Assembly (NCBI GenBank): GCA_021772975.1
Contig: JAJFKY010000012.1
Span: 62,001 to 126,000, forward strand
DNA: 64,000 nt
Reading direction: 5' to 3'
Origin: Gammaproteobacteria bacterium
GTDB lineage: Bacteria > Pseudomonadota > Gammaproteobacteria > Xanthomonadales > Wenzhouxiangellaceae
The position numbers and the translations under genes were made by a program. This document shows, piece after piece, positions 1-64,000 of this stretch. The first letter of the stretch is position 1. Each line of letters opens with the position of its first letter. The notes below the pieces were generated by a model that was not told the origin of the DNA, did not search any database, and saw only the letters and a list, made by a program, of their open reading frames with translations.

Positions 1-1
1 T

Positions 2-1441
2 GAATTGCGGATTCAGACGGTTGCTGGCATTGGCCCGGCCACTGCCGCCAAAATTATTGCCGGGCGTAAATCCGGAACCGTCAACACCAATACCGACTGC
101 TCCCGGAACACCCGTGTCCGGATCAGGTTGTGGATCAAATCTCGCGTCATCGCGGAAAATAAAAGTGTCACAACATACCCGATCAAGCACATTGCGAATC
201 AGTTGCCCGATCGGCAGGATGCTCCACCAGTAACACATGCTTGGCCAGGTAGTGACCAGTTTGCGGCACACCGTCCAGTTGCAGATACTGATGATCTCGC
301 AGTCCTTGCCGCGCACCTTGACGGTCGCCAATGGCACCCGCGGATCACCGGTGCCTTCCGGGGCTGGTGGCAACAGCGCCAGGCAGATGCAATTAAACAA
401 ACCTTCAATCAATAGCGAGCCCAGCTGATCGGCAATCTCCGCCATTTGCTGAGCGAAACCATCACTGTTCGGACTCGGACAGACCAGGGTGTACAACGCT
501 TTTAATAATTCGCAATTGGTGGTGGGATGCCGTGAAAAATAGCCGATCAGACCTTCCCGCGTACGGCAACACCATTGCTGCCAGGCGGCCGGGTTTTGAC
601 TGATGTTATCCGCACTGGCCTGCCCCGGAGGCAGTGAAATAGCAGCGAATAAATCCTGCACGCAACAATTGAAAGCTTCGACCAGTTCGCCATCAAACTC
701 CAGATCATCGTCATCATCGTCAAACCGGCTGTCCGGTTCGGCTTTGCGATAGACATCAAATTGATAACCTTCACAGACAATGGTTGGTTCACATTCGGCT
801 GGGGTATTTCTTGGTCTGGCTTTGTTGGTGACTGTGGCAACCTGACCACCACAATCACAACCGCCGGATTTTCCACAGCCGCAACTGCCATTGCCTTGAC
901 ACTGGCAGACTCCAGCTGGCTTGCCGCAGGCACAGCCACCCCCTCGCAATGCAGTGATGCCCCGGCTGGGAAATTCAGCGTATTTGATCGCCAGCACCCA
1001 TTCTTCTTCCAGTTCATCACAGCCCGAGCTTCCGGGTGCACCGCCCGGAGGACTGAATGGCTGGCAGTCGACACTGCCACGATCTTGTTGTTTACATTTG
1101 CGAATCAGCGCACAGATATCGACCGGTGTGTCTTCGCACACCACGATGTCATCACCACAGGGACTGATGGCATAGCCCTTGCTGACTTTGATCTGCCCAC
1201 AGGGATCGCACAGCACCTTCAGGCCGTTAACCACACCCCAACCATGCAGGTTGCGGTTATGCAGCTGATTTTTTTTCTTGATGTACATATCCAGCCGGTT
1301 GAGATCCTGCTCGCTCAATAACTGACCGGCAAAAAATCGTGGCCGGCAGAGGCATTCCAATGCGCCGCAATCCGGACAGGCCGGTGGTTGTTTAACCTTG
1401 GGCGGCGGGGAACAGGGTGCCTTGGTGAATGCAGTCGCCAT
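2..1441 (-). CDS. eCIS fibre-like protein, N-terminal 480 residues (runs off left edge)
   Basis: The frame is open from an ATG at 1441 to the window edge with no stop, so the gene continues outside. A GGAG Shine-Dalgarno precedes the ATG, and the start lies 12 nt after the stop of the upstream gene. The N-terminus (PRFFAGQLLSEQDLNRLD, then HNRNLHGWGVVNGLKV) matches the same block in the next gene up (YFTGKLMVERDFTDEQHYF, HNQRLHGSGIVCGLQV), so the two are paralogous at this end. Residues about 130-175 are extremely Cys/Gly rich (CACGK, CQCQG, CGCGK, CDCGG), followed by an Asp run. The visible end is Gly/Asn rich (GNNFGGSGRANASNR). I do not recognise a named family. From its position at the end of an eCIS operon I infer a fibre or baseplate-appendage protein. 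No toxin motif is visible. Confidence 0.75.
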   Translation of the reverse strand, partial: MATAFTKAPCSPPPKVKQPPACPDCGALECLCRPRFFAGQLLSEQDLNRLDMYIKKKNQLHNRNLHGWGVVNGLKVLCDPCGQIKVSKGYAISPCGDDIVVCEDTPVDICALIRKCKQQDRGSVDCQPFSPPGGAPGSSGCDELEEEWVLAIKYAEFPSRGITALRGGGCACGKPAGVCQCQGNGSCGCGKSGGCDCGGQVATVTNKARPRNTPAECEPTIVCEGYQFDVYRKAEPDSRFDDDDDDLEFDGELVEAFNCCVQDLFAAISLPPGQASADNISQNPAAWQQWCCRTREGLIGYFSRHPTTNCELLKALYTLVCPSPNSDGFAQQMAEIADQLGSLLIEGLFNCICLALLPPAPEGTGDPRVPLATVKVRGKDCEIISICNWTVCRKLVTTWPSMCYWWSILPIGQLIRNVLDRVCCDTFIFRDDARFDPQPDPDTGVPGAVGIGVDGSGFTPGNNFGGSGRANASNRLNPQF

Positions 1442-1453
1442 TGTTTATCTCCG

Positions 1454-3847
1454 TCAACCTTGTTCAATAGTGAACCAGCTCTCGAAGGTGCCGCCTTCGA
1501 CGCCATCGCCGGTTCGTGTGTTGGGTAACCATGGCGGCAGATGGTTAAAATCGCCGCCACGAAATTCGCCGGTCGCCAAATGCCGGCCACGGATAAAATC
1601 ACCATTGATCAGCACTCGTACCCGCATGCCGCGCTGGATGATTCCGCGATTGCTTAATAAAATTTGCACGCCGTTCACCTCTGCATTCGGGTCGTTTTCA
1701 GTACCGAAACCGAATTCCAGATTGCAACGTTGCTCAAAAATGACGCCACTCAGCTCAATGTCCGGCTCACACCAGCACGTCAACTGATTATCATTTTCAA
1801 AGTGCTCAACCAGCAGACGGATACTCATGCGATGCAGGTCGCTGTTCCTGACCTGAGTATCAAAGCCAATCACCAGCCCCTGCTCGACCAACTGACCCGG
1901 CGATAGCTGGCCGGCATGTTCCCAACTGATGACGCAGATATGTGGCAGATCAGGATCCAGTCCCGGACCGGCTGGACCCTGTGGTCCTTGCGGGCCTGGC
2001 GGCCCCGGTGGCCCGGGAGGGCCCTGCTCACCACCACCGGCAGCTCCATCACAGCAGTTATCCAGAATGCACTTGATGGCCGCAGTCAAAGCCTGCGTAC
2101 TCGGTAACAGCTTGCGGTGCAGTGCGTTATTGATGCGGGCAATATTGGCGTCATTGTCTGTTGACGGATCAGGCGCGGGGTCGGCTTGATCAGTCAGGTG
2201 ATCGCCCAGGTTGTAATTCTCGATAGTGGCCAGCACCAGGCAATCAGAGGTCTCACAATCGGGGCAATCCTGAATGCCGCACAGCAACTCCCCGCAGGCC
2301 TGCTCGGTAATATCTAAAATCGCCACACCACCAGCATCATCAATGCTCAGATCATCCGGATACGGGACAAACAGCCGCCTGCCGGAGGCCGTCAACAGCA
2401 GTTGTTGCGCATCACTGCCCACTTCCAGAGCCACGCCAGTCGGGCCAGGCTCGCCTTGTAACAGCGCACGTAGATTGACGGACTGGACATAGCTGTCACC
2501 GCCCTCGTGTTCCAGCACCCAGGCCCAGTGCCCGCCTGCGCTGATCACGACTTCGCGGGGCGCGTGCTGCAATGCAGCCGATGCCACCACACTGCCAGCG
2601 CCTGAGGGGTCAACAATATGCAATGCCTGATTGGCATGATCGATCACCGCCAGGCGCTCGGGTCCGGTACTGTGGATCGCGGCCAGGGCCGAGGCATTGA
2701 TGCCCGCCAGTGTTAAAACCCGCGGGTCCAGACCATTGGTATCGATATCAATCTGATGCAGGTTGCCGGTTCCAGGCTCCGCCAGATACACGCCAATGCC
2801 ATCCGCAGCGACGGCCAGATTGCGTAAATCCACGCCGATATTGGCTTTTTGCGCGTTCGGAATGGATGCCGGGTCAGGTACCCCGGCTGCCCACACGCGG
2901 ACCTTGCCCGCTTGGTTGAAAATCGCCACCAGACGTCCATCAGGAACAGTGCTCAAAGACGCCTTGCTGTCGGCACTGGCAGGGACTTCAGCACCGCGGT
3001 CCGGGCCTGACGAAAGGGTGCTGCCACCACTGGTATCGAACACCCACAGTTCGGCATTGCCTTGCTCCGGCCCGTCCTGGTGTGCAACCAGCACGTATAA
3101 CTGGGCACCATCCGGCGCAACAGCCAGTGCCAATGCCTGACGGTTCAGGGCAAACGAGGTCTCGATGGCCAGATTATCAGTGCTGACCTGATACAACGTA
3201 GCCTGATCACCGGCAGTCAATACATATAACCGTTCAGTGGCTTCGTGCAATGCCGCCTGCCAGGCATGCGCGATGTTGATGGTGGCGGCCCAGTCGAGGC
3301 TGGGTTGCAGCAAATTATCCGCTGCTATCTGTGGATCAATCGCCAATTCGATCCGATAACTTTCCAGAATACGATTGGGTGCGCATTGGGTGTCATCGCA
3401 ACCGCATTCGTCATACAACACCGGAATGTCTTCGGTTGGGCATTCGCGGTAACAGATGCGCAATTGCAGCGTGTGCGGGCCGCCGTTGTCGTCATTATTA
3501 TCCGGATTAGCGTTCTGCTCGAGCAATGCCTGCAATTCGGGAAACGCGTACAGATCGATAACTTCCGGTTCAGTCACCAGAATGTCCTTGCCACAGCAGT
3601 CAATCGCGGTACCCGGCTGCAGGATCACATAGCGGTCGCGGCAAGCGGGATTATCGTGCTGCACCACTTGCAAACCACACACAATGCCGCTGCCATGCAG
3701 GCGCTGATTGTGCAATCGCAGCTTCTCCATAAAGTAATGCTGCTCATCAGTGAAATCCCGCTCCACCATCAGCTTGCCGGTGAAGTAATTGTTGCGGGTG
3801 TAAGTTTCGGTCTTACAGTTTGGGCATGTTGTCGCTTGTTTGCTCAT
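1454..3847 (-). CDS. eCIS fibre-like protein with beta-propeller and collagen-like stretch
   Basis: This 797-residue protein is probably a tail fibre or receptor-binding appendage, inferred from architecture and position. Residues 1-190 form a domain shared with the downstream gene (YFTGKLMVERDF, SGIVCGLQVV, PGTAIDCCGKDI), preceded by a CPNC motif that could bind metal. Residues about 190-520 are repetitive beta-strand sequence of YVTN/WD-like propeller type (for example RLAVIDHANQALHIVDPSG). Around residue 605 there are about seven collagen Gly-X-Y triplets (GPPGPPGPPGPQGPQGP), and a beta-rich C-terminus follows (ELSGVIFEQRCNLEFGFG). I chose the ATG at 3847 because an ACAGG lies just upstream; an in-frame ATG at 3862 adds five residues. 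The gene lies between the tail protein I gene and a second fibre-like gene. Propeller plus collagen is unusual for these loci. Confidence 0.8.
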   Translation of the reverse strand: MSKQATTCPNCKTETYTRNNYFTGKLMVERDFTDEQHYFMEKLRLHNQRLHGSGIVCGLQVVQHDNPACRDRYVILQPGTAIDCCGKDILVTEPEVIDLYAFPELQALLEQNANPDNNDDNGGPHTLQLRICYRECPTEDIPVLYDECGCDDTQCAPNRILESYRIELAIDPQIAADNLLQPSLDWAATINIAHAWQAALHEATERLYVLTAGDQATLYQVSTDNLAIETSFALNRQALALAVAPDGAQLYVLVAHQDGPEQGNAELWVFDTSGGSTLSSGPDRGAEVPASADSKASLSTVPDGRLVAIFNQAGKVRVWAAGVPDPASIPNAQKANIGVDLRNLAVAADGIGVYLAEPGTGNLHQIDIDTNGLDPRVLTLAGINASALAAIHSTGPERLAVIDHANQALHIVDPSGAGSVVASAALQHAPREVVISAGGHWAWVLEHEGGDSYVQSVNLRALLQGEPGPTGVALEVGSDAQQLLLTASGRRLFVPYPDDLSIDDAGGVAILDITEQACGELLCGIQDCPDCETSDCLVLATIENYNLGDHLTDQADPAPDPSTDNDANIARINNALHRKLLPSTQALTAAIKCILDNCCDGAAGGGEQGPPGPPGPPGPQGPQGPAGPGLDPDLPHICVISWEHAGQLSPGQLVEQGLVIGFDTQVRNSDLHRMSIRLLVEHFENDNQLTCWCEPDIELSGVIFEQRCNLEFGFGTENDPNAEVNGVQILLSNRGIIQRGMRVRVLINGDFIRGRHLATGEFRGGDFNHLPPWLPNTRTGDGVEGGTFESWFTIEQG

Positions 3848-3904
3848 TGCCTGTTCATCCACTTATCAGTTAATGCTTGCCATAAGTCAGTTAATTGCCG
3901 CATA

Positions 3905-6202
3905 TCAGTTAACCCTGGTAGAGCCGATACGGGCTTGTTGTCCAATGCGCAGTTCCGGTCCGCCGCGAACCGCCGAGCCCAGCACCGTCGCCTTACCCAG
4001 TCCGGATTGATCCAGTACCACGCCTTCGGGGTAGCAGCCGATCACGGCGTCAAAGCCAATCATCGATTGCACCCCGATGCGAAAACGCGGCTCGACAAAG
4101 ATCAGTTGATGCGCGGTATGCGCCGGTTTTTCCAGTTCAATCAGACGTTCCAGACTTTTACGCCGCTGCGGCGAGCGCCCGATACAACCCGGTACAAATA
4201 CCGAAAACTTGTGTGCATAGACATGCAGCGGATCACGGAACGGGTCCTGGGTGGTGTTCAATTGGCTGACGCCCAGTTGCGCGTTGCCATTGGTCTGCGG
4301 GCCGCTTAATTGGCTGCGGTTAACGATGCTCTGGCCCCATAAGCGGGATTGATCGCCCAGCCGGCCAGCGCCCAGAAACATCCAGCGGCGCAGTTGGAAG
4401 TGCTCCAGAATCAACTGCGGCAGCTGCCAGGCAGGCGGTTTGGGGGTGCTGCATGGGGCGCAGTTTTTTTGTTGCTGGCATTGAATTTGATCCAGTCCGA
4501 GATATAGCTGCAGGTTCTTGCGCAGACCGCAGAAAGTGCCGCGCAAGGGAAACAGTTTGCCGGCCTGCTTGAGAATCCAGCGTTGCCGTTCCAGCGGCAG
4601 TTGTCGATCCAGCGTCACGCCGATCCAGGCTGCCAGCCAGCCCAGGAAATTCTTGCGCGCCCCACCCTTGCCTGACCCGGCTGGCGCGGACAGTGGATCA
4701 AAATAACCGGCCAGGTGATCCAGTTGACTTTCCACAGTGCGGAAGCCGCGATCAAAAATGGCCAAAAACCGATCGGTAAAATCGGCCGATACCGGCTCTT
4801 CACCCAGCACCGCGGGCAAATATCGGCGCAGGCTGATACGTGGAAAATCCAACAATGCTCGTTGTACCCGCGGCGTCACATTACCATCGCTCAGCATCTG
4901 CAGGCGCAGCCACAGATAGCGGCCCGGTTCCGAACGGATCAGACAATCCCAGCCCGTAGTTGTCTGGAAATCCTGGTCAGGCAGCTCAAGCTGACCCGGG
5001 AAAATGGTTTTCGCGGTGGCCCAGGCATCCGCGCTCAGATTGAGAATCTGCTCATCGCTGAGTTCGGTTTCCGCGCTATAGGTATAAACCTTGATGCGTG
5101 AGCCTTCCGGCACCAGACCGGTCAGGCTGATCCGGTCCCACTGGCATTGATACAACCGGCTATCCAGTGCGGTGGAGATATAACCGGCCTGTTGGGCAAA
5201 GCTATGGCTGACCGGCAGACCTTTGCCCGGCACGCCGATGACCGGGTTGCCGTGCAGATCAAACAGGTTATTGCCGATGCCCTGCTTAAGACAGATGGCG
5301 GATAAGTTCAGACAGCCTTCGGGGGTGACCGCGAATGGCAGTTGGCCAAACTTGCCCGCCACATGCTGATGGCTTTGGGCTGTACCCAGCAGTTTGTCTT
5401 GCACGAGGTCGTAAACCACCACTTGGTGGTCCGGGCCGCTATGCAGGTATAAGCGATGGGCGCAATCTATCAGCATGGCACGCACCGCGCCCATGCCTTC
5501 GATGCAACGTATCCAGCGGCCACCGGGGTTGAACTGGTGCACACAGCCATTGGCTGGATCGGCCACCAGTACATAACCTCTATGGTCAAAGGCAATGGCG
5601 GTTGGCTGCCAGGCTTGCGCCTGTTGTTCAGCGGGTGGATGCCAGAATCCGCGCAGCGCAAAGCCATGCAGACTGAATACCTGCAGACGATGATTGCCAG
5701 GGTCGGCAACGAATAAATTACCGCCGCAAATGCCAATGCCCGGAAAGATGGGCGGATGCTCTCCGCTGTCCGGGTCTATGCCCGCAAAGTTGGCAAACTG
5801 GCGTGGCTGATGGCCGAAACCACCGATGCAGGGCACGATCTCGAACACACATCGGCAGGGATCAAAACGCCGCAGGTGGCCGGTTGACCAATCCAGCAGA
5901 AAAACGCTGTTATCCGGCCCTATCGCCACATTGGTCGGGGTAGTCAAACCGCCAAAGCTGCCGCTGGCTTCATTAAGCTGGCGACCGCTGTGGGGATCAA
6001 CCGCAATGGTCAATGCACCATCCAACGGCGAGACTTCGATGTTGCTGATGAATACATCACGCAACCGCCAGCCTACCCGATGATCCAGCGGTATTTGCCA
6101 GGGGTCATGCGGTGGTCTGGCTACGGCGGTTAACAAGGCCGCATTGCTGTGGCCGCCGTTGGCTGGCGCTGGACTGCTCATTTTGCTGGCTGCGCTAGTC
6201 AT
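3905..6202 (-). CDS. Phage tail protein I-like baseplate protein with N-terminal NHL-like propeller
   Basis: This 765-residue protein probably sits at the baseplate rim and connects it to fibres. Roughly residues 30-340 contain NHL-type repeats (VAIGPDNSVFLLDWSTGHL, NLFVADPGNHRLQVFSL, VLVADPANGCVHQFNPGG). Residues about 455-580 resemble the P2 gpI tail-protein family (YLPAVLGEEPVSADFTDRFL, FLGWLAAWIGVTLDRQLPLE, KLFPLRGTFCGLRKNLQLYL). The C-terminus is a short repeat-like segment with I-G motifs (FRIGVQSMIGFDAVIG). The ATG at 6202 overlaps the baseplate J stop by 8 nt (ATGACTAG), which fits coupled translation and is why the longer in-frame start at 6229 was not used. The C-terminal family assignment is fairly sure; the fusion with a propeller is directly visible; a carbohydrate- or receptor-contact role is inference. 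Confidence 0.85.
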   Translation of the reverse strand: MTSAASKMSSPAPANGGHSNAALLTAVARPPHDPWQIPLDHRVGWRLRDVFISNIEVSPLDGALTIAVDPHSGRQLNEASGSFGGLTTPTNVAIGPDNSVFLLDWSTGHLRRFDPCRCVFEIVPCIGGFGHQPRQFANFAGIDPDSGEHPPIFPGIGICGGNLFVADPGNHRLQVFSLHGFALRGFWHPPAEQQAQAWQPTAIAFDHRGYVLVADPANGCVHQFNPGGRWIRCIEGMGAVRAMLIDCAHRLYLHSGPDHQVVVYDLVQDKLLGTAQSHQHVAGKFGQLPFAVTPEGCLNLSAICLKQGIGNNLFDLHGNPVIGVPGKGLPVSHSFAQQAGYISTALDSRLYQCQWDRISLTGLVPEGSRIKVYTYSAETELSDEQILNLSADAWATAKTIFPGQLELPDQDFQTTTGWDCLIRSEPGRYLWLRLQMLSDGNVTPRVQRALLDFPRISLRRYLPAVLGEEPVSADFTDRFLAIFDRGFRTVESQLDHLAGYFDPLSAPAGSGKGGARKNFLGWLAAWIGVTLDRQLPLERQRWILKQAGKLFPLRGTFCGLRKNLQLYLGLDQIQCQQQKNCAPCSTPKPPAWQLPQLILEHFQLRRWMFLGAGRLGDQSRLWGQSIVNRSQLSGPQTNGNAQLGVSQLNTTQDPFRDPLHVYAHKFSVFVPGCIGRSPQRRKSLERLIELEKPAHTAHQLIFVEPRFRIGVQSMIGFDAVIGCYPEGVVLDQSGLGKATVLGSAVRGGPELRIGQQARIGSTRVN

Positions 6203-8156
6203 AACGCAACTCAATCTGATGCGCGCCATTGCTCAGTAAAATACCGGCAGCCACCTCGACGTCCTGGCACGGTTCATATTCATCACCATCCAGCGTCACG
6301 GTTAATGACACCACCCGCTTGACGCCATCGATCAGCATGCGTTTGTACAACAAGGAGTAAAAAATATCGCCGCCGAATGGCCAGCCTGAACCATCCTCAG
6401 TCAGACCACTGTCTTCACCCCCGATGATCGGATCAAAATACCGGGTGATATTGTTGACCACATCGGTTTTTACGATGGCCAGATCGGCACTGTCCTGGGC
6501 AATCAACTCCGCGTTGATGATGACCTGCTGGTAACGCGGACCAATCACGTACAACTCGCTGGTCAGCAAGCGCCGGTCGTGCAAGAAAGCACACACGGTT
6601 TGCAGCGTGCCTTCACTGGGCATCGGCGCGGGGTTTTCAGCCGTGTTGACCTTGGGCACCAGCACCACCGAGATCACGCCCGGCACTTCCACGCCCGGAA
6701 ACTTGGGATGGAATAGTGGTAGGGCTTTGGCCCGGGCGATATTGGCGGCGCGTATTGCCAGCAGTTCGAAGTCTTCGCTGGTGACCGCGCGCTCGCGGCT
6801 TTTCAGCACCCGTGGCGCACGTCGGCGGGCTTCGTCAAAGGTTTCCTCATCCACGCCACCGGCAGCCGGGAACAGATTGGTTATACCATTGGCATCAATG
6901 CCGGGAACGCTGCCCTGCAGCACGCTTAATGATTGCTCGGCGACATTGCCACGCAGCCCACCGCCGATGCGATAAATGCGCGCACGGAAGTTGGCCGGAC
7001 CGCGCGGATTGGCCACCGGGATACGCGCATGGATACCGTTGCCGAAACGGATTTCACCGGTAGAGCGGTTCAATACATAATGATTGTCATCCGGACCGGA
7101 GCCGAAAAAGTCCGGTTGTTCCAACCAGGTTTCAAAACCACTGCCTTCATCGACCTGCAATTCCAATGACCCGGCGATCACCGGGTTGCTGCCCAATGTG
7201 GCAACTTGATCTACCCGACCATCACTGCCGCCCACCGTTTCAAACTCTATAGTATCGGCCTGGGTGGCGGTGATGGTGTTGGTACGAATGGCCAGCAATT
7301 GCGGCGCGGTTTGGTAACCGGAACGGGTGACGCGGGCGCGAATCCAATGGCGCTTATCGGTGACCTTGCCCAGCGCAGCTGCGATCATTTCACCTTTGGC
7401 CGGGCCAATGAGCTGCACTTCACCGCTGCGGGTCAAACGGCCCGAATCATCCTTGAGCAAATCCAGGCGCCGCCATTCAAAACCATTCCAGTATTCCCAG
7501 GCCAGTTCCACCGACACACTGGGTTGCAGTTGCTCGCCGCTGCATTGCAGTATCGGAAACTCATGCTCTTCCCCCTTGACCCATACCGTCAGGCTGATGG
7601 TGGCAGGCGGTAATTCGCTGTCAAAACCCAGTAACCAGGCACTGCCATCGTTGGCCAGGTGCCCGAACGGCTCGAAACTGGCGGTGATGTCATCGTTTTC
7701 CTGACTGATATCGCGGTAGGCAAAACCATCGAAGGCCTGCAGACGATCCAGTTTCGCCCTGATGGCGATCAGCGAGCGGTCCGTTTCAAAAATGATCTGA
7801 CCGATCTCATCCGGTTCTTCGGTGGTGATCTGAGTGCGCGCATTGACGATCACATAGGGATCAGCAAATCCCGGCAGCACCGGAAACTCGATGCGTGCGG
7901 TGGCTGGTTTGGCCGGTTCCAGTTCGATCCCGACCAGTTCCAGGAACTTGATATAGTTCAGGCGGGGCACCTTGGACATCCGGTAGATTTGCATTTCCGT
8001 CAGCCAGGCAAACAATTGCACCATGGTGATGCCCAGATCCGAGTCGTTCTGATCGGTCCATTCCGGTGTATAGCGCGGAATGCGCGAGCGCGCCTCGTCT
8101 ACGATTTCCTGGAAAGTGCGGTCGTCGATGACCGGCAATTGGTCCTGCAACGGCAT
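6195..8156 (-). CDS. Baseplate J-like wedge protein
   Basis: This 653-residue protein belongs to the baseplate J/gp6-like family that forms the wedge ring of contractile tails (Afp11-like in eCIS). Family-typical features are an N-terminal ARSRIPRYTPEWTDQNDSDL segment, followed by GITMVQLFAWLTEMQIYRM, a central beta domain with RIGNGIHAR-like sequence (EIRFGNGIHARIP), and the RAVTSEDFELLAIRAANIAR motif near residue 460 that is characteristic of this class. A C-terminal alpha/beta domain ends in YEPCQDVEVAAGILLSNGAH. The start lies 2 nt after the gp25 gene stop and the end overlaps the tail protein I start by 8 nt, so it is in the middle of a tightly packed operon. Assignment is confident. Confidence 0.92.
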   Translation of the reverse strand: MPLQDQLPVIDDRTFQEIVDEARSRIPRYTPEWTDQNDSDLGITMVQLFAWLTEMQIYRMSKVPRLNYIKFLELVGIELEPAKPATARIEFPVLPGFADPYVIVNARTQITTEEPDEIGQIIFETDRSLIAIRAKLDRLQAFDGFAYRDISQENDDITASFEPFGHLANDGSAWLLGFDSELPPATISLTVWVKGEEHEFPILQCSGEQLQPSVSVELAWEYWNGFEWRRLDLLKDDSGRLTRSGEVQLIGPAKGEMIAAALGKVTDKRHWIRARVTRSGYQTAPQLLAIRTNTITATQADTIEFETVGGSDGRVDQVATLGSNPVIAGSLELQVDEGSGFETWLEQPDFFGSGPDDNHYVLNRSTGEIRFGNGIHARIPVANPRGPANFRARIYRIGGGLRGNVAEQSLSVLQGSVPGIDANGITNLFPAAGGVDEETFDEARRRAPRVLKSRERAVTSEDFELLAIRAANIARAKALPLFHPKFPGVEVPGVISVVLVPKVNTAENPAPMPSEGTLQTVCAFLHDRRLLTSELYVIGPRYQQVIINAELIAQDSADLAIVKTDVVNNITRYFDPIIGGEDSGLTEDGSGWPFGGDIFYSLLYKRMLIDGVKRVVSLTVTLDGDEYEPCQDVEVAAGILLSNGAHQIELRYD

Positions 8157-8158
8157 GC

Positions 8159-8566
8159 TTATGTGCCCTCCGTGATGTAGAACGGATACACCAGATTGCC
8201 CAGCGTGTTATTCGAGCGGATGCGGTAATCGACCCGGATCAGTAATACGTTGGGTTGCTCTACGGCGGTCTCGGCATCCACCAGCAACACATCAATGCGG
8301 GGTTCAAAAGCAACCAGCGCCCGGCTGATCTGATCAACGATTAATGCGGTGGTCGCCGAGTTGTTGGGGGCAAACACCTGATCATGAATACCGCAGCCAA
8401 ACGCCGGCAACATCACCCGCTCGCCAGGCGCCGTGCTCAAGATCAGATAAATGGCTTCCTCAATGCTCTGCTCATGCCGCGAAGCGGCTATCGCACCGTG
8501 CGGGGTGACCTGCAGCGGGAATTTCCAACCCTTGCCAAGGAAGCGGCGTTCGCCAGAGGTGTTCAT
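8159..8566 (-). CDS. GPW/gp25-family baseplate protein
   Basis: At 135 residues it has the usual length of the GPW/gp25 family, a T4 lysozyme-like-fold baseplate wedge component (Afp9-like). Family-typical sequence includes SIEEAIYLILSTAPGERVML followed by PAFGCGIHDQVFAPN, matching the conserved I..IL.T..GER....FG.G...F/L.FEPN pattern. It ends in a pair of beta strands (VLLIRVDYRIRSNNTLGNLV). The ATG overlaps the stop of the upstream 255-residue gene in an ATGA arrangement. It is followed 2 nt later by baseplate J, the normal gene order in contractile tail loci. Confident assignment. Confidence 0.93.
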   Translation of the reverse strand: MNTSGERRFLGKGWKFPLQVTPHGAIAASRHEQSIEEAIYLILSTAPGERVMLPAFGCGIHDQVFAPNNSATTALIVDQISRALVAFEPRIDVLLVDAETAVEQPNVLLIRVDYRIRSNNTLGNLVYPFYITEGT

Positions 8567-9330
8567 CCGTCACAACCTCCCAAACCATCGGCCACCAGTT
8601 GCAGGGTATCGACAAATTCTTCAAGGGTGGTGATCACCTGCTCAAAAGCTTCTATATCATCAGCGGGCGCCAGCGCGGGGATTTCTATGGCTGGCGCTCC
8701 GGCGATTTCCATCAACGGGGCTGCCAGCTCTAGCACCAGGGTGATCGGTTCAAAGGCCTGCATGGCAGCATCACCCGAGCACTTCGCGTTTTCCTGGGCG
8801 CATTCCAGTGACTTCAATAATTCTTCATTGCCCTCAGCGCTGGCAGCGGCAATCTGTAATTGCAAGCCACCCAGCAGCGCCAGCAGGCTTTTCATCTGAC
8901 CAATCATGCAATTGAGTAACTTTATAATCAGACACAATAGGTCTTTGATAAACAGCGGTATACCAACCCCAAATATTTTGGTAAAGCACGCCAATACCGG
9001 TGGCACGGCCTCGGCAAACTCTTTGATGGCTTCGACCGGCGGAAATGGCAGACCTTTGATCACATCAATCAACGGTTTGATCAAGCGCAGCAAACTGACG
9101 AAGCATTCCAGGTTGGCCAGAATCGGCCCAAGTTGCAGCATTAACGAAAATGTCAGCGAGCAATCACTGGGAATGCCCTTGGTGATATCCGCTATACCCT
9201 TGATCGTGCCACCAAAGGGTAAATCCAGTTTTACACTGCCGGGTTTGGGCAGACCGATATCCAGACACGTCGGCTGCTTTAACGCTTCCTGTAAATCTTC
9301 CCGCAGTTTAATATCGATATTGGTCGTCAT
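8563..9330 (-). CDS. Unknown hydrophobic helical eCIS-locus protein
   Basis: The protein has 255 residues and I do not recognise a family. The middle (about residues 75-165) is a run of hydrophobic, helix-prone sequence (FVSLLRLIKPLIDVIKGLPF, FIKDLLCLIIKLLNCMIGQM, SLLALLGGLQLQIAAASAEG) that could be membrane-associated or a coiled helical bundle. There is no signal peptide. The C-terminus is acidic and Ala/Pro rich (PAIEIPALAPADDIEAFEQV) and ends GGCDG. Several cysteines are present. It sits between the spike-base and gp25 genes and is translationally coupled to gp25 (ATGA), so it is very likely co-assembled with the baseplate. It could be a chaperone, a baseplate accessory or a cargo protein. 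The gene itself is certain; its function is unknown. Confidence 0.75.
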   Translation of the reverse strand: MTTNIDIKLREDLQEALKQPTCLDIGLPKPGSVKLDLPFGGTIKGIADITKGIPSDCSLTFSLMLQLGPILANLECFVSLLRLIKPLIDVIKGLPFPPVEAIKEFAEAVPPVLACFTKIFGVGIPLFIKDLLCLIIKLLNCMIGQMKSLLALLGGLQLQIAAASAEGNEELLKSLECAQENAKCSGDAAMQAFEPITLVLELAAPLMEIAGAPAIEIPALAPADDIEAFEQVITTLEEFVDTLQLVADGLGGCDG

Positions 9331-9338
9331 CAGCGCAC

Positions 9339-9845
9339 CTAAATATCCGCGCTCATGGGATTGACCGGCCGGTTCATAATCGTCATCGATTGCGCCTGCA
9401 GGTCCATGTGCCCTTTGCTGATAATTCGCACCAGCGCATTGGTCATGATGATTTTGTTGCCATGACCGTCTTCGATGATCAGGGCGCCTTTATTGCCGTT
9501 GGTCACGGTCGAATCCAAAAAGCGGATGGTGTGCCCGTTGCGCGAGCGCAGCATGCGTTCACGTTCATCCCTGGAAGGAGCTGGCTGCTGAGGATTCCAG
9601 GTAAAACCGACCACAAAACCGTGATCGAAATCGCCTTGATCAAAGGCCACCAGACATTCGGCGCCATTGGGTGGCATGGCGAAAAACCCGCTGTCATCGC
9701 CGGCCATCACCGAGGCCACCGAAACAAAATGCGTCGGCGAATCCTCGCCCATCCAGGGAAAACGCACTTCGATGCGTCCCAGTCCATCGGGGTCTTTGTT
9801 GGAGACCACGGTGGCCATCACGATGCCGGTCGTCGGTGCTCTCAT
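9339..9845 (-). CDS. gp5/VgrG OB-fold spike-base protein
   Basis: This 168-residue protein matches the gp5 N-terminal OB-fold family (phage baseplate assembly protein V / VgrG C-part, Afp8-like). Supporting sequence is GIVMATVVSNKDPDGLGRIE followed by VRFPWMGEDSPTHFVSVASV, DSGFFAMPPNGAECLVAFDQ and DFDHGFVVGFTWN, which are the canonical OB-fold strand motifs. A short C-terminal beta segment (KGALIIEDGHGNKIIMTNAL) may begin the needle. It starts in a 4-nt ATGA overlap with the VgrG-like hub gene, so what is one protein in T6SS VgrG is split over two coupled genes here. No toxin extension is present. Confidence 0.9.
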   Translation of the reverse strand: MRAPTTGIVMATVVSNKDPDGLGRIEVRFPWMGEDSPTHFVSVASVMAGDDSGFFAMPPNGAECLVAFDQGDFDHGFVVGFTWNPQQPAPSRDERERMLRSRNGHTIRFLDSTVTNGNKGALIIEDGHGNKIIMTNALVRIISKGHMDLQAQSMTIMNRPVNPMSADI

Positions 9846-11092
9846 GGGTTTGCTCCCGGATTGATGTTGCGTCCCCCGCCACTTGCAGAGCTGCTTGGAA
9901 TGTCTTCGCGGCGGGCCTGAAATTTGGTTTGATAGCCGCTGTCGTTGAGGATGTGCTCGGTCTGTTCAATAAAATAATGACCGCTCAAACGTGAACCGAG
10001 ACCGGTGATGGTCACAATCGAACCGGCGCGCAGCTCCGGCAAACCGATGGTGGTGCCATTCATCTTGACCATCTGCTTGAGTTGGTCGCGTAAAATTGCG
10101 AGCGCTTTTTGCTTGGCTTCGGCTTCACTGAACACCGGCTCATCCACCACCAGTTCCTCACGTGGATCGCACAGCTTGATCATCTCGTGCAGGTCTTTGT
10201 TCAGTTTTTTCAGCTTGGGATCGGTCAGGTCGATCTTGTAGCTGATGGCCTTTTGTTTAGCGCGGTTCCAGCCGTTGACGGTGACCGATTTGTATTGATT
10301 GGCGGTGGTCAGGCGTGGGCTGCACTGGATCAGAGACTTGCCCCATTCCAGATGGTATTGCACCCGGTTTTCAGCCGCCTCGGAAGGACCAAAATACAAT
10401 TGCAGCGGGTGCTCCTCAGTCTTTTCCTGGATGGCCACCACATAGCCGATGGCGCGCGCCTGCTTCCATAGAAAGTCAATGTCGTATTCCTGCTTCTGGT
10501 TAACGATAACGATCTGTTCTTCGCTGCTTTCCGACTCAGGATCGGTGACAATTTGCATGGGGAAACGCTTGGCTTTTAATTCCTTGTCCTGACGCTGGCC
10601 CACTGCTTTGGCAATTTGGCTGGGGGTTTTTTGTTTGTATTGATCGTCAACTTTGTATTTGCGTAATTGATGCAACACGTTGGTGCCACGAACATTTAAA
10701 GTCGCGGCGGCGCTGGGTGAAAATTCCGGCTCCATGGTGGTGAAGGTGCCGGTAATCATCAGCTTCATGGTGGCGCCATAACCCATGGATATCTTGACCT
10801 GCTTTTCACAGGGTTCGAATAATTTATAGCGCTGCCCCGCCTTATCGCCCGACTTCAGTTGTTCGGCGGTTTCCGAGCCGATATATTTAAATTTGTTATT
10901 GGCGGCGTCCCAGTTATTGACCGTCAACTGGAAGGTATCCAGCTCGTCCACATTGTCCTTGTATTTGACTTCGATCACATCACGCAGCACATCATTGGGC
11001 AAACCCGCACCTTCAATACGAACCTCAAAGCGCGGCACATAAAAACCGTGATAAACATCTTTGGAGGCCTGCATGACGGTGCGTTCGATCAT
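9842..11092 (-). CDS. VgrG/gpD-like hub protein (phage late control D family)
   Basis: This 416-residue protein resembles the phage late-control gene D / gp27-like hub that closes the tube at the baseplate. Visible features are FEVRIEGAGLPNDVLRDVIE near the N-terminus, DTFQLTVNNWD, the hub-type PSQIAKAVGQRQ segment, and a C-terminal domain with ITGLGSRLSGHYFIEQTEHI, typical of tail hub proteins. The ATG overlaps the LysM gene stop by 4 nt (ATGA), and its own stop overlaps the OB-fold gene start the same way. It corresponds to the first half of Afp8. Its Ser/Gly/Asn-rich tail (SSSASGGGRNINPGANP) is probably a flexible linker to the separately encoded OB domain. Confidence 0.9.
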   Translation of the reverse strand: MIERTVMQASKDVYHGFYVPRFEVRIEGAGLPNDVLRDVIEVKYKDNVDELDTFQLTVNNWDAANNKFKYIGSETAEQLKSGDKAGQRYKLFEPCEKQVKISMGYGATMKLMITGTFTTMEPEFSPSAAATLNVRGTNVLHQLRKYKVDDQYKQKTPSQIAKAVGQRQDKELKAKRFPMQIVTDPESESSEEQIVIVNQKQEYDIDFLWKQARAIGYVVAIQEKTEEHPLQLYFGPSEAAENRVQYHLEWGKSLIQCSPRLTTANQYKSVTVNGWNRAKQKAISYKIDLTDPKLKKLNKDLHEMIKLCDPREELVVDEPVFSEAEAKQKALAILRDQLKQMVKMNGTTIGLPELRAGSIVTITGLGSRLSGHYFIEQTEHILNDSGYQTKFQARREDIPSSSASGGGRNINPGANP

Positions 11093-11811
11093 GCCGAGAA
11101 CCTCGTCACAATAGCGGGCACGGTGAACACCGAACCGGGTTGCAGACGGCGTGGGTCTTCGATGCCATTGCCTGGTTCATCGGCAATCGCGCGCCAGTCA
11201 GCGGGAGAGTCGTAATAGGTATTGGCGATCCGACTGAGGTCCTGTCCGGTTTGCAGCACATGGCTGTGGGTGCGGTCCGGAGAGTTCAGTTTCAACTCGG
11301 CCATCTGTTCTTCCAGCGTGCGAAATTCTCGCAACACCAGATTGATGGTGGCCCGCAAGGGCACGCCTTCAGGACTGAACAGCGTATAGTTCTGCTTGAC
11401 GCTTTCGACCACGCCTTTGAAGCTGTGGCGCAACTGGTTGCTGGAGCAAGCGGCCGATAACGTGTCACCGGAAAAATGTTTGTTCCAGATAAAATTCACT
11501 ATGGGTGGCGCGTGGCTGCTGGATTCCACCTTAACCAATTGATAAACCTCGTCGGTTTTCTTGGTCACCGACACTGCATCATCACCCATACCGTTTTCAG
11601 TGGTGTCGAAAAACAATTCGATGGTCAGTTTTTCCGCCTGGCCGCGGATAAACTGCTGCAATGGGGCATCCAGACCCGGAATATTGATTTCCGCCAGTTG
11701 CACGCCCTTTTCCAGAGAAAACTCCTTGGGGTTGTGCTGTACCTCGATACAGACTTTTTCTTTTTTGCCATGCCATTGGACTTCCAGGATGGCTTTTTTA
11801 GCTTGCGTCAT
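11089..11811 (-). CDS. LysM-containing baseplate/tube-initiator protein (Afp7-like)
   Basis: The 240-residue protein starts with a tube-like beta domain (LEVQWHGKKEKVCIEVQHNP, QFIRGQAEKLTIELFFDTTE, SFKGVVESVKQNYTLFSPEG, VPLRATINLVLREF) and ends with a LysM-type module (THSHVLQTGQDLSRIANTYY, then DSPADWRAIADEPGNGIEDP, RRLQPGSVFTVP). This layout is that of Afp7/gp53-like proteins, which join the tube to the baseplate. The LysM module is thought to contact peptidoglycan or stabilise assembly. It is coupled to the hub gene by a 4-nt overlap. A purine-rich GGGGATAAG lies before its start. Confident. Confidence 0.88.
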   Translation of the reverse strand: MTQAKKAILEVQWHGKKEKVCIEVQHNPKEFSLEKGVQLAEINIPGLDAPLQQFIRGQAEKLTIELFFDTTENGMGDDAVSVTKKTDEVYQLVKVESSSHAPPIVNFIWNKHFSGDTLSAACSSNQLRHSFKGVVESVKQNYTLFSPEGVPLRATINLVLREFRTLEEQMAELKLNSPDRTHSHVLQTGQDLSRIANTYYDSPADWRAIADEPGNGIEDPRRLQPGSVFTVPAIVTRFSA

Positions 11812-11814
11812 TGC

Positions 11815-12006
11815 TTATCCCCGCCATGGCTGATTGCGTTGTTGATGATTTTTCAGCGAATTTTCTTCACCAATACGGTCCTGCTGGCGCGATTCCGTCT
11901 TGACCGCTTCCAGCGCGGCAGCCACCACCCGCTGCAGGGTTTCCGCCGACAGGTTGGCATCAAAAGCGCGGATCTGGCTGACAATCTGTTCGATGATGAC
12001 TTGCAT
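11815..12006 (-). CDS. DUF5908-type small eCIS protein
   Basis: This 63-residue protein has an N-terminal IIEQIVSQIRAFDANLS helix and a charged, Gln/Asn-rich tail (EENSLKNHQQRNQPW). Short proteins of this type (annotated DUF5908) are found between tube and LysM genes in many contractile injection loci; the assignment here rests on that position plus the N-terminal pattern. The role is unknown; a baseplate or tube-capping adaptor is possible. The 3-nt gap to the LysM gene and the 13-nt gap to the tube gene place it inside the operon, and its tight spacing argues that it is real despite its size. Confidence 0.75.
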   Translation of the reverse strand: MQVIIEQIVSQIRAFDANLSAETLQRVVAAALEAVKTESRQQDRIGEENSLKNHQQRNQPWRG

Positions 12007-12019
12007 ATTCAGGTTCTCC

Positions 12020-12580
12020 TTAGAACAGACTGGCGATGCCTTCGGCGGCGCTGCTGATGGCCGAAGCCAGACCGCTGGCGCCGGGTAACTGGATTAAGCC
12101 TTCGTGTTCGATTTCGATCGACTCGAACGCCACATTGCTTTGCTGGGCGTTCATCTGCGGGCCTTTGTAGCTCACCGGCAAGCCGCGTTTGAATTCCCAC
12201 ACGGTATGCACTTCATGCTGCTCGTTGTGCAGTGTGATCAGGCCATCCTTGCGCACCACCTTGCCCTCGACGAAACCGTAGAACCAATCCCACAACACGG
12301 TGCCGCGGGTCAGGCCGGATTTAAGCACCAGTTTTTCGTATTTGATCCGGGTCGGGAATTTCAGTACGGTGCCGTTGTTGCCACCTTCCATGTATTCCTC
12401 GACTTCCATGCTCATATCCAGGCCGGTGCATTCGTTGAAGCCGCCGACCGGATCGTCGATCACACTTTTGATCGCGATGGTGGTCACCGCTGCGGCCATC
12501 GATGAGGAAGAATCCAGCAGACTGATGGTGAAGTTGTACGCCAGTACCGGGTCTTCGCGCTGGCCGATATTGAATAACAT
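12020..12580 (-). CDS. Tail tube protein 2
   Basis: This 186-residue protein is a phage T4 gp19-like tail tube protein (Afp5-like). Typical sequence is AYNFTISLLD at the N-terminus, GGFNECTGLDMSMEVEEYME, followed by KFPTRIKYEKLVLKSGLTRG and LWDWFYGFVEGKVVRKDGLI, the classic tube-family pattern. The C-terminus extends beyond the usual fold with an Ala/Ser-rich helix (GLASAISSAAEGIASLF). Its ATG overlaps the second sheath gene stop by one base (TGATG). Being longer than the first tube protein and closer to baseplate genes, it is probably the tube-initiating ring next to the baseplate; that is inference from Afp/PVC order. Confidence 0.92.
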   Translation of the reverse strand: MLFNIGQREDPVLAYNFTISLLDSSSSMAAAVTTIAIKSVIDDPVGGFNECTGLDMSMEVEEYMEGGNNGTVLKFPTRIKYEKLVLKSGLTRGTVLWDWFYGFVEGKVVRKDGLITLHNEQHEVHTVWEFKRGLPVSYKGPQMNAQQSNVAFESIEIEHEGLIQLPGASGLASAISSAAEGIASLF

Positions 12581-14586
12581 CAGGCAGCCCTCGCCAGTAA
12601 TACCGATTCGGTGATTTCCAGCTCGTTGCCCTGACGGCCAACGCGCAACACCACAAATTCAAATGGCTTGCTGGGTGCGACCCCGACATGCGCCAACAGC
12701 CAACCGTTGTTGCGTTGTTCGGGTGGGTTGTTTTCCTGATCGCATTTGACGAAAAATGCCTGCTCGGGACTGGCGCCCAGCAACGCGCCCTGCTGCCAGA
12801 TGGCGGTCAGAAAACTGCGCAACGACATACTCAGCTTGTTGCGGGTGTCATCGTTGTTGGGTTCGAACACCGCCCATTGAGTGGCCACATCGACCGCTTT
12901 GCGGATCATCAGCAATAGCCGGCGCACGTTGATATAGCGCCAGTCAGGATCGCTGGATAAGGTGCGTGCACCCTGCATTCGGATACCGCGGCCCAACTGG
13001 CCGCGAATGGCATTGATGCCCAGCGGGTTGAGCACTTCGTGCTGACCATCGCTGACCGCTACACTCAATGCCTGCGCCCATACCAACTCGCGATTAGCGG
13101 CCGCTTTGTGCACCCCGACCCGCAGATCCGCCTCGGCATACTGACCGATGACATGTCCACTGGGCGGAATCATGCGCACGCTCTGGGTGCCGCGTGGCTC
13201 CAATACCCGCAACCAGGGGTAGTACAAAGCCGCATAGGTACTATCGAAGCGCGCCCGCCAGGCCAGAATCGCACCCAATCCCAGGCTGTCGTTTTGCGCC
13301 GCGCTGAACGGTGGGTCAAGAATCGCCACCCGGTCACAGCGTAACTCGCAATGCTCGATCAAAGCTGCCTGCACCTGATAGACCTGCTCATCAGTAAAGC
13401 GCGGCGGCAGTTCCCTGGCGCGTTGCCGGGGCACGAACTGCTCAACCGGCTCGGGTGGTGGCGGGCACTTGATACAGGGATTGACCGGCGGCGGTGGTTC
13501 GGGGACATACACCGGATCAGGATCGGGCTGGATAACGATATCCGGCACTGCGGTCACGGCAATTTCATCCACCAGGTTCAAGGCTTCAATGCCGCGTGTT
13601 TTGCGTGCCTTGACCAGATCACTATCGAACGGAGATACCGGTTCGCCAATAAAATCGGCCACCGCTAACGCCGCCAGACCATCGCTGCCGCCACTCAGCG
13701 GCAGGGACACCCCCTCATCAATAGTCAATAACTCAGGAATAGCGCCGGTGTGCTGGCGCAGTTCGTGAACAACGATCACCGGCGCCGCCGCCGGCAGACG
13801 ATCCTGGTTGTTCAAACGCACCGGATAACTGGCGGGAGCCAGCACTTCAGGCCCGTAATCGGGATGTTCTGGAATCAGACTCAAGCCACTGAAATGACTC
13901 AGCAAACGGCCTTTGCGATAGACCAGAATACGATAGGCAATGCTGTCGACGGTGATTTTGGTATTCGGATCAAAACCCTGCAGCGCCAGGTCATAGGGCA
14001 GCGCGGCGCCGGCTTCAGGATTGACCCAATGCAGCCGCTTATTGACCGCATCCACCGCTGAGACCACCCGCTGTTGCGGCAGCGCACCCGCCTGACTCAA
14101 ACGTACCAGACTGCCGCGCTGGAACCCGGAGATGGATGCAGCCACGCCATACTGGGGTCTGCTGTGCACGGGATCGAGTTCAGTCTGGGCCAGTCGCTGG
14201 GTCTGGACCGCTACTGAAACATCATTGCCCCAGCAACCGGGATTGGCCGCTTCGATCTGCCATACCGCACCGCCTGGTCCGGCGACCTCCAGCGCGGCGG
14301 CTTTGGCCCCCAGCGTGGGATGCTGGGAGGCTATCCGAATCACCCAGCAGCGAATACCGCCGTTTTCAAAAAAACCGCGCACCGCATAGGCCAGAAAACC
14401 CTGACCGGTGAAGTCACCAAAATGCGCCTGAAACTGCCGGAAAGACTGCACCGGCACCGGGGTATCCAATGGGCCGGATTCGGCGATGCCGATAAACCCG
14501 GCAATATCCGTGCGGATAACCGCAATGCCGGGCGCACTCGCATCGACCCGCTCGGTGTAGACGCCTGGGCGTAACCGTTCCGGCAT
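12580..14586 (-). CDS. Contractile tail sheath protein 2
   Basis: A 668-residue tail sheath protein. The N-terminus (RPGVYTERVDASAPGIAVIR, TDIAGFIGIAESGPLDTPVP) and the C-terminal core (LNPLGINAIRGQLGRGIRMQ, GARTLSSDPDWRYINVRRLL, LMIRKAVDVATQWAVFEPNN, QAFFVKCD) are the sheath family signatures. Between them there is an inserted, Pro-rich stretch (YVPEPPPPVNPCIKCPPPPE) containing a CxxC motif and probably exposed on the surface. It is the second of two sheath genes; in Afp/PVC multiple sheath paralogues occupy different ring positions. It follows the first tube gene by one base and overlaps the second tube gene by one base. Confidence 0.93.
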   Translation of the reverse strand: MPERLRPGVYTERVDASAPGIAVIRTDIAGFIGIAESGPLDTPVPVQSFRQFQAHFGDFTGQGFLAYAVRGFFENGGIRCWVIRIASQHPTLGAKAAALEVAGPGGAVWQIEAANPGCWGNDVSVAVQTQRLAQTELDPVHSRPQYGVAASISGFQRGSLVRLSQAGALPQQRVVSAVDAVNKRLHWVNPEAGAALPYDLALQGFDPNTKITVDSIAYRILVYRKGRLLSHFSGLSLIPEHPDYGPEVLAPASYPVRLNNQDRLPAAAPVIVVHELRQHTGAIPELLTIDEGVSLPLSGGSDGLAALAVADFIGEPVSPFDSDLVKARKTRGIEALNLVDEIAVTAVPDIVIQPDPDPVYVPEPPPPVNPCIKCPPPPEPVEQFVPRQRARELPPRFTDEQVYQVQAALIEHCELRCDRVAILDPPFSAAQNDSLGLGAILAWRARFDSTYAALYYPWLRVLEPRGTQSVRMIPPSGHVIGQYAEADLRVGVHKAAANRELVWAQALSVAVSDGQHEVLNPLGINAIRGQLGRGIRMQGARTLSSDPDWRYINVRRLLLMIRKAVDVATQWAVFEPNNDDTRNKLSMSLRSFLTAIWQQGALLGASPEQAFFVKCDQENNPPEQRNNGWLLAHVGVAPSKPFEFVVLRVGRQGNELEITESVLLARAA

Positions 14587-14587
14587 A

Positions 14588-15043
14588 TCAGGCCGCGCCT
14601 GCCTCGATTTCGAGGGTCAGTTTTTCATGACACAGCTCCATGCTTTCGATCGCCACTTCATTGCCGGTGGCATTCATCGCCGGACCCTCAATCTTGTTGA
14701 TCCAGGCATTTTCGAAATTCCAGCGCAGCACCGGCTTGTGGGCTTCGTCCATCAATACGATGCTGCCGTTGCGACGGTCCGGCTGACCGTTGGCGATGTT
14801 GTTAAACCACTCCCACAGAGTGTTGTCTTTGACGTAGCCACGTTTGAAGGTCAGGTTGGCGTATTTACGCAACCCCACCAGTTTGCGCACGTGGTTTTCC
14901 GCATCCTTGCCTTCACGGTATTCGGTGGGATCGCCTTCGGCGGTCAGACCACCGACTTCACTGAAGCCGGCGATCGGTGTGTTATCGATATCGACGATAA
15001 AGTTAAAGCCGCGAAAAGGATCGATTCGTTGGTCGGTTTGCAT
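14588..15043 (-). CDS. Tail tube protein 1
   Basis: This 151-residue tube protein (gp19/Afp1-like) probably polymerises to form the inner tube. Hallmarks are DPFRGFNFIVDIDNTPIAGF near the N-terminus, SEVGGLTAEGDPTEYREGKD, then VRKLVGLRKYANLTFKRGYV and LWEWFNNIANGQPDRRNGSI, and the closing NEVAIESMELCHEKLTLE. The GGGAGA Shine-Dalgarno seven bases before the ATG is strong, consistent with a highly expressed structural subunit. It lies 14 nt after the main sheath gene and one base before the second sheath gene. Confident. Confidence 0.94.
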   Translation of the reverse strand: MQTDQRIDPFRGFNFIVDIDNTPIAGFSEVGGLTAEGDPTEYREGKDAENHVRKLVGLRKYANLTFKRGYVKDNTLWEWFNNIANGQPDRRNGSIVLMDEAHKPVLRWNFENAWINKIEGPAMNATGNEVAIESMELCHEKLTLEIEAGAA

Positions 15044-15057
15044 TTACTTATCTCCCG

Positions 15058-18000
15058 CTATTGCTGCGTATTGGCGGTCCACAGACCGATGCGGACAATC
15101 ACAAATTCAGCCGGCTTGACCGGCGCGACACCGACCACGCAGATCAACCGTCCGTTATCGATATCGGTCTGGGTCATGGTGGTGCGGTCACATTTGACGA
15201 AGAACGCCTGATCGGGCCGTTCACCTTCCAGCGCGCCATTGCGCCAGGCCACGGTCAGGAAGTTACTGATCGCACGGCGCACCCGGGCCCACAAATCTTC
15301 CTCATTGGGTTCAAACACCACCCATTGCAGACCGCGGTCGATGGAGGATTCAATAAAGATCAGCAAGCGCCGCACATTGACGTACTTGTAGTCACTGTCA
15401 CTGGTGATGACGCGCGCGCCCCAGACCCGGATACCGCGATTGTCTTCACGGAAATCACGTACCACGTTGATGTTGCGCGGGAACGGATTCAGGATGTCGT
15501 GCTCGCCCTTGTTCAGGCTGCGCGCCACCCCGGTGATGCCACGCACCACGGTATTGGCGGGCGCCTTGTGCACGCCACGCTCGTTGTCGGTACGGGCAAA
15601 GATGCCCAGTACGTGTCCGCTGGGTGGTATCGCCGTCTGGCGAATAGTCGCCAGGTTGGCCGGCATCGGTTCGGGAATGGTCAGCCACGGATGGTAAATG
15701 GCCGCGTATTTGCTATCGAACTGCTGCCGCTGGAATTGCACATCCACCAGGCTGTCGTTATTCGGCCCCTGCGCATCGAGCACCGCAAAGCGGTAACGAT
15801 TGGCTTCGCAATGATCAATCAGCGCCTGCTGCACCGCGGCGCCGGTCTGACCGGGAACGGCAACCAATGACAGGTCCTGAATATTGTTCAACGCGAAAAT
15901 ACCGGTGCGTTCACGCGGTTCGTTGCTGTCGTTGCCCTGGTACATGGCATCGTTCATGGTGTTGACCGAATCGCTGCCCACCAGGAAGCCGGCCGCGGGA
16001 TCATTGGTGTCACCGAGACGATGCCGGGCAGGCCGTTGCCGGCCACTGGCCAGCACATCGATCAGGCCTTCCGGTCCCAGGCGGATGCTTTCCGCCTCGA
16101 CAACATTCTGCGCGCGATCCCGCACCCGGATATAAGCCGATTCGCCCTCCGAGCGCTGATCAGCCAGGCGCAATGGATTGCCGTCGTCATCTTCGGTATT
16201 GCCCGGCACCCAGGTGGTGCCGATAATCCGATGGATATAGCGACTGTGCCGATGGTCCATCGACAGATGCCGGAAAGTTTCGCTGTCGCGGATGTCTTCA
16301 TTGCGGGTGGGCACGGCCGGGTGTGGCCGTTCCAGCAGATAAGCGGTCAGTGCGAATTCCCGCGAGCGTATCGGCAGGCTGACCCCGGCCATCTGCGCGG
16401 CATTCAAGGCTGCGACCTGCGCCGGGCTGAGTCCAGCGCCATCCAGGACCACCAGATTGTTCGCCGAACGGTCCACGGAGTTGACCTTTAAAGCCGCGCC
16501 AATCAGGCTGTTGTCATCAGCGGCGCGCAACTCCAGGACGGTGCCTGCTTCTACCCCGTTGAGCGTGGTCAGGTTCAATTCCTGTGGCTGATTAAAACCA
16601 CTGACTTCGGCACGCGAAGCCAGCCCTTCCTGCTCATCCTGCACGGACATTAACAACCGGTTGCCCCAACCGCCACGGTCGAGTGCCTGCACATCAAACA
16701 GCGCTTCGCGCTCGACCACCGGGCTGCCCGCCACGTGGCTGACGTTAAGCGAAGTACCCAGTTCAATGCTGCGTGCATCCAGGCCTACATTGGCCGCCGC
16801 CAGCACATGATAAAACTCGCTGCCGGCAGGGGTTGTCAGTCGCAAGACATCTCCGGCGGCAAACACGTTGCCGTCATTCACGTAGACCAGGTCGTGATCT
16901 GCATGGGTATCGAAAATGCTGAATGCGGGCTGGGTCACCGGATCAACGGCTGCAGGCCATTGTCTGGCCACTTCAACGCCGGCCGCATGGGCCTGTACCA
17001 GTGGGGTGGTCAGTTGCACCGTACCAGCATCGGGCGCTGCGCTGCGCGGTGCGCTGACCGCCGCTACCGTGACATACTCTTCATCCGGTGCAGTGCCCAC
17101 CCGCAATACATCGCCAGCCTGGATGCCCAGGCGGTTATTCAGGGCGATGATGATCGAATTGTGAGCCGCTGCGGCAGTCAGTGTTTTGCTGGCGGGCACA
17201 ATCACATCGCCATTGGCGGGAATACCGCCGGGCAAAGCCGCTTGCAAAGTAATCCTGCTGGCGGTGGCATCAATCGCGGCAATGGTGTTCACCGGTTCCG
17301 CAGCAACATTCACCGCCATCCCCACTGCCAACCCGCTGATGTCATCCACGTCAAATGCGGTGGCGGTGTTGGCCGGGCCGGCGGCCGCGGCCACCAGGGG
17401 GTTGTAATCGGTCATATTGACCAACTGGATCAAACTGGCCTGCGGATAATCCACATAGGCGCCCAGATCCAGCGTCAGGCTCGACAATTCGCCAATCCGG
17501 CGCAATTCCGCCGAGCTGCCATCGTCGATGTATATCAGGTTGGCGATGTTATTAAACGCGCCTTGCAGATCATCCAGATAAACCAGTAGATCACCGCTAT
17601 TGGCGGCGACTTCAAGCACGGCACTGGTGATGGGTGCGGGTAATTCAATCGCGTTCACATCAGCCCCGGCGACATAATCCATCAGCAACGGCGCATTCAA
17701 GGTTAACCGCACCACGCCACCACCCAGATCGGCAGCGGCAATAGCGGTGACGTATTCGGCAATGGCCGGGTCACCGATCTCAAACAGGCTGTCACCCGGC
17801 AAGCCCAGGATCACCACCAGGTCGTTGGCTGTAGCACCTGCACTTAACTCAATGCTGGTCGCACCGGCATTGGCTGGGTTGGCCAGGACAAAATCGCCAG
17901 TGCCATAGTTAGCTGTATCCACGCTGCGGGCGACTTCATCAACGGCTGCGCCGGCGGTGAATGAAAAATTCAACGGGAAATTGGCTGCTACGTGCAGGTT

Positions 18001-18516
18001 GTTGGCCCCGATATTGGCTATCTGTCGGTATTCCGCACGGCTGCCATCACCCACCCGGAGCATATCGTTGTTGGCCAGATTGGCATCCAGCAAGGCATAC
18101 AGCAAAGGTTGATTCACCTGTGTTCCGCTGGTGCGCGGCGCTGACCTCAACAGCAAGGTATCGGCGCTGTCCACCGCACCGCGATCGAACATCGGTCGAC
18201 CGGCATGGGTGGCCTCGTCGGGCAATACCCTGATCACATAATCACGTCGACCACCATTGGTGAAATAACCTTCCACACTGTGCGGCAGATAGGCATGCAC
18301 ACTACCGCTGACGGGGTCGGTAAACTCACGAATATCGAGTTGACCACCAAATGTGCGGCTGAAGTCGCCGTTACTGGTCACCAGAATGGGCACGTTTTCG
18401 GGACCGCGTTCGGTTACCCCGACCATGCCCGTGGTGCTGGTGCTGACACCTTCAATCGGTTTGGATCCGGTGTTGATTTCCTCTACATAGACAGCAGGTG
18501 ATAAATATTCAGGCAT
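15058..18516 (-). CDS. Giant contractile tail sheath protein 1 with ~480-residue insertion
   Basis: At 1152 residues this is more than twice the length of common eCIS sheath subunits. Residues 1-115 (YLSPAVYVEEINTGSKPIEG, VSTSTTGMVGVTERGPENVP) and the C-terminal core (ILNPFPRNINVVRDFREDNR, GIRVWGARVITSDSDYKYVN, RGLQWVVFEPNEEDLWARVR, QAFFVKCD) are typical sheath sequence. Residues about 120-600 are an insertion of five or six Ala/Val-rich beta modules with a recurring pattern, GDVLRVG...EYVTVAAV...VQLTTPLVQAHAAGVEV. One copy of this module appears in the neighbouring 390-residue protein. The insertion presumably decorates the particle surface. A GGAGA Shine-Dalgarno supports the ATG at 18516. 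The gene starts 78 nt after the upstream gene, so an extra promoter there is possible. Confidence 0.93.
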   Translation of the reverse strand: MPEYLSPAVYVEEINTGSKPIEGVSTSTTGMVGVTERGPENVPILVTSNGDFSRTFGGQLDIREFTDPVSGSVHAYLPHSVEGYFTNGGRRDYVIRVLPDEATHAGRPMFDRGAVDSADTLLLRSAPRTSGTQVNQPLLYALLDANLANNDMLRVGDGSRAEYRQIANIGANNLHVAANFPLNFSFTAGAAVDEVARSVDTANYGTGDFVLANPANAGATSIELSAGATANDLVVILGLPGDSLFEIGDPAIAEYVTAIAAADLGGGVVRLTLNAPLLMDYVAGADVNAIELPAPITSAVLEVAANSGDLLVYLDDLQGAFNNIANLIYIDDGSSAELRRIGELSSLTLDLGAYVDYPQASLIQLVNMTDYNPLVAAAAGPANTATAFDVDDISGLAVGMAVNVAAEPVNTIAAIDATASRITLQAALPGGIPANGDVIVPASKTLTAAAAHNSIIIALNNRLGIQAGDVLRVGTAPDEEYVTVAAVSAPRSAAPDAGTVQLTTPLVQAHAAGVEVARQWPAAVDPVTQPAFSIFDTHADHDLVYVNDGNVFAAGDVLRLTTPAGSEFYHVLAAANVGLDARSIELGTSLNVSHVAGSPVVEREALFDVQALDRGGWGNRLLMSVQDEQEGLASRAEVSGFNQPQELNLTTLNGVEAGTVLELRAADDNSLIGAALKVNSVDRSANNLVVLDGAGLSPAQVAALNAAQMAGVSLPIRSREFALTAYLLERPHPAVPTRNEDIRDSETFRHLSMDHRHSRYIHRIIGTTWVPGNTEDDDGNPLRLADQRSEGESAYIRVRDRAQNVVEAESIRLGPEGLIDVLASGRQRPARHRLGDTNDPAAGFLVGSDSVNTMNDAMYQGNDSNEPRERTGIFALNNIQDLSLVAVPGQTGAAVQQALIDHCEANRYRFAVLDAQGPNNDSLVDVQFQRQQFDSKYAAIYHPWLTIPEPMPANLATIRQTAIPPSGHVLGIFARTDNERGVHKAPANTVVRGITGVARSLNKGEHDILNPFPRNINVVRDFREDNRGIRVWGARVITSDSDYKYVNVRRLLIFIESSIDRGLQWVVFEPNEEDLWARVRRAISNFLTVAWRNGALEGERPDQAFFVKCDRTTMTQTDIDNGRLICVVGVAPVKPAEFVIVRIGLWTANTQQ

Positions 18517-18594
18517 GGTATTTCTCCAGACGCTCCTGTGTTGTTCGGCTTGTCGGTTGTTGTTTCATTGAATGCTTGGTCATGGCTTGCCGGG

Positions 18595-19767
18595 TCAGGG
18601 AATAATGATGTCGAGGCGCTGCTCGCTCAGTTCGTAATTCGGGCTGAAATGAACCCGTTGTGGCTGCAACAGGTCGGCCCGGTCAGCCTGCAGTTGCAGT
18701 TGGGCTACTCTGGCAATGGGTGGCAGGCGGAAATAACCCGCTGCATCGGTGACCGTCTGATACAACGCCATGGCGTGATATTCAGGGTCACCGCTGCCGA
18801 TAATCTCAATCACGCTGCCATTGTTAAGTCCGTTTAGTGCGGCACAGAAAAGGCTCTGGTCACCGGGAATGCCAACCCGATCGACTGGATTGTCTGGCCC
18901 TTGTGCCTGCAACGCCGCGCGCACCACCGTGATGCCTTCGGGGTGGTTGTGGTGGAGTGGATAATTGAGTGTGATGGTGGCCGGTTGGTCGTCCGTGGCC
19001 GCGCCATCTACAGTGGTGATCACGATGTATTCAGTCAACTCGGCGTGATTGGCCTGGATCGCCAGCAGGTCGCCGGGATTCAGGTTAACGCGATCGGATA
19101 TTCTCAGCGTGCGCTGTCCTGCGCTGGACCTTTGCAGCAGATTTTTTTCTTCCCCCAGCACAATGCCCAGCACGCGGCGGCGTACCTGATCGATGGCTGG
19201 ATCACGCTCCGCATAGAGACCGGCGGTCAGGGCCACCAGATTGGGGGCTTGCATCACGGCCTGCGGATCAACATCCGCTGGCGGAAACGATGACCAGCTA
19301 CCCAGTATGCGCACCTCGGCGCCGTTCAACGGCAGTCGGTTGAGCCCATTAACCTGCACCACCCTGCCACGCAGGCGGGTAGCAGCGCGGTGCATGGACA
19401 CATCACCAAAATTGACGGGCACAAACGCATTCGGAAAACCCGCGATGGGCCCCAGACTGGCCGTCAGGCGGCGTGGCAGGTAACGTGCGGCGGAGATGGT
19501 CATTTCCAGATCAACTGCAACCGCATCCAGCCCCGGAAACAAACGCTTCGGATTGCCCACCAGGCCGGCAATTCCACCGTGTTCAACCCGGCTGCGTAAA
19601 CCGGGACGGGTGGTATTGACCGTCAAGCGCGAGGTCATCGGCAACCCGGTGAACTCATCCAGCATGCGACCACGCAAAATGGCGCGTAAGCGGTCGCCCA
19701 CGGCTGGTTGAGGATCCGGGTTGAAAGTGTAGGCCCGGCCATTGGCGACCTCGATACGCGTACTCAT
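18595..19767 (-). CDS. eCIS-locus beta-domain protein (carboxypeptidase-regulatory-like)
   Basis: This 390-residue protein appears built from beta-sandwich domains. Residues 20-130 have the feel of a carboxypeptidase regulatory-like or transthyretin-like fold (LRGRMLDEFTGLPMTSRLTV). A second such segment follows (RLRGRVVQVNGLNRLPLNGA, EVRILGSW). Residues about 215-285 carry the same module as the giant sheath insertion (VNLNPGDLLAIQANHAELTE, YIVITTVDG, ITLNYPLHHNHPEGITVVR). The C-terminus again resembles a regulatory-like domain (TVTDAAGYFRLPPIARVAQL). The ATG overlaps the DUF4255 stop in an ATGA arrangement. I infer a structural or decoration role; an enzymatic role is unlikely because no active site is visible. 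Confidence 0.75.
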   Translation of the reverse strand: MSTRIEVANGRAYTFNPDPQPAVGDRLRAILRGRMLDEFTGLPMTSRLTVNTTRPGLRSRVEHGGIAGLVGNPKRLFPGLDAVAVDLEMTISAARYLPRRLTASLGPIAGFPNAFVPVNFGDVSMHRAATRLRGRVVQVNGLNRLPLNGAEVRILGSWSSFPPADVDPQAVMQAPNLVALTAGLYAERDPAIDQVRRRVLGIVLGEEKNLLQRSSAGQRTLRISDRVNLNPGDLLAIQANHAELTEYIVITTVDGAATDDQPATITLNYPLHHNHPEGITVVRAALQAQGPDNPVDRVGIPGDQSLFCAALNGLNNGSVIEIIGSGDPEYHAMALYQTVTDAAGYFRLPPIARVAQLQLQADRADLLQPQRVHFSPNYELSEQRLDIIIP

Positions 19768-20402
19768 GGCGCCCCATCCACAGCAGCCTGACTGGTAATC
19801 ACACCATATTGTCCCGCCACCATATCCACCGGACTGACCAGACCGGCTTCAGCATCGCTGGCTACCATCACCACGCTGGCTTCATAGGAAACGCACAGTT
19901 GATAAGACTGTTCCAACGCGTCCCAGACCCGGGTAATTTCCTCCAGTCCGAGCGGCTCCAGCCGCACCGCAATCTCCAGGCCACTGCCAGCCAGATCGTC
20001 CTGTAAATCCACCCCCGATAACAGCGGATGGTCATGCAGAGTTTGCAAGGCTTTGCCCAGAATGCTCTGCTCGAGCGGTGGGCCATTGCCATCCGCATTG
20101 CCGTTAGCAATCGGTGTGATCAGATAATGCAGACGCAGCGGCAGACTGCGGCGTTCGCGGCGGTCAAAACCGATTCGGCGGGGCGGGTGATTCAGTAATT
20201 GATCATCCCGGTCGATGCGATACAGCCAGACCGATAATCCAGCCAGATTGTTGTCTGCCATTTCCTGTGGGGTGCTGGCGGAAACCACCATGTTGCCGCC
20301 GTCGATCGGATTAAAAAATGCTCGCAATGCCGGATCGTTTTCCAGCTGCTGCGTCAGTATTTCTACCAGCGTTATGGTGGTTGAGCGGAGTGCCGTATAC
20401 AT
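19764..20402 (-). CDS. DUF4255 / Pvc16 N-terminal family protein (tail cap)
   Basis: This 212-residue protein matches the DUF4255 family, the Afp16/Pvc16-type protein that terminates the tube or sheath in contractile injection systems. Supporting sequence is STTITLVEILTQQLENDP, NLAGLSVWLYRIDRDDQLLN, the PPRRIGFDRRERRSLPLRLH segment and YLITPIANG followed by a QSILGKALQTLHDHPLLSG motif typical of the family. It is the first clearly structural gene of the operon, which is the usual place for it. The start at 20402 lies 13 nt after the degenerate receiver gene and the stop overlaps the next gene by 4 nt. Family assignment is confident; the capping role comes from Afp/PVC knowledge. Confidence 0.9.
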   Translation of the reverse strand: MYTALRSTTITLVEILTQQLENDPALRAFFNPIDGGNMVVSASTPQEMADNNLAGLSVWLYRIDRDDQLLNHPPRRIGFDRRERRSLPLRLHYLITPIANGNADGNGPPLEQSILGKALQTLHDHPLLSGVDLQDDLAGSGLEIAVRLEPLGLEEITRVWDALEQSYQLCVSYEASVVMVASDAEAGLVSPVDMVAGQYGVITSQAAVDGAP

Positions 20403-20415
20403 CAGGACGTGCTAG

Positions 20416-20910
20416 TCAATGCTGACGACTGCCGAGATTAATTAAATCGTACGGCTCGCGGACGGCGTCACATAAAGCCCGCACAACCCCGTCTGGGGTA
20501 ATATCAGAAACCGGGCTTCGATAACGGCAGCGTTGTTCGATAAATACTGAGTCATTAAGCGCGGATTGGCCGTTTGCCGACTCGCCGCCAGCATCGCCAG
20601 CGGTAATGGCCAGCACGGTCAGGTCCGGATATTCCGCAAATAAATGACTTAGCATTCCTTCATCCTCTACCGGGTTTATAACCAACAACACCGCATCGGC
20701 GCGTGTTTCTCTGACCGCCACCAGTAACTCGACGTGTTCGGACACCTGGCCGACTATTTCCACCTCTGACTGTCCGTGCAGCAGGTTTTTGACCGAGTCA
20801 TGCGCGGTATGCAATCCCTGGATATCGGCCCTATGCCTATCGCTCCAGCGCTCTCGTATCAGCAGTCGAATGGTGTCCACATAAGCCAGCTTGCCGCCTG
20901 GCGAGGACAA
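20416..20910 (-). CDS. Degenerate response-regulator receiver protein at head of eCIS operon
   Basis: The protein has up to 164 residues. It reads like a receiver domain (DTIRLLIRERWSDRHRADIQ, EVEIVGQVSEHVELLVAVRE, ADAVLLVINPVEDEGMLSHL, PDLTVLAITAGD) but the phosphoacceptor Asp is replaced (AVLLVINP instead of xVLLDIxLP) and the N-terminal acidic pair is missing. No output domain follows. Such pseudo-receivers act without phosphorylation in known systems; an assembly or regulatory role here is inference. The start is uncertain: the longest frame begins with TTG at 20910, while a GTG at 20880 (VDTIRLLI) fits the family better. The gene ends 13 nt before the DUF4255 gene, so it is part of the operon. 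Confidence 0.65.
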   Translation of the reverse strand: MSSPGGKLAYVDTIRLLIRERWSDRHRADIQGLHTAHDSVKNLLHGQSEVEIVGQVSEHVELLVAVRETRADAVLLVINPVEDEGMLSHLFAEYPDLTVLAITAGDAGGESANGQSALNDSVFIEQRCRYRSPVSDITPDGVVRALCDAVREPYDLINLGSRQH

Positions 20911-20959
20911 AGAAAATGGTTCTTTGGGAACAAAAAGGGTTCATGTATAACCAGCATCT

Positions 20960-21028
20960 GGTACTGGTTAACACCACTATTGTCGTAGTACCTTGGATAG
21001 CGGACAGGCATGAAAGTACTGGTACTTT
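20960..21028. promoter_or_regulatory. Cluster of GTAC boxes upstream of the eCIS operon
   Basis: Four GTAC cores lie within 66 bases (20961, 20988, 21016, 21022). The last two form a perfect 7-bp inverted repeat AAAGTAC-TG-GTACTTT at 21013-21028, and the first two form GGTACT...AGTACC. The sequence GTACTGGT occurs twice. Position, just upstream of the first operon gene, suggests a regulator-binding region, possibly for the adjacent NarL-type regulator. This is inference; the rest of 20911-21211 shows no gene or other clear signal. Confidence 0.35.
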
Positions 21029-21211
21029 GGTTTGCGAAGCGGTGCTCTAACGGAAAAAATAATGCCTAATCAGGCGCACCATAATCAGAACTGATTTATG
21101 CACGCCAAATGTTTTGCAATGCGTGACTAACGACAGGATGTGGTGAGCTTGCGAATCGCATGCTGCGGTTGTTTTGCATCAATCGATACGCAACCACACC
21201 AGCACTGATGT

Positions 21212-21397
21212 TTAAAAAACCTCTGATTTAATCTGCGATGACCGCGCCATATGATTTACCCGGTCCGAAAATAGACCAAAACAAGGCGTCGTTGGAAAGT
21301 GCAATAGCTGGTCTATCGCCAAGCAACGCAGAATTGGATCATTTCGGGCAACCCCTGGTGAGCGTGGCCTTGTCAGATTAAATCAGAGGTTCCTTAA
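21212..21397 (+). mobile_element. MITE-like element, copy 1 (186 bp)
   Basis: The ends are perfect 18-bp inverted repeats, AACCTCTGATTTAATCTG at 21218-21235 and its reverse complement at 21374-21391, with TTAA at both outer edges (21212, 21394), which looks like a TTAA target-site duplication or part of the terminus. No open reading frame is present. The core folds on itself: CGTTG at 21290-21294 pairs with CAACG at 21324-21328, enclosing GCAATAG/CTATCGC. A second, longer copy lies at 61413-61693. The outer TTAA supplies the stop codon of the adjacent response regulator gene. A transposase source is not in the window. Confidence 0.75.
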
Positions 21398-22113
21398 CTG
21401 CCAGGGGCTAAGGCCTGCTGTCCGGGTGCTTGTACCGGACGGGTTAAGCCGTGCTGACGGACATAACGCGCGACTTCGGTGCGGCGACGCAAAGACAGTT
21501 TGACCAGAATATGATGGACGTGATTTTTCACGGTTTGCTGTTCAATCGATAAACGGCGGGCAATGCCTTTATTGCTTAAGCCTTCCTCGATCAGGGTCAT
21601 GATCTGTAACTCACGCGGGGTCAGATGGATATCATCTACCGGTTGACGCTGGCTGGCGGTCATGGTGCGTGCAGTCTTGGCGACCCGGCTAAACAGCAAG
21701 CGGGCGATACGTTGCGAGCACAACGTACGGTCAGCCGCCAGGGCTCGAATATTGGAAATCAAATCATCAAAGCCGGACTGGTAGGTCATGTAGCCCGCTG
21801 CACCTGCTTCAATCGCGGCTATGACTTCACTGTCGTCATTGGGAATGCCGGTCATCAGCACCCGCAATTGCGGCTGACAGCACAGTAATTGCCGGGTTCG
21901 CGCCAGCCCGCTGCGGGAGGGCAAATCCAGATCCAGCAGCACCACCGCCGGTTGTGTTGACTGCGGGCTCGGCAACCAGGCTGTGTCGTCATGCTCGGCT
22001 GTTTCAGCCAGCACGGATATATCCCGGAACCGGGTCAGTGACCGAACCACCGCTTCGCGCCAAATCCTATCCTGATGGACGATATAAACCTTGATAAGCT
22101 CACGCTGTGACAT
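21394..22113 (-). CDS. NarL/LuxR-family response regulator
   Basis: This 239-residue protein has a receiver domain (residues 1-125) and a LuxR-type helix-turn-helix (about 165-225). The phosphoacceptor region AVVLLDLDLPSRSGL keeps its Asp, whereas the usual N-terminal acidic pair is only partly kept (VYIVHQDRIWREAV). The output domain is typical: LTPRELQIMTLIEEGLSNKG, IARRLSIEQQTVKNHVHHIL. No sensor kinase gene is adjacent. It lies upstream of the eCIS operon on the same strand, with a MITE-like element and GTAC boxes in between, so control of that operon is plausible but unproven. The TAA stop coincides with the TTAA edge of the element, so the C-terminus may have been altered by insertion. 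Confidence 0.88.
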   Translation of the reverse strand: MSQRELIKVYIVHQDRIWREAVVRSLTRFRDISVLAETAEHDDTAWLPSPQSTQPAVVLLDLDLPSRSGLARTRQLLCCQPQLRVLMTGIPNDDSEVIAAIEAGAAGYMTYQSGFDDLISNIRALAADRTLCSQRIARLLFSRVAKTARTMTASQRQPVDDIHLTPRELQIMTLIEEGLSNKGIARRLSIEQQTVKNHVHHILVKLSLRRRTEVARYVRQHGLTRPVQAPGQQALAPGS

Positions 22114-22420
22114 TTTAATACCTGCTCGGGCTAAGCCTATCCCGTATTGTTATTGTCTTATCATCTTGCCGACGTCCGCACAGGCTTGTTTCACCATCAA
22201 CTCCGGCTGTGCGATTGACTGCCCTGGCTTTACCAGAACCTAAACGGCCAATCCAGGGCCATTAGCAGCGCGACCGGATTGGCATGATCTAAAACGATCG
22301 CAAACACTTATTACGGTAGGCGACATTGGCCTGCTTAGCACAACGGCTTGTTTAGTTTTTTAATTCTGGACTTGGATATTAGACCATCTTAATCCAGATA
22401 ATGTGAATAAGTTCAATCAG
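22114..22420. other. Intergenic stretch upstream of the response regulator
   Basis: About 300 bases without a supported gene. It should contain the promoter of the response regulator gene (minus strand); I see no convincing consensus hexamers or repeats. Confidence 0.5.
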
Positions 22421-22625
22421 TTAACGCCTGCGCGGTCTGGTTTTTAATGCATCCACCACCGTGGTCTTGCGGTAAGCAGGCAGGGGATAAGCAGCCAGGA
22501 CAGGCAGCGTTCCGAGTAAGCCGACAACACCGCCGATTCCGGCAGCATTTTCAACATCTGCGGCAACACCACGCACCAGCCCAGCAGAATATCGGCAGCG
22601 GTAAACCACTCACCAGACAGTCAGG
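22421..22625 (-). pseudogene. Glutathione S-transferase C-terminal remnant
   Basis: Read on the minus strand, one frame gives LSGEWFTAADILLGWCVVLP followed by QMLKMLPESAVLSAYSERC, the conserved GST C-terminal helix pattern with the N-capping box (FTAADI). The frame then breaks, and another frame continues with PAYRKTTVVDALK to a stop at 22421, the usual end of a GST. A short duplication (CTGCCTG repeated near 22480-22500) lies at the break. No GST N-terminal thioredoxin domain is found upstream (22626-22940 has nothing I can support). It is therefore a decayed fragment with frameshift and 5' loss. Confidence 0.6.
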
Positions 22626-22940
22626 GTTGATCACCGCGGCCATTTTTCAGAGCCGCGCTCACGCTGGCAAAACCTTCCCAGCCCTGGGATATATGACTCC
22701 CCTCCCGGCCAGCCTGTTTAGGCCATTGCGTCCCATGGCGGGATGAACGGTCTGGCATAGTGCCGCGGAGATAATCGGCTGCGCTGAATGGGTTATATTC
22801 TGAACGTCCCGCGTTGCGCTTATCCGATGGTCCCGGCATTACCGGCCAGGGTGCAACCACAGTCAGTGATTTACCGGTTTGCGGCTTGCACTACGCACGC
22901 GGCTGCGGCAAGCTATGCATAGTCCCGCATTACAATCATC

Positions 22941-24293
22941 ATGGCCGCTAATATTCAACATGCCAGTCAATCCTGGGTCGATTTTAACGCCTGGAAGAAA
23001 CAGGATTTGGCTGCTCACCGGGATGAACTCAGTCTGGCCTATCAGCAGGTGCGCCAGGCCAGTCTTGATCTGACCGCCGGCCTGAATGCCGAGGACATGA
23101 ACCTGCAGTCCATGCCCGAGGCCAGCCCACCCAAATGGCACTTGGCCCATACCAGCTGGTTTTTCGAAACGTTCTTGCTGACTGAACACCAGCCGGGCTA
23201 CCGTTCACCACATCCTGAATATGGGTATTTATTCAACTCTTATTACAACGGCGTCGGTAAACAATATCCCCGCGCGCGGCGCGGCCTGCTGTCGCGCCCG
23301 GATATCGAGTCGGTACTGGCCTACCGGCGGCACGTTGATAAGGCCATGCTGGATTGGCTGCGGGGCTTGACGGAAAAAGCTTTTCAGAGCATGGCCGAAT
23401 GGGTGATTCTTGGTCTGAATCATGAACAGCAGCATCAGGAGCTGCTGCTGACCGATATCCAGCACGGTTTCAGCTTTAGCCCGCTGGCGCCAGCCATTGC
23501 CAGACCCAGCGCGCCGCAGCCAGATCCCGGCGAACTGCAATGGCAGACTTTTCCCGCCGGAATTGTCCAGTCCGGACAGTATCAGGATGACAGCCGGCGC
23601 GGGTTTGCTTTCGACAATGAAATGCCGCGCCATCAGTATTTACTGCAGGCTTACCAACTGGCCAGCAGGCCGGTAACCAATGCCGAGTATCTGGAGTTTC
23701 TGACAGCCGACGGTTACCGCCAGGCGCAATACTGGCACAGCGATGCGTGGGCATGGCTGCAGCAGCAGTCCATCGCCGCTCCATTATACTGGCGCGAAAC
23801 CAACGATGGCAGCTGGCGGCAGCATAGCCTGGCCGGCGTAATACCGTTGGATCCGCATGCTCCGGTTTGTCATATCAGCTGGTATGAGGCCTGTGCTTAC
23901 GCCAACTGGCGGGCCTGCCGCCTGCCCACTGAAGTCGAGTGGGAACATGCCGCCGCCTCGCTTACATCTGACGCCGGCCAGTTTGCTGATGATCGTTATT
24001 GGCAACCACGCCTGCCGGGGACTGCCGGCAATGACGCTCAATCCGGACTGCAGGCCATGTTCGGCTCGGTCTGGGAATGGACTTCCAGTGCTTACGGTCC
24101 TTATCCGGGCTTTCGTCAGCCGGCCGGCGCAGTGGGTGAATACAATGGCAAATTCATGGCCAACCAGTATGTCTTGCGGGGTGGTTCGTGCGCGACTCCA
24201 CGCGGGCACGTGCGCGCCAGTTACCGAAACTTTTTCTATCCACGGGACCGCTGGCAGTTCAGCGGTATCCGCCTGGCTCGTGACTGCGCCTGA
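22941..24293 (+). CDS. egtB: Hercynine oxygenase / sulfoxide synthase EgtB
   Basis: EgtB is a non-haem iron enzyme that joins a cysteine-containing thiol to hercynine with O2, the central step of ergothioneine biosynthesis. The 450-residue protein has an N-terminal DinB-like domain with SPPKWHLAHTSWFFETF and the iron-binding LNHEQQHQELLLTDIQHGF motif, and a C-terminal formylglycine-generating-enzyme-like domain (VCHISWYEACAYANWRACRL, PTEVEWEHAA, FGSVWEWTSSAYGPYPGFR, YVLRGGSCATPRGHVRASYR). It precedes egtD by 70 nt, forming a two-gene unit. No egtA, egtC or egtE is nearby, so the thiol donor and the lyase must come from elsewhere. No methyltransferase domain is fused, which argues against OvoA. 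No strong Shine-Dalgarno was seen. Confidence 0.92.
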   Translation: MAANIQHASQSWVDFNAWKKQDLAAHRDELSLAYQQVRQASLDLTAGLNAEDMNLQSMPEASPPKWHLAHTSWFFETFLLTEHQPGYRSPHPEYGYLFNSYYNGVGKQYPRARRGLLSRPDIESVLAYRRHVDKAMLDWLRGLTEKAFQSMAEWVILGLNHEQQHQELLLTDIQHGFSFSPLAPAIARPSAPQPDPGELQWQTFPAGIVQSGQYQDDSRRGFAFDNEMPRHQYLLQAYQLASRPVTNAEYLEFLTADGYRQAQYWHSDAWAWLQQQSIAAPLYWRETNDGSWRQHSLAGVIPLDPHAPVCHISWYEACAYANWRACRLPTEVEWEHAAASLTSDAGQFADDRYWQPRLPGTAGNDAQSGLQAMFGSVWEWTSSAYGPYPGFRQPAGAVGEYNGKFMANQYVLRGGSCATPRGHVRASYRNFFYPRDRWQFSGIRLARDCA

Positions 24294-24363
24294 CCGCAGC
24301 CGACATCACCACACGAGCCAGTTACAATAACCCTTGTTGAGCATTACCGCATAAGGAATCTGC

Positions 24364-25335
24364 GTGGCCGATTACATCCCTGATAATTTATTTCTGCAAG
24401 ACGCATTAACCGGCCTGGCTCAGCCGCAGCCGGAGATACCCAGTAAATATCTGTACGATGAGCTGGGCTCGATGTTGTTTGAGGCGATCTGCGTAACCCC
24501 GGAATATTATGTTACCCGCACCGATCTGGAAATTCTCGACCGGCATCTGCCGGATATCTCAGCGTGCATCGGCCCGCGGGCGCATGTGATCGAGTTTGGC
24601 TCCGGCGCAGGGGTCAAAACCAGTCACCTGCTGGCCAGTCTGGAGCAACCGGCTGCCTATACGCCGATCGAAATTTCCGCGGCTGCGCTGGAGGCTTCCG
24701 CCGCCCATCTGCAGCGTCAGTTTCCCGCCTTGCGCATTCAGCCCTTAGCCGCTGATTACACTCAACCCATAGCACCCGCTGATCTGGATATCTGCACCGA
24801 CTGTCAGACCCGGGTGGTGTATTTTCCCGGTTCTACCATAGGTAATTTCACCCTGGATCAGGCCCGGCATTTTCTGCGGCGCATCCAGGCAATTATCAGT
24901 GCGTTTTTGCCTGAAATCCGGGGCGGGCTGTTAATCGGTATCGACCTGCTCAAGCCACTGGAAGTATTGCTGCCGGCGTATGCTGATCCTGCCGGCGTCA
25001 CCGCGGCTTTTAACAAGAATCTGCTGGCTAGAATGAATCGTGAGCTGGGCAGTGATTTTGTGCTGTCACAGTGGTCACATGCGGCCCGTTTCAACTCTGA
25101 ACATCAACGGGTGGAAATGCACATGGTGAGCGAACGGACGCAACAGGTACAGCTGGGCGGGCAGACTTTCAGCTTTGCCGCCGGAGACAGTATCCACACC
25201 GAGAATTCGCACAAATATTCTCTGCGGGGTTTCAGCGAGATGGCCGCGCGGGCAGGCCTGAAGCTTGAACAGCATTGGACTGACGCCAATGGCTGGTTTG
25301 CAACCTGTTATTTCGTGCCGCAAGAACCCAATTGA
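24364..25335 (+). CDS. egtD: L-histidine N-alpha-methyltransferase EgtD
   Basis: EgtD trimethylates histidine with S-adenosylmethionine to give hercynine. The 323-residue protein shows the family pattern: IPSKYLYDELGSMLFEAICV, TPEYYVTRTDLEILDRH, the SAM motif HVIEFGSGAGVKTSHLL, VYFPGSTIGNFTLDQARHFL, and C-terminal SHKYSLRGFSEMAARAGLKL. The start codon is GTG at 24364, supported by AAGGA eight bases upstream. It follows egtB and is closed by a strong hairpin. The pair makes the cell a likely ergothioneine producer. Confidence 0.94.
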   Translation: MADYIPDNLFLQDALTGLAQPQPEIPSKYLYDELGSMLFEAICVTPEYYVTRTDLEILDRHLPDISACIGPRAHVIEFGSGAGVKTSHLLASLEQPAAYTPIEISAAALEASAAHLQRQFPALRIQPLAADYTQPIAPADLDICTDCQTRVVYFPGSTIGNFTLDQARHFLRRIQAIISAFLPEIRGGLLIGIDLLKPLEVLLPAYADPAGVTAAFNKNLLARMNRELGSDFVLSQWSHAARFNSEHQRVEMHMVSERTQQVQLGGQTFSFAAGDSIHTENSHKYSLRGFSEMAARAGLKLEQHWTDANGWFATCYFVPQEPN

Positions 25336-25342
25336 TAATCTG

Positions 25343-25367
25343 CTGAACCCGGCGGTGCCGGGTTCAG
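25343..25367. terminator. Hairpin terminator between convergent egtD and ompA-like genes
   Basis: A perfect 11-bp stem CTGAACCCGGC / GCCGGGTTCAG with a GGT loop, followed on the plus strand by TTTATT. It lies between the egtD stop and the stop of the convergent OmpA-family gene and can serve both. Confidence 0.85.
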
Positions 25368-25368
25368 T

Positions 25369-26370
25369 TTATTGATCATCCAGCAGAATGACATCCACGC
25401 GGCGGTTTCTGCTGCGGCCATCCACCGTATCGTTGCTGGCTATCGGGAAATCTTCACCTAAGCCGACCACCGTGATCCGAGCTGAATCAATACCGGCATT
25501 GACCAGCGCCTGACGCACCGATTCAGCCCGCAGCTCAGATAACCGCTTATTGAAATCGGCGTTACCCTGAGAATCGGTATGGCCTTCAATACGGATACGC
25601 TTATCACCCTCGCTGGTCAGCAATTCAACCACGTCACTCATATTATCAACCGCTTCGGGTTTTAATTCTGACTCGCCGGTTTCAAACAATACGTCACCCA
25701 GCGTCACCACCACCCCCTGGTCGGTTTCTCGCAGCTGCATGTGTTCCAGACGGCGGCGCAGTGACTCTGCCTGCTCATTGGCCAGTTGCGCCTCGCGCCG
25801 GGCCAGGGCCGCTTCCTCTGCCTGGGCATCCGCCACACGGCGGGCCTGACTGGCTTCCTGGTCGGAGCGATCAGCCCGCTGCGATGCTGACATTTCATTT
25901 TCCCGCGCGGTCGCGGCTTCCAGTCGTGCCCGCGCCGCATCCTCTGCCTGGGCAGCGCTTAGAATGCGTGCCTGCTCAGCTTCGCGGCGAGCCTGATCGG
26001 CCTGCAGACGGCTGATCCTGACCAGCAGCTGCGAATGCTGACGATTCAGCTCAGCAGCGTGCCGGGTGGCTTCCTGACGGCGCACTTCAGCCCGAATCAG
26101 ATCAATCCGGCGCTCGGCCATGTAGGCCAGATGATTACGGTAATCCTGGCTGTTGCCCGCCTCCGCCAGGCGCCGCACGGCACGCTCCGCGTCGCTCACA
26201 GCCAACGGGGCCAGACCAGTTGCATCGGTATCCTGCTTGAGGGTATTCAATTCATCCTGCAGCCGTTCCAGCGCCAGATCACGTTTTGGCTGGGTACTGC
26301 AACCCACCATGACGCTCAGCAGCAGCGCCATCCACAGCCAGACTATATTTGCTCCCAGGGTGCGCTTCAT
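25369..26370 (-). CDS. OmpA-family lipoprotein with DUF4398-like N-terminal region
   Basis: This 333-residue protein probably tethers the outer membrane to peptidoglycan. Residues 1-25 form a lipoprotein signal (LLLSVMVGC). A DUF4398-like region follows (RLAEAGNSQDYRNHLAYMAE, RRIDLIRAEVRRQEA), then a long Ala/Arg/Glu-rich coiled coil (about residues 95-215) and a C-terminal OmpA domain (VVTLGDVLFETGESELKPEA, IRIEGHTDSQGNADFNKRLS, ELRAESVRQAL, FPIASNDTVDGRSRNRRVDV) with the peptidoglycan-binding Asp/Arg residues. The ATG overlaps the preceding DUF4398 gene stop by 4 nt, so the two are co-translated and likely partners. Confidence 0.9.
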   Translation of the reverse strand: MKRTLGANIVWLWMALLLSVMVGCSTQPKRDLALERLQDELNTLKQDTDATGLAPLAVSDAERAVRRLAEAGNSQDYRNHLAYMAERRIDLIRAEVRRQEATRHAAELNRQHSQLLVRISRLQADQARREAEQARILSAAQAEDAARARLEAATARENEMSASQRADRSDQEASQARRVADAQAEEAALARREAQLANEQAESLRRRLEHMQLRETDQGVVVTLGDVLFETGESELKPEAVDNMSDVVELLTSEGDKRIRIEGHTDSQGNADFNKRLSELRAESVRQALVNAGIDSARITVVGLGEDFPIASNDTVDGRSRNRRVDVILLDDQ

Positions 26371-26762
26371 TCCAGATTCTCCTCGCCAAACTCAACCCGG
26401 ATATCCTGCTGCAGTTGCTCGACCTCGCGTAATGCCTGGTCCTCCCGGGCACGCGCCAGTCCCGCCTGGGTTTTTACATAAGCCAGCTCGGCATTCAGTT
26501 CCGCTTCTTCCGCGCGCCAGGCAGATAACTCATAATCTTCCCGGTCAGCGGCGACTTCCTGCGCAAAGCGCAGCCGCTCCATGGCAAATCTCAATTCCAC
26601 CGGCGCGTGTTCTTCAGCACCGGCCTCCACGGCCCGCTGTATGGCAGCTTCGGCACGCGCATACAAGGCCGGATCGGTTGGCTCACTGGCCACGCAGCCA
26701 GCCAATAAAATAACTGCCAGCAGAGCTGTCATGCTGTTGGGAATATTCGTTAATATCGACAT
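26367..26762 (-). CDS. DUF4398 domain lipoprotein
   Basis: A 131-residue lipoprotein of the DUF4398 family. The signal peptide ends in the lipobox LLAGC. The mature part is helical and charged (YARAEAAIQRAVEAGAEEHA, PVELRFAMERLRFAQEVAAD). It is a shorter version of the N-terminal region of the OmpA-family protein encoded immediately downstream with a 4-nt overlap, so both probably work together in the envelope. The exact role of the family is not known. Start at 26762 is the longest ATG; an internal ATG at 26732 is possible and would leave a shorter signal. It follows the maiA stop in the opposite sense of gene order only by 3 nt, all on the same strand. Confidence 0.85.
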   Translation of the reverse strand: MSILTNIPNSMTALLAVILLAGCVASEPTDPALYARAEAAIQRAVEAGAEEHAPVELRFAMERLRFAQEVAADREDYELSAWRAEEAELNAELAYVKTQAGLARAREDQALREVEQLQQDIRVEFGEENLE

Positions 26763-26765
26763 AAT

Positions 26766-27425
26766 TTAAATGTTCGCATCGGGTTGATTGTCCGGGTATG
26801 CCCGGGTAAACGCCTGGTGTTGCTGGCTGGCTTCAGCAATCTGGCGGATCAATGGATAAGGCGTCAGATCGCAGGCAAACCGCTGTGCATTATAAACCTG
26901 TGGTATCAGACAACAATCCGCCAGCGTCGGTTGCGTGCCCAGACAAAACTCACGGGTTCGGCCATAGCGTGACAATAGTGCCTCAAACGCGTTGAAACCC
27001 AGTTCCACCCAGTGCCGGTACCAGTCCATCTTGGGCTGTTCATCAATCTCCAGCGGACCGCTCAGATATTGCAGCACGCGCAGATTATTAACCGGATGGG
27101 TATCGCAGGCAATCACCTGCGCCAACGCCCGGCATTGTGCCCGTGCGATCGGTTCGGCAGGCAGCAACGGGGGATGCGGAAAAGTCTCGTCCAGATACTC
27201 GATGATAGCCAGCGACTGGGTCAGCACCAGCTCACCGTGCAGCAATGTCGGCACCAGTTGCTGCGGATTCAATGCCGCGTAAGTCGCCTGGCGCTGTTCA
27301 CCGCCAGCGCGTACCAGATGAATGCTGCGCTGCTGATAGTCGAGGTCTTTCAGATTTAAGGCTATACGTACCCGATAAGCAGCCGAGCTACGCCAGTAAT
27401 CATACAGCAGCAATTGCTCGGACAT
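26766..27425 (-). CDS. maiA: Maleylacetoacetate isomerase (zeta-class GST)
   Basis: Converts maleylacetoacetate to fumarylacetoacetate using glutathione, in tyrosine/phenylalanine catabolism. The 219-residue protein carries the zeta-class signature YWRSSAAYRVRIALNLKDLD and the QSLAIIEYLDETFP glutathione-site motif. The C-terminal helical domain includes CDTHPVNNLRVLQYL and TLADCCLIPQVYNAQRF. It lies 6 nt after the fumarylacetoacetate hydrolase-family gene, in the same run of hpd, hmgA and the hydrolase. Length and motifs are normal. Confidence 0.93.
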   Translation of the reverse strand: MSEQLLLYDYWRSSAAYRVRIALNLKDLDYQQRSIHLVRAGGEQRQATYAALNPQQLVPTLLHGELVLTQSLAIIEYLDETFPHPPLLPAEPIARAQCRALAQVIACDTHPVNNLRVLQYLSGPLEIDEQPKMDWYRHWVELGFNAFEALLSRYGRTREFCLGTQPTLADCCLIPQVYNAQRFACDLTPYPLIRQIAEASQQHQAFTRAYPDNQPDANI

Positions 27426-27431
27426 GGCCGG

Positions 27432-28415
27432 TTATTCTGCCTTGACCATGGTCTGCTCAATCGCGCCGAAGATAGACCCGCCATCCTTATCCAGCATTTC
27501 AATGCGTACCTGGTCACCAAAACTCATAAACGGCGTGCTGGGCTTGCCATCAGCAATAATCTCCAGCATACGTTTTTCCGCCAGACAGGACGCGCCCAGT
27601 GCTGTGTCCTGATTGGCTACCGTGCCAGAACCCATGATAGTACCAGCCGCCAGGGGGCGGGTTTTAGCCGCATGCGCGACCAGTTCAGCAAATGAAAACT
27701 GCATATCCACGCCGGCTTCCGGGCGGCCGAACAGCTCGCCGTTTAAATGCGAAATCAGCGGCAAGTGCAATTTGTAATCCCGCCAGGCCTCACCCAACTC
27801 GTCCGGGGTTACCAACACCGGCGACAGCGCCGAGCGCGGTTTGGATTGCAGAAAGCCAAAACCCTTGCCCAATTCGCCTGGAATCAGATTGCGCAGCGAC
27901 ACATCGTTGATCAGACCGATCAGTTGAATGGCCGCGCCGGCCTGGTCGGCACTGGCGCCCATCGGCAGGTCTTCAGTCACCACCACAACCTCCGCTTCCA
28001 GATCAATACCATAGGCTTCATCGCTGATGGGCACATCATCGTTGGGGCCGATAAAACCTGCCGAGGTTGCCTGATACATCAACGGATCGGTATAAAAACT
28101 TTCGGGTACTTCCGCGCCGCGCGCTTTACGCACCCGTTCTACGTGCGGCAGATAAGCGCTGCCATCCAGAAACTCATAAGCCCGCGGCAGTGGCGCAGCC
28201 AGTGCCCGGGTATCCAGCGGCTGTGAGTCATTCAGCTCGCCGGCATTAAGCTGCTGAGACAATGCATTCAGGCGGGGCGCGGCGCTGGACCAGTTATCCA
28301 GTGCCGCCTGCAGCGTCGGGGCGATATCGCCAGCAGTAACATAATGTTGCAGGTCGCGGCTGACAACAATCAGAGTGCCGTCCCGGCCGCCTTGTTTCAG
28401 AGATGCTAATTTCAT
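27432..28415 (-). CDS. Fumarylacetoacetate hydrolase family protein
   Basis: The 327-residue protein very likely hydrolyses fumarylacetoacetate to fumarate and acetoacetate, the last step of the homogentisate pathway. Visible family features are PRAYEFLDGSAYLPHVERVR, the metal-site segments YGIDLEAEVVVVTEDLPMGA and LINDVSLRNL, the GFGFLQSKPRSALSPVLVTP block and a C-terminal GTIMGSGTVANQD. It is placed between hmgA and maiA. It belongs to the shorter bacterial branch and not the classical 420-residue FahA, so the substrate is inferred from context. A roughly 170-nt gap separates it from hmgA, and 28416-28588 shows no other gene. Confidence 0.9.
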   Translation of the reverse strand: MKLASLKQGGRDGTLIVVSRDLQHYVTAGDIAPTLQAALDNWSSAAPRLNALSQQLNAGELNDSQPLDTRALAAPLPRAYEFLDGSAYLPHVERVRKARGAEVPESFYTDPLMYQATSAGFIGPNDDVPISDEAYGIDLEAEVVVVTEDLPMGASADQAGAAIQLIGLINDVSLRNLIPGELGKGFGFLQSKPRSALSPVLVTPDELGEAWRDYKLHLPLISHLNGELFGRPEAGVDMQFSFAELVAHAAKTRPLAAGTIMGSGTVANQDTALGASCLAEKRMLEIIADGKPSTPFMSFGDQVRIEMLDKDGGSIFGAIEQTMVKAE

Positions 28416-28588
28416 AAAGATAGGTTCAAAGTAGTTTAGTTAATCATTTGAGGGCAGGCGGCCCGATGCCAAGCAGCCCTGTTCGCAATTCGTGGTTACG
28501 CCAGCCTGGAAGATACTCCGCTGCTCAGCTTAAGCCCAGTCTGCTGAAGCTGTACACTCCCGGTCAGCGCAGGCTGATCGGCGCAGCG

Positions 28589-29719
28589 TTATTTTTCGGG
28601 ATGCTGCCAGGACTGTGCATAACCTTCCCATTCCACCCCATGAGCGGCTTGCGTGGCATGCAACGCATCGCGGGTATCGATCATCACCGCAACCTCGTTG
28701 GTGCCTGGCGCTGATTGCTCCAGCATATTGTTGAGTGCCTTGGGATGCGGGCCATGGGTAAATCCGCAGGGGTGCCAGGTAAGCATGCCGGGGTGAATAT
28801 TATCACGCGAGAAGAATTCACCTTGGTGGTAAAAGATCACCTCATCAAAATCATCGTTATTATGAAAAAATGGCACTTTAATCGCATCCGGATCACTCTC
28901 GAAGGGGCGTGGCACAAAAGTGCAGACCACAAACCGGCCGGCCAGGAAGGTGGTATGTGCTGACGGCGGCAAATGATAACGGTGGCTCATCAATGGCCGG
29001 ATATCCCGCCAGTTGATGCGCACCGGCATCAAATCACCGTGCCAGCCCACCGCATCCAGCGGATTATACGGATAAGTTATGCTGGTCAGCTCGCCAAGGC
29101 GTTTGACCATGACCCTGGTCTCCTCATCGCGCTGGCTTTTGAAGGCTTCATCCAAACCTGGAACATCGAGCATGGCCGGATCGAAAATCGCGTGTGGACC
29201 CACCAGACCTTTATCCGGCAGCTGATAGCTGCTGTTGGTGGCTTCAATCAGTAACAGTTCCAGCGGCGCGGTGACTTCCAGACGCCACATGGTACTGCGC
29301 GGTAACATCAGATAATCGCCCTGCCGCAGACTCAGATGACCATAATCGCAATACAGTTCGGCCTCGCCGCGATGTACAAACAGCAATTCATCACCATCGG
29401 CGTTGCGCACCAGATGATCCATGCTTTGCGTGCAGCGCCAGAAGCGCACCCGCACACTGTTATTGGTCAGCAGCTCTGCTGCCTGCCAGGGTGAACTGCC
29501 CTGATCAGTCAGGTTATTCGCGTCATAGGCACGCGGTGACAACGGGCCTTCGAACCTGACCCAACCGGTCGGTGGGCGTGGATGATACATATGCGTGGCC
29601 GGCCCGAAGAAACCTTCCTTGCCCAACTCCCGCTCGACCGTTCCGGGCGGCAGGTTACAATGCGCCTGGCGGCCGGTCAGCCCTTCCGCGCGCCGTACAG
29701 GAATCCAGTTTTTACTCAT
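28589..29719 (-). CDS. hmgA: Homogentisate 1,2-dioxygenase
   Basis: Opens the ring of homogentisate to maleylacetoacetate with Fe(II) and O2. The 376-residue protein has cupin-type sequence (NADGDELLFVHRGEAELYCD, YGHLSLRQGDYLMLPRSTMW) and the metal-binding C-terminal region (DEVIFYHQGEFFSRDNIHPG, MLTWHPCGFTHGPHPKALNN). It is of the shorter bacterial homogentisate dioxygenase type (about 370-380 residues). I chose the ATG at 29719 (MSKNWIPVRRAEG) because the 36 residues upstream in frame overlap the hpd coding region and do not look like family sequence. It lies 28 nt after the hpd stop. Confidence 0.92.
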   Translation of the reverse strand: MSKNWIPVRRAEGLTGRQAHCNLPPGTVERELGKEGFFGPATHMYHPRPPTGWVRFEGPLSPRAYDANNLTDQGSSPWQAAELLTNNSVRVRFWRCTQSMDHLVRNADGDELLFVHRGEAELYCDYGHLSLRQGDYLMLPRSTMWRLEVTAPLELLLIEATNSSYQLPDKGLVGPHAIFDPAMLDVPGLDEAFKSQRDEETRVMVKRLGELTSITYPYNPLDAVGWHGDLMPVRINWRDIRPLMSHRYHLPPSAHTTFLAGRFVVCTFVPRPFESDPDAIKVPFFHNNDDFDEVIFYHQGEFFSRDNIHPGMLTWHPCGFTHGPHPKALNNMLEQSAPGTNEVAVMIDTRDALHATQAAHGVEWEGYAQSWQHPEK

Positions 29720-29747
29720 AGCCAGTACTCTTGCGTAATACGCCTGT

Positions 29748-30830
29748 TTACAATACGCCGCGGCGTTCCTGATCGCGCTCGATGGCTTCGAACAAGGCCT
29801 GGAAGTTGCCTTCACCGAAGCCTTCATTGCCTTTGCGCTGAATCACTTCAAAAAACACCGGGCCAATATTGGTCTCGGTAAAAATCTGCAGCAGCTGTTT
29901 GCTCTGATCATTGACTTCGGCATCGATCAGGATACGGTTTTTGCGCATTCTTTCCAGGTCTTCGCCGTGCTCGGGAATCCGCACATCGATCACATCGTAG
30001 TAAGTGCCGGGCGTATCCAGGAAGTTGACATTCTGCTTATGCATGGCTTCGACAGTGCGGTAGATATTATCGGTATACAGCGCGATGTGCTGAACACCTT
30101 CGCCATTGTATTCACGGATATATTCGTTGATCTGGGATTTCGGATCGGAAGACTCATTGATCGGAATACTGATACAGCCATCCGGCGCGGTCATGGCGCG
30201 TGAGCGTAAACCGGTCTGCTGACCTTTGATATCAAAATATTTGACCTCGAAGAAATTGAATAAGCGGCTATAAAAATCCGCCCAGTGATCCATATTGCCG
30301 TCGATCACATTATGGGTCAGGTGATCGATAAAGGTCAGTCCGAAGCCGGCCGGATGCTGGTCAACCCCATCCAGATAATCGAACGATTTGGCAAATACAT
30401 CGCCGCCGCGCCGATCACACAGGTACAAGGCGCTGCCGCCAATGCCTTCAACCACTGGAAAATCAACCGGTTTATCAGTGCTGACAAGATGCTCCTGAGC
30501 ACCTTTTTCCAGCAGGCTGACATAGCCATCCAGAGCATCTTTTACGCGCAGAGCAAAACTGGTCACACACGGTCCGTGCTGGGCACAGAATTCAGCAGCA
30601 AAACCATCTGGCTGCTCGTTAACCAGGAAATTAATATCCCCCTGGCGGTATAAGGTAATGGCCTGCGTACGATGCCGGGCAACTGCGCTAAAGCCCATGC
30701 GGCTGAATAACTGATGCAAAAGCTTTGCATCCGGCGCGGCAAACTCAACAAACTCAAAACCGCTCACACCCAAAGGATTGGGGCGCTTGCCACCGGTATT
30801 CTGATGCCCGGAAGTACCCGTTGCTGACAT
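29748..30830 (-). CDS. hpd: 4-hydroxyphenylpyruvate dioxygenase
   Basis: Converts 4-hydroxyphenylpyruvate to homogentisate. The 360-residue protein shows two vicinal-oxygen-chelate halves: GVSGFEFVEFAAPDAKLLHQ in the first, and the catalytic C-terminal half with GLTFIDHLTHNVIDGNMDHW (iron His), GEGVQHIALYTDNIYRTVEA (iron His) and IGPVFFEVIQRKGNEGFGEG (iron Glu). The ATG at 30830 has a textbook GGAGGT Shine-Dalgarno five bases upstream and is preferred over an ATG at 30842. It is the first gene of the homogentisate operon and divergent from marR; the palindrome between them probably controls it. Confidence 0.95.
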   Translation of the reverse strand: MSATGTSGHQNTGGKRPNPLGVSGFEFVEFAAPDAKLLHQLFSRMGFSAVARHRTQAITLYRQGDINFLVNEQPDGFAAEFCAQHGPCVTSFALRVKDALDGYVSLLEKGAQEHLVSTDKPVDFPVVEGIGGSALYLCDRRGGDVFAKSFDYLDGVDQHPAGFGLTFIDHLTHNVIDGNMDHWADFYSRLFNFFEVKYFDIKGQQTGLRSRAMTAPDGCISIPINESSDPKSQINEYIREYNGEGVQHIALYTDNIYRTVEAMHKQNVNFLDTPGTYYDVIDVRIPEHGEDLERMRKNRILIDAEVNDQSKQLLQIFTETNIGPVFFEVIQRKGNEGFGEGNFQALFEAIERDQERRGVL

Positions 30831-30901
30831 ATTGACCTCCATCTGCTGACTGTCTCAGGCTGCCCGCGGCGGTTGACTTGCAGGCGAGCGAATTATGTTC
30901 A

Positions 30902-30925
30902 TAATAGTTACAGATGTAACTATTA
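30902..30925. promoter_or_regulatory. Palindromic operator between hpd and marR
   Basis: TAATAGTTAC-AGAT-GTAACTATTA is a perfect inverted repeat with 10-bp arms. It lies ten bases before the marR start and about 70 bases before the divergent hpd start. Size and AT-rich arms are typical of MarR-dimer sites, so autoregulation plus control of the homogentisate operon is likely. This is inference from position and symmetry. Confidence 0.75.
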
Positions 30926-30934
30926 GCAAGCCGC

Positions 30935-31426
30935 ATGAACGATACCATCCTCAATTCCGAAAAGCCGACGGACGAACATGTTGACCCTCTGGACCTGGAG
31001 CATTTTCTGCCCTATCGCCTGTCACGGCTGAGCAATCAGGTCAGCCGCGGAATTGCCGATGCCTATCAGACCAGGTATGGCCTGAGTATCGCCGAATGGC
31101 GGGTGATTGCGGTGGTTGCACGTTTCCCGCGTATCAGTGCCAGTCAACTGGTGAGCTATACCGGTATGGATAAAGTGGCGTTACACCGGGCGGTGCATTC
31201 GCTGTGCATCAAAGATTTGCTGGAGCGTCACGAGAATGATCAGGACCGTCGCCAGCGGCTGCTGGAATTAAGTAATCACGGCCGTCATCTGCACGATGCC
31301 GTGGCCCCCCGCGCATTGGAATATGAGCGCAACCTGCTCAGTAAGCTGGAGCGTCAGGAAATACGTCAGCTATATCGCTTGCTGGATAAACTGGATAGTA
31401 GACTGGCGCAGGATGATGCCGAATAA
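30935..31426 (+). CDS. MarR-family transcriptional regulator
   Basis: A 163-residue winged-helix regulator. Characteristic sequence includes LPYRLSRLSNQVSRGIADAY, YGLSIAEWRVIAVVARFPRI, SASQLVSYTGMDKVALHRAV (recognition helix) and the wing LERHENDQDRRQRLLELSNH. It is transcribed away from hpd, with a 24-bp palindrome just upstream of its ATG. I infer it represses the homogentisate operon and responds to an aromatic intermediate, as HmgR/HpaR-type MarR proteins do. The ligand cannot be read from sequence. Confidence 0.9.
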   Translation: MNDTILNSEKPTDEHVDPLDLEHFLPYRLSRLSNQVSRGIADAYQTRYGLSIAEWRVIAVVARFPRISASQLVSYTGMDKVALHRAVHSLCIKDLLERHENDQDRRQRLLELSNHGRHLHDAVAPRALEYERNLLSKLERQEIRQLYRLLDKLDSRLAQDDAE

Positions 31427-31453
31427 GATGAGTTAATCCACAAACCCCCAATT

Positions 31454-31513
31454 GTAGGAGCTGACCCGGCTGCGACCCAACATGACCCCGGTCGCAGCCA
31501 GGTCAGCTGCTAC
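31454..31513. repeat. REP-like inverted repeat between convergent genes
   Basis: Two 24-bp arms, GTAGGAGCTGACCCGGCTGC... at 31454 and its near-exact reverse complement ending at 31513, match at 22 of 24 positions. It lies between the stops of marR and the convergent tryptophan dioxygenase gene and could act as a bidirectional terminator. It resembles the short palindromic GTAGGAGC-type repeats of Pseudomonas-like genomes. Confidence 0.75.
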
Positions 31514-31543
31514 ATTCATAAACCAGGCATCGGTGAATAATCA

Positions 31544-32398
31544 TTAAGCCGGTTGCAACCCAATCTCGCTGCGTACCGTCCACAGTTCCGGGAAAAACGT
31601 TAATTCCAATGCCTGCTTAAGAAAGCCCACCCCGGATGAGCCGCCGGTACCCGGTTTGTAGCCGATAATGCGTTCCACGGTTTTCATATGCCGGAAACGC
31701 CACAACTGAAAAGATTCTTCTACATCAATCAACCTTTCACACAGGGCGTACTCGGTCCAATGGTCGTCCGGCTGCTGGTAAATCTTCAACAGGCTGGCAC
31801 GGACCTGCTCATTTTCAGCATACGGCTCGGAGAAATCCCGTTCCAGCACGATATCGGGAATGGCGTGGCCACGGCGCGCCAGAAAGGCCAGAAACTCATC
31901 ATACAAACTGCGCTGCTCCAGCGCCTGCTGTAGTGTCTCCGCCACCTCCGGCGCGTGCTGGAACAGGCTCAACAAATCACGATTTTTATTGCCCAGCAAA
32001 AATTCCAGCAAGCGGTACTGCGGTGACTGGAACCCGGAAGCGCGTCCAAGCACATGCCGGAATTCAGCATATTCGGCCGGCGTCAGCGTACTCAATACAC
32101 CCCATTGCTCAAACAGCTGCCGCTGGACCTGACGTACCCGGGCCAGGTTCTTTTCGCACAGTCCCGGAGTGTCAGCCGCCAGGCTCTTAAGGGCAGCACG
32201 CAGTTCGTGAATGATCAGCTTAAACCAAAGTTCTGCGGTCTGATGCTGGATAATGAACAGCATCTCATCATGATGGGCTGGATCACTTAATGGCTGCTGT
32301 GCGGTCAGTACTTTATCCAGGCACAGATAAGACGAATAACTCAGCTCCTGACCGAGTTCGCGGTGGATACCTTCTTCCAGTGGACGTTTTTGTATCAT
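31544..32398 (-). CDS. kynA: Tryptophan 2,3-dioxygenase
   Basis: Haem dioxygenase that opens tryptophan to N-formylkynurenine. The 284-residue protein contains [39 protein letters not shown] (substrate-pocket His and Arg region), [20 protein letters not shown], and the C-terminal haem-ligand motif [20 protein letters not shown] followed by [10 protein letters not shown]. The ATG at 32398 ([12 protein letters not shown]) is the family-typical start; the longer frame to 32518 would run into the divergent gene's start and lacks family sequence. No other kynurenine pathway gene is adjacent. Confidence 0.94.
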
Positions 32399-32508
32399 TG
32401 AGAGAATCTCTGGTTTATCCGTTGACGTGCAGTTGGTTATAATAAGCGGCTCTTTTGGCCGTGGCGATGCCCACAGCCTGTGACATAGAATAACCCGAGG
32501 ATGATTGC

Positions 32509-33603
32509 ATGTCGGCAACCATTGCCAATTTCAAGATTGATTATTTCCAGTTTCTGGACGAACAGGGCCAACTGGTCGGCGACCAGCACCCGCAACTGGC
32601 CCAGGATTACGACCGCCTGACAGAGCTGTATCGGCAAATGGTGCTGGTACGCACCTTTGATAAAAAGGCTGTGGCACTGCAGCGTACCGGCAAACTCGGC
32701 ACCTATGCTTCCTGCCTGGGGCACGAGGCGGCGCATCTGGCGATCGGCGCGGCGATGCAGCCGGAAGACTGCTTCGCGCCGATGTATCGCGAATACGCCG
32801 CGCAGCTGTACCGCGGGGTTAAAATGTCAGACATCCTTAATTACTGGGGTGGTGACGAGCGCGGCAATGACTTTTCCGGCCCCCAGCATGACTTTGCCTG
32901 GTGTGTGCCCATCGCCACCCAGTGCCTGCATGCGGCCGGTGCGGCGCTGGCGTATAAGCTGCGCAAGGAAGCCCGGGTTGCGGTCAGCGTAGTCGGTGAC
33001 GGTGGCAGCTCGAAGGGTGATTTTCTGGAAGCCATCAACGCCGCCAGCGCCTACAGTCTGCCGCTGGTATTGGTGATCGTGAATAATCAGTGGGCCATAT
33101 CGGTCCCGCGCAACAAACAGAACAGCGCAAAAACCCTGGCACAAAAAGGCATTGCCGGCGGTTTGCCGAGCATTCAGGTGGACGGTAACGATATCGTGGC
33201 CTGTCACTGGGCGATGGCCAAAGCTATTGAACGGGCTCGCGCCGGCCAGGGTGCGTCGGTGATTGAAATGATCACTTATCGGCTCAGCGATCACACCACC
33301 GCGGACGATGCCCGCCGCTATCGTCCCCAGGATGAGGTGGATGCCGCCTGGGAGCGCGAACCGATCAAACGCCTGCGCACTTATTTGACCGCCAACGATG
33401 CCTGGTCCGAGGAACAGGAAAGCGAGCTGGAAGCAAGCTGTGCCGAGCAGGTCAACACTGCCGTGGAAGAGTATCTGAACACCGGCATGCCAACGATTGA
33501 GAGCATGTTTGATTACATGTTCGCCGAATTACCGCATGACCTCGCCGCCCAGCGCGAACGGGCGCTATGGGAGCTGCCGCAACAGCCGGAAGGAGGTCAC
33601 TGA
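32509..33603 (+). CDS. 2-oxoacid dehydrogenase E1 component, alpha subunit
   Basis: The thiamine-diphosphate subunit of a heterotetrameric E1. The 364-residue protein shows [40 protein letters not shown], and the TPP/Mg motif [20 protein letters not shown] followed by [26 protein letters not shown] Shine-Dalgarno precedes the ATG. It belongs to the PdhA/BkdA group, as opposed to the homodimeric AceE; pyruvate or branched-chain 2-oxoacids are both possible substrates. It overlaps the E1 beta gene by one base (TGATG) and heads a three-gene operon divergent from tryptophan dioxygenase. Confidence 0.93.
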
Positions 33604-34583
33604 TGGCCAATATTACCCTGGTAGAAGCAGTCACACAGGCGTTGGCCTGGGAACTGGAACATGACGATTCAGTGGTCGTGCTGGGCGAAGATGTCGGCAT
33701 TAACGGCGGCGTCTTCCGGGCCACCAACGGCCTGGCGGAAAGGTTCGGCGACCAACGTGTCATCGATACACCGCTGGCCGAAGTGATGATCGCCGGTTTG
33801 ACCATCGGGATGGCCACGCAAGGCATGAAACCGGTCGCCGAAGCACAGTTTATGGGCTTTATCTATCCGATGCTCGACCATATGATCTGTCATGCCGCCC
33901 GCCTGCGCCACCGTACCCGTGGCCGCATGCACTGTCCGATGGTATTGCGCGCTCCATACGGTGGCGGTATTCATGCTCCGGAACATCATTCGGAGAGCAC
34001 GGAAACGCTGTTTGCGCATATTCCCGGTTTGCGGGTGGTCATTCCTTCCTCGCCGGCGCGTGCCTATGGTTTGCTGCTGGCGGCAATCCGCGATCCTGAT
34101 CCGGTGGTTTTTCTGGAGCCTAAACGTATTTATCGATTGCATAAGGAAGAAGTGCCCGACGACGGTGAAGAGCTGCCGCTGGATGTCTGTTACGTCATCC
34201 GTGATGGCAGCGATGTGACGCTGGTCACCTGGGGCGCGATGATCAAGGAAACCCTGGAAGCAGCCGATCAGCTGGCCGAACAGGGGATCAGTGCTGAAGT
34301 CATTGATGTGGCCACCATCAAGCCGCTGGATACCGAGACCATTATCGAGTCGGTTCAGAAGACCGGCCGCTGCGTGATTGTGCATGAAGCCGCGCGTACC
34401 GGCGGCATGGGCGCGGAGATTGCCGCCCAACTGGCTGACGCCGGCCTGTGGCACCTGCATGCCCCGGTCAAACGGGTCACCGGTTATGATTCAGTCATGC
34501 CACTGTATAAGATGGAAATGAAGTATATGCCGAGCGTTAACCGCATCATGAATGCCGTTAATGAAATTATGGAGGTTTCATGA
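33603..34583 (+). CDS. 2-oxoacid dehydrogenase E1 component, beta subunit
   Basis: Partner of the alpha subunit in the E1 tetramer. The 326-residue protein contains NITLVEAVTQALAWELEHDD, VVVLGEDVGINGGVFRATNG, the PLAEVMIAGLTIGMATQGMK block, HCPMVLRAPYGGGIHAPEHH and a transketolase C-terminal domain (DVATIKPLDTETIIESVQKT, VIVHEAARTGGMGAEIAAQL). The ATG at 33603 follows GGAGGTCACTG, an excellent ribosome-binding site, and not the upstream in-frame start at 33567. It overlaps the E2 gene by 4 nt. Confidence 0.94.
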   Translation: MANITLVEAVTQALAWELEHDDSVVVLGEDVGINGGVFRATNGLAERFGDQRVIDTPLAEVMIAGLTIGMATQGMKPVAEAQFMGFIYPMLDHMICHAARLRHRTRGRMHCPMVLRAPYGGGIHAPEHHSESTETLFAHIPGLRVVIPSSPARAYGLLLAAIRDPDPVVFLEPKRIYRLHKEEVPDDGEELPLDVCYVIRDGSDVTLVTWGAMIKETLEAADQLAEQGISAEVIDVATIKPLDTETIIESVQKTGRCVIVHEAARTGGMGAEIAAQLADAGLWHLHAPVKRVTGYDSVMPLYKMEMKYMPSVNRIMNAVNEIMEVS

Positions 34584-35968
34584 AAGTTTTTAATCTGCCT
34601 GACCTGGGCGAAGGTTTACCTGACGCGGAAATCGTCGAGTGGTTCGTCCAGGAAGGCGATGTGCTCAAGGTTGACCAGCCGATGGTTTCCATGGAAACCG
34701 CCAAGGCCGTGGTTGATGTACCTTCGCCGGAAAATGGCGTGGTGCTCAAACTGCATGGCCAGCCCGGTGATGTGATTGAAACCGGCGCACCGCTGGTGAC
34801 CTTTGGTGAAGCAGGCGAAAATGCCGATGCAGCAGCCGCTGACGAGCAGACCCAGGATCACACTGGGCAGCGTTCCGAGCCGCCGGCGGCCACACCGGAT
34901 GATTCAGACAGCGAAGTGCAAACAGCGTCCGACACCGCAGCCAGCGATGAGGATCATCGCCCGGACACCGGCACGGTAGTCGGTGCCATGGAGAGTACCG
35001 ACCGGGTGGTCAGTGAGCGACTCAGCAGTATAGGCGGCGTCAAAGTCAGTCCGGCGGTCCGGGCTCTGGCACGCAAGCTGAAAGTTGACCTGACCCGAAT
35101 CCGCCCGAGCGGCGCGGATGACGTGGTCACCGCGGCCGATGTCAAACAGGCTGCGGCCAACCCGGACTTGCTCGCGCCGCAGTCAGCTGAAGCACCAGCG
35201 CCTGACCAGGCGTCATCAGTACAGCAGCCGCAACAATCGCCCGCAAGCCGGCCTGAGCCCAAACCTGAACCTACGCCTAAACCCACCCCTGAACCGGTAA
35301 CAGCTACGGCGGCGAAATCCAAAGCACCCAGTGGTGAATGGGAACCGATTCGCGGCACCCGCCGCACCATGGCGCGGATTATGTCCGAGTCGCATGCCAA
35401 AGTGGTGCCCACCACGCTGATGGACGATGCGGATATCCATGCCTGGCGGCCCGGTCAGGACATCACCATCCGGCTGATCCGTTCGCTGTGGGCCGGAGCC
35501 CGGATCGAACCGGGACTGAATGCCTGGTACAACGGTGAAGATGGCGTGCGTATGCTGCATAAAGGTATGGATGTAGGCATCGCAGTGGACACCGCCGACG
35601 GTCTGTTCGTGCCGGCGTTACGCAATGTGCACGACGCCAGCCCGGAAGATGTTCGCGCCGGCCTTAACCGGATGCGTGACAACGTTAAGGATCGCAGTAT
35701 CCCACCGGAAGATTTAAAGGATTACACCATCATGTTGTCTAATTTCGGGGTGTTTGCCGGTCGTTATGCCACCCCGATCATCAATCCACCCTGCGTGGCG
35801 ATTGTGGCCGCCGGCAAACTGCGTCATGAAGCCACCCCGGTACTGGGCGGTTTCGAAGTACACCGCGTGATTCCACTGTCGCTGACGTTTGATCATCGGG
35901 CCTGTACCGGCGGCGAAGCAGCCCGCTTCCTGAAAGCCATGCTGGACGATCTGGCGCTGCCGAACTAA
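34580..35968 (+). CDS. Dihydrolipoyl acyltransferase (E2) of 2-oxoacid dehydrogenase
   Basis: The 462-residue E2 core protein carries one lipoyl domain (FNLPDLGEGLPDAEIVEWFV; lipoyl Lys42 in METAKAVVDVPSP), an acidic linker, a peripheral-subunit-binding domain (VSPAVRALARKLKVDLTRIR), a Pro/Thr/Glu-rich linker and a catalytic domain (GTRRTMARIMSESHAKVVPT, LSNFGVFAGRYATPIINPPC, PLSLTFDHRACTGGEAARFL). The catalytic His is present; the usual DHRxxDG is DHRACTGG, a variant also known in this branch. It closes the operon. No E3 (lpd) gene follows within the window. Confidence 0.93.
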   Translation: MKVFNLPDLGEGLPDAEIVEWFVQEGDVLKVDQPMVSMETAKAVVDVPSPENGVVLKLHGQPGDVIETGAPLVTFGEAGENADAAAADEQTQDHTGQRSEPPAATPDDSDSEVQTASDTAASDEDHRPDTGTVVGAMESTDRVVSERLSSIGGVKVSPAVRALARKLKVDLTRIRPSGADDVVTAADVKQAAANPDLLAPQSAEAPAPDQASSVQQPQQSPASRPEPKPEPTPKPTPEPVTATAAKSKAPSGEWEPIRGTRRTMARIMSESHAKVVPTTLMDDADIHAWRPGQDITIRLIRSLWAGARIEPGLNAWYNGEDGVRMLHKGMDVGIAVDTADGLFVPALRNVHDASPEDVRAGLNRMRDNVKDRSIPPEDLKDYTIMLSNFGVFAGRYATPIINPPCVAIVAAGKLRHEATPVLGGFEVHRVIPLSLTFDHRACTGGEAARFLKAMLDDLALPN

Positions 35969-36371
35969 GGAAGGCTATCAAGGCGCTACACCAGAAAGAT
36001 CATGGCCAGGTACACGCCTGGCCTCTCCAGCAAGCAGCACTTTCCACCAGGCGCTTGTCGGGACGATAAGAGCAGGTTGCGAGTCGCTAGTCCTAATCCG
36101 CAAAGACGTGGTGTACCAGCACAATCAATTGGGTCTGATCACAATGCCCTGCATTGCTGCAAAAGGTATTGGTAATAGCAGGAAACTGCTTTCGATGAGC
36201 CGTTGTCCATGTGCTTAGACAAAAACGCATGTCTCTGCTAGCATGAGGATGCCTTGTAAGGATTCGAGGTATTTTGAAAAGGGCCAAGGCAGACCGCCTT
36301 GATATCAACTTTAGCAGTGGATGCTGCGCAAGGGTGGCAAGGTTGTATTTAAAATGCATACTTTAAACGTG
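35969..36371. other. Intergenic stretch after the E2 gene
   Basis: About 400 bases with no supported gene. A short hairpin GGCCAGG/CCTGGCC at 36004-36023 may end the E2 operon but lacks a U-run. From about 36100 the base composition becomes more AT-rich, which marks the start of the accessory patch. Confidence 0.5.
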
Positions 36372-36395
36372 GTTCCGCGTTTGCGGAACGTTTTT
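36372..36395 (+). terminator. Hairpin with T-run just upstream of the Gly-rich gene
   Basis: GTTCCGC-gttt-GCGGAAC followed by GTTTTT is a standard intrinsic terminator shape on the plus strand. It ends only about 20 bases before the next ATG, so it may end upstream transcription or act as an attenuator for that gene. Confidence 0.65.
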
Positions 36396-36417
36396 CCTAT
36401 GTAGTCTTTTATCACTT

Positions 36418-37188
36418 ATGGCCATCAATTCGATAGGCCAATCAAAACCAAATGACCGTGCTTGGGTTCTAGAATTTCAGACCGATCAAGAACATCATAC
36501 GATGACTATCAACTATGCCAGCCCTACCGGGGAAACCTTGAGTGTCAATAAAGATTACACCAACCCAGATGAATTGCTTAAGACCATTTCATTTAACGCT
36601 GATCAATCTCGATTAATAATCTCAAGGAGATCAGATGGAACATCTGTCGACGACAGTCTGTTTTCAGATGATATTGAAAACGATCAAAATATCAATTACG
36701 GCCAATACCAGTCTATTATAGAAGAATATCGGCTGGCTTTGGCTGAGACTCAAGCCGGTTTGGGTGCAAATCCTTATGGAACAATTGAGAGCTTCTCAAA
36801 TTTCTATGACCGTAATGAAAATATAGGCACAAGAAGCGCTTTAGAATGTTCTGCTGCGTTCTTTGCCTTTACTGCCGCAGCGATTACAGAAGAAATTGTG
36901 TGCGTTGCCGAGTTAACTCCAGCATGTTCAGCTGCAATCTCCACAGCTTTAAGCACATTCGCATCGATGATCGCTATTTGTTCCAGCGATGACGATGACG
37001 ATGATGATGGGGATCCAGGAACCGGTGGCAGTGGTGGTGGTGGCAGCGGCGGCAGTGATGGCGGCTCTACAACTGTCTATGTATACGGCGGTGGCGGTGG
37101 CGGTGGCGGTGGCGGGAGTGGTGGTGGTGCCGACTGCACATTTACCACTGTTGACGGTCACAGCACTTTGACTTGCCGACTACATTAG
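36418..37188 (+). CDS. Unknown protein with hydrophobic segment, Asp run and poly-Gly tail
   Basis: I do not recognise this 256-residue protein. Residues 1-130 are polar and have no signal peptide (MAINSIGQSKPNDRAWVLEF). Residues about 140-190 are small and hydrophobic with several cysteines (SAAFFAFTAAAITEEIVCVA, ELTPACSAAISTALSTFASM), possibly a membrane helix hairpin. Then come seven or more consecutive Asp and a long Gly/Ser stretch ending with two Cys and CRLH. Codon use and composition are more AT-rich than the neighbours, suggesting acquisition by transfer. The ATG at 36418 lacks a clear Shine-Dalgarno. Surface or secreted function is a guess. A terminator closes it, shared with the convergent two-TM gene. 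Confidence 0.65.
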   Translation: MAINSIGQSKPNDRAWVLEFQTDQEHHTMTINYASPTGETLSVNKDYTNPDELLKTISFNADQSRLIISRRSDGTSVDDSLFSDDIENDQNINYGQYQSIIEEYRLALAETQAGLGANPYGTIESFSNFYDRNENIGTRSALECSAAFFAFTAAAITEEIVCVAELTPACSAAISTALSTFASMIAICSSDDDDDDDGDPGTGGSGGGGSGGSDGGSTTVYVYGGGGGGGGGGSGGGADCTFTTVDGHSTLTCRLH

Positions 37189-37208
37189 AACAACATTAAA
37201 TTGTATTT

Positions 37209-37230
37209 AGCCCAACCCAAGTGTTGGGCT
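37209..37230. terminator. Intrinsic terminator between convergent accessory genes
   Basis: AGCCCAAC / GTTGGGCT, a perfect 8-bp stem with a 6-nt loop, followed by CTTTATTT on the plus strand. It ends the Gly-rich gene and abuts the stop of the convergent small membrane protein gene. Confidence 0.85.
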
Positions 37231-37232
37231 CT

Positions 37233-37457
37233 TTATTTCACAACAAAAGAACTTTCCAAATACTTTTGCCATGCCCATATGGCCACAATGCTTGTTATAA
37301 CCTGAGAAAGACCAACAACCATTAAAGGCAGTTGCTGATTAGAACTAGAAGCAAAAAAAACCAGGGCGCATAAATTAAGTATTGCTGTAATTGACGCTCC
37401 CCACGCAAACAAAACATCTGATTTTTCTTTCCGTCCTTTAGGACTCATATTGGACAT
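37233..37457 (-). CDS. Small two-TM membrane protein
   Basis: A 74-residue protein with a charged N-terminus (MSNMSPKGRKEKSDV) and two predicted membrane helices (LFAWGASITAILNLCALVFF and LPLMVVGLSQVITSIVAIWA). The ATG at 37457 follows GAGGAG seven bases upstream, a strong ribosome-binding site that decides this start; the longer open frame to 37667 has no such site. I recognise no family. Holin-like, toxin-like or immunity-like roles are all possible for such a protein next to an unusual Gly-rich gene; none can be shown. It lies in the AT-richer patch. Confidence 0.6.
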   Translation of the reverse strand: MSNMSPKGRKEKSDVLFAWGASITAILNLCALVFFASSSNQQLPLMVVGLSQVITSIVAIWAWQKYLESSFVVK

Positions 37458-37885
37458 CTGAAACTCCTCGCCACCCTTGGGCAGCACCCACAGCTGATCT
37501 AGCACACATCCTGTGAAAACTCGCTTCAGTCTTGAGATAATACCATTATTCCGGGGATGGAGCACTGACAGCCCAATCTGCATAGTGCAGTTAAACATAC
37601 GTTGCTCGCTACAAGAATGAACTGCTTCCTGTTCACATTTAAAATGCCAATCAACGCTGGCGATCAACGCCGCCTACAGCCAAAATCGCTGTTGTTCGTC
37701 ACATTGCAGTAAGCAATTCTCCAACAAAACATCCCCACCGACATTGACCACAGCCTGTGATTTTCTCGCACCGGACTGATTTGCGTCTATTCATGTAAGA
37801 AAACGTCGTGCTGACCAATAATCGGCTAGAAATCCGTTACCGACATGATATGCTTAATGTATAACGATTATGTCAGGTTAGAGCT
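37458..37885. other. AT-richer intergenic region upstream of the first Asp-box gene
   Basis: Over 400 bases with no supported gene. It must hold divergent promoters for the small membrane protein (minus) and the Asp-box protein (plus). A TATAAC-like box near 37860 is the only candidate I see. Confidence 0.4.
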
Positions 37886-40729
37886 ATGAATTATTCCTAT
37901 GTGCGTGGGCGCAATTCTTTGATGCGTCAACTGTTTTTCTGGGTACTGCTATTCACCATGACCAGTCTGACTGGTTATGTTTATGCTGGTCCGGGCATCT
38001 GGACCTCCTCAGGACCGGAAGGTGGCGTTATCAGTGGCCTGGTCGCCTCACCCAATGTGCCCAATACTTTCTACGCTGTCAGCCGCGGCGGCTTATTCAA
38101 ATCGGTTAACGGTGGCGTAAACTGGAACGAAGCCAGTATTGGTATTACCCGCCAGTTGAATGGCATTGTGCTGCACAGCAGCACAGCCGCTAATACGCTG
38201 TATAGCTTTTCTAACAGAAATGTGTATTTCAGCAATAACGGCGCGGCCTCGTGGATGGACCGCAGCCCACCCGCACTCAGCCCTGATACCTTTATAACAG
38301 CCGCCAGTCTATCGCGGGTGTTCCCCGGCAGAGTTTATATCGGAATCAGTGATGGCTCGGTGCTGCGCAGTGATGATGCCGGCCTGAGCTGGGTCGGTAC
38401 CAGCCCGCTACCGGTGATGAACCTGAGCGTCAGCACCATCGCCGCGCACCCGTCCAACCCTAATCTGCTGCTGCTGACCGCCAGCAGTCAAACCAGTTTT
38501 GGCGAAACCCGCCTGTTCCGCGGTAGCGCAGCCGGCGGCGCCTGGACGGAAATCACCTGCCTCACCGGTCCATGTCCCTGGTTTGACCGCCAGGTAACTG
38601 ATCTTGAATTTGCCGGCAGCGGTGGCAAGGTCTGGATGACCGATCAAGCCGCTATCTATCAAAGCCTGGATTTTGGCTCCAACTGGACCACGGTCAACCC
38701 GGCGCCCATTGAATCCGCCGGACAATTACTGACACCCAACCCGGATGACAATGATGATCTGTTTGTGGCCGGCCGCACCGGCCTGGCCTACACCCAGGAC
38801 AATGGCACCACCTGGACGGAAGTCTTTGCCGGCTTTATCGGTAACTCCGCATTGCAGACAGCCCGTTCCACGGCGCTGGTTTACGATCCATTCAACACCA
38901 CCATCCAGTTGGCGGGCAGTGACGGCAATGGTGTTTACCGGCGCATTAATCCGGGCATGGATGTCTGGCAGCCAAACGTCACCGGTATGAACGCCGTTAC
39001 CGTGCGCAGTGTCGATATTGCCCCCGGCAACCGGGTGCACGCTGCCACCGGAGACATATTCAGTCCCACTTTTGTTAATTTTCGCAGCACCAATGGCGGC
39101 AATAGCTGGTCTCAGGCCAATACCGGACTGGATGCCGATCATTTCCGGGCACTGGTGGTTGATCCCAATAATGATCAGATCGTCTATGCCGGCGGCCGCT
39201 ATCTGCCGCATATCAACAGCACGGGGATGTTTGATCCGGGCAACGGCGCCATTTATAAGAGCAGCGATGGCGGCATCAACTGGATGACGATTGACAACGG
39301 CATTCCAGTCGACCCCAGTCTGGGCCTCTCGCGGTTTGGCACCGTACGTTCAATTGCCCTGGACTTGTTCAGTGGTTCCAGCGGCGGTACCGGACCGATC
39401 CAGACACTGTATGTGGCCGGCAGCGGTCGATTTATTGATGACGGCATGGGCATGCCGATGCAGCAAGCAGCCCGTATCTACAAAAGCACCGACGCGGGCG
39501 CTACCTGGGTGGCCTCGGATAATGGCATTGGTTCCGCGCAAATGCATCCCAGCGGTTTTTTCCTGTTCGCATCGGGCGTACAGGTTCTGCAGGACCCCAG
39601 CGATGTCACCGGCAATACGCTGTACGCGGCCACCTTTATCGGCGGCCTGGATGGCGCGATAGTGCCAACCATACCCAACGGTGTATTCAAAACCATTGAC
39701 GGCGGCGCCAACTGGACACCGATGAGCAATGGCTTACCCAAGGTGGACGGCAATCCGGCCGCAACTGAAGCCAATGTTCTGTCGCTGGCATTGGATCCCA
39801 CCGATCCGACTGGTCAAACCCTGTATGCTTCCAGCAATGATTTTCTGAATAACTTCATCGGCACGGTGTACAAAACCACCGACGGCGGCGCCAACTGGGT
39901 GTTTTCAGGCAATGGCCTGATGGACCGCGATGTACGTGATCTGGTGGTTGACCCGCTGACCGGCGATGTATATGCGGCGGCGGCTGACCCATCCACCAAT
40001 GGTGACGGCGGTGTGTTTGTCAGCAGCGATGGCGGCGCCTCCTGGTCGTCCATCAGCATCGGCTTTCCGGCATCTGCCGTCGGTTTGAAACTGACGCTGG
40101 ACAACACCGGCCCGAATCCGATTATTCATGCGGGCACCACGCGCAGCTTGCAGAGCTTTGAAATACTGCCCGATGAGGACATTGATGGCGTTTCAGACCC
40201 GGTGGAAAGCAATGCGCCCAACGGCGGTGACGGCAACCTGGATGGCATGCAGGACTCGATGCAAAGCGAGGTCGCCTCAGCGCCGGTAAACAATACCAGC
40301 CGTGGCCCCTTAAGCACCTACGTTACGGCCGTCATCACGCCCGTCACCGGCAATTGTGATCGGCTGGAAAATGTCACCGGGCTGGATACCGTTGGCAGTG
40401 TACCGCCGGAAACCAGCTATGACCTGCCCTTTAATGGCATCCAGCTGCGTATTCCTGATTGCGAATCAGCCCAACTTGATTTGATCTACCATGAACGCAA
40501 CGCCGCTTTCGCGGAACAGTTACGCGCTTATGCCCTGGAGTTCCCTGATGAGGAGCGCTTTATGTGGCAGCAGATACCGACCGCGACGGTGGCTGGCGAC
40601 ACCTGGAGTTTCAATCTCAGTGACGGTCAGCTGGGCGACAGCACCTCGGAAGATAACGTCATCCTGTTCCTGGGCGGGCCAGCCAGATTGACTGAAATGT
40701 TTTTTGAAGATGGCATGGAAGTCGAATAA
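37886..40729 (+). CDS. Secreted Asp-box (BNR-like) beta-propeller protein, copy 1
   Basis: This 947-residue exported protein begins with a signal peptide (LFFWVLLFTMTSLTGYVYA). It contains many Asp-box repeats of the form S-x-D-G-G-x-x-W (KSVNGGVNW, RSDDAGLSW, KSSDGGINW, KSTDAGATW, KTIDGGANW, VSSDGGASW), the hallmark of sialidase/Vps10/Ycf48-like propellers. Near residue 765 is a calcium-binding-like DEDIDGVSDPVESNAPNGGD segment. The C-terminal 130 residues resemble a choice-of-anchor U domain (LPFNGIQLRIPDCESAQLDL, DGQLGDSTSEDNVILFLGGP) and end FFEDGMEVE. There are no sialidase active-site residues that I can point to. An extracellular binding or adhesion role is inference. A paralogue follows 234 nt downstream. 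Confidence 0.85.
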   Translation: MNYSYVRGRNSLMRQLFFWVLLFTMTSLTGYVYAGPGIWTSSGPEGGVISGLVASPNVPNTFYAVSRGGLFKSVNGGVNWNEASIGITRQLNGIVLHSSTAANTLYSFSNRNVYFSNNGAASWMDRSPPALSPDTFITAASLSRVFPGRVYIGISDGSVLRSDDAGLSWVGTSPLPVMNLSVSTIAAHPSNPNLLLLTASSQTSFGETRLFRGSAAGGAWTEITCLTGPCPWFDRQVTDLEFAGSGGKVWMTDQAAIYQSLDFGSNWTTVNPAPIESAGQLLTPNPDDNDDLFVAGRTGLAYTQDNGTTWTEVFAGFIGNSALQTARSTALVYDPFNTTIQLAGSDGNGVYRRINPGMDVWQPNVTGMNAVTVRSVDIAPGNRVHAATGDIFSPTFVNFRSTNGGNSWSQANTGLDADHFRALVVDPNNDQIVYAGGRYLPHINSTGMFDPGNGAIYKSSDGGINWMTIDNGIPVDPSLGLSRFGTVRSIALDLFSGSSGGTGPIQTLYVAGSGRFIDDGMGMPMQQAARIYKSTDAGATWVASDNGIGSAQMHPSGFFLFASGVQVLQDPSDVTGNTLYAATFIGGLDGAIVPTIPNGVFKTIDGGANWTPMSNGLPKVDGNPAATEANVLSLALDPTDPTGQTLYASSNDFLNNFIGTVYKTTDGGANWVFSGNGLMDRDVRDLVVDPLTGDVYAAAADPSTNGDGGVFVSSDGGASWSSISIGFPASAVGLKLTLDNTGPNPIIHAGTTRSLQSFEILPDEDIDGVSDPVESNAPNGGDGNLDGMQDSMQSEVASAPVNNTSRGPLSTYVTAVITPVTGNCDRLENVTGLDTVGSVPPETSYDLPFNGIQLRIPDCESAQLDLIYHERNAAFAEQLRAYALEFPDEERFMWQQIPTATVAGDTWSFNLSDGQLGDSTSEDNVILFLGGPARLTEMFFEDGMEVE

Positions 40730-40752
40730 GCCGGATATAAATTAACCCTGCC

Positions 40753-40776
40753 TTGTCCCCTCTCCTGTGGGGACAA
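40753..40776. terminator. Hairpin between the two Asp-box genes
   Basis: TTGTCCCC / GGGGACAA, an 8-bp stem with an 8-nt loop, without a U-run. It is a weak terminator or processing hairpin, and the second gene probably has its own promoter in the 230-nt gap. Confidence 0.4.
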
Positions 40777-40963
40777 AGGCCAGCCGCGCTGTTAACAACC
40801 GGTCGACTGGCAAAGCCTGCCGGCTTATTCAACTTTGTTATGGGTTGCCTCGTCAGCCACGGCACTTGCAGTATTTGCTCATCCGCATGACCTGTGATGC
40901 TCACAATCTGCGTTATTACCTGCATGACCTTACTTTCCGAGCCATCATTCAGGTGTATGCTGC

Positions 40964-43840
40964 ATGAATAAACAAAAACGAGTTAGAGCCCTGTCAAATA
41001 AACCTCTGCGCCGCCGCATGGCAGCTGTCTGTGCCGCATCTCATATCATCAGCTTGAGCATTATGCTGATTTATTGGGCCTCCACTGCCATTGCCGGGCC
41101 TGGTATCTGGACGACCGGCGGACCCGACGGCGGTGAGGTTTCCGGCCTGGTCGCCTCGCCCAGCAGCCCCAACACATTTTATGCCGTAGCCCGAGGCGGC
41201 GTGTTCAAGTCCATAGATGGCGGCATCACCTGGAATGCGGTCAATGCCGGCATCACCCGTCAGTTGGGCCGGCTGATTCTGCACAGCGCCACGGCCCCCG
41301 ATACCCTGTATAGCTTCAGCAGCCGGAATGTGTATTTCACCAATAATGGCGGTACCACCTGGTCTGACCGCACGCCGTCGGGAATGCTCACTACCAGCGG
41401 TCTTTCCTCAGCCACCTTATCGCGGGTGTTTCCCGGGCGCATCTATATCGCCCTGAATGACGGTTCAATCCTGCGTTCTGATGATGCGGGGCTCACCTGG
41501 GTCGGCACCAGCCCGCTGCCGGTCGCGGATCGGTTCATAACCACCATGGAAGCCCACCCAACCGATCCCGATGTGCTGCTGGTGGCGACGCAGTCATTAT
41601 CGATGGGCGCGGATGTGCGGGTGTTTCGCGGCACGGCCGCCGGGGGCGCCTGGACGGAAATCTGCCCTGGCATCTGCCCCTGGGGCGACTTCTCGGCATT
41701 AAACGATATCGCCTTCGCAGGCAGCAGTGGCAAAGCCTGGGCCATCACATTCGGCGGCGTCTTTCAAAGCCTGGATTTTGGCAGCAGCTGGAGCGCCACG
41801 CCCGGTTTGCCCGTGAATCAAGTGGGCGGACGATATCTGGCGCCCAATCCGGATGACAATGATGATCTGTTTGTGGGTGGCCGTCTCGGGCTGGCCTATA
41901 CCACCGACAATGGCAGCACCTGGACTGAAGTTCTAACCGGTTTTGGCGGCAACTCCTCGGCACAGATCGGTAATTCGCAGCAGGTGGTCTACGATCCGTT
42001 TAATACCAGCATTCAGCTGGCCGGATCACTCAGCAACGGCGTTTACCGCCGGATCAGCGCCGGCATGGATATCTGGATGCCCAACGTCACCGGTCTGCGT
42101 ACCGCCAATATCCGCGCGATCGCCGTGGCGCCGGGTAACCGGGTGCATGCCGGTATCGGTGATATTTTTGAACCGAGCTTTAATACCTTTCGCAGCACCA
42201 ATGGCGGAAGCAGCTGGACACCCACCAACAGCGGCTTGCAGGCTGACCATTTGCGCGATATCAGCGTCGATCCCAATAACGATCTGATTGTGTACGCATC
42301 AGGTCTTTATCGACCGCATCAAAACATTATGGGTGGTTCCGACAATGCCAATGGCGGCATCTATAAAAGCACCGACGGTGGTGTCAATTGGACCACCATT
42401 GATACGGGCATCCCGTTGAATGCAGGTGCTTCGAATACGTCCTTATTTGGCACCGCCCGCACCATCACACTGGATCAGTTCAGTGGTTCGGCTGGTGGTA
42501 CCGGACCCATTCAAGACTTGTATGTGGGCGGTACCGGGCGCTATGCTCCCGATGGTCTTGGCGGCTTTACCCAGCAGGCCGCGCGCATTTATAAAAGCAC
42601 CAATGCCGGCGGCAGCTGGGTGGCCATGGACAATGGTCTCGGCGCCCCCCAGGCCGATAGCTTTGGCAGCCCGATATTTGCCTCCGTGGTACAGATTGTG
42701 CAGGACAGCACGGATGCCACCGGCAATACGCTGTACGCCGCTACCTTTATCGGCGGCGGCGATGGCGGCATCACCGTGCCGACGGTACCCAACGGCGTTT
42801 TCAAAACCATCGACGGCGGCGCCAACTGGGCAGCGATGAGCAACGGCCTGCCCAAATTCGATGGCAATCCGGCGGCCACCGAAGCCAGTGTGTTATCCCT
42901 GGCGATTGACCCGACCGATGTCACCGGCATGACTCTGTATGCATCCAGCAATGATCTGAATAATTCCGCCTTAGGCACCGTCTATAAAACCATCGACGGC
43001 GGCGCTAATTGGACCTTCTCCGGCACCGGCCTGAATAACCGCGATGTCCGCGACCTGATGGTGGATGTGCTGACGGGTGATGTGTATGCCGCGGCGGCTG
43101 ACCCCAGCAGCAATGGCGATGGTGGTGTCTACGTCTCCGCGGATGGCGGCGCCAGCTGGCAATCCATTAGCGTTGGCTTTCCGCCGACCGCGGTATCCAC
43201 CAAACTGGCGCTGGACAATTCCGGTGCCAACCTGGTCATTCATGCCGGCACCACCCGCAGTGTGCAATCGTTTGAAGTATTGCCCGATGAAGATACCGAT
43301 GGGGTTTCCGATCCGGTAGAAACCGCTGCGCCCAATGGCGGTGACGGCAATCTGGACGGTATGCAGGACGCCATGCAGGCCGAGGTGTCTTCCACCCCGC
43401 TACAGACCATCAACCGGGGTGATTCGGAGTATGTCACCGCCGTGTTAACCGCTCAAACGGGTAACTGTAACAGCCTGGAAAATGTCACCGGACTGGATGC
43501 GCTGGACAGCGTGCCTTTGGAGTCCACCTACGTTCTGCCCTTCAATGGATTGCAGCTGCGTATCCCCGATTGTCAATCAGCCCAGATCGAGCTGATTTTT
43601 CACAATCGCAGCTTTGACAACACCAGCCGGATCCGCACCTACGCGCTGGATTTTCCAGATGAGTTGCGTTTCCAATGGCAATTCCTGCCCGGCGCGTCAT
43701 TGAGCGGCAATACCTGGACATTGACGCTGAATGACGGTCAGCTGGGTGACAGCACGGCGGAAGATAATGTGATCCTGTTTTTAGGCGGACCGTCGGAACT
43801 GGCGGAGATATTCTTTGACGACGGAATGGAAGTTGAATAG
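40964..43840 (+). CDS. Secreted Asp-box (BNR-like) beta-propeller protein, copy 2
   Basis: A 958-residue paralogue of the preceding gene with the same layout: signal peptide (IISLSIMLIYWASTAIAGPG), Asp-box repeats (KSIDGGITW, RSDDAGLTW, KSTDGGVNW, KTIDGGANW), a DEDTDGVSDPVETAAPNGGD segment, and a choice-of-anchor U-like C-terminus ending FFDDGMEVE. The two share long identical stretches (NPDDNDDLFVGGRLGLAYT versus NPDDNDDLFVAGRTGLAYT), so they arose by tandem duplication and diverged. Copy 2 has more differences near the N-terminus. It is convergent with the subtilase gene. Function unknown. Confidence 0.85.
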   Translation: MNKQKRVRALSNKPLRRRMAAVCAASHIISLSIMLIYWASTAIAGPGIWTTGGPDGGEVSGLVASPSSPNTFYAVARGGVFKSIDGGITWNAVNAGITRQLGRLILHSATAPDTLYSFSSRNVYFTNNGGTTWSDRTPSGMLTTSGLSSATLSRVFPGRIYIALNDGSILRSDDAGLTWVGTSPLPVADRFITTMEAHPTDPDVLLVATQSLSMGADVRVFRGTAAGGAWTEICPGICPWGDFSALNDIAFAGSSGKAWAITFGGVFQSLDFGSSWSATPGLPVNQVGGRYLAPNPDDNDDLFVGGRLGLAYTTDNGSTWTEVLTGFGGNSSAQIGNSQQVVYDPFNTSIQLAGSLSNGVYRRISAGMDIWMPNVTGLRTANIRAIAVAPGNRVHAGIGDIFEPSFNTFRSTNGGSSWTPTNSGLQADHLRDISVDPNNDLIVYASGLYRPHQNIMGGSDNANGGIYKSTDGGVNWTTIDTGIPLNAGASNTSLFGTARTITLDQFSGSAGGTGPIQDLYVGGTGRYAPDGLGGFTQQAARIYKSTNAGGSWVAMDNGLGAPQADSFGSPIFASVVQIVQDSTDATGNTLYAATFIGGGDGGITVPTVPNGVFKTIDGGANWAAMSNGLPKFDGNPAATEASVLSLAIDPTDVTGMTLYASSNDLNNSALGTVYKTIDGGANWTFSGTGLNNRDVRDLMVDVLTGDVYAAAADPSSNGDGGVYVSADGGASWQSISVGFPPTAVSTKLALDNSGANLVIHAGTTRSVQSFEVLPDEDTDGVSDPVETAAPNGGDGNLDGMQDAMQAEVSSTPLQTINRGDSEYVTAVLTAQTGNCNSLENVTGLDALDSVPLESTYVLPFNGLQLRIPDCQSAQIELIFHNRSFDNTSRIRTYALDFPDELRFQWQFLPGASLSGNTWTLTLNDGQLGDSTAEDNVILFLGGPSELAEIFFDDGMEVE

Positions 43841-44060
43841 CCGCTGATTCAGACTTTATAAACCATACCGGACACGATCCGGCAATTACCGGCCGGCAAC
43901 AAGATAATTGCCTCTGTTGATTGATAATGTTCGCTGCTATTGGTGGAATCAGAGCCTGTCAGCAGCAAAATGCAGCGCTATCAATACATTCCAATGGGAA
44001 CTGCCTGACGGCCAGGTCCCAGCCATGCATGCTTCCGCCCCGGACGGATATGCACAAGAC

Positions 44061-44090
44061 AAAAAAAATCTGCCCCGCGGTGCGGGGCAG
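44061..44090 (-). terminator. Strong intrinsic terminator of the subtilase gene
   Basis: On the minus strand CTGCCCCGC-ACC-GCGGGGCAG is followed by ATTTTTTTT. The stem has nine G:C-rich pairs and begins 16 nt after the subtilase stop. Confidence 0.93.
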
Positions 44091-44106
44091 ATAATGATGC
44101 TTGCTG

Positions 44107-46551
44107 TTATGCGTCTGGTGGCGGAGTACCACCATACGGTAATGCCGTGTTAACGGTTGCCGTGATTACCGCATCAGGATGATCGTTAGAATCATTGCTC
44201 ACGGTAATGGTGCCAAAGTTCATGCCTTCAGCCACGGTCGCCACGCCGCTGGCATTGATATCCAGCGTCTGCCAGGAACTACTGGCGCCGGCGGCAACCT
44301 CAAGACTGTCCCGGAAGATCACGTCACCTGCCAGCACACAGAAGTTGGCAGGAGTGGTGGCTAGGCTGAAGCCACTGGCTGCATCGGTCACGCTCCAGCA
44401 TTGCTCGGCGTCACCGCTGTTACGCAGCGTGCGCTCCCAGGAGCAACCGGCGCCACCGCAGAAACTATCGCGCACGCTGGGCAGATTCAGGGTTCTCGGG
44501 TCGCCACCCAAGTTGGGATCAGCGGCCAGAAAGTTATCAAATGATTCGTCCATGACCAGACCGGCATTGGCCGCCATGGCCAGATCAACCCGTCCGGTAC
44601 CGACATCATCTGCATCCACGGGCGTTGAGTTATCTTCTTTCCGGCCAGTGATATCTGCCGTCATCATCAACGCCGATTTGACTTCCGTGACCGTCCAGTC
44701 AGGGTGAATCGACATCATCAATAAGCCAGCACCAGCGACATGCGGACTGGACATCGAAGTGCCGCCCAGAAACTGGAACTCACCGGTCGCCGGTGATGGC
44801 GTTACATCGGCTTCCACCGCCAGCACGCTGTCACCCGGTGCGGTGATATCCGGTTTGGTAACGTCAACGGTGAGGATGGGACCGCGCAGGCTGAAACCTG
44901 ACAGCACATCGCCGGCATCCGGATTGGACAAGCCAAACATTGACCCTTCGATGGTCGCGCTATGGCCACTGCCGCCAGCCAGCCAGCCACGCAGGTCATC
45001 ACCCAGCGCGGCGTCGACGTGCACTGCAGGCAAAGCATGCGGGTCGGAATTGATCGAGTCCGCACCACCAGCCACATTGGCCAGCACCATGCCGCCGGCA
45101 CCGCCAGCCTGCACATTAACGCCTTTGCTGACGCGGGCAATAGTGCCACGGTCACAAACCACGATTTCACCATTCCAGGTACCGGCCGGGAAAGGTACCA
45201 GACACTGTTCGGGTGCGGTGGCGGGATCGCCATCACCATCATCAAAATCACCGGCATACACAATGTCCTCGGGACCGTAACCGTTGGTCAATGTGCGGCC
45301 CGTCATGTCTCCCGGCGCCGGTGCACTACCGCCGCTCATGCTCACCAGATGACCGTCATTGGGGCGATCATGTGTGGATGAAGCCACGGTCATCACCCAG
45401 GGACCACGGTGATTAACATCGGCAATCGGGTTGGTATTCTCCGGCCGGGTATTCCCAGCCGATGCGGCCACAAAAATACCCGACGCCACCGCGTCCAGGA
45501 ACAACCGGTCACTTTGCCCCGGCTGCCAGGGAGACGTGCCGCCACTGATGGAATAATTGATCACTGATACACCATCCAGAATCGCCTGTTGAATGGCGGC
45601 GTTGGTGGCTGAAACCGGGCAGGTGACGGCACAGGTGTCATAGGAAATGATATTGGCATGTGGCGCCACACCGATGGACTCATTACGTGCCGGCGCGTAG
45701 GTGCTGGCTGGTAATGTATCCGTGTTATCACGCAACTCAAATGGACCCGACAGACGGTTACCTGCTCCGATACTGGCTGTATGACTGCCATGGCCATTAG
45801 AATCCAGTGGCGCATCAGGGTCATTCACAACATCAAACTGCATGTCCCAGCCGCCGATTAATTTGTTATTACAGGTGATTTTTTCCAGGCGTCCAGGTGT
45901 GCTGGTGCCCACACAATCGCCTACAAATACATCATCACCGTATGGATTGGTAAAGACATGACTGTCTACTGGTCCCACTTCTGCATAGGCAGGGTGATCA
46001 TCATTGATCCCGCTGTCGATTGAGCCAAAAATCAACCCTTCTCCCTGACTTGGCAAACCCGATGGCACCGCGGCACCGCTCCAGATGGTGTCTGCTTCGA
46101 TCCAGTCGGGGCCATGATTGGTATCCATCTGATGGATTTCATCCGGCAGCACCATGCGGACACCCTGCAGGCCTGCCAGACTGGCGGCCTCGGTGGCGCT
46201 CATCGCGATCGCCGCGCCGACATCGGAAACCGTGTAGCGAAAACGCACCTCCAGGCTTCTGCCCAGATGACTGCTGACCTGATCAAGCCGCTCACTTAGT
46301 TTGCGCTCGATATCGCCCAGCGCCGCCACGGCTGCCGGTGAACGGGCATCAAAACGTTGCCTGGCATTGGTTTTAGTGAATTCACCACGCAATGAACCGG
46401 TGTTATTGCGGGCCTGGTCCAATAGTGCCTGATCTTCAAAATAGACCAGATACATACCGGTTGGACTGTCTGGCATCTGCGCGCCCAATGCCAGCGGCAA
46501 TAAGCATGCCAGAGTTGCGATCATCCGTTGAAAATTTTTTGAAAGCCTCAT
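44107..46551 (-). CDS. Secreted S8 subtilisin-like serine protease with PA domain
   Basis: An 814-residue exported protease. After the signal peptide (MIATLACLLPLALGAQ) comes an inhibitor-type propeptide (YLVYFEDQALLDQAR..., about residues 33-140). The catalytic triad is visible: Asp179 in FGSIDSGINDDHPAY, His254 in SNGHGSHTASIG, and Ser599 in GGTSMSSPHVAGAG, with the oxyanion Asn367 in AASAGN. A PA domain is inserted near 450-530 (GEIVVCDRGTIARVSKGVNV). The C-terminus has a beta-sandwich region with VIFRDSLE. The ATG at 46551 has GAGG upstream; the longer open frame starts in unrelated sequence. It closes with a strong terminator and is convergent with the Asp-box gene. Confidence 0.93.
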   Translation of the reverse strand: MRLSKNFQRMIATLACLLPLALGAQMPDSPTGMYLVYFEDQALLDQARNNTGSLRGEFTKTNARQRFDARSPAAVAALGDIERKLSERLDQVSSHLGRSLEVRFRYTVSDVGAAIAMSATEAASLAGLQGVRMVLPDEIHQMDTNHGPDWIEADTIWSGAAVPSGLPSQGEGLIFGSIDSGINDDHPAYAEVGPVDSHVFTNPYGDDVFVGDCVGTSTPGRLEKITCNNKLIGGWDMQFDVVNDPDAPLDSNGHGSHTASIGAGNRLSGPFELRDNTDTLPASTYAPARNESIGVAPHANIISYDTCAVTCPVSATNAAIQQAILDGVSVINYSISGGTSPWQPGQSDRLFLDAVASGIFVAASAGNTRPENTNPIADVNHRGPWVMTVASSTHDRPNDGHLVSMSGGSAPAPGDMTGRTLTNGYGPEDIVYAGDFDDGDGDPATAPEQCLVPFPAGTWNGEIVVCDRGTIARVSKGVNVQAGGAGGMVLANVAGGADSINSDPHALPAVHVDAALGDDLRGWLAGGSGHSATIEGSMFGLSNPDAGDVLSGFSLRGPILTVDVTKPDITAPGDSVLAVEADVTPSPATGEFQFLGGTSMSSPHVAGAGLLMMSIHPDWTVTEVKSALMMTADITGRKEDNSTPVDADDVGTGRVDLAMAANAGLVMDESFDNFLAADPNLGGDPRTLNLPSVRDSFCGGAGCSWERTLRNSGDAEQCWSVTDAASGFSLATTPANFCVLAGDVIFRDSLEVAAGASSSWQTLDINASGVATVAEGMNFGTITVSNDSNDHPDAVITATVNTALPYGGTPPPDA

Positions 46552-46734
46552 ATAAACCTCGTTGAGATAAATTGTTCTTAAGCCAGTTTTTTCCTGCGGC
46601 ACTCTGTAAGTCTTTAAAATTATTGGTGCTAACCGGTATGTATAGCAGTGCGCACTGCTAAAAACAAGTGGGTTTTGACAGCTTGTGAAGCATTTGGCCC
46701 GCAATAGCTCAGCCTGCCAGTCCAGGCAGCCTGA

Positions 46735-48588
46735 TTACTCGCCCACGCTGATGCCCACCGAACGCTGTGCGCCCAGCGCCTGAAGCTCGGCAACCTCCCC
46801 CGCATCAGCATGCCCGCTGCCGTCCAGCAACAACCCCGGCGGCAACGGGCGCTCAACCGGCAGCTGCCGCCATCGCTCCACCAGTCTCCGCAGCGCCTGT
46901 GCGCGCTGTTCAGGCGCGCCGATAAAATCAAATTCCGCCAGCGCGGAGAGCATCGCACCAGCATCCTGCTGAACACTGGCCGCCCGCAACGCCCGGGCGG
47001 CAAACCGGCGCACTGCCGGATAACTGTCAGCACGCATCACATTAAGCAGATGCGGCATCCACCAACTGCCGGGCTGCTGACCGGCACCAATGGCCTGCTC
47101 CAGTGACCAGGCCGCCACCGCCCGCTGCACCGGATCTCCGGCATACAAGTCATACACTCCAGCGGCCACGCTCGCAGGTTCAGCTTGCGGACCGGCGGAG
47201 CCGCCCCACAACTGCTCGATCCGCTCGGCCGCCCACTGCACCGACTGGTCCAAATGACATTGATTGCAGGCGTTAGGCCGTTGCTGTGCGCTGTGCCGGG
47301 CAGGTTCGGGTATCTCGATACGATGTGAACGGTGAATGGTCATCACCCCATAGACTATTTTCGGCATATGGCAATTACTGCACAGCGAGCCACTGCTGTC
47401 GGCGGCGTGGTGAGTATGTTCTTCCGGATCATCCGCATACTCCTGATGGCATTCCAGACATGGCCCATTGCCACGCTGCCATTCGGTCGTCATGCCCTCG
47501 GGGTCGCCGCCATGCATGCTGTGGCAGTTACTGCAGGTCAGGGTCTGGCTATCGGTATAACAGCGCGATAGCAGCAGCCCCTGATATTCATAAGCGCTTA
47601 AGCGCGGCGTGCCATCCGGCCAGAACCTGAGGCGATAACGATCGGCATCGCTATCACCGGGTACCCGGGTATCCGGCGACACCGGTATCACGCTGGCCAG
47701 CAAATCCTGACCGGCCCGGTAAGCCGGACCGGTATGCACCCAACGGCGGGCCATATCACCATCAACAGGGGTACGCTGGCCATGACACTGGCCACACACC
47801 TGAACGCTGCGTGTCTGGCTCAGGCGGTCTGGATGCACTACCGACGCATCGCGATCACGCAGCTTATTCCACCAGCGTTTGAGCGGGTTACGGTTAATCC
47901 GGACATGTTCGGCGGATGGCCCGTGACAGCTTTCACAGGCGATCCCCAGCTCTGCCACCCTGGACTGGTATAGCGACTGCTTGTCCAGGTCGATCGCCAG
48001 CCCCTGATCCGCGCGCTGCCGCAGTTCAGCATAATTCTGGATATTGGGCTCCGGCCCGGTGTTATGACAGAAGATACAGTTGTGATTCCATAACGCGACG
48101 TTGTCGTCAAAACCCTGTTCATCCGGGCTCAAAAAAGCGCCATTCATATGCACCCAACGTTGTTCCTGGATGTGCCAGAGCAGATGCAGGCGGTAATAAT
48201 TGTCCGCTGCGCCGTCAACCTGGGTCAGATACTGCTGATATCGATGGGAGCCGACGGTACGCACCACCTGGTAGCTGGCAAATACCTCATTGCTGTCGGG
48301 CAGAGAATAATCAAACCAATACTCATTGTTGCGCCGCACCGGTTTGATGGTCACCCCCCAGTAAGTCAGTGGCTGGCCATCAAACCGGCCTTGTACAGTT
48401 TCCGGGTTCGCGGTTTGCGTCATACTGCGGTGATAGGTTCGATACCAGCTGGCGTGGCGATCTTCATGACATTCAATACAGCTGTCCGAGCCCGCCCATT
48501 CATCCGGCTGCTGTGCACTGGCCGGCAACAATATGCCCATCTGCAGCAGGCACACCAACAACCCCAGGCTATGGCCAAAACGTGCCAT
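46735..48588 (-). CDS. Octahaem c-type cytochrome with HEAT-like C-terminus
   Basis: A 617-residue periplasmic protein with a signal peptide (LGLLVCLLQMGILLPASAQ) and eight CxxCH haem motifs: CIECH, CIFCH, CESCH, CGQCH, CSNCH (twice), CLECH and CNQCH. The last 130 residues are helical repeats (VQRAVAAWSLEQAIGAGQQP, SYPAVRRFAARALRAA) of HEAT type. This places it among multihaem cytochromes used in electron transfer or reduction; the exact reaction is not readable. The ATG at 48588 overlaps the pgeF stop by one base (TGATG) and starts exactly at the signal peptide, so it is preferred over the longer open frame. It is the last gene of the rluD-pgeF-cytochrome run. Confidence 0.88.
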   Translation of the reverse strand: MARFGHSLGLLVCLLQMGILLPASAQQPDEWAGSDSCIECHEDRHASWYRTYHRSMTQTANPETVQGRFDGQPLTYWGVTIKPVRRNNEYWFDYSLPDSNEVFASYQVVRTVGSHRYQQYLTQVDGAADNYYRLHLLWHIQEQRWVHMNGAFLSPDEQGFDDNVALWNHNCIFCHNTGPEPNIQNYAELRQRADQGLAIDLDKQSLYQSRVAELGIACESCHGPSAEHVRINRNPLKRWWNKLRDRDASVVHPDRLSQTRSVQVCGQCHGQRTPVDGDMARRWVHTGPAYRAGQDLLASVIPVSPDTRVPGDSDADRYRLRFWPDGTPRLSAYEYQGLLLSRCYTDSQTLTCSNCHSMHGGDPEGMTTEWQRGNGPCLECHQEYADDPEEHTHHAADSSGSLCSNCHMPKIVYGVMTIHRSHRIEIPEPARHSAQQRPNACNQCHLDQSVQWAAERIEQLWGGSAGPQAEPASVAAGVYDLYAGDPVQRAVAAWSLEQAIGAGQQPGSWWMPHLLNVMRADSYPAVRRFAARALRAASVQQDAGAMLSALAEFDFIGAPEQRAQALRRLVERWRQLPVERPLPPGLLLDGSGHADAGEVAELQALGAQRSVGISVGE

Positions 48589-49322
48589 CAGTGCAGCCAG
48601 ATCATGCTGGCCTGCCGACCGGTCCGGCCATCCCGCCGAAACGAATAAAAGCGCTGCGGATCGGCAAAGGTGCAAAACTCGCCGCCATAAACCTGCGTCA
48701 CTCCCTCAGAACGCAACTGCCAGCGGGCAATCGCATACAGATCGGCGTGCCATTGTCCGGCGCTGTGCCGAAAGGCTGTCTGGTAGTCCAACCGCTGCGC
48801 CACGAAATGATCCCGAAACTCTTCATCCACTGCATAATGGCGCTGACTGATCGCCGGGCCAAGCCAGGCCAGCAGCCTGCTGCCCGGCACCGGCAGGCGT
48901 TTAATCGCAGCCTGAATAATACCGGCGGATAATCCCCGCCAGCCGGCATGTACAGCGCCCACACAGCTGCCGGATTGATCACACAATAAAACCGGTAAAC
49001 AGTCCGCGCTCAACACCGTGCAAACCTGCCAGCTGGCTGTCGTTATCGTGCCATCGGCCTCGATACCGTCTCGATACTCGACTGCATCAATCACCCGTTT
49101 GCCATGTACCTGCTGCAGCCATAAAGGCGCGGCCGGCAGCTGTGGCCGCAGCAACTGGCGGTTGCGACTGACCTTTCGGGGTGATTCCGTGGTACTCAAA
49201 CCCAGATTGAAGCGGGCGAAATCGCCCCGGCTTTGTCCCTGCGGATGCCGGCGGGTAGTGACCAGTGTGGAGACATTCGCCGGCGCAGGCCAATCAGCGT
49301 GGAGATACTCAGCCCGGCTCAT
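48588..49322 (-). CDS. pgeF: Purine nucleoside phosphorylase / laccase-domain protein PgeF
   Basis: A 244-residue member of the YfiH/PgeF family, described as a peptidoglycan-editing factor and purine nucleoside phosphorylase. The conserved zinc-site motifs are present: LWLQQVHGKRVIDAVEYR, VCTVLSADCLPVLLCDQSGS, VGAVHAGWRGLSAGIIQAAI and LAWLGPAISQRHYAVDEEF. It ends GRTGRQASMIWLH as usual. The ATG at 49322 overlaps the rluD stop in an ATGA arrangement; the longer frame is rejected for that reason. The rluD-pgeF order is common in Gammaproteobacteria; the coupled cytochrome gene after it is not. Confidence 0.93.
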   Translation of the reverse strand: MSRAEYLHADWPAPANVSTLVTTRRHPQGQSRGDFARFNLGLSTTESPRKVSRNRQLLRPQLPAAPLWLQQVHGKRVIDAVEYRDGIEADGTITTASWQVCTVLSADCLPVLLCDQSGSCVGAVHAGWRGLSAGIIQAAIKRLPVPGSRLLAWLGPAISQRHYAVDEEFRDHFVAQRLDYQTAFRHSAGQWHADLYAIARWQLRSEGVTQVYGGEFCTFADPQRFYSFRRDGRTGRQASMIWLH

Positions 49323-50293
49323 ACTGGCTCTACCGTCGGCTCCAGGCTGTCCAGCAAACTGGCGAAATCGTCCGGTACCGGCGCACTGACCTGCAGCTGC
49401 TCGCCGCTGACCGGATGCCGCAACCGCAATCGGGCGGCATGCAGACACTGACGCGGAAAAGCTTCCAGTTTGTGCAACACAGCTGTATCCGGCAGCGACG
49501 CCCGCTGGCGGTCTTTGCGAACATAGGTTTTATCGCCGACCAGTGGCAAACCCTGATGGGTCAGATGCACGCGAATCTGATGAGTCCGCCCGGTTTCCAG
49601 CTGAACATCAAGCAGACTCAGACCCGGATAACTCCGCCGCAAGCGGTAGTGCGTCACTGCGGTACGCGCGCCGCGATCATGTTCGGGCCGCACCGCCATG
49701 CGCACCCGGTCGACCGGATGCCGGCCCAGCGGCAGGTCGATCGTTCCGGATGAAGGCGCCTGCCCCCACACCAGCGCCAGGTAATGGCGGTGAATGTCGC
49801 GCGCTTTGAGCAGCGCTGACAATTGCAATCGCACAACTTCCCGCCGGGCTATCAGCAGTGCTCCACTGGTATCCTTATCAAGGCGATGCACAATCCCGGC
49901 ACGTGGCTGCTGGGCCAGCTGGGCATCATAGTTCAACAGTGCGTTGACCAGTGTTCCAGTCCGATTGCCAGCCCCCGGGTGGACCACCATTCCCGGTGGC
50001 TTGTTGACCACCAGCAAGTGATCGTCGGCATACAGAATATCCAGCGCGATGGCTTCGGGCAGATCACTGCCATGTGCTTCCAGTTCTGCATTCAACCGCA
50101 GCTGCTCGGAACCCGACAGGCGATGATTGGGTTTGGCTACGCTGCGGCCATTAACGGTCAGCTTGCCCTGCCGAATCCACTGCTGCAGCTGACCGCGTGA
50201 AAACCCGCTGAACAATTCCGCGGCGACCTGGTCTAGACGCTGTCCACTGCTGCGCATAGGCACTGAGGCTGATTTTTCGATGGATTCAAACAT
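49319..50293 (-). CDS. rluD: 23S rRNA pseudouridine synthase RluD
   Basis: Makes pseudouridines in helix 69 of 23S rRNA. The 324-residue protein has an N-terminal S4 domain (RLDQVAAELFSGFSRGQLQQ, WIRQGKLTVNGRSV) and the RluA-family catalytic motif with the nucleophilic Asp in GIVHRLDKDTSGALLIARR. Further blocks are LLVVNKPPGMVVHPGAGN and LETGRTHQIRVHLTHQGLPL. I use the ATG at 50293 (MFESIEKSASVP); the longer frame would need a TTG start at 50323. It is divergent from bamD, an arrangement common in Gammaproteobacteria, and is followed directly by pgeF. Confidence 0.94.
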   Translation of the reverse strand: MFESIEKSASVPMRSSGQRLDQVAAELFSGFSRGQLQQWIRQGKLTVNGRSVAKPNHRLSGSEQLRLNAELEAHGSDLPEAIALDILYADDHLLVVNKPPGMVVHPGAGNRTGTLVNALLNYDAQLAQQPRAGIVHRLDKDTSGALLIARREVVRLQLSALLKARDIHRHYLALVWGQAPSSGTIDLPLGRHPVDRVRMAVRPEHDRGARTAVTHYRLRRSYPGLSLLDVQLETGRTHQIRVHLTHQGLPLVGDKTYVRKDRQRASLPDTAVLHKLEAFPRQCLHAARLRLRHPVSGEQLQVSAPVPDDFASLLDSLEPTVEPV

Positions 50294-50384
50294 GCAATGC
50301 GATAAAAACTCTCTGGCAAACAAAACTACACGCGGTTAACTGCAGCACTGGCATCATAAACCCGCTAACAGGTAAACTGACCCT

Positions 50385-51227
50385 ATGATGATAACGACCA
50401 CAAGCCCCATGATGAAGCGATCACACCTACTGAGCATATTCCTGATCAGCTTACTGAGCGCTGTGCTGCTGATTAGCGGCTGCAGCAAGGACAGAGACCT
50501 ACTGGAAGACGACCGTCAGGCAGCGGAACTTTACGACAGCGCCCGCTCTTCTCTGAATGCACGCAACTACGGTCAGGCTATCGTACTTTACAAACAACTG
50601 CGTAACCGGTTCCCATTCGGACGGTATGCCGAGCAGGGCCAGCTTGATCTGGCCTATGCTTATCATAAAGCGGGCGAGCCCGAGAATGTCTCAGCCACCG
50701 TTGACCGCTTTATCCGTACTTACCCGACTCACCCGAATGTCGATTATGCCTATTATCTGCGCGGTCTGACTTATTACGAGCAAAACATCGGTTTTTTGAG
50801 CCAACTGTTTCCGGAACGCATCGCAACCCGCGATCAGTCTCTGTCACGTCAGTCTTTTGATGGTTTTTCCGAACTGTTGCGGCGTTATCCTCAGAGCCGT
50901 TACGCCCCGGATGCACGCCAGCGGATGGTTTTTCTGCGCAATAACCTGGCTGCCTATGAAGTCGCCGTGGCGGAGTATTATATGCGCCGCAAGGCTTATA
51001 TTGCCGCGGTCAGCCGGGCCACTTATGTGCTGGAAACCTACCCTGGCACCCCTCCGACCAATGATGCTCTGGCGTTAATGGCCGATGCCTACGACAAACT
51101 CGAACTGACCCAGCTTTCCGAGGATTCACGCAAGGTGCTGGAACTCAATGATCCCACCCACCCCTACCTGACGGGTAAGCGCCGCGATGGCCGGGGTTTC
51201 TTCAGACGCCTGTTCTCGTTCGACTAG
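50385..51227 (+). CDS. bamD: Outer membrane protein assembly factor BamD
   Basis: Essential lipoprotein of the BAM complex that inserts beta-barrel proteins into the outer membrane. The 280-residue protein has a signal with lipobox LISGC and TPR-like repeats: AAELYDSARSSLNARNYGQA, IVLYKQLRNRFPFGRYAEQG, QLDLAYAYHKAGEPENVSAT, and the family block HPNVDYAYYLRGLTYYEQNI. The conserved later segment RYPQSRYAPDARQRMVFLRN is also present. Initiation at the ATG at 50385 is chosen, though ATGs at 50409 and 50412 would shorten the signal only. The gene is divergent from rluD and convergent with a thioesterase gene. Confidence 0.95.
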   Translation: MMITTTSPMMKRSHLLSIFLISLLSAVLLISGCSKDRDLLEDDRQAAELYDSARSSLNARNYGQAIVLYKQLRNRFPFGRYAEQGQLDLAYAYHKAGEPENVSATVDRFIRTYPTHPNVDYAYYLRGLTYYEQNIGFLSQLFPERIATRDQSLSRQSFDGFSELLRRYPQSRYAPDARQRMVFLRNNLAAYEVAVAEYYMRRKAYIAAVSRATYVLETYPGTPPTNDALALMADAYDKLELTQLSEDSRKVLELNDPTHPYLTGKRRDGRGFFRRLFSFD

Positions 51228-51263
51228 ATTTTATCGGGCCAACGCCCCAGCCGCACGCCGTGC

Positions 51264-51719
51264 TTAAGTCTGGCGCGAAGATTCGATGACAGCGTAATCG
51301 TCGCTATGCGGCATGGCGTGCATTAACTGATACAACTCCGCCGGCATGACAATAACCCGGCGCTGCTGTAAATCCAGCCATGCTCCACGGCAATCAATCG
51401 TCGCCGCCAGTTCGCCTGAGGCCTTGAAGATCTGATGGCGGATGCCCCAATGCTTGCGGTTGGCGGATAATCCGGTCACAGCCAGGTCCGTGGTAATCAC
51501 TTCGTTGGGTCTGATTTCGCGCTGATAGCTGGCATGCTCGCTAAACAGTAAAGGCCCCAGGTTTTCGCTGACCATGCGATCCAGCGGATAGCCAAACTCT
51601 CCAAAATAGGCAATTCGCAGCTGGGCGGCATAGTCCAGGTAAGCGCTGTGCCGCATATGTCCGTTCGGGTCCAGATCGGCCCAGCGTATTTCGAAACTAC
51701 GCTTATAAGTACTTGGCAT
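51264..51719 (-). CDS. Acyl-CoA thioesterase (hotdog fold, 4HBT family)
   Basis: A 151-residue hotdog protein probably hydrolysing an acyl-CoA. The N-terminal motif RSFEIRWADLDPNGHMRHSA, followed by YLDYAAQLRIAYFGEFGYPL, is the 4-hydroxybenzoyl-CoA thioesterase family signature with its Asp in the active loop. The rest has typical strand pattern (EVITTDLAVTGLSANRKHWG, IRHQIFKASGELAATIDCRG). The substrate cannot be predicted. It sits at the end of the suf run on the same strand, 37 nt after the Rieske gene, and may be part of that transcript by read-through. Confidence 0.88.
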   Translation of the reverse strand: MPSTYKRSFEIRWADLDPNGHMRHSAYLDYAAQLRIAYFGEFGYPLDRMVSENLGPLLFSEHASYQREIRPNEVITTDLAVTGLSANRKHWGIRHQIFKASGELAATIDCRGAWLDLQQRRVIVMPAELYQLMHAMPHSDDYAVIESSRQT

Positions 51720-51756
51720 TCAGATTCCTTAGCAATAAAACATTAACCGCATGCAT

Positions 51757-52077
51757 TTAATCCCAGCGGTCATCCCGGGTATAGACAACTCCGTCCGCGA
51801 CTTTTACCGGAAACGTTGCGGTAGGCTCATACGCAGGGGCGGTCAATGCTGCTCCGGTCTTGATATCAAAACGCGCCCCATGCCGAGGACAGATCAATTC
51901 ATAACCTTCCCGCGCACCGCCGGTCAACTGGCCGCCGTCATGGGTACAGACATCTTCGATGGCGTAGAACTTACCGTGCAGATTAAACACCGCAATATCC
52001 GTATCTTCCGCCGGCACTACCACGAACGCGTCCTCGGGTAACTCCTCGACGGCAGCGACTTTTATCCAATCACTCAT
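51757..52077 (-). CDS. Rieske 2Fe-2S ferredoxin-like protein
   Basis: A 106-residue Rieske protein with the cluster motifs CTHDGGQL (Cys-x-His) and CPRHGARF (Cys-x2-His). It resembles the small soluble ferredoxins of the NirD/BphF type. Starts at 52077 and overlaps the sufU stop by 8 nt, so it is translated as part of the suf operon. In this position it probably acts as a cluster carrier or electron donor linked to Fe-S assembly, which is inference. Confidence 0.9.
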   Translation of the reverse strand: MSDWIKVAAVEELPEDAFVVVPAEDTDIAVFNLHGKFYAIEDVCTHDGGQLTGGAREGYELICPRHGARFDIKTGAALTAPAYEPTATFPVKVADGVVYTRDDRWD

Positions 52078-52525
52078 GCTTTACCTCAAACTCCTGCAGT
52101 GTTGTCTGTAAGGTTTCCCATGGCAATGCCGCGCAACCCTGGCGGGTCGGTAAGCGCTGCAACTCGGCAAATACCTGCAATGGCTGCAAGCTCGGCTCCT
52201 GCAGCGGCGTGGCATGCTTAATGAAGCCCAGAAAACTGTTGACCAGGATCTTTAATTCATCGATCGAAAGATCATGCAGCTGTTGGCACAGCAGCGATGC
52301 CGAAGCGGTGCAAATGGCGCAGCTTTGCCCGTCAAAACCCAACTTCTGTAAATGCCTGCCCCCGGCATCCAGGAACAAGCCCAGCTGAATGTGATCGCCA
52401 CATACCGGATTGTATCCCTGGGCGATCAAGCTGGCGTTATCGAGCTGGTCAAAACCAACCGGATGGCGATTGTGCTCCAGAATCACCTGCTGATAAAGCG
52501 CATCCAGACTGCTGCTGGCGGTCAT
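52070..52525 (-). CDS. sufU: Fe-S assembly sulfur acceptor SufU (zinc type)
   Basis: A 151-residue IscU/SufU-type protein. The three cysteines plus Asp that bind zinc in SufU are visible: YNPVCGDHIQL (Cys and Asp), GQSCAICTASASLL (Cys) and RQGCAALPWETL (Cys). The insertion between the second and third Cys, typical of SufU and absent from IscU, is present (LGFIKHATPLQEPSLQPLQV). SufU accepts persulfide sulfur from SufS. It lies 2 nt after sufS. No SufE or SufA gene is found in this operon, so SufU likely replaces SufE. Confidence 0.9.
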   Translation of the reverse strand: MTASSSLDALYQQVILEHNRHPVGFDQLDNASLIAQGYNPVCGDHIQLGLFLDAGGRHLQKLGFDGQSCAICTASASLLCQQLHDLSIDELKILVNSFLGFIKHATPLQEPSLQPLQVFAELQRLPTRQGCAALPWETLQTTLQEFEVKHE

Positions 52526-52527
52526 CT

Positions 52528-53772
52528 TTACACCAACATGGCGCGTGCTTTTTTCAAAACCGGGATGAAGGCGTCGATTTCCGCCACGCTGTTATACAGA
52601 CCTAACGACATTCTGGCCGTGGCCGGCAGGCCAAAACGCTTGATCAACGGCATGGTGCAATGGTGTCCGGTACGAATCGCAAAGCCATCGTGATCGACAA
52701 TGGTCCCGAGATCGTGTGGATGCACCCCGTCGATCACAAACGAAATGACGCTGGCCTTGTGTCGTGCTTCACCGACAATGCGCAAACCAGACACCTGTTT
52801 TAACTGGCTTGTGGCGTGCTCGAGCAAATGCTGCTCATGCTCGGCAATCGCTTCCAGCCCCAGACTTTGTAAATAAGCCGCCGCCGCGCCCAGACCGATG
52901 GCGCCGGCGATATTGGGCGTACCTGCTTCAAACTTGGCGGGCAGATCGTTATAGGTGGTTTTTTCGAAGGTCACGGTCCGGATCATCTCGCCACCACCAT
53001 GCCAGGGCGGCATGGCATCCAGCAGGGCCTCGCGCCCGTACAACAGACCAATGCCGGTCGGTCCGTACATCTTATGCCCCGATACTGAATAAAAATCACA
53101 GCCGATAGCCTGTACATCCACGGCTAAATGCGGCATCGCCTGAGCGCCATCCAGCAAGGTGGTGATATTGCGTTCACGCGCCATCCGGCAGATCTGCCGG
53201 ACCGGGTTAATGGTACCCACGGCATTGGAAACATGCACCAGCGCCAGGATTTTGGTGCGCTCGGTCAGCAGTTGGGGAACGGCCTGCATATCCAGCTCGC
53301 CGTTCTCCAGTACCGGTATGATTTTCAATTCCGCGCCGGTCTGCTCACAAACCATCTGCCACGGCACGATATTGGAATGGTGCTCCATGGTACTGATCAG
53401 GACCTGATCCCCCGGCTGCAGTTTAGGACGCGCGTAAGCCTGCGCTACCAGGTTGATCGACTCGGTGCTGCCACGGGTAAAAATCACTTCGCGTTCACTG
53501 TCGGCATTGATGTGACGGGTCAGTCTGGTGCGGGCCTGCTCAAACAGATCGGTGGCCTCACCGCTTAAGGTATGTACACCGCGGTGTACATTGGCATTGT
53601 ATTGACGGTAGAACTGGTCCATCGCGGTTAGTACCGCCAGCGGCCGCTGGGCGGTGGCTGCGCTGTCAAAGTAGACCAAAGGTTTACCATGCACCGTGCG
53701 CCGCAGGGCTGGAAAATCCGCTCGCCACGCCGACACGTCGAAGTGAGAATCTGACCGTGGTATCGCGCTCAT
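52528..53772 (-). CDS. sufS: Cysteine desulfurase SufS
   Basis: A 414-residue class V PLP enzyme that removes sulfur from cysteine for Fe-S clusters. Motifs are VYFDSAATAQRPLAVLTAMD, NANVHRGVHTLSGEATDLFE, STMEHHSNIVPWQMVCEQTG, the PLP Lys in FYSVSGHKMYGPTGIGLLYG, and the catalytic Cys in AIRTGHHCTMPLIKRFG. The ATG overlaps the sufD stop by 4 nt. It works with SufU encoded next. Group II features (short Cys loop) match SufS, not IscS. Confidence 0.95.
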   Translation of the reverse strand: MSAIPRSDSHFDVSAWRADFPALRRTVHGKPLVYFDSAATAQRPLAVLTAMDQFYRQYNANVHRGVHTLSGEATDLFEQARTRLTRHINADSEREVIFTRGSTESINLVAQAYARPKLQPGDQVLISTMEHHSNIVPWQMVCEQTGAELKIIPVLENGELDMQAVPQLLTERTKILALVHVSNAVGTINPVRQICRMARERNITTLLDGAQAMPHLAVDVQAIGCDFYSVSGHKMYGPTGIGLLYGREALLDAMPPWHGGGEMIRTVTFEKTTYNDLPAKFEAGTPNIAGAIGLGAAAAYLQSLGLEAIAEHEQHLLEHATSQLKQVSGLRIVGEARHKASVISFVIDGVHPHDLGTIVDHDGFAIRTGHHCTMPLIKRFGLPATARMSLGLYNSVAEIDAFIPVLKKARAMLV

Positions 53773-55052
53773 AGCATTTGCTCCAGTCGCCGGTTAACCA
53801 ATGTTTCAGCGTATTCACGCAGTTCATCATGTGTCACCCTGGCGGCAATGCTGCGCACAAAACCACCGACCAGCATCTGGCGCGCCTTAGCTTCCGGGAT
53901 ACCCCGGCTGCGCAGATAAAACACCGCATCCTCGTCCAGTTGACCGATGGTCGCCCCGTGACTGGCAACCACTTCATCCGCATGAATTTCCAATTCGGGC
54001 TTGGCATCCATTTCCGCCTGATTGCTGAGTAACAGACTGGCGGTATTTTGCTGCACGTCACTGCCGTCAGCACCCGGCAATACACAGGCAGCGGTATTGA
54101 CCACACCACGGGCATGCCCGTCGAGCACCGCGCGGTAGGTCTGCTGGCTGTGACACTGGGTTGCCTGATGATTGACCAGCACATGCTGATCATGATGTTG
54201 CCGCTGCCGGCCCAGCAATAAGCCCGCGTAGGCAAAGCTGGCGTTAACACCGGACAGGTTAACGCGCGTTTCCTGCCGCGCCAGACGGGCGCCGAGATCC
54301 AGCCATTGCTGATCACATCGCGCTCCGGCATGCTGGGTTATATGATTGTGCTGGATCAGCGCATAGTCGTTGCCGGTTTGCTGCAGGCTTAACCAATTCA
54401 ATTCACTGGCTCCGGCCAGCTCTATGCTGCGGTAAATATTGCCCAGGCCCGCACCGGAAAAGTGATAATGCTCTACCAGCGTCAGGCGCGCGCCCTCTCC
54501 CAGCCGCCAATGGTGCCGCCAGTGACAGGCCTGGGCGGCATCCTGATCCAGATAAACGATATGTACCGGTTGATCAATGCACTGCCCGGCGGCTAAATCA
54601 AACACCAGGCCGGCCTGACTGCGGGTCAGATTCAGCCACATAAATCCGTCAGCACTATTGGCCTGCACCAGCTCATCGGCCTGCAGCGCCGCTGCCGCCA
54701 GTGAATCATCATTAAGCAGCAACGACTCCAGGCTGTGCATCCATTCCGGTGCAAGTGCCAGCAGGCAGTGTTGATTGGAAAACACCACCATGCCAGCACT
54801 GGGCAACTCGCCCACCACCGTGCGGGCTGTTTGCAATGCGGCCTCATCATCAAACTCGCCAACGCTATAGTCACGGCGCTCCAGCAGCTTCAATGAAGTA
54901 TATTTCCAGCGCTCGTCATGCAAACCCGGCAGGCCGAATTTGAGCAGGTTTTTCTGTGCCTGCTGGCGCAGCACAGTGACCGAGCCATCCACAGCTTCAG
55001 GCTGTTGCGACGGCAATAACTTCTCAAGTAACTGGTCCATCCGGGCGGACAT
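53769..55052 (-). CDS. sufD: Fe-S cluster scaffold subunit SufD
   Basis: A 427-residue SufB/SufD-family protein forming the scaffold with SufB and SufC. Typical blocks are LPGLHDERWKYTSLKLLERR at the N-terminus, LTLVEHYHFSGAGLGNIYRS, GLLLGRQRQHHDQHVLVNHQ, the QNTASLLLSNQAEMDAKPEL block and EIHADEVVASHGATIGQLDE near the C-terminus. It begins 2 nt after sufC and overlaps sufS by 4 nt. The arrangement within one operon indicates coordinated expression. Confidence 0.94.
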   Translation of the reverse strand: MSARMDQLLEKLLPSQQPEAVDGSVTVLRQQAQKNLLKFGLPGLHDERWKYTSLKLLERRDYSVGEFDDEAALQTARTVVGELPSAGMVVFSNQHCLLALAPEWMHSLESLLLNDDSLAAAALQADELVQANSADGFMWLNLTRSQAGLVFDLAAGQCIDQPVHIVYLDQDAAQACHWRHHWRLGEGARLTLVEHYHFSGAGLGNIYRSIELAGASELNWLSLQQTGNDYALIQHNHITQHAGARCDQQWLDLGARLARQETRVNLSGVNASFAYAGLLLGRQRQHHDQHVLVNHQATQCHSQQTYRAVLDGHARGVVNTAACVLPGADGSDVQQNTASLLLSNQAEMDAKPELEIHADEVVASHGATIGQLDEDAVFYLRSRGIPEAKARQMLVGGFVRSIAARVTHDELREYAETLVNRRLEQML

Positions 55053-55054
55053 AA

Positions 55055-55822
55055 TCAGGATGCCTTGCGGGCCGGTTCCGCGGCATTCTGCAACCAGGCG
55101 TAACCTTCCTCTTCCAGTTTCAACGCCAGCGTTTTATCACCGGAAGCAACTATCTTTCCGTCCGCCAGCACGTGCACTACATCCGGCACGATATGGTCAA
55201 GCAAACGCTGATAGTGGGTAATCACAATCATTGATCGCTGCGGATCACGCAAGCGGTTGACGCCTTCGGAAACAATCCTCAGGGCGTCAATATCCAGTCC
55301 CGAGTCAGTTTCATCCAGCACCGCCAGCCTGGGTTGCAGGATCGCCATCTGCAGAATTTCATTGCGCTTTTTCTCGCCCCCGGAAAAACCATCGTTGACT
55401 GCCCGCTGCAACAGCTTGTCGTCCATGTCCAGAATCCTGGCCTGCTCACGCGCCAGACGCATAAACCCCATGGCATCCAGTTCATCTTCAGCCCGCGCCT
55501 TGCGCTGCGCATTCAGCGCCGCGCGCAGGAAATAAGCATTGTTGACACCGGGAATAGCAACCGGATACTGAAACGCCATAAACAAGCCCGCCACGGCTCG
55601 CTGGTCCGGGCTTAACGACAACAGGTCCTGACCCAGGAACTCAACGCTGCCAGCGGTCACCGCAAAACCATCCCGGCCCGCCAGCACGTTACCCAGGGTA
55701 GACTTGCCGGCGCCATTAGGGCCCATGATGGCATGTATCTGCCCGGAATCGATCTCCAGATCAAGGCCATTCAGAATTTTCTTGCCGTCAACTTCGGCGT
55801 GTAAATTTTTAATCTTTAACAT
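55055..55822 (-). CDS. sufC: Fe-S assembly ATPase SufC
   Basis: A 255-residue ABC-type ATPase that powers the SufBCD scaffold. It contains the Walker A GPNGAGKSTLGNVLAGRD, the Q-loop FMAFQYPVAIPGVNN, the family form of the signature NDGFSGGEKKRNEILQMAIL, Walker B with LAVLDETDSGLDIDALRIV and the H-loop MIVITHYQRLLDH. The ATG lies 6 nt beyond the outer inverted repeat of the GxxExxY cassette, so its ribosome-binding region is partly made of repeat sequence (GTGGATAAAAGTT). This probably lowered or changed translation relative to the ancestral operon. Confidence 0.95.
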   Translation of the reverse strand: MLKIKNLHAEVDGKKILNGLDLEIDSGQIHAIMGPNGAGKSTLGNVLAGRDGFAVTAGSVEFLGQDLLSLSPDQRAVAGLFMAFQYPVAIPGVNNAYFLRAALNAQRKARAEDELDAMGFMRLAREQARILDMDDKLLQRAVNDGFSGGEKKRNEILQMAILQPRLAVLDETDSGLDIDALRIVSEGVNRLRDPQRSMIVITHYQRLLDHIVPDVVHVLADGKIVASGDKTLALKLEEEGYAWLQNAAEPARKAS

Positions 55823-55828
55823 AACTTT

Positions 55829-55856
55829 TATCCACGGATTACACAGATTTTCACAG
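55829..55856. repeat. Outer inverted repeat of GxxExxY cassette (sufC side)
   Basis: 28 bases starting TATCCACGGATTACACAGAT. The reverse complement of 56265-56292 matches it at 26 of 28 positions, so the two form long inverted repeats on either side of the GxxExxY gene. Confidence 0.85.
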
Positions 55857-55868
55857 CTTGTTTGAATC

Positions 55869-56255
55869 TCAATTGGCTATTCTTTTAACCTGCAAGCTCT
55901 GCGCTGCAAAATTCAATATCAAACCTCTAATAAAATTAGTTGCTTTTAGGTAATTGATCAATTGTGCGTACTCATTTCCGCCAATCACTGATAGTGCTTT
56001 TATTTCAATGATGATATCGTTGCAGCAAATGAAGTCAGCACGATACCTATTTTTTAACTGGCAACCCTTGTAACTCACTGTCAGCTCAGCCCGCAAGACA
56101 AAAGGTATTTCTAAATTACTTAGCTCGATAGCCAACGCTTCCTGGTAGACAGCTTCCAGAAAACCAGCACCAAGCTCTGTGTGCACTGCCTGTGCAGCAC
56201 CAATGATGGCATAGGTCTGTGCATCATCATTCTTGCTACCCATATTGACTGGCAT
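55869..56255 (-). CDS. GxxExxY family protein inserted in the suf operon
   Basis: A 128-residue protein with the family motif in HTELGAGFLEAVYQEALAIE and a nuclease-like continuation (LRAELTVSYKGCQLKNRYRA, DFICCNDIIIEIKALSVIGG) resembling PD-(D/E)xK-type folds with D, E and K residues in the expected order (ADF...IEIKAL). Its function is unknown. The gene lies between sufB and sufC in the same orientation and is framed by 28-bp inverted repeats. The AGGTAAC ribosome-binding site partly derives from the repeat edge. Base use is more AT-rich than suf genes. I read it as a mobile or domesticated cassette rather than a suf component. Confidence 0.9.
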   Translation of the reverse strand: MPVNMGSKNDDAQTYAIIGAAQAVHTELGAGFLEAVYQEALAIELSNLEIPFVLRAELTVSYKGCQLKNRYRADFICCNDIIIEIKALSVIGGNEYAQLINYLKATNFIRGLILNFAAQSLQVKRIAN

Positions 56256-56264
56256 TATTGTTAC

Positions 56265-56292
56265 CTGTGAAAATCCGTGTAATCTGTGGATA
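56265..56292. repeat. Outer inverted repeat of GxxExxY cassette (sufB side)
   Basis: 28 bases starting CTGTGAAAATCCGTGTAATC, in inverted orientation to 55829-55856 with two mismatches. It ends 7 nt before the sufB stop codon. Confidence 0.85.
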
Positions 56293-56299
56293 CACTCTT

Positions 56300-57742
56300 T
56301 TATCCCACAGCACCTTCCAGACTCACTTCCAGTAACGCCCGGGCTTCCACCGCAAACTCCATCGGCAATTCCTGAAACACTTCCTTACAGAAACCATTGA
56401 CGATCATGGCCACCGCGGTTTCTTCATCCAGGCCCCGGCTCTGGCAATAGAACAACTGATCCTCACCGATGCGTGAAGTCGTCGCTTCATGTTCGATTTT
56501 GGCAGTGGGGTTTTTGCTTTCAATATAGGGAAAGGTGTGCGCGCCACACTGTTTACCGATCAACAGCGAATCACACTGGGTAAAGTTACGTGCCTTGTCA
56601 GCCGCCTTGCCTACCTGTACCAGACCCCGATAGCTGTTCTGACCATGCCCGGCCGAGATGCCTTTGGAAATAATGCGGCTTTTGGTGTTCTTCCCCAGGT
56701 GAATCATTTTGGTGCCGGTATCGGCCTGCTGATAGTTATGCGTCAGCGCAACTGAATAAAACTCGCCCGAAGAATCATCACCCCGCAAAATGCAGCTGGG
56801 GTATTTCCAGGTAATCGCTGAGCCGGTTTCCACCTGGGTCCAGGAAATTCGCGAGCGGTCACCCTGACAGTCACCACGCTTGGTCACAAAATTATAAATT
56901 CCGCCTTTACCATTCTCATCGCCCGGATACCAGTTCTGCACCGTCGAATATTTAATTTCGGCATCCTCCAGGGCGATTAACTCAACCACTGCCGCATGCA
57001 GTTGATTTTCATCACGCATTGGAGCGGTACAGCCCTCCAGATAACTGACATGGCTGGCTTTATCAGCAATAATCAGGGTGCGTTCAAACTGTCCGGTATT
57101 GATCGCATTAATACGGAAGTAAGTGGATAGTTCCATCGGACAACGCACGCCTGCCGGAATATACACAAACGAACCATCGGTAAACACCGCGGAATTCAAA
57201 GCCGCAAAAAAATTGTCACCGGTCGGCACTACGGTACCCAGGTATTTTTTCACCAGTTCAGGATGATCTTTGACCGCTTCGGAGAACGAGCAGAAAATCA
57301 CTCCTACGTCGCGCAGCTTTTCCTTGAACGTGGTGGTGACCGAGACCGAGTCAAAAACCGCGTCGACCGCGACCCCGGCTAGACGGGCGCGCTCGTGCAG
57401 CGGCACACCCAGCTTGTCGTAGGTTTCCAGCAGCTTGGGATCTACTTCATCCAGGCTCTGTGGTTTGTCCGCGTCTTTTTTAGGCGCTGAGTAATAAGAG
57501 ATCGATTGAAAATCGATCCCCGGCACATTCAATTTAGCCCAGTCTGGTGGTGTCATGGTCAACCAGTGCCGATAAGCCGCCAGCCGCCATTCGGTCAACC
57601 ATTCGGGCTCATCCTTCTTGGCGGAAATAAAGCGAATCACCCCTTCATCCAGACCCGGGGGGACGGTGTCGGCGTCGATGTCGGTGACAAAACCGTGTTT
57701 GTAACGGCCTTCGATCAATTGTTCGATTTGAGCATTACTCAT
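56300..57742 (-). CDS. sufB: Fe-S cluster scaffold subunit SufB
   Basis: A 480-residue SufB. It contains [100 protein letters not shown] and the [20 protein letters not shown] block. The later Cys/Glu/His residues used for cluster assembly are within the [20 protein letters not shown] region ([20 protein letters not shown]). The ATG at 57742 (MSNAQIEQL) follows GAGAG; the longer frame overlapping the regulator gene was rejected. It is the first catalytic gene after the regulator, 20 nt downstream, with sufC separated by the inserted GxxExxY cassette. Confidence 0.95.
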
Positions 57743-57762
57743 ACATTGACTCTCGCTGTGTT

Positions 57763-58224
57763 TCAGCCCGGCTGAAAATGCAGTTTGATGGGTTGCCATT
57801 TAGGTCCGGCATGCTTGGCCGGCAGCGGCTGCAACATATCCGCGATACTCAGATTATCCAGCAACCGGTGAATTTCCCGGTCGATCACATGCCAGTTGCC
57901 ACGTAACTGGCAGACCGGCTCGTGGCTGCAACTGCCCGGTTCCGCGCTGCACTCGGTCACACCGATCGGACCCTCGATCGCACAGATCACATCGGTAATA
58001 GTGATTTCCTGTGCAGCGCGCTGTAAACGGTAGCCGCCATGTGCGCCACGTACTGAGGAAAGCAGTTCTGCCTTACCGAGCAGTTTCAGCACCTTGCTGA
58101 CCGTGGGCAGTTCCAGATGGCACTCCTCGGCTAACTGGTGAGCTGACAACAAAGCCTCTGGCACCTCTGCCAGACGGGTAATCACCAGCATGGCGTAATC
58201 GGTCAGCTTATTGATTTTGAACAT
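57763..58224 (-). CDS. Rrf2-family SUF regulator (IscR/SufR-like)
   Basis: A 153-residue winged-helix regulator of the Rrf2 family. The N-terminal DNA-binding part is [20 protein letters not shown], followed by [20 protein letters not shown] and [20 protein letters not shown]. The three cluster-ligand cysteines are in [20 protein letters not shown], as in IscR-type sensors, so it probably binds an Fe-S cluster and represses the operon when clusters are sufficient. It is the first gene of the suf operon and likely controls itself. Confidence 0.93.
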
Positions 58225-58253
58225 GGTTTCTAAGTGTCAACACACAGTTCTAT

Positions 58254-58274
58254 ATAAGACTGAAATTGTACTAT
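58254..58274. promoter_or_regulatory. Possible Rrf2/IscR-type operator upstream of suf operon
   Basis: On the minus strand ATAGTACAATTTCAGTCTTAT has the general form of IscR type 1 sites (ATA...GAC...AGTC...TAT) but only a partial dyad. It lies 30 bases upstream of the regulator's start in the region that must hold the promoter. Confidence 0.4.
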
Positions 58275-58330
58275 TTAAAGCTTCGGGTGCCAACCGTGAT
58301 GCTCGAATGGACCAGTATTGCTGGTAGGAA

Positions 58331-58346
58331 CCCGCTTGCGGGCGAC
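58331..58346 (+). repeat. REP-like palindrome, single copy
   Basis: CCCGCTTGCGGGCGAC is the same unit that forms the arms of the larger repeat block at 61307-61408. It lies in the sufR-amgK intergenic region (58225-58432), which otherwise holds only the divergent promoters. Confidence 0.6.
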
Positions 58347-58432
58347 AATATCGTCCCAACTATATGCGGGCTCCTGCAGTCATTATGGGTAGCGGTAGAA
58401 CCCGTATGCTAACTTTGCATTACAATCGCCGC

Positions 58433-59413
58433 ATGCCTGCAACAACCGCTCAGCACGATACGCGCAGAACCGCATTGGAAGTTTGGGCCGAGACTCAGCT
58501 GGAACGGGACTTTGTGGTGGAGCCGATTACCGGCGACGCCAGCAACCGGCGTTATTTTCGACTGCGTGATGGCCAGCACTCATGGATGCTGATGGATGCG
58601 CCGCCCGAACTGGAGGATTGCCGTCCATTTCTCGACGTTACCGCGCGTCTGCGTAAGGCTGGTCTGTATGCGCCGGAAGTTCTGGCGGATGATTTAAATC
58701 AGGGCTTCCTGCTGCTGGAGGACCTGGGTGATGAGCTGTATCGCGATGTGCTCAAGCCGGCAGAAGTTGAACAGCAATATCAGCCCATTTTTACCACTTT
58801 GCTGAGATTCTCAGACACGGTCGATGCCACCGGCCTGCCCGCCTACGATCAGGCTCGGCTGCAGCAGGAACTGGATCTGTTCACCACCTGGTATGCACCA
58901 GATCACTGTGAACTGCCCTTGGCGCAAAGCGAACAGCAGGATTGGCAACTGATTTCACGCCTGCTGATCGATACGGCCCAGGCACAGCCCCAGGTATTCG
59001 TGCATCGTGATTTTCACAGTTGCAATGTGTTATATACCAGGCACAACAATCCCGGCATCATTGATTATCAGGATGCGCTGCGCGGGCCGATCACCTATGA
59101 TCTGATTTCCTGGGTGCTGGACCGTTATATTCATTGGCCCAGAGCAAGGGTGACTGACTGGTACGAGCAACACCGCCAGAGCCTCGGATTATCCGTGCAG
59201 TCTGATGAATGGCTGCGCTGGTGTGACTGGATGGGCCTGCAGCGTAATCTGAAAGTGCTGGGCATTTTCGCCCGCTTGGCTTATCGTGACGACAAACACC
59301 GCTACCTCGAACTGATGCCCCGTTTTTATCAATACCTCATGGAGACCGCCAACTTGTATCCGGAAACACAACCTCTGACAGCTATATTGGGACAACGTCC
59401 ATGCGTGCGATGA
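58433..59413 (+). CDS. amgK: Anomeric N-acetylmuramate/N-acetylglucosamine kinase AmgK
   Basis: A 326-residue aminoglycoside-phosphotransferase-fold kinase that phosphorylates recycled MurNAc at C1, allowing reuse of peptidoglycan sugars. Key sequences are VEPITGDASNRRYFRLRDGQ (nucleotide-binding start), the catalytic loop FVHRDFHSCNVLYTRHNNPG and the metal Asp in GIIDYQDALRGPITYDLISW. It overlaps murU by 13 nt, the standard partnership. The start at 58433 (MPATTAQHDTRR) is the most family-like; ATGs at 58364 and 58406 are possible, and none has a strong ribosome-binding site. Confidence 0.92.
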   Translation: MPATTAQHDTRRTALEVWAETQLERDFVVEPITGDASNRRYFRLRDGQHSWMLMDAPPELEDCRPFLDVTARLRKAGLYAPEVLADDLNQGFLLLEDLGDELYRDVLKPAEVEQQYQPIFTTLLRFSDTVDATGLPAYDQARLQQELDLFTTWYAPDHCELPLAQSEQQDWQLISRLLIDTAQAQPQVFVHRDFHSCNVLYTRHNNPGIIDYQDALRGPITYDLISWVLDRYIHWPRARVTDWYEQHRQSLGLSVQSDEWLRWCDWMGLQRNLKVLGIFARLAYRDDKHRYLELMPRFYQYLMETANLYPETQPLTAILGQRPCVR

Positions 59414-60078
59414 TTCTCGCGGCAGGCAGCGGCGACCGCATGCGGCCATTGACCGACAACTGCCCCAAGCCGCTGCTTGAAGTGGGTGGCAAACCCTTAA
59501 TTGTGTGGCATCTGGAGAATCTGCAGCGTGCCGGCGTCGAGGATGTGGTGATCAATACCAGTCATCACGCCGCCCAGCTGCATAACGCCCTGGGCGATGG
59601 CGGCCAGTACGGACTGCGCATCCGGTTTTCTGACGAGCAGCCGCTGGCGCTGGAAACCCTGGGCGGCATTCTGCGTGCCCTGCCATTGCTGGATGAGCAG
59701 CCTTTCATGCTGATCAATGGCGATGTCTGGACGGACTTTCCGCTGTTTGAACTGCGCCGTTTAAAAGTCGCCCAGGCGCATTTGCTGCTGGTCGATAATC
59801 CGGCGCACCATCCACACGGTGATTTTTGTCTGCGCAACGGGCATGCGCATTATCCCAACAGCGATGCTGCTGCCCTGACATATGCCGGGATCGGTGTTTT
59901 TCATCCTGATTTTTTCGCCGGCCAGGCAGACACCAATCAACCCGTACCGCTGGCGCCGCTGTTATTCGCCAAGGCCAACCGTGGCGAAGTCACCGCTCAG
60001 CACCTGCGCCATCAGTGGGTGGATGTTGGCACTCCGGAAAGATTGCAGGCTCTGGATACGCAATTACAGGCAGCCTGA
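59401..60078 (+). CDS. murU: N-acetylmuramate alpha-1-phosphate uridylyltransferase MurU
   Basis: A 225-residue nucleotidyltransferase that makes UDP-MurNAc from the AmgK product, bypassing de novo synthesis and the fosfomycin target. It has the nucleotidyltransferase signature LAAGSGDRMRPLTDNCPKPL, then VIWHLENL-like helix (LIVWHLENLQRAGVEDVVIN) and the metal Asp in PFMLINGDVWTDFPLFELRR. The C-terminus ends with VDVGTPERLQALDTQL as usual. It overlaps amgK by 13 nt. Confidence 0.94.
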   Translation: MRAMILAAGSGDRMRPLTDNCPKPLLEVGGKPLIVWHLENLQRAGVEDVVINTSHHAAQLHNALGDGGQYGLRIRFSDEQPLALETLGGILRALPLLDEQPFMLINGDVWTDFPLFELRRLKVAQAHLLLVDNPAHHPHGDFCLRNGHAHYPNSDAAALTYAGIGVFHPDFFAGQADTNQPVPLAPLLFAKANRGEVTAQHLRHQWVDVGTPERLQALDTQLQAA

Positions 60079-60149
60079 GCAGTTGAATTAAGCACGCGGC
60101 GGCTGGCACTGGTAAACTGCATATCGGTTGCACCACTGGAAGCTTATGC

Positions 60150-61274
60150 ATGGCCACAATTGCCATCCTTAAAGAGCAAGCGAACGGCGAACGTCGGGTT
60201 GCGCTGGATCCTGCCACTTGCGGCAAACTGATCGGGCAAAATCACAGCATTAAAATTCAGGCCGGGGCGGGCGATGCCGCCGGTTTCAACGATGCTGCCT
60301 ATACCAAGGCCGGCGCCAGTCTGCACAACGATGCCAGTGAAGTACTGGCGGACGCAGAATTACTGCTCTGGCTTACTCCGCCCGATGCGCAACGGCTGCA
60401 GACCCTGCCCACCGGCATCACTCTGGTTGGCATGATGCTGCCATCCCAGCATCCGGATTTGCTGACCGCCCTAAAAGCAGGCCGGCACCAGGCGCTGGCA
60501 ATGGAACTGGTACCGCGCATTACCCGCGCACAAAGCATGGATGTACTGTCTTCGCAGGCCACCATTGCCGGCTACCAGGCGGTGCTGATCGCGGCTGACC
60601 TGTCACCCCGGTTGTTTCCCATGTTGACCACCGCTGCCGGTACCCTGCGGCCCTCCAAAGTTGTCATTATCGGCGCCGGAGTCGCTGGTTTGCAGGCAAT
60701 TGCCACCGCCCGCCGCCTGGGTGCACAGGTCGAAGCCTATGACATCCGCGCCGCGGCCCGCGAACAGGTGCAGTCGCTGGGTGCGCGCATGATCGACACC
60801 GGTGTCAATGCGGAAGGCGAAGGCGGTTATGCGAGAGAATTATCCGCAGCTGAAAAGCAGCAACAGGCCGACGTGCTGGCCGAACATCTGGCGCGCGCCG
60901 ATGTGGTCGTCAGTACCGCCGCGATCCCCGGACGGCCCGCGCCCAAGATCATTACTGAAGCGATGGTGGCCGGCATGCAGGCGGGCAGTGTGATTGTTGA
61001 TCTGGCCGCGGAAACCGGTGGCAACTGCGTGCTTACCCGGCCGGCTGAAACAATCAACAGCAACGGAGTCACCATTGCCGGCCCGTTGAATCTGGCCAGC
61101 CGCGCGCCATTGCATGCCAGTGAGATGTACGCCCGCAACGTACTGGAACTGCTCAAGCTGGTACTGGATGAGCACGGCGCCGTCGCGCCTGACATGGCTG
61201 ACGAAGTGATTGCCGGCTGCCTGTTGAGCCAAGATGGCGCGATCGTGCACAAGCTGTTTGCGGATAAAAGTTAG
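60150..61274 (+). CDS. pntAA: Transhydrogenase subunit alpha, part 1 (PntAA)
   Basis: The NAD(H)-binding soluble domain I of proton-translocating transhydrogenase. At 374 residues it is the short form found when alpha is split over two genes. Visible motifs are IAILKEQANGERRVALDPAT, the segment MAMELVPRITRAQSMDVLSS-like (ALAMELVPRITRAQSMDVLS), the Rossmann GAGVAGLQAIATARRLGA and AEGEGGYARELSAAEKQQQA. The C-terminus is AVAPDMADEVIAGCLLSQDG. It is the first gene of a pnt operon interrupted by a repeat block and a MITE-like element before pntAB. Confidence 0.94.
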   Translation: MATIAILKEQANGERRVALDPATCGKLIGQNHSIKIQAGAGDAAGFNDAAYTKAGASLHNDASEVLADAELLLWLTPPDAQRLQTLPTGITLVGMMLPSQHPDLLTALKAGRHQALAMELVPRITRAQSMDVLSSQATIAGYQAVLIAADLSPRLFPMLTTAAGTLRPSKVVIIGAGVAGLQAIATARRLGAQVEAYDIRAAAREQVQSLGARMIDTGVNAEGEGGYARELSAAEKQQQADVLAEHLARADVVVSTAAIPGRPAPKIITEAMVAGMQAGSVIVDLAAETGGNCVLTRPAETINSNGVTIAGPLNLASRAPLHASEMYARNVLELLKLVLDEHGAVAPDMADEVIAGCLLSQDGAIVHKLFADKS

Positions 61275-61306
61275 TGGGTTGCTTGATGATATCGGCAGGA
61301 CCGGTT

Positions 61307-61408
61307 GTCGCCCGCAAGCGGGCTCCTACAACCAAAACCGGATGCAAGAACCCGCCAACCAGGTGTAAGAACCTGCTAACAGGATGTAAGAGCCCGCTTG
61401 CGGGCGAC
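61307..61408. repeat. REP-like inverted repeat with three 21-bp tandem units
   Basis: Perfect 19-bp arms GTCGCCCGCAAGCGGGCTC (61307-61325) and its reverse complement (61390-61408). Between and overlapping the right arm are three imperfect 21-bp tandem units (61339-61359, 61360-61380, 61381-61401) of the form GGATGCAAGAACCCGCCAAC. The block sits between pntAA and pntAB. Confidence 0.8.
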
Positions 61409-61412
61409 CAAC

Positions 61413-61693
61413 TTAAGGAACCTCTGATTGAATCTGCCATAAACCGCGTTACTGATCGAAATCGCCCAAGACAAGGCGTCGCTGGGCAGTGCAATAGCTG
61501 GGCTATTGACAAGCAGCGCAACGCAGGATTGGGCGATTTCGAACGTAACCCTTTGGGGAGCGGTCTTTTTTGGTACATTGCAGCGCTTTGCAAGCTTGAC
61601 GTAGCCCGCTATGCCTACGCTGACAAAGCACCACACTGCACTCAAAAAAGGACTCGCTCGCGATTATGTCAGATTCAATCAGAAGTTCCCTAA
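61413..61693 (+). mobile_element. MITE-like element, copy 2 (281 bp)
   Basis: The left end AACCTCTGATTGAATCTG (61419-61436) and right end (61670-61687) are inverted repeats with one mismatch; TTAA and CTAA flank it. The core matches copy 1 (21212-21397) over a stretch of about 70 bases with strong identity, while about 95 extra bases lie before the right end. Inside, CGAAATCGCCCAA (61457-61469) and its perfect reverse complement (61529-61541) enclose CGCTG (61480) pairing with CAGCG (61514). No transposase is encoded. It lies within the pnt operon, 34 nt upstream of pntAB. Confidence 0.75.
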
Positions 61694-61727
61694 ACAAAAT
61701 TACCGGACATATTTTCGGGAGACAACC

Positions 61728-62045
61728 ATGGAAATCGTTTTAGCACTGTATATCCTGATGCTCGCTGCAGTTGCTGGTTATGAAGTTATCGCCAAAGTCC
61801 CGGCGGTACTGCACACCCCGTTGATGTCAGGCTCAAACTTTATCCACGGCATCGTCCTGGTCGGCGCCATGGTCGCCCTGGGTGAAGCCAGTGGTCCGCT
61901 GGAGCAGACCATTGGCTTTATCGCGGTATTCCTCGGCGCCGGTAATGTGATCGGCGGATACGTGGTCACTGAGCGCATGCTGCAGATGTTCAAGCGCAGC
62001 GATCAACCCAAACCGGCCAACACTGAAACCGGAGCAGGCGTATGA
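61728..62045 (+). CDS. pntAB: Transhydrogenase subunit alpha, part 2 (PntAB)
   Basis: A 105-residue membrane subunit of proton-translocating transhydrogenase. Three helices are visible: VLALYILMLAAVAGYEVIAK, GSNFIHGIVLVGAMVALGEA and TIGFIAVFLGAGNVIGGYVV, followed by TERMLQMFKR. The conserved HTPLMSGSNFIHG motif is present. The ATG at 61728 has GGGAG six bases upstream; the longer open frame from 61611 would use MITE sequence as N-terminus and is rejected. It overlaps pntB by 4 nt. Confidence 0.94.
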   Translation: MEIVLALYILMLAAVAGYEVIAKVPAVLHTPLMSGSNFIHGIVLVGAMVALGEASGPLEQTIGFIAVFLGAGNVIGGYVVTERMLQMFKRSDQPKPANTETGAGV

Positions 62046-63466
62046 GTGCCTGGCTGAACTCCCCCTGGTTGACGGCGTGGATTATTCCGGGCGCTTATTT
62101 TCTGGCCGCGCTGGTGTTGATTCTGGGCCTGCGCGCCATGAGCAGTCCGGTAAGCGCGCGCAAAGGCATTGTGCTGGCCGGACTGGCCATGGGCCTGGCG
62201 GTGCTGGTGACATTTGTGCACCCTCGCGTGGGCGGCAATTACCTGCTGATGATTATTGCCATCTTAAGCAGCGGTATCCTGGCGTGGGTCAGTGCCAAGC
62301 GTGTGCCGATGACCGATATGCCACAGATGATCGCGCTTTACAACGGCATGGGCGGTGGTTCAGCGGCTGCGATTGCGGCGGTGGAATTGCTACGCGCCGG
62401 ACATGGACATGAGGTGGGGCTGTTAACCAACAGCATTGCCGGGATGGGCGCGCTGATCGGCACCATCGCCTTTTCCGGTTCGCTGATCGCGTTTGCCAAA
62501 CTGCAGGGCTGGATGCGCAAAGTCTGGCGTTTTCCCGGTCAGCAATATCTCAACCTGCTGCTATTTGTGTTGACGGTAATCTCCGGCGTACTGGTGGTCA
62601 TCGGCTACCAGCATGACTTGCTGTCGCTGAATATGTTGTTACTGGCATTTTTTGTGCTGGCTCTGATCGTCGGCTTTGCCATGACCGTACCCATCGGTGG
62701 CGCGGATATGCCGGTGGTGATTTCACTCTACAACGCCCTGACCGGCCTGGCTGTAGGCTTTGAGGGCTATGTTCTGAATATCCCGGCTATGATGATCGCA
62801 GGTGTCGTGGTGGGTGCCGCGGGCACGCTGTTAACCCAGTTGATGGCTAAGGCGATGAATCGCCCCTTAAGCAATGTGCTGTTCTCCGGATTCGGCACCG
62901 GCGATGATGGCGGTCCTGCCGACGAAGGTGGCGGCAGCATGCAGGCGATTGAAGCGGTGGATGGTGCGATTCTGATGGCCTATGCCGAGAATGTGATCAT
63001 CGTACCTGGTTACGGCATGGCGGTGGCGCAGGCCCAGCACCGCATCTGGGAATTGACCCAGGTACTGCAAAAGCGTGGCGTACGAGTGCGCTTTGCGATC
63101 CACCCGGTGGCCGGACGTATGCCGGGACATATGAATGTCCTACTGGCTGAAGCCGGTGTGCCCTACGATCTGATTGAAGACCTGGAAGATATCAACAATC
63201 AGTTCAGTCAGACTGACGTGGCGTTGGTAATCGGGGCCAACGATGTGGTCAATCCGGCCGCCCGTGATGACCGCAGCAGCCCGATATTTGGCATGCCCAT
63301 TCTGAACGTCGACCATGCCAAGAACGTGATCATTATCAAGCGCGGCCGTGGCACCGGCTTTGCCGGTATCGAAAACCGCCTGTTTGTCGGGGACAACTCG
63401 CGCATGCTGTTTGGCGATGCGCAGAAGATGGCGCATGAACTGATTGCCGGGGTCAAGACGCTTTAG
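62042..63466 (+). CDS. pntB: Transhydrogenase subunit beta (PntB)
   Basis: The 474-residue beta subunit carries the membrane domain and the NADP(H)-binding domain III. The first 260 residues contain several helices; MPQMIALYNGMGGGSAAAIA and VVISLYNALTGLAVGFEGYV are the conserved channel segments. The NADP domain has the GTGDDGGPADEGGGSMQAIE-like start, NVIIVPGYGMAVAQAQHRIW, HPVAGRMPGHMNVLLAEAGV, VALVIGANDVVNPAARDDRS and FGMPILNVDHAKNVIIIKRG. It overlaps pntAB in an ATGA arrangement. The complex uses proton motive force to make NADPH. Confidence 0.95.
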   Translation: MSAWLNSPWLTAWIIPGAYFLAALVLILGLRAMSSPVSARKGIVLAGLAMGLAVLVTFVHPRVGGNYLLMIIAILSSGILAWVSAKRVPMTDMPQMIALYNGMGGGSAAAIAAVELLRAGHGHEVGLLTNSIAGMGALIGTIAFSGSLIAFAKLQGWMRKVWRFPGQQYLNLLLFVLTVISGVLVVIGYQHDLLSLNMLLLAFFVLALIVGFAMTVPIGGADMPVVISLYNALTGLAVGFEGYVLNIPAMMIAGVVVGAAGTLLTQLMAKAMNRPLSNVLFSGFGTGDDGGPADEGGGSMQAIEAVDGAILMAYAENVIIVPGYGMAVAQAQHRIWELTQVLQKRGVRVRFAIHPVAGRMPGHMNVLLAEAGVPYDLIEDLEDINNQFSQTDVALVIGANDVVNPAARDDRSSPIFGMPILNVDHAKNVIIIKRGRGTGFAGIENRLFVGDNSRMLFGDAQKMAHELIAGVKTL

Positions 63467-63859
63467 GCGGTCCCGCTTCCCGGAAGATTGCGCAGAACGG
63501 CGTTTGATTGCGGCGGATGCGGCAACTCACTGGCTTTTGATCAACGGGAGACTGGGCCATCGGCGGGTGATTTTTTTATCGGCCTGTGGCAATACCTTTT
63601 CCTTTGCAGCCTTGCTGACGGTGACCATGGTGCTTGCCGCTGCCGGTGGTTACTTCAATAGTCTGTTAGGCGAGCGACAGGCCTGGTCGGTTTGGTTCCG
63701 TTGGTCTTCAAACCAATGCCCGACGAGCATGAATACCCTTGCGATGGGTGCCGCGAATGTGCCCTGAAGCAAACAGACCATCCTTAAAACTTTTGTAATA
63801 ACGAGCCTTAGAGCAAAGATCAATAGCATTAATATCCATAAGCTGTATTTTGTATCCTC
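63467..63859. other. Intergenic region after pntB
   Basis: About 390 bases without a supported gene. A short minus-strand frame (63708-63836, from MDINAIDLCSKARYYKSFKD onward) has a GAGG well upstream and clean codons, and could be a small protein or a transposon remnant; I do not call it. No clear terminator for pntB was seen. Confidence 0.4.
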
Positions 63860-63890
63860 TTGACAATAACAACTGATATAGTGTTATACT
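63860..63890 (+). promoter_or_regulatory. Sigma-70-like promoter of the lipoprotein gene
   Basis: TTGACA at 63860-63865 and TATACT at 63885-63890 are close to consensus. The 19-bp spacer is long; the overlapping GTTATA at 63883 gives 17 bp. The ATG at 63918 follows at a fitting distance. Confidence 0.6.
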
Positions 63891-63917
63891 GTTGTAACAC
63901 ACCAAGGAGCCATCACC

Positions 63918-64000
63918 ATGTCATTTAAGAAACTTTTATTAAGCGGAGCGTTGGCCGCCGGTCTGGTTGCCTGTGGCGACCAGTCATCCGACCAGGCCAG
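63918..64000 (+). CDS. Lipoprotein, N-terminal 27 residues (runs off right edge)
   Basis: The ATG at 63918 follows an AAGGAG ribosome-binding site. The visible residues MSFKKLLLSGALAAGLVACG form a lipoprotein signal with lipobox LVAC, followed by a Ser/Gln/Asp-rich linker (DQSSDQA). The rest is outside the window, so the function is unknown. Confidence 0.8.
   Translation, partial: MSFKKLLLSGALAAGLVACGDQSSDQA

Follow-up and report, generated by a model that had tools for sequence, protein, structure and literature searches.

Our analysis suggests, with a probability that we put at roughly 0.48, that a small gene lodged between sufB and sufC belongs to a two-part repeat system of the REPIN-RAYT kind, in which a resident GxxExxY nuclease is accompanied by dispersing cognate repeats. 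The gene lies in the window, by which we mean the whole 64,000-nucleotide stretch of DNA that was analysed, and it is framed by a pair of inverted-repeat arms. Sequence comparison indicates that this unit of gene and arms recurs across phyla, that arms and protein are kept at old loci, and that gene-less pairs of arms built from the same words are dispersed. The whole looks like an undescribed selfish-DNA system.

The element between sufB and sufC

The locus contains the following features.

55055..55822, minus strand: sufC, the co-directional downstream neighbour, with matches in relatives' genomes
55825..55833, plus strand: left copy of CTTTTATCC, a 9-nt direct repeat straddling the arm end, read from the sequence
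55829..55856, minus strand: downstream inverted-repeat arm, ending 6 nt before the sufC start codon
55869..56255, minus strand: GxxExxY gene, 128 aa, PD-(D/E)XK nuclease family (PF13366 / TIGR04256) by profile matches
56265..56292, minus strand: upstream inverted-repeat arm, 5' of the GxxExxY start, TATCCACAGATTACACGGATTTTCACAG on the minus strand, 93% complementary to the other arm
56297..56305, plus strand: right copy of CTTTTATCC, overlapping the sufB end, read from the sequence
56300..57799, minus strand: sufB, the co-directional upstream neighbour, with homologues in relatives

As the initial annotation had described, the gene is framed by 28-nt arms that match at 26 of 28 positions and stop 6 nt from sufC and 7 nt from sufB, both of which are whole reading frames. 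The arms are 408 nt apart, and the element of 464 nt takes up most of a 480-nt gap (stop codon included) in the minus-strand suf operon. Its inverted-repeat score is 22, and when the two intergenic stretches were shuffled 20,000 times the score reached at most 12; chance or low complexity as the source of the arms was ruled out by this shuffle and by the cross-pair controls described below. The downstream arm terminates in GGATA, 6 nt ahead of the sufC ATG, and so includes a GGA spaced like a Shine-Dalgarno sequence, a putative ribosome-binding site of sufC. The direct repeat CTTTTATCC, which overlaps the arm, is ambiguous: it may have arisen by target-site duplication or be accidental.

The window protein is a member of the GxxExxY family, matching TIGR04256 (E 4e-37, 127.2 bits, cut-off 35) and PF13366 (E 6e-35, 120.5 bits, cut-off 22); its other Pfam match, to PF05367, is sub-threshold, and it has none to the Y1 (HUH) tyrosine transposase. 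In an alignment of 33 of the 48 sequences first considered, E33, D73, E83-x-K85 and Q97 are invariant and Y101 nearly so, which gives the PD-(D/E)XK pattern of an acidic residue, D, E-x-K and Q..Y on the fold. Q-x-x-x-Y is a mark of RecB-like enzymes. The AF2 model (mean pLDDT 91.5) has SSO0001 as its best fold match (Foldseek E 3e-4; Z 9.8), followed by matches of middling Z to the archaeal Hjc resolvase (6.8) and other nucleases, a Z below 8 alone being no proof of kinship. Solved structures searched by sequence with the family profile yielded two matches only, taken as chance (E 0.4 and 0.74). Intact PD-(D/E)XK residues on a predicted nuclease fold make nuclease action of GxxExxY plausible. 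We know of no phenotype for GxxExxY; the available portions of open-access papers naming it do not mention flanking repeats, and among the papers listed in our searches of the open-access literature none links GxxExxY or these repeat words with inverted repeats.

We searched for sufC in 61 genomes, all of which gave matches (paralogous ATPases included), with the region read in 57 and comparable in 55. GxxExxY lies in the sufB-sufC gap of the window's own genome (G000) and of G005, G012, G017 and G018, as well as of Solimonas marina, where sufB and sufC matches confirm the position; ten other genomes of the Solimonas marina genus have no GxxExxY there. The only other genome of the window's genus compared (G001) has an empty gap of 10 nt, stop codon included, and no PF13366 match anywhere in the genome. 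The proposal of the initial annotation that the gene had landed in the suf operon is borne out by this empty site; that landing need not be recent, since five other genomes also have GxxExxY between sufB and sufC. In our best tree the six suf-gap copies are scattered, and constraining them to one clade gives a likelihood 17 higher (AU p 0.69), which does not reject a common origin; the copies may thus stem from one old insertion with losses or from several insertions. By eye, further genomes have gene-less pairs in the suf gap, of the same or other short-word types. In the bacterial family, the suf gaps of L093, L098, L102, L113, L114, L116, L164, L166 and L170 contain short-word inverted repeats of other sequence, e.g. 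GGTTTCAGGGTTCAGG...CCTGAACCCTGAAACC, and no GxxExxY. Judged within this gap alone, the sufB-sufC interval looks like an insertion hot spot.

The window's own genome has a single PF13366 match, together with a second, similar arm pair elsewhere that spans ~305 nt without an intact gene. Both elements start with ATCC, and the left arm of the second pair has even the odd third word TTTTCACA in common with the suf arm. As a decayed GxxExxY this second element was rejected, the matches being weak only (best E 0.006); here, as in the remnant searches below, query proteins with stop codons carried X at the stops. A weak S23-like stretch with a stop, under the family cut-off, also occurs in this genome (L236, G000:C8:343190-343312).

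Arms and their words at GxxExxY loci

Sought around GxxExxY genes in other genomes, inverted arms turned up widely: they are present at 105 of 123 distinct loci (106 of 124 with one duplicate), compared with 4 of 191 neighbouring ORFs, and 18 of the 123 are without arms. Our first locus set consisted of the best 80 of 546 relatives, 74 of which have 150 nt on both sides (L029 has no usable flank); 81% of these 74 show matching arms, as opposed to 0% of 222 shuffled flanks. Cross-paired flanks in this set also match in 41% of 216 cases, because the arms have a common consensus like ATCC-RCAGATTN-CRCAGATTN. Among 52 further loci, which came from genomes with several copies and from the bacterial family of the window, 88% have arms, and only 4% of 203 cross-pairs match because the words differ there.

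Two of the 52 repeat earlier elements (L147 = L013, L131 = L044). Other repeats of first-set elements (L124-L128, L130, L135, L137, L142, L146) were omitted from the further set, as were fragments (L136, L153, L154, L210-L213; S23 fragments L235-L237), and L147, L151 and L158 were also left out of the Mantel and word-period set. The duplicate L131 was kept in the Mantel test, the period count and the 106/124 figure, and dropped from the identity-class comparison, the tree and the 105/123 figure; rows with stops were excluded from the tree and the Mantel test.

The left-arm word period, counted in 106 arms, is 9 in 44, 10 in 13, 8 in 1 and 12 in 1, with none clear in 47. A stricter count requiring longer stretches (105 arms) gives 9 in 16, 10 in 5, 8 in 1 and none in 83, while any period appeared in 3 of 2100 shuffles. 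The first letters of 60 elements of the first set, from the best 80 of 546, are ATCC in 34, GTCC in 10 and AACC in 4, Solimonas marina being among the last. General target-site duplication was not detected in 72 elements, in which the mean common word was 2.08 vs 2.26 in shuffled pairs and 182 of 200 shuffles were as high as observed.

Arm words differ between loci and, by sequence comparison, track the protein lineage rather than the host genome. Arm similarity rises with protein identity across 101 elements (Mantel r 0.62, 0 of 2000 permutations), a result that co-inheritance of gene and arms alone would give too. Arm similarity is 0.56 for elements of different genomes whose proteins are at least 50% identical (1902 pairs; 0.63 for 40 pairs within the bacterial family), compared with 0.25 for same-genome elements with proteins <50% identical (50 pairs) and 0.31 for same-genome elements at or above 50% (5 pairs, in one of which an arm was picked in reverse orientation). 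A common neighbour gene was detected in at least 36 of 2009 similar-protein pairs, a lower bound as the simple ORF caller missed some neighbours, and in our tree the clade holding the window protein spans many phyla. At the suf gap, arms of G005, G012, G017 and G018 are 84–94% identical at loci whose fourfold sites are 29–37% identical; the window's own arms reach only 0.56–0.67 identity with the other suf arms. Over all 35 pairs with a common neighbour the contrast is weaker (arms 0.74, fourfold sites 0.34, outer flanks 0.66).

A median of 11 nt separates the end of the upstream ORF from the start of the left arm (n=99), and this ORF runs in the same direction as the gene at 79 of 89 loci (++ 45, +- 34, -- 7, -+ 3; simple ORF caller). 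This position just behind stop codons, usually in the direction of the upstream gene, points to probable expression by read-through. The record of Sphingomonas parapaucimobilis (L331) has GxxExxY annotated in the interval from fabD to fabG, where a word repeat is present on the upstream side alone.

Copy numbers are low. Of 43 family genomes, 29 have PF13366 matches, at 1–5 each; over all genomes searched the range is 0–13, the maximum coming from one Jettenia genome (fragments included in both counts). Pairs of GxxExxY proteins from the same genome are <50% identical in 50 of 55 cases, and copies so few and mostly dissimilar imply that the gene rarely copies itself. Searching with the window protein alone (tblastn, E up to 1e-5), which misses distant members, we obtained 0 matches among 50,697 phage records and matches in 8 of 72,556 plasmid records, and a pattern-limited scan of viral contigs gave 1 locus; arms accompany 3 of these 9 mobile-vehicle loci. 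With nearly no relatives of the window protein turning up in these scans of phage, plasmid and viral records, a phage or plasmid was rejected as the vehicle. A 23S rRNA intervening sequence was likewise discarded, as neither the window nor the 40 scanned loci (of the 80 in the first set) match rRNA; no Rfam family reached threshold in the window.

A parallel case is provided by the S23/four-helix (PF05635) genes of the same family genomes (L215-L244), where 68% of 25 have arms and cross-pairs match in 11%. The word period in 18 such arms is 7 in 9, 8 in 2 and none in 7; a 7-nt word type flanks S23/four-helix genes and a 9–10 nt type flanks GxxExxY. Here too the arms follow the protein (18 elements, r 0.61, 0 of 2000 permutations).

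Gene-less inverted pairs

Allowing 1 mismatch, we found the word CGCAGATTNCGCAGATT in 19 of the 43 family genomes, up to 65 times in one genome, compared with at most 1 match for the reversed-pattern control. Word counts distinguish carriers from other genomes (one-sided Mann-Whitney p 0.003, 43 family genomes) in a test that is not independent because the carriers are related. Carrier status derives from 30 of 44 PF13366 family matches that were typed, the other 14 not having been fetched, so some 'non-carriers' may carry the type. Many words also occur without a typed CRCAGATT-type gene (36 in G011, 12 in G013, 11 in G076 and 10 in G032; 31 in G082), and the window's own genome, a carrier, has 0 matches to the CGCAGATT pattern and only the one further element found.

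In the genus of Solimonas marina, GxxExxY is present in that species only (1 of 11 genomes), and CRCAGATTNCRCAGATT words number 131 there vs 0–31 in the ten other genomes. We retrieved 20 Solimonas marina pairs, inspected eight with their flanks and searched four for empty sites. The 20 pairs mostly have sharp AACC...GGTT ends and loops of mostly unrelated sequence, with one nested case. Empty sites were found for 4 of the 4, the joined flanks of each aligning over the junction with one or more sister genomes; short gaps replace the element, and loose alignment at the exact joins keeps the limits of the inserted unit from being set to single-base precision. G082 seems to have a diverged pair of its own at one of these four loci, and one nested pair also has an empty site. 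In L290 (552-720), from Solimonas marina, a gene-less pair is nested in another of a different dialect. The outer flanks of L276-L295 place several pairs between AAAAGC and GCTTTT, as if the pairs sat in or beside terminator-like palindromes or had longer true ends.

An AACC start is seen in 18 of 20 Solimonas marina pairs and 14 of 14 pairs from G012 and G017, the same as in the arms of their suf-gap genes. It also occurs in G011 and G006 (6 of 6 pairs), where no gene of that type was among the matches fetched; the dialect match may therefore reflect family descent, which makes both the main reading and the wider class discussed below slightly less likely. G012 has gene-less pairs in two tandem rows, of about three and about four units placed ~320–370 nt apart (G012:C1:1099664-1100718 and 1442940-1444032). 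No remnant of the gene was found in 46 gene-less sequences searched, on which ground deletion copies of the gene were dismissed as the source of the pairs. A mir-1781 match in L288 (E 0.0008, below the gathering score) was taken as chance on a hairpin.

The initial annotation had the gene moving as a small unit, an idea it held open to refutation if the repeat occurred widely without the gene, and this half of its stated refutation is what the dispersed gene-less pairs amount to. With the repeat so widespread on its own, it seems to be chiefly the arms, and less so the gene, that spread. What survives of the proposal is that the unit of gene and arms recurs, mostly beside unrelated genes.

A candidate repeat system, its alternatives and its known counterparts

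In the system that we propose, rows of ~9-nt words (CRCAGATTN) in inverted order form the arms bracketing the gene. The GxxExxY protein would bind them, probably as a dimer that recognises either the inverted pair itself or the cruciform into which the pair can fold, and would nick or cut there, after which repair might spread or maintain gene-less pairs in trans. The gene copy itself would mostly be inherited vertically, as RAYT genes are with REPINs, and the unit would be expressed by read-through, here from sufB, and probably tolerated. GxxExxY is the likely agent acting on the arms, as we infer from the sequences, and another enzyme could move the gene-less pairs. Possible, and put forward tentatively, is a wider cross-phylum class in which a small non-transposase protein (the GxxExxY nuclease and, in parallel, S23) is lastingly paired with its own short-word inverted-repeat dialect and spreads these repeats in trans through intergenic gaps, with neither target-site duplication nor a known transposase.

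A different mover is assumed if arms and gene form a MITE-like inverted-repeat element mobilised by an unrelated host transposase (e.g. a Y1/RAYT enzyme or an IS), GxxExxY being cargo in some copies. Arm words in Solimonas marina indeed far exceed its single gene-bearing unit, sampled loops are unrelated to the gene, and some genomes (G011, G082) have many words without the gene; however, arm words track the GxxExxY lineage instead of the host genome, which is not readily expected of cargo, general target-site duplication is absent, and in the Solimonas marina genus the words abound where the gene is, which leaves the cargo explanation rather unlikely. Alternatively, the nuclease could home, cutting gene-less pairs and copying gene and arms into them by gene conversion. 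Its nuclease fold, the existence of gene-less pairs built from the same word, which could serve as targets, and a Foldseek match of the model to the homing enzyme I-Bth0305I (E 0.02, rank 18) are consistent with this, but the low counts and dissimilarity of copies within a genome, together with purifying selection at loci with saturated synonymous sites, make homing improbable.

The selection just mentioned (dN/dS of 0.05–0.16 in 9 of 10 pairs of suf-gap GxxExxY genes, the tenth without usable dS, rough values with several dS near 2) would suit a useful host nuclease for which the arms serve as operator or substrate, for instance in structure-specific repair or defence, the pairs being by-products. 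Arms kept in four suf-gap orthologues and a weak PADLOC match to RTasPDDEXK (E 0.005) agree with such a host function, which we nevertheless find doubtful given its patchy occurrence in 29 of 43 family genomes (fragments included) and in 1 of 11 of the Solimonas marina genus. The arms might instead act as RNA, forming a stem in the operon transcript that is cut by RNase III or controls the mRNA, like 23S rRNA intervening sequences, with mobility incidental. That arms within a locus match better than arms across loci, and lie mostly close behind a co-directional gene, fits a stem; however, mismatches in the sense strand are G.U in 64 cases vs A.C in 68 and so show no lean to RNA pairing, on which basis selection for an RNA stem was rejected, none of the scanned loci is in rRNA, the window lacks an Rfam family at threshold, and gene-less pairs of the same arms are dispersed. 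We consider an RNA role distinctly improbable.

Short-word intergenic repeats occur in many of the genomes examined, and we found no named agent for such repeats; a repeat dialect paired with one small nuclease family is a testable candidate for their maker or mover. If the REPIN-RAYT-like reading is true, a second kind of enzyme would have solved the REPIN-RAYT theme, a family whose name reflects nothing but its motif would acquire a function, and the presence of small inserted genes in operons like suf (or fab, in one annotated record) would be accounted for.

Among known elements, IS elements and MITEs share the terminal inverted repeats seen at GxxExxY loci and differ in the target-site duplication, which the 72 elements do not show. 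Unlike homing endonuclease elements, GxxExxY is intergenic and interrupts no intron or intein target, sufB and sufC being whole. 23S rRNA intervening sequences are bracketed by inverted ends. One from Coxiella, with an S23 ORF, is described as a selfish element of 428 nt (PMC4990558); it resembles the suf element in its small ORF and similar size (428 vs 464 nt), whereas its position in 23S rRNA is found at 0 of 40 scanned GxxExxY loci and its protein belongs to another family. The heptameric repeats with the word GGGAATC, described from Xanthomonas and Nostoc (Rehm 2015), are likewise tandem rows of short words; most lie between genes, not far behind an ORF, with 70 and 75 convergent inverted pairs in two Xanthomonas genomes and none found on plasmids of the strains studied; they are G-rich and were studied as G-quadruplex elements (PMC4692102). 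They are like GxxExxY arms in having short words and inverted pairs between genes, and unlike them in using 7-nt rather than 9–10 nt words.

The closest counterpart is the REPIN-RAYT system, whose repeats are short tagged palindromes. One account describes a resident gene of low copy number that neighbours its own family of repeats, the several genes of a genome being matched by different repeats, with inverted repeat pairs dispersed between genes and little species-level transfer, and proposes long co-evolution of gene and repeats (PMC3116915). Compared with that account, the GxxExxY system likewise has cognate repeats beside the gene (106 of 124 loci, arms following the protein), dispersed inverted pairs without the gene, and a gene that does not multiply in the genome, the 13 matches of Jettenia, fragments included, being the exception. 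It differs in that its arms are long rows of 9–10 nt words, with the gene itself inside the inverted pair, and in that GxxExxY is a PD-(D/E)XK family member and not an HUH/Y1 enzyme; having an enzyme of another class, it is like the REPIN-RAYT system and not a member of it.
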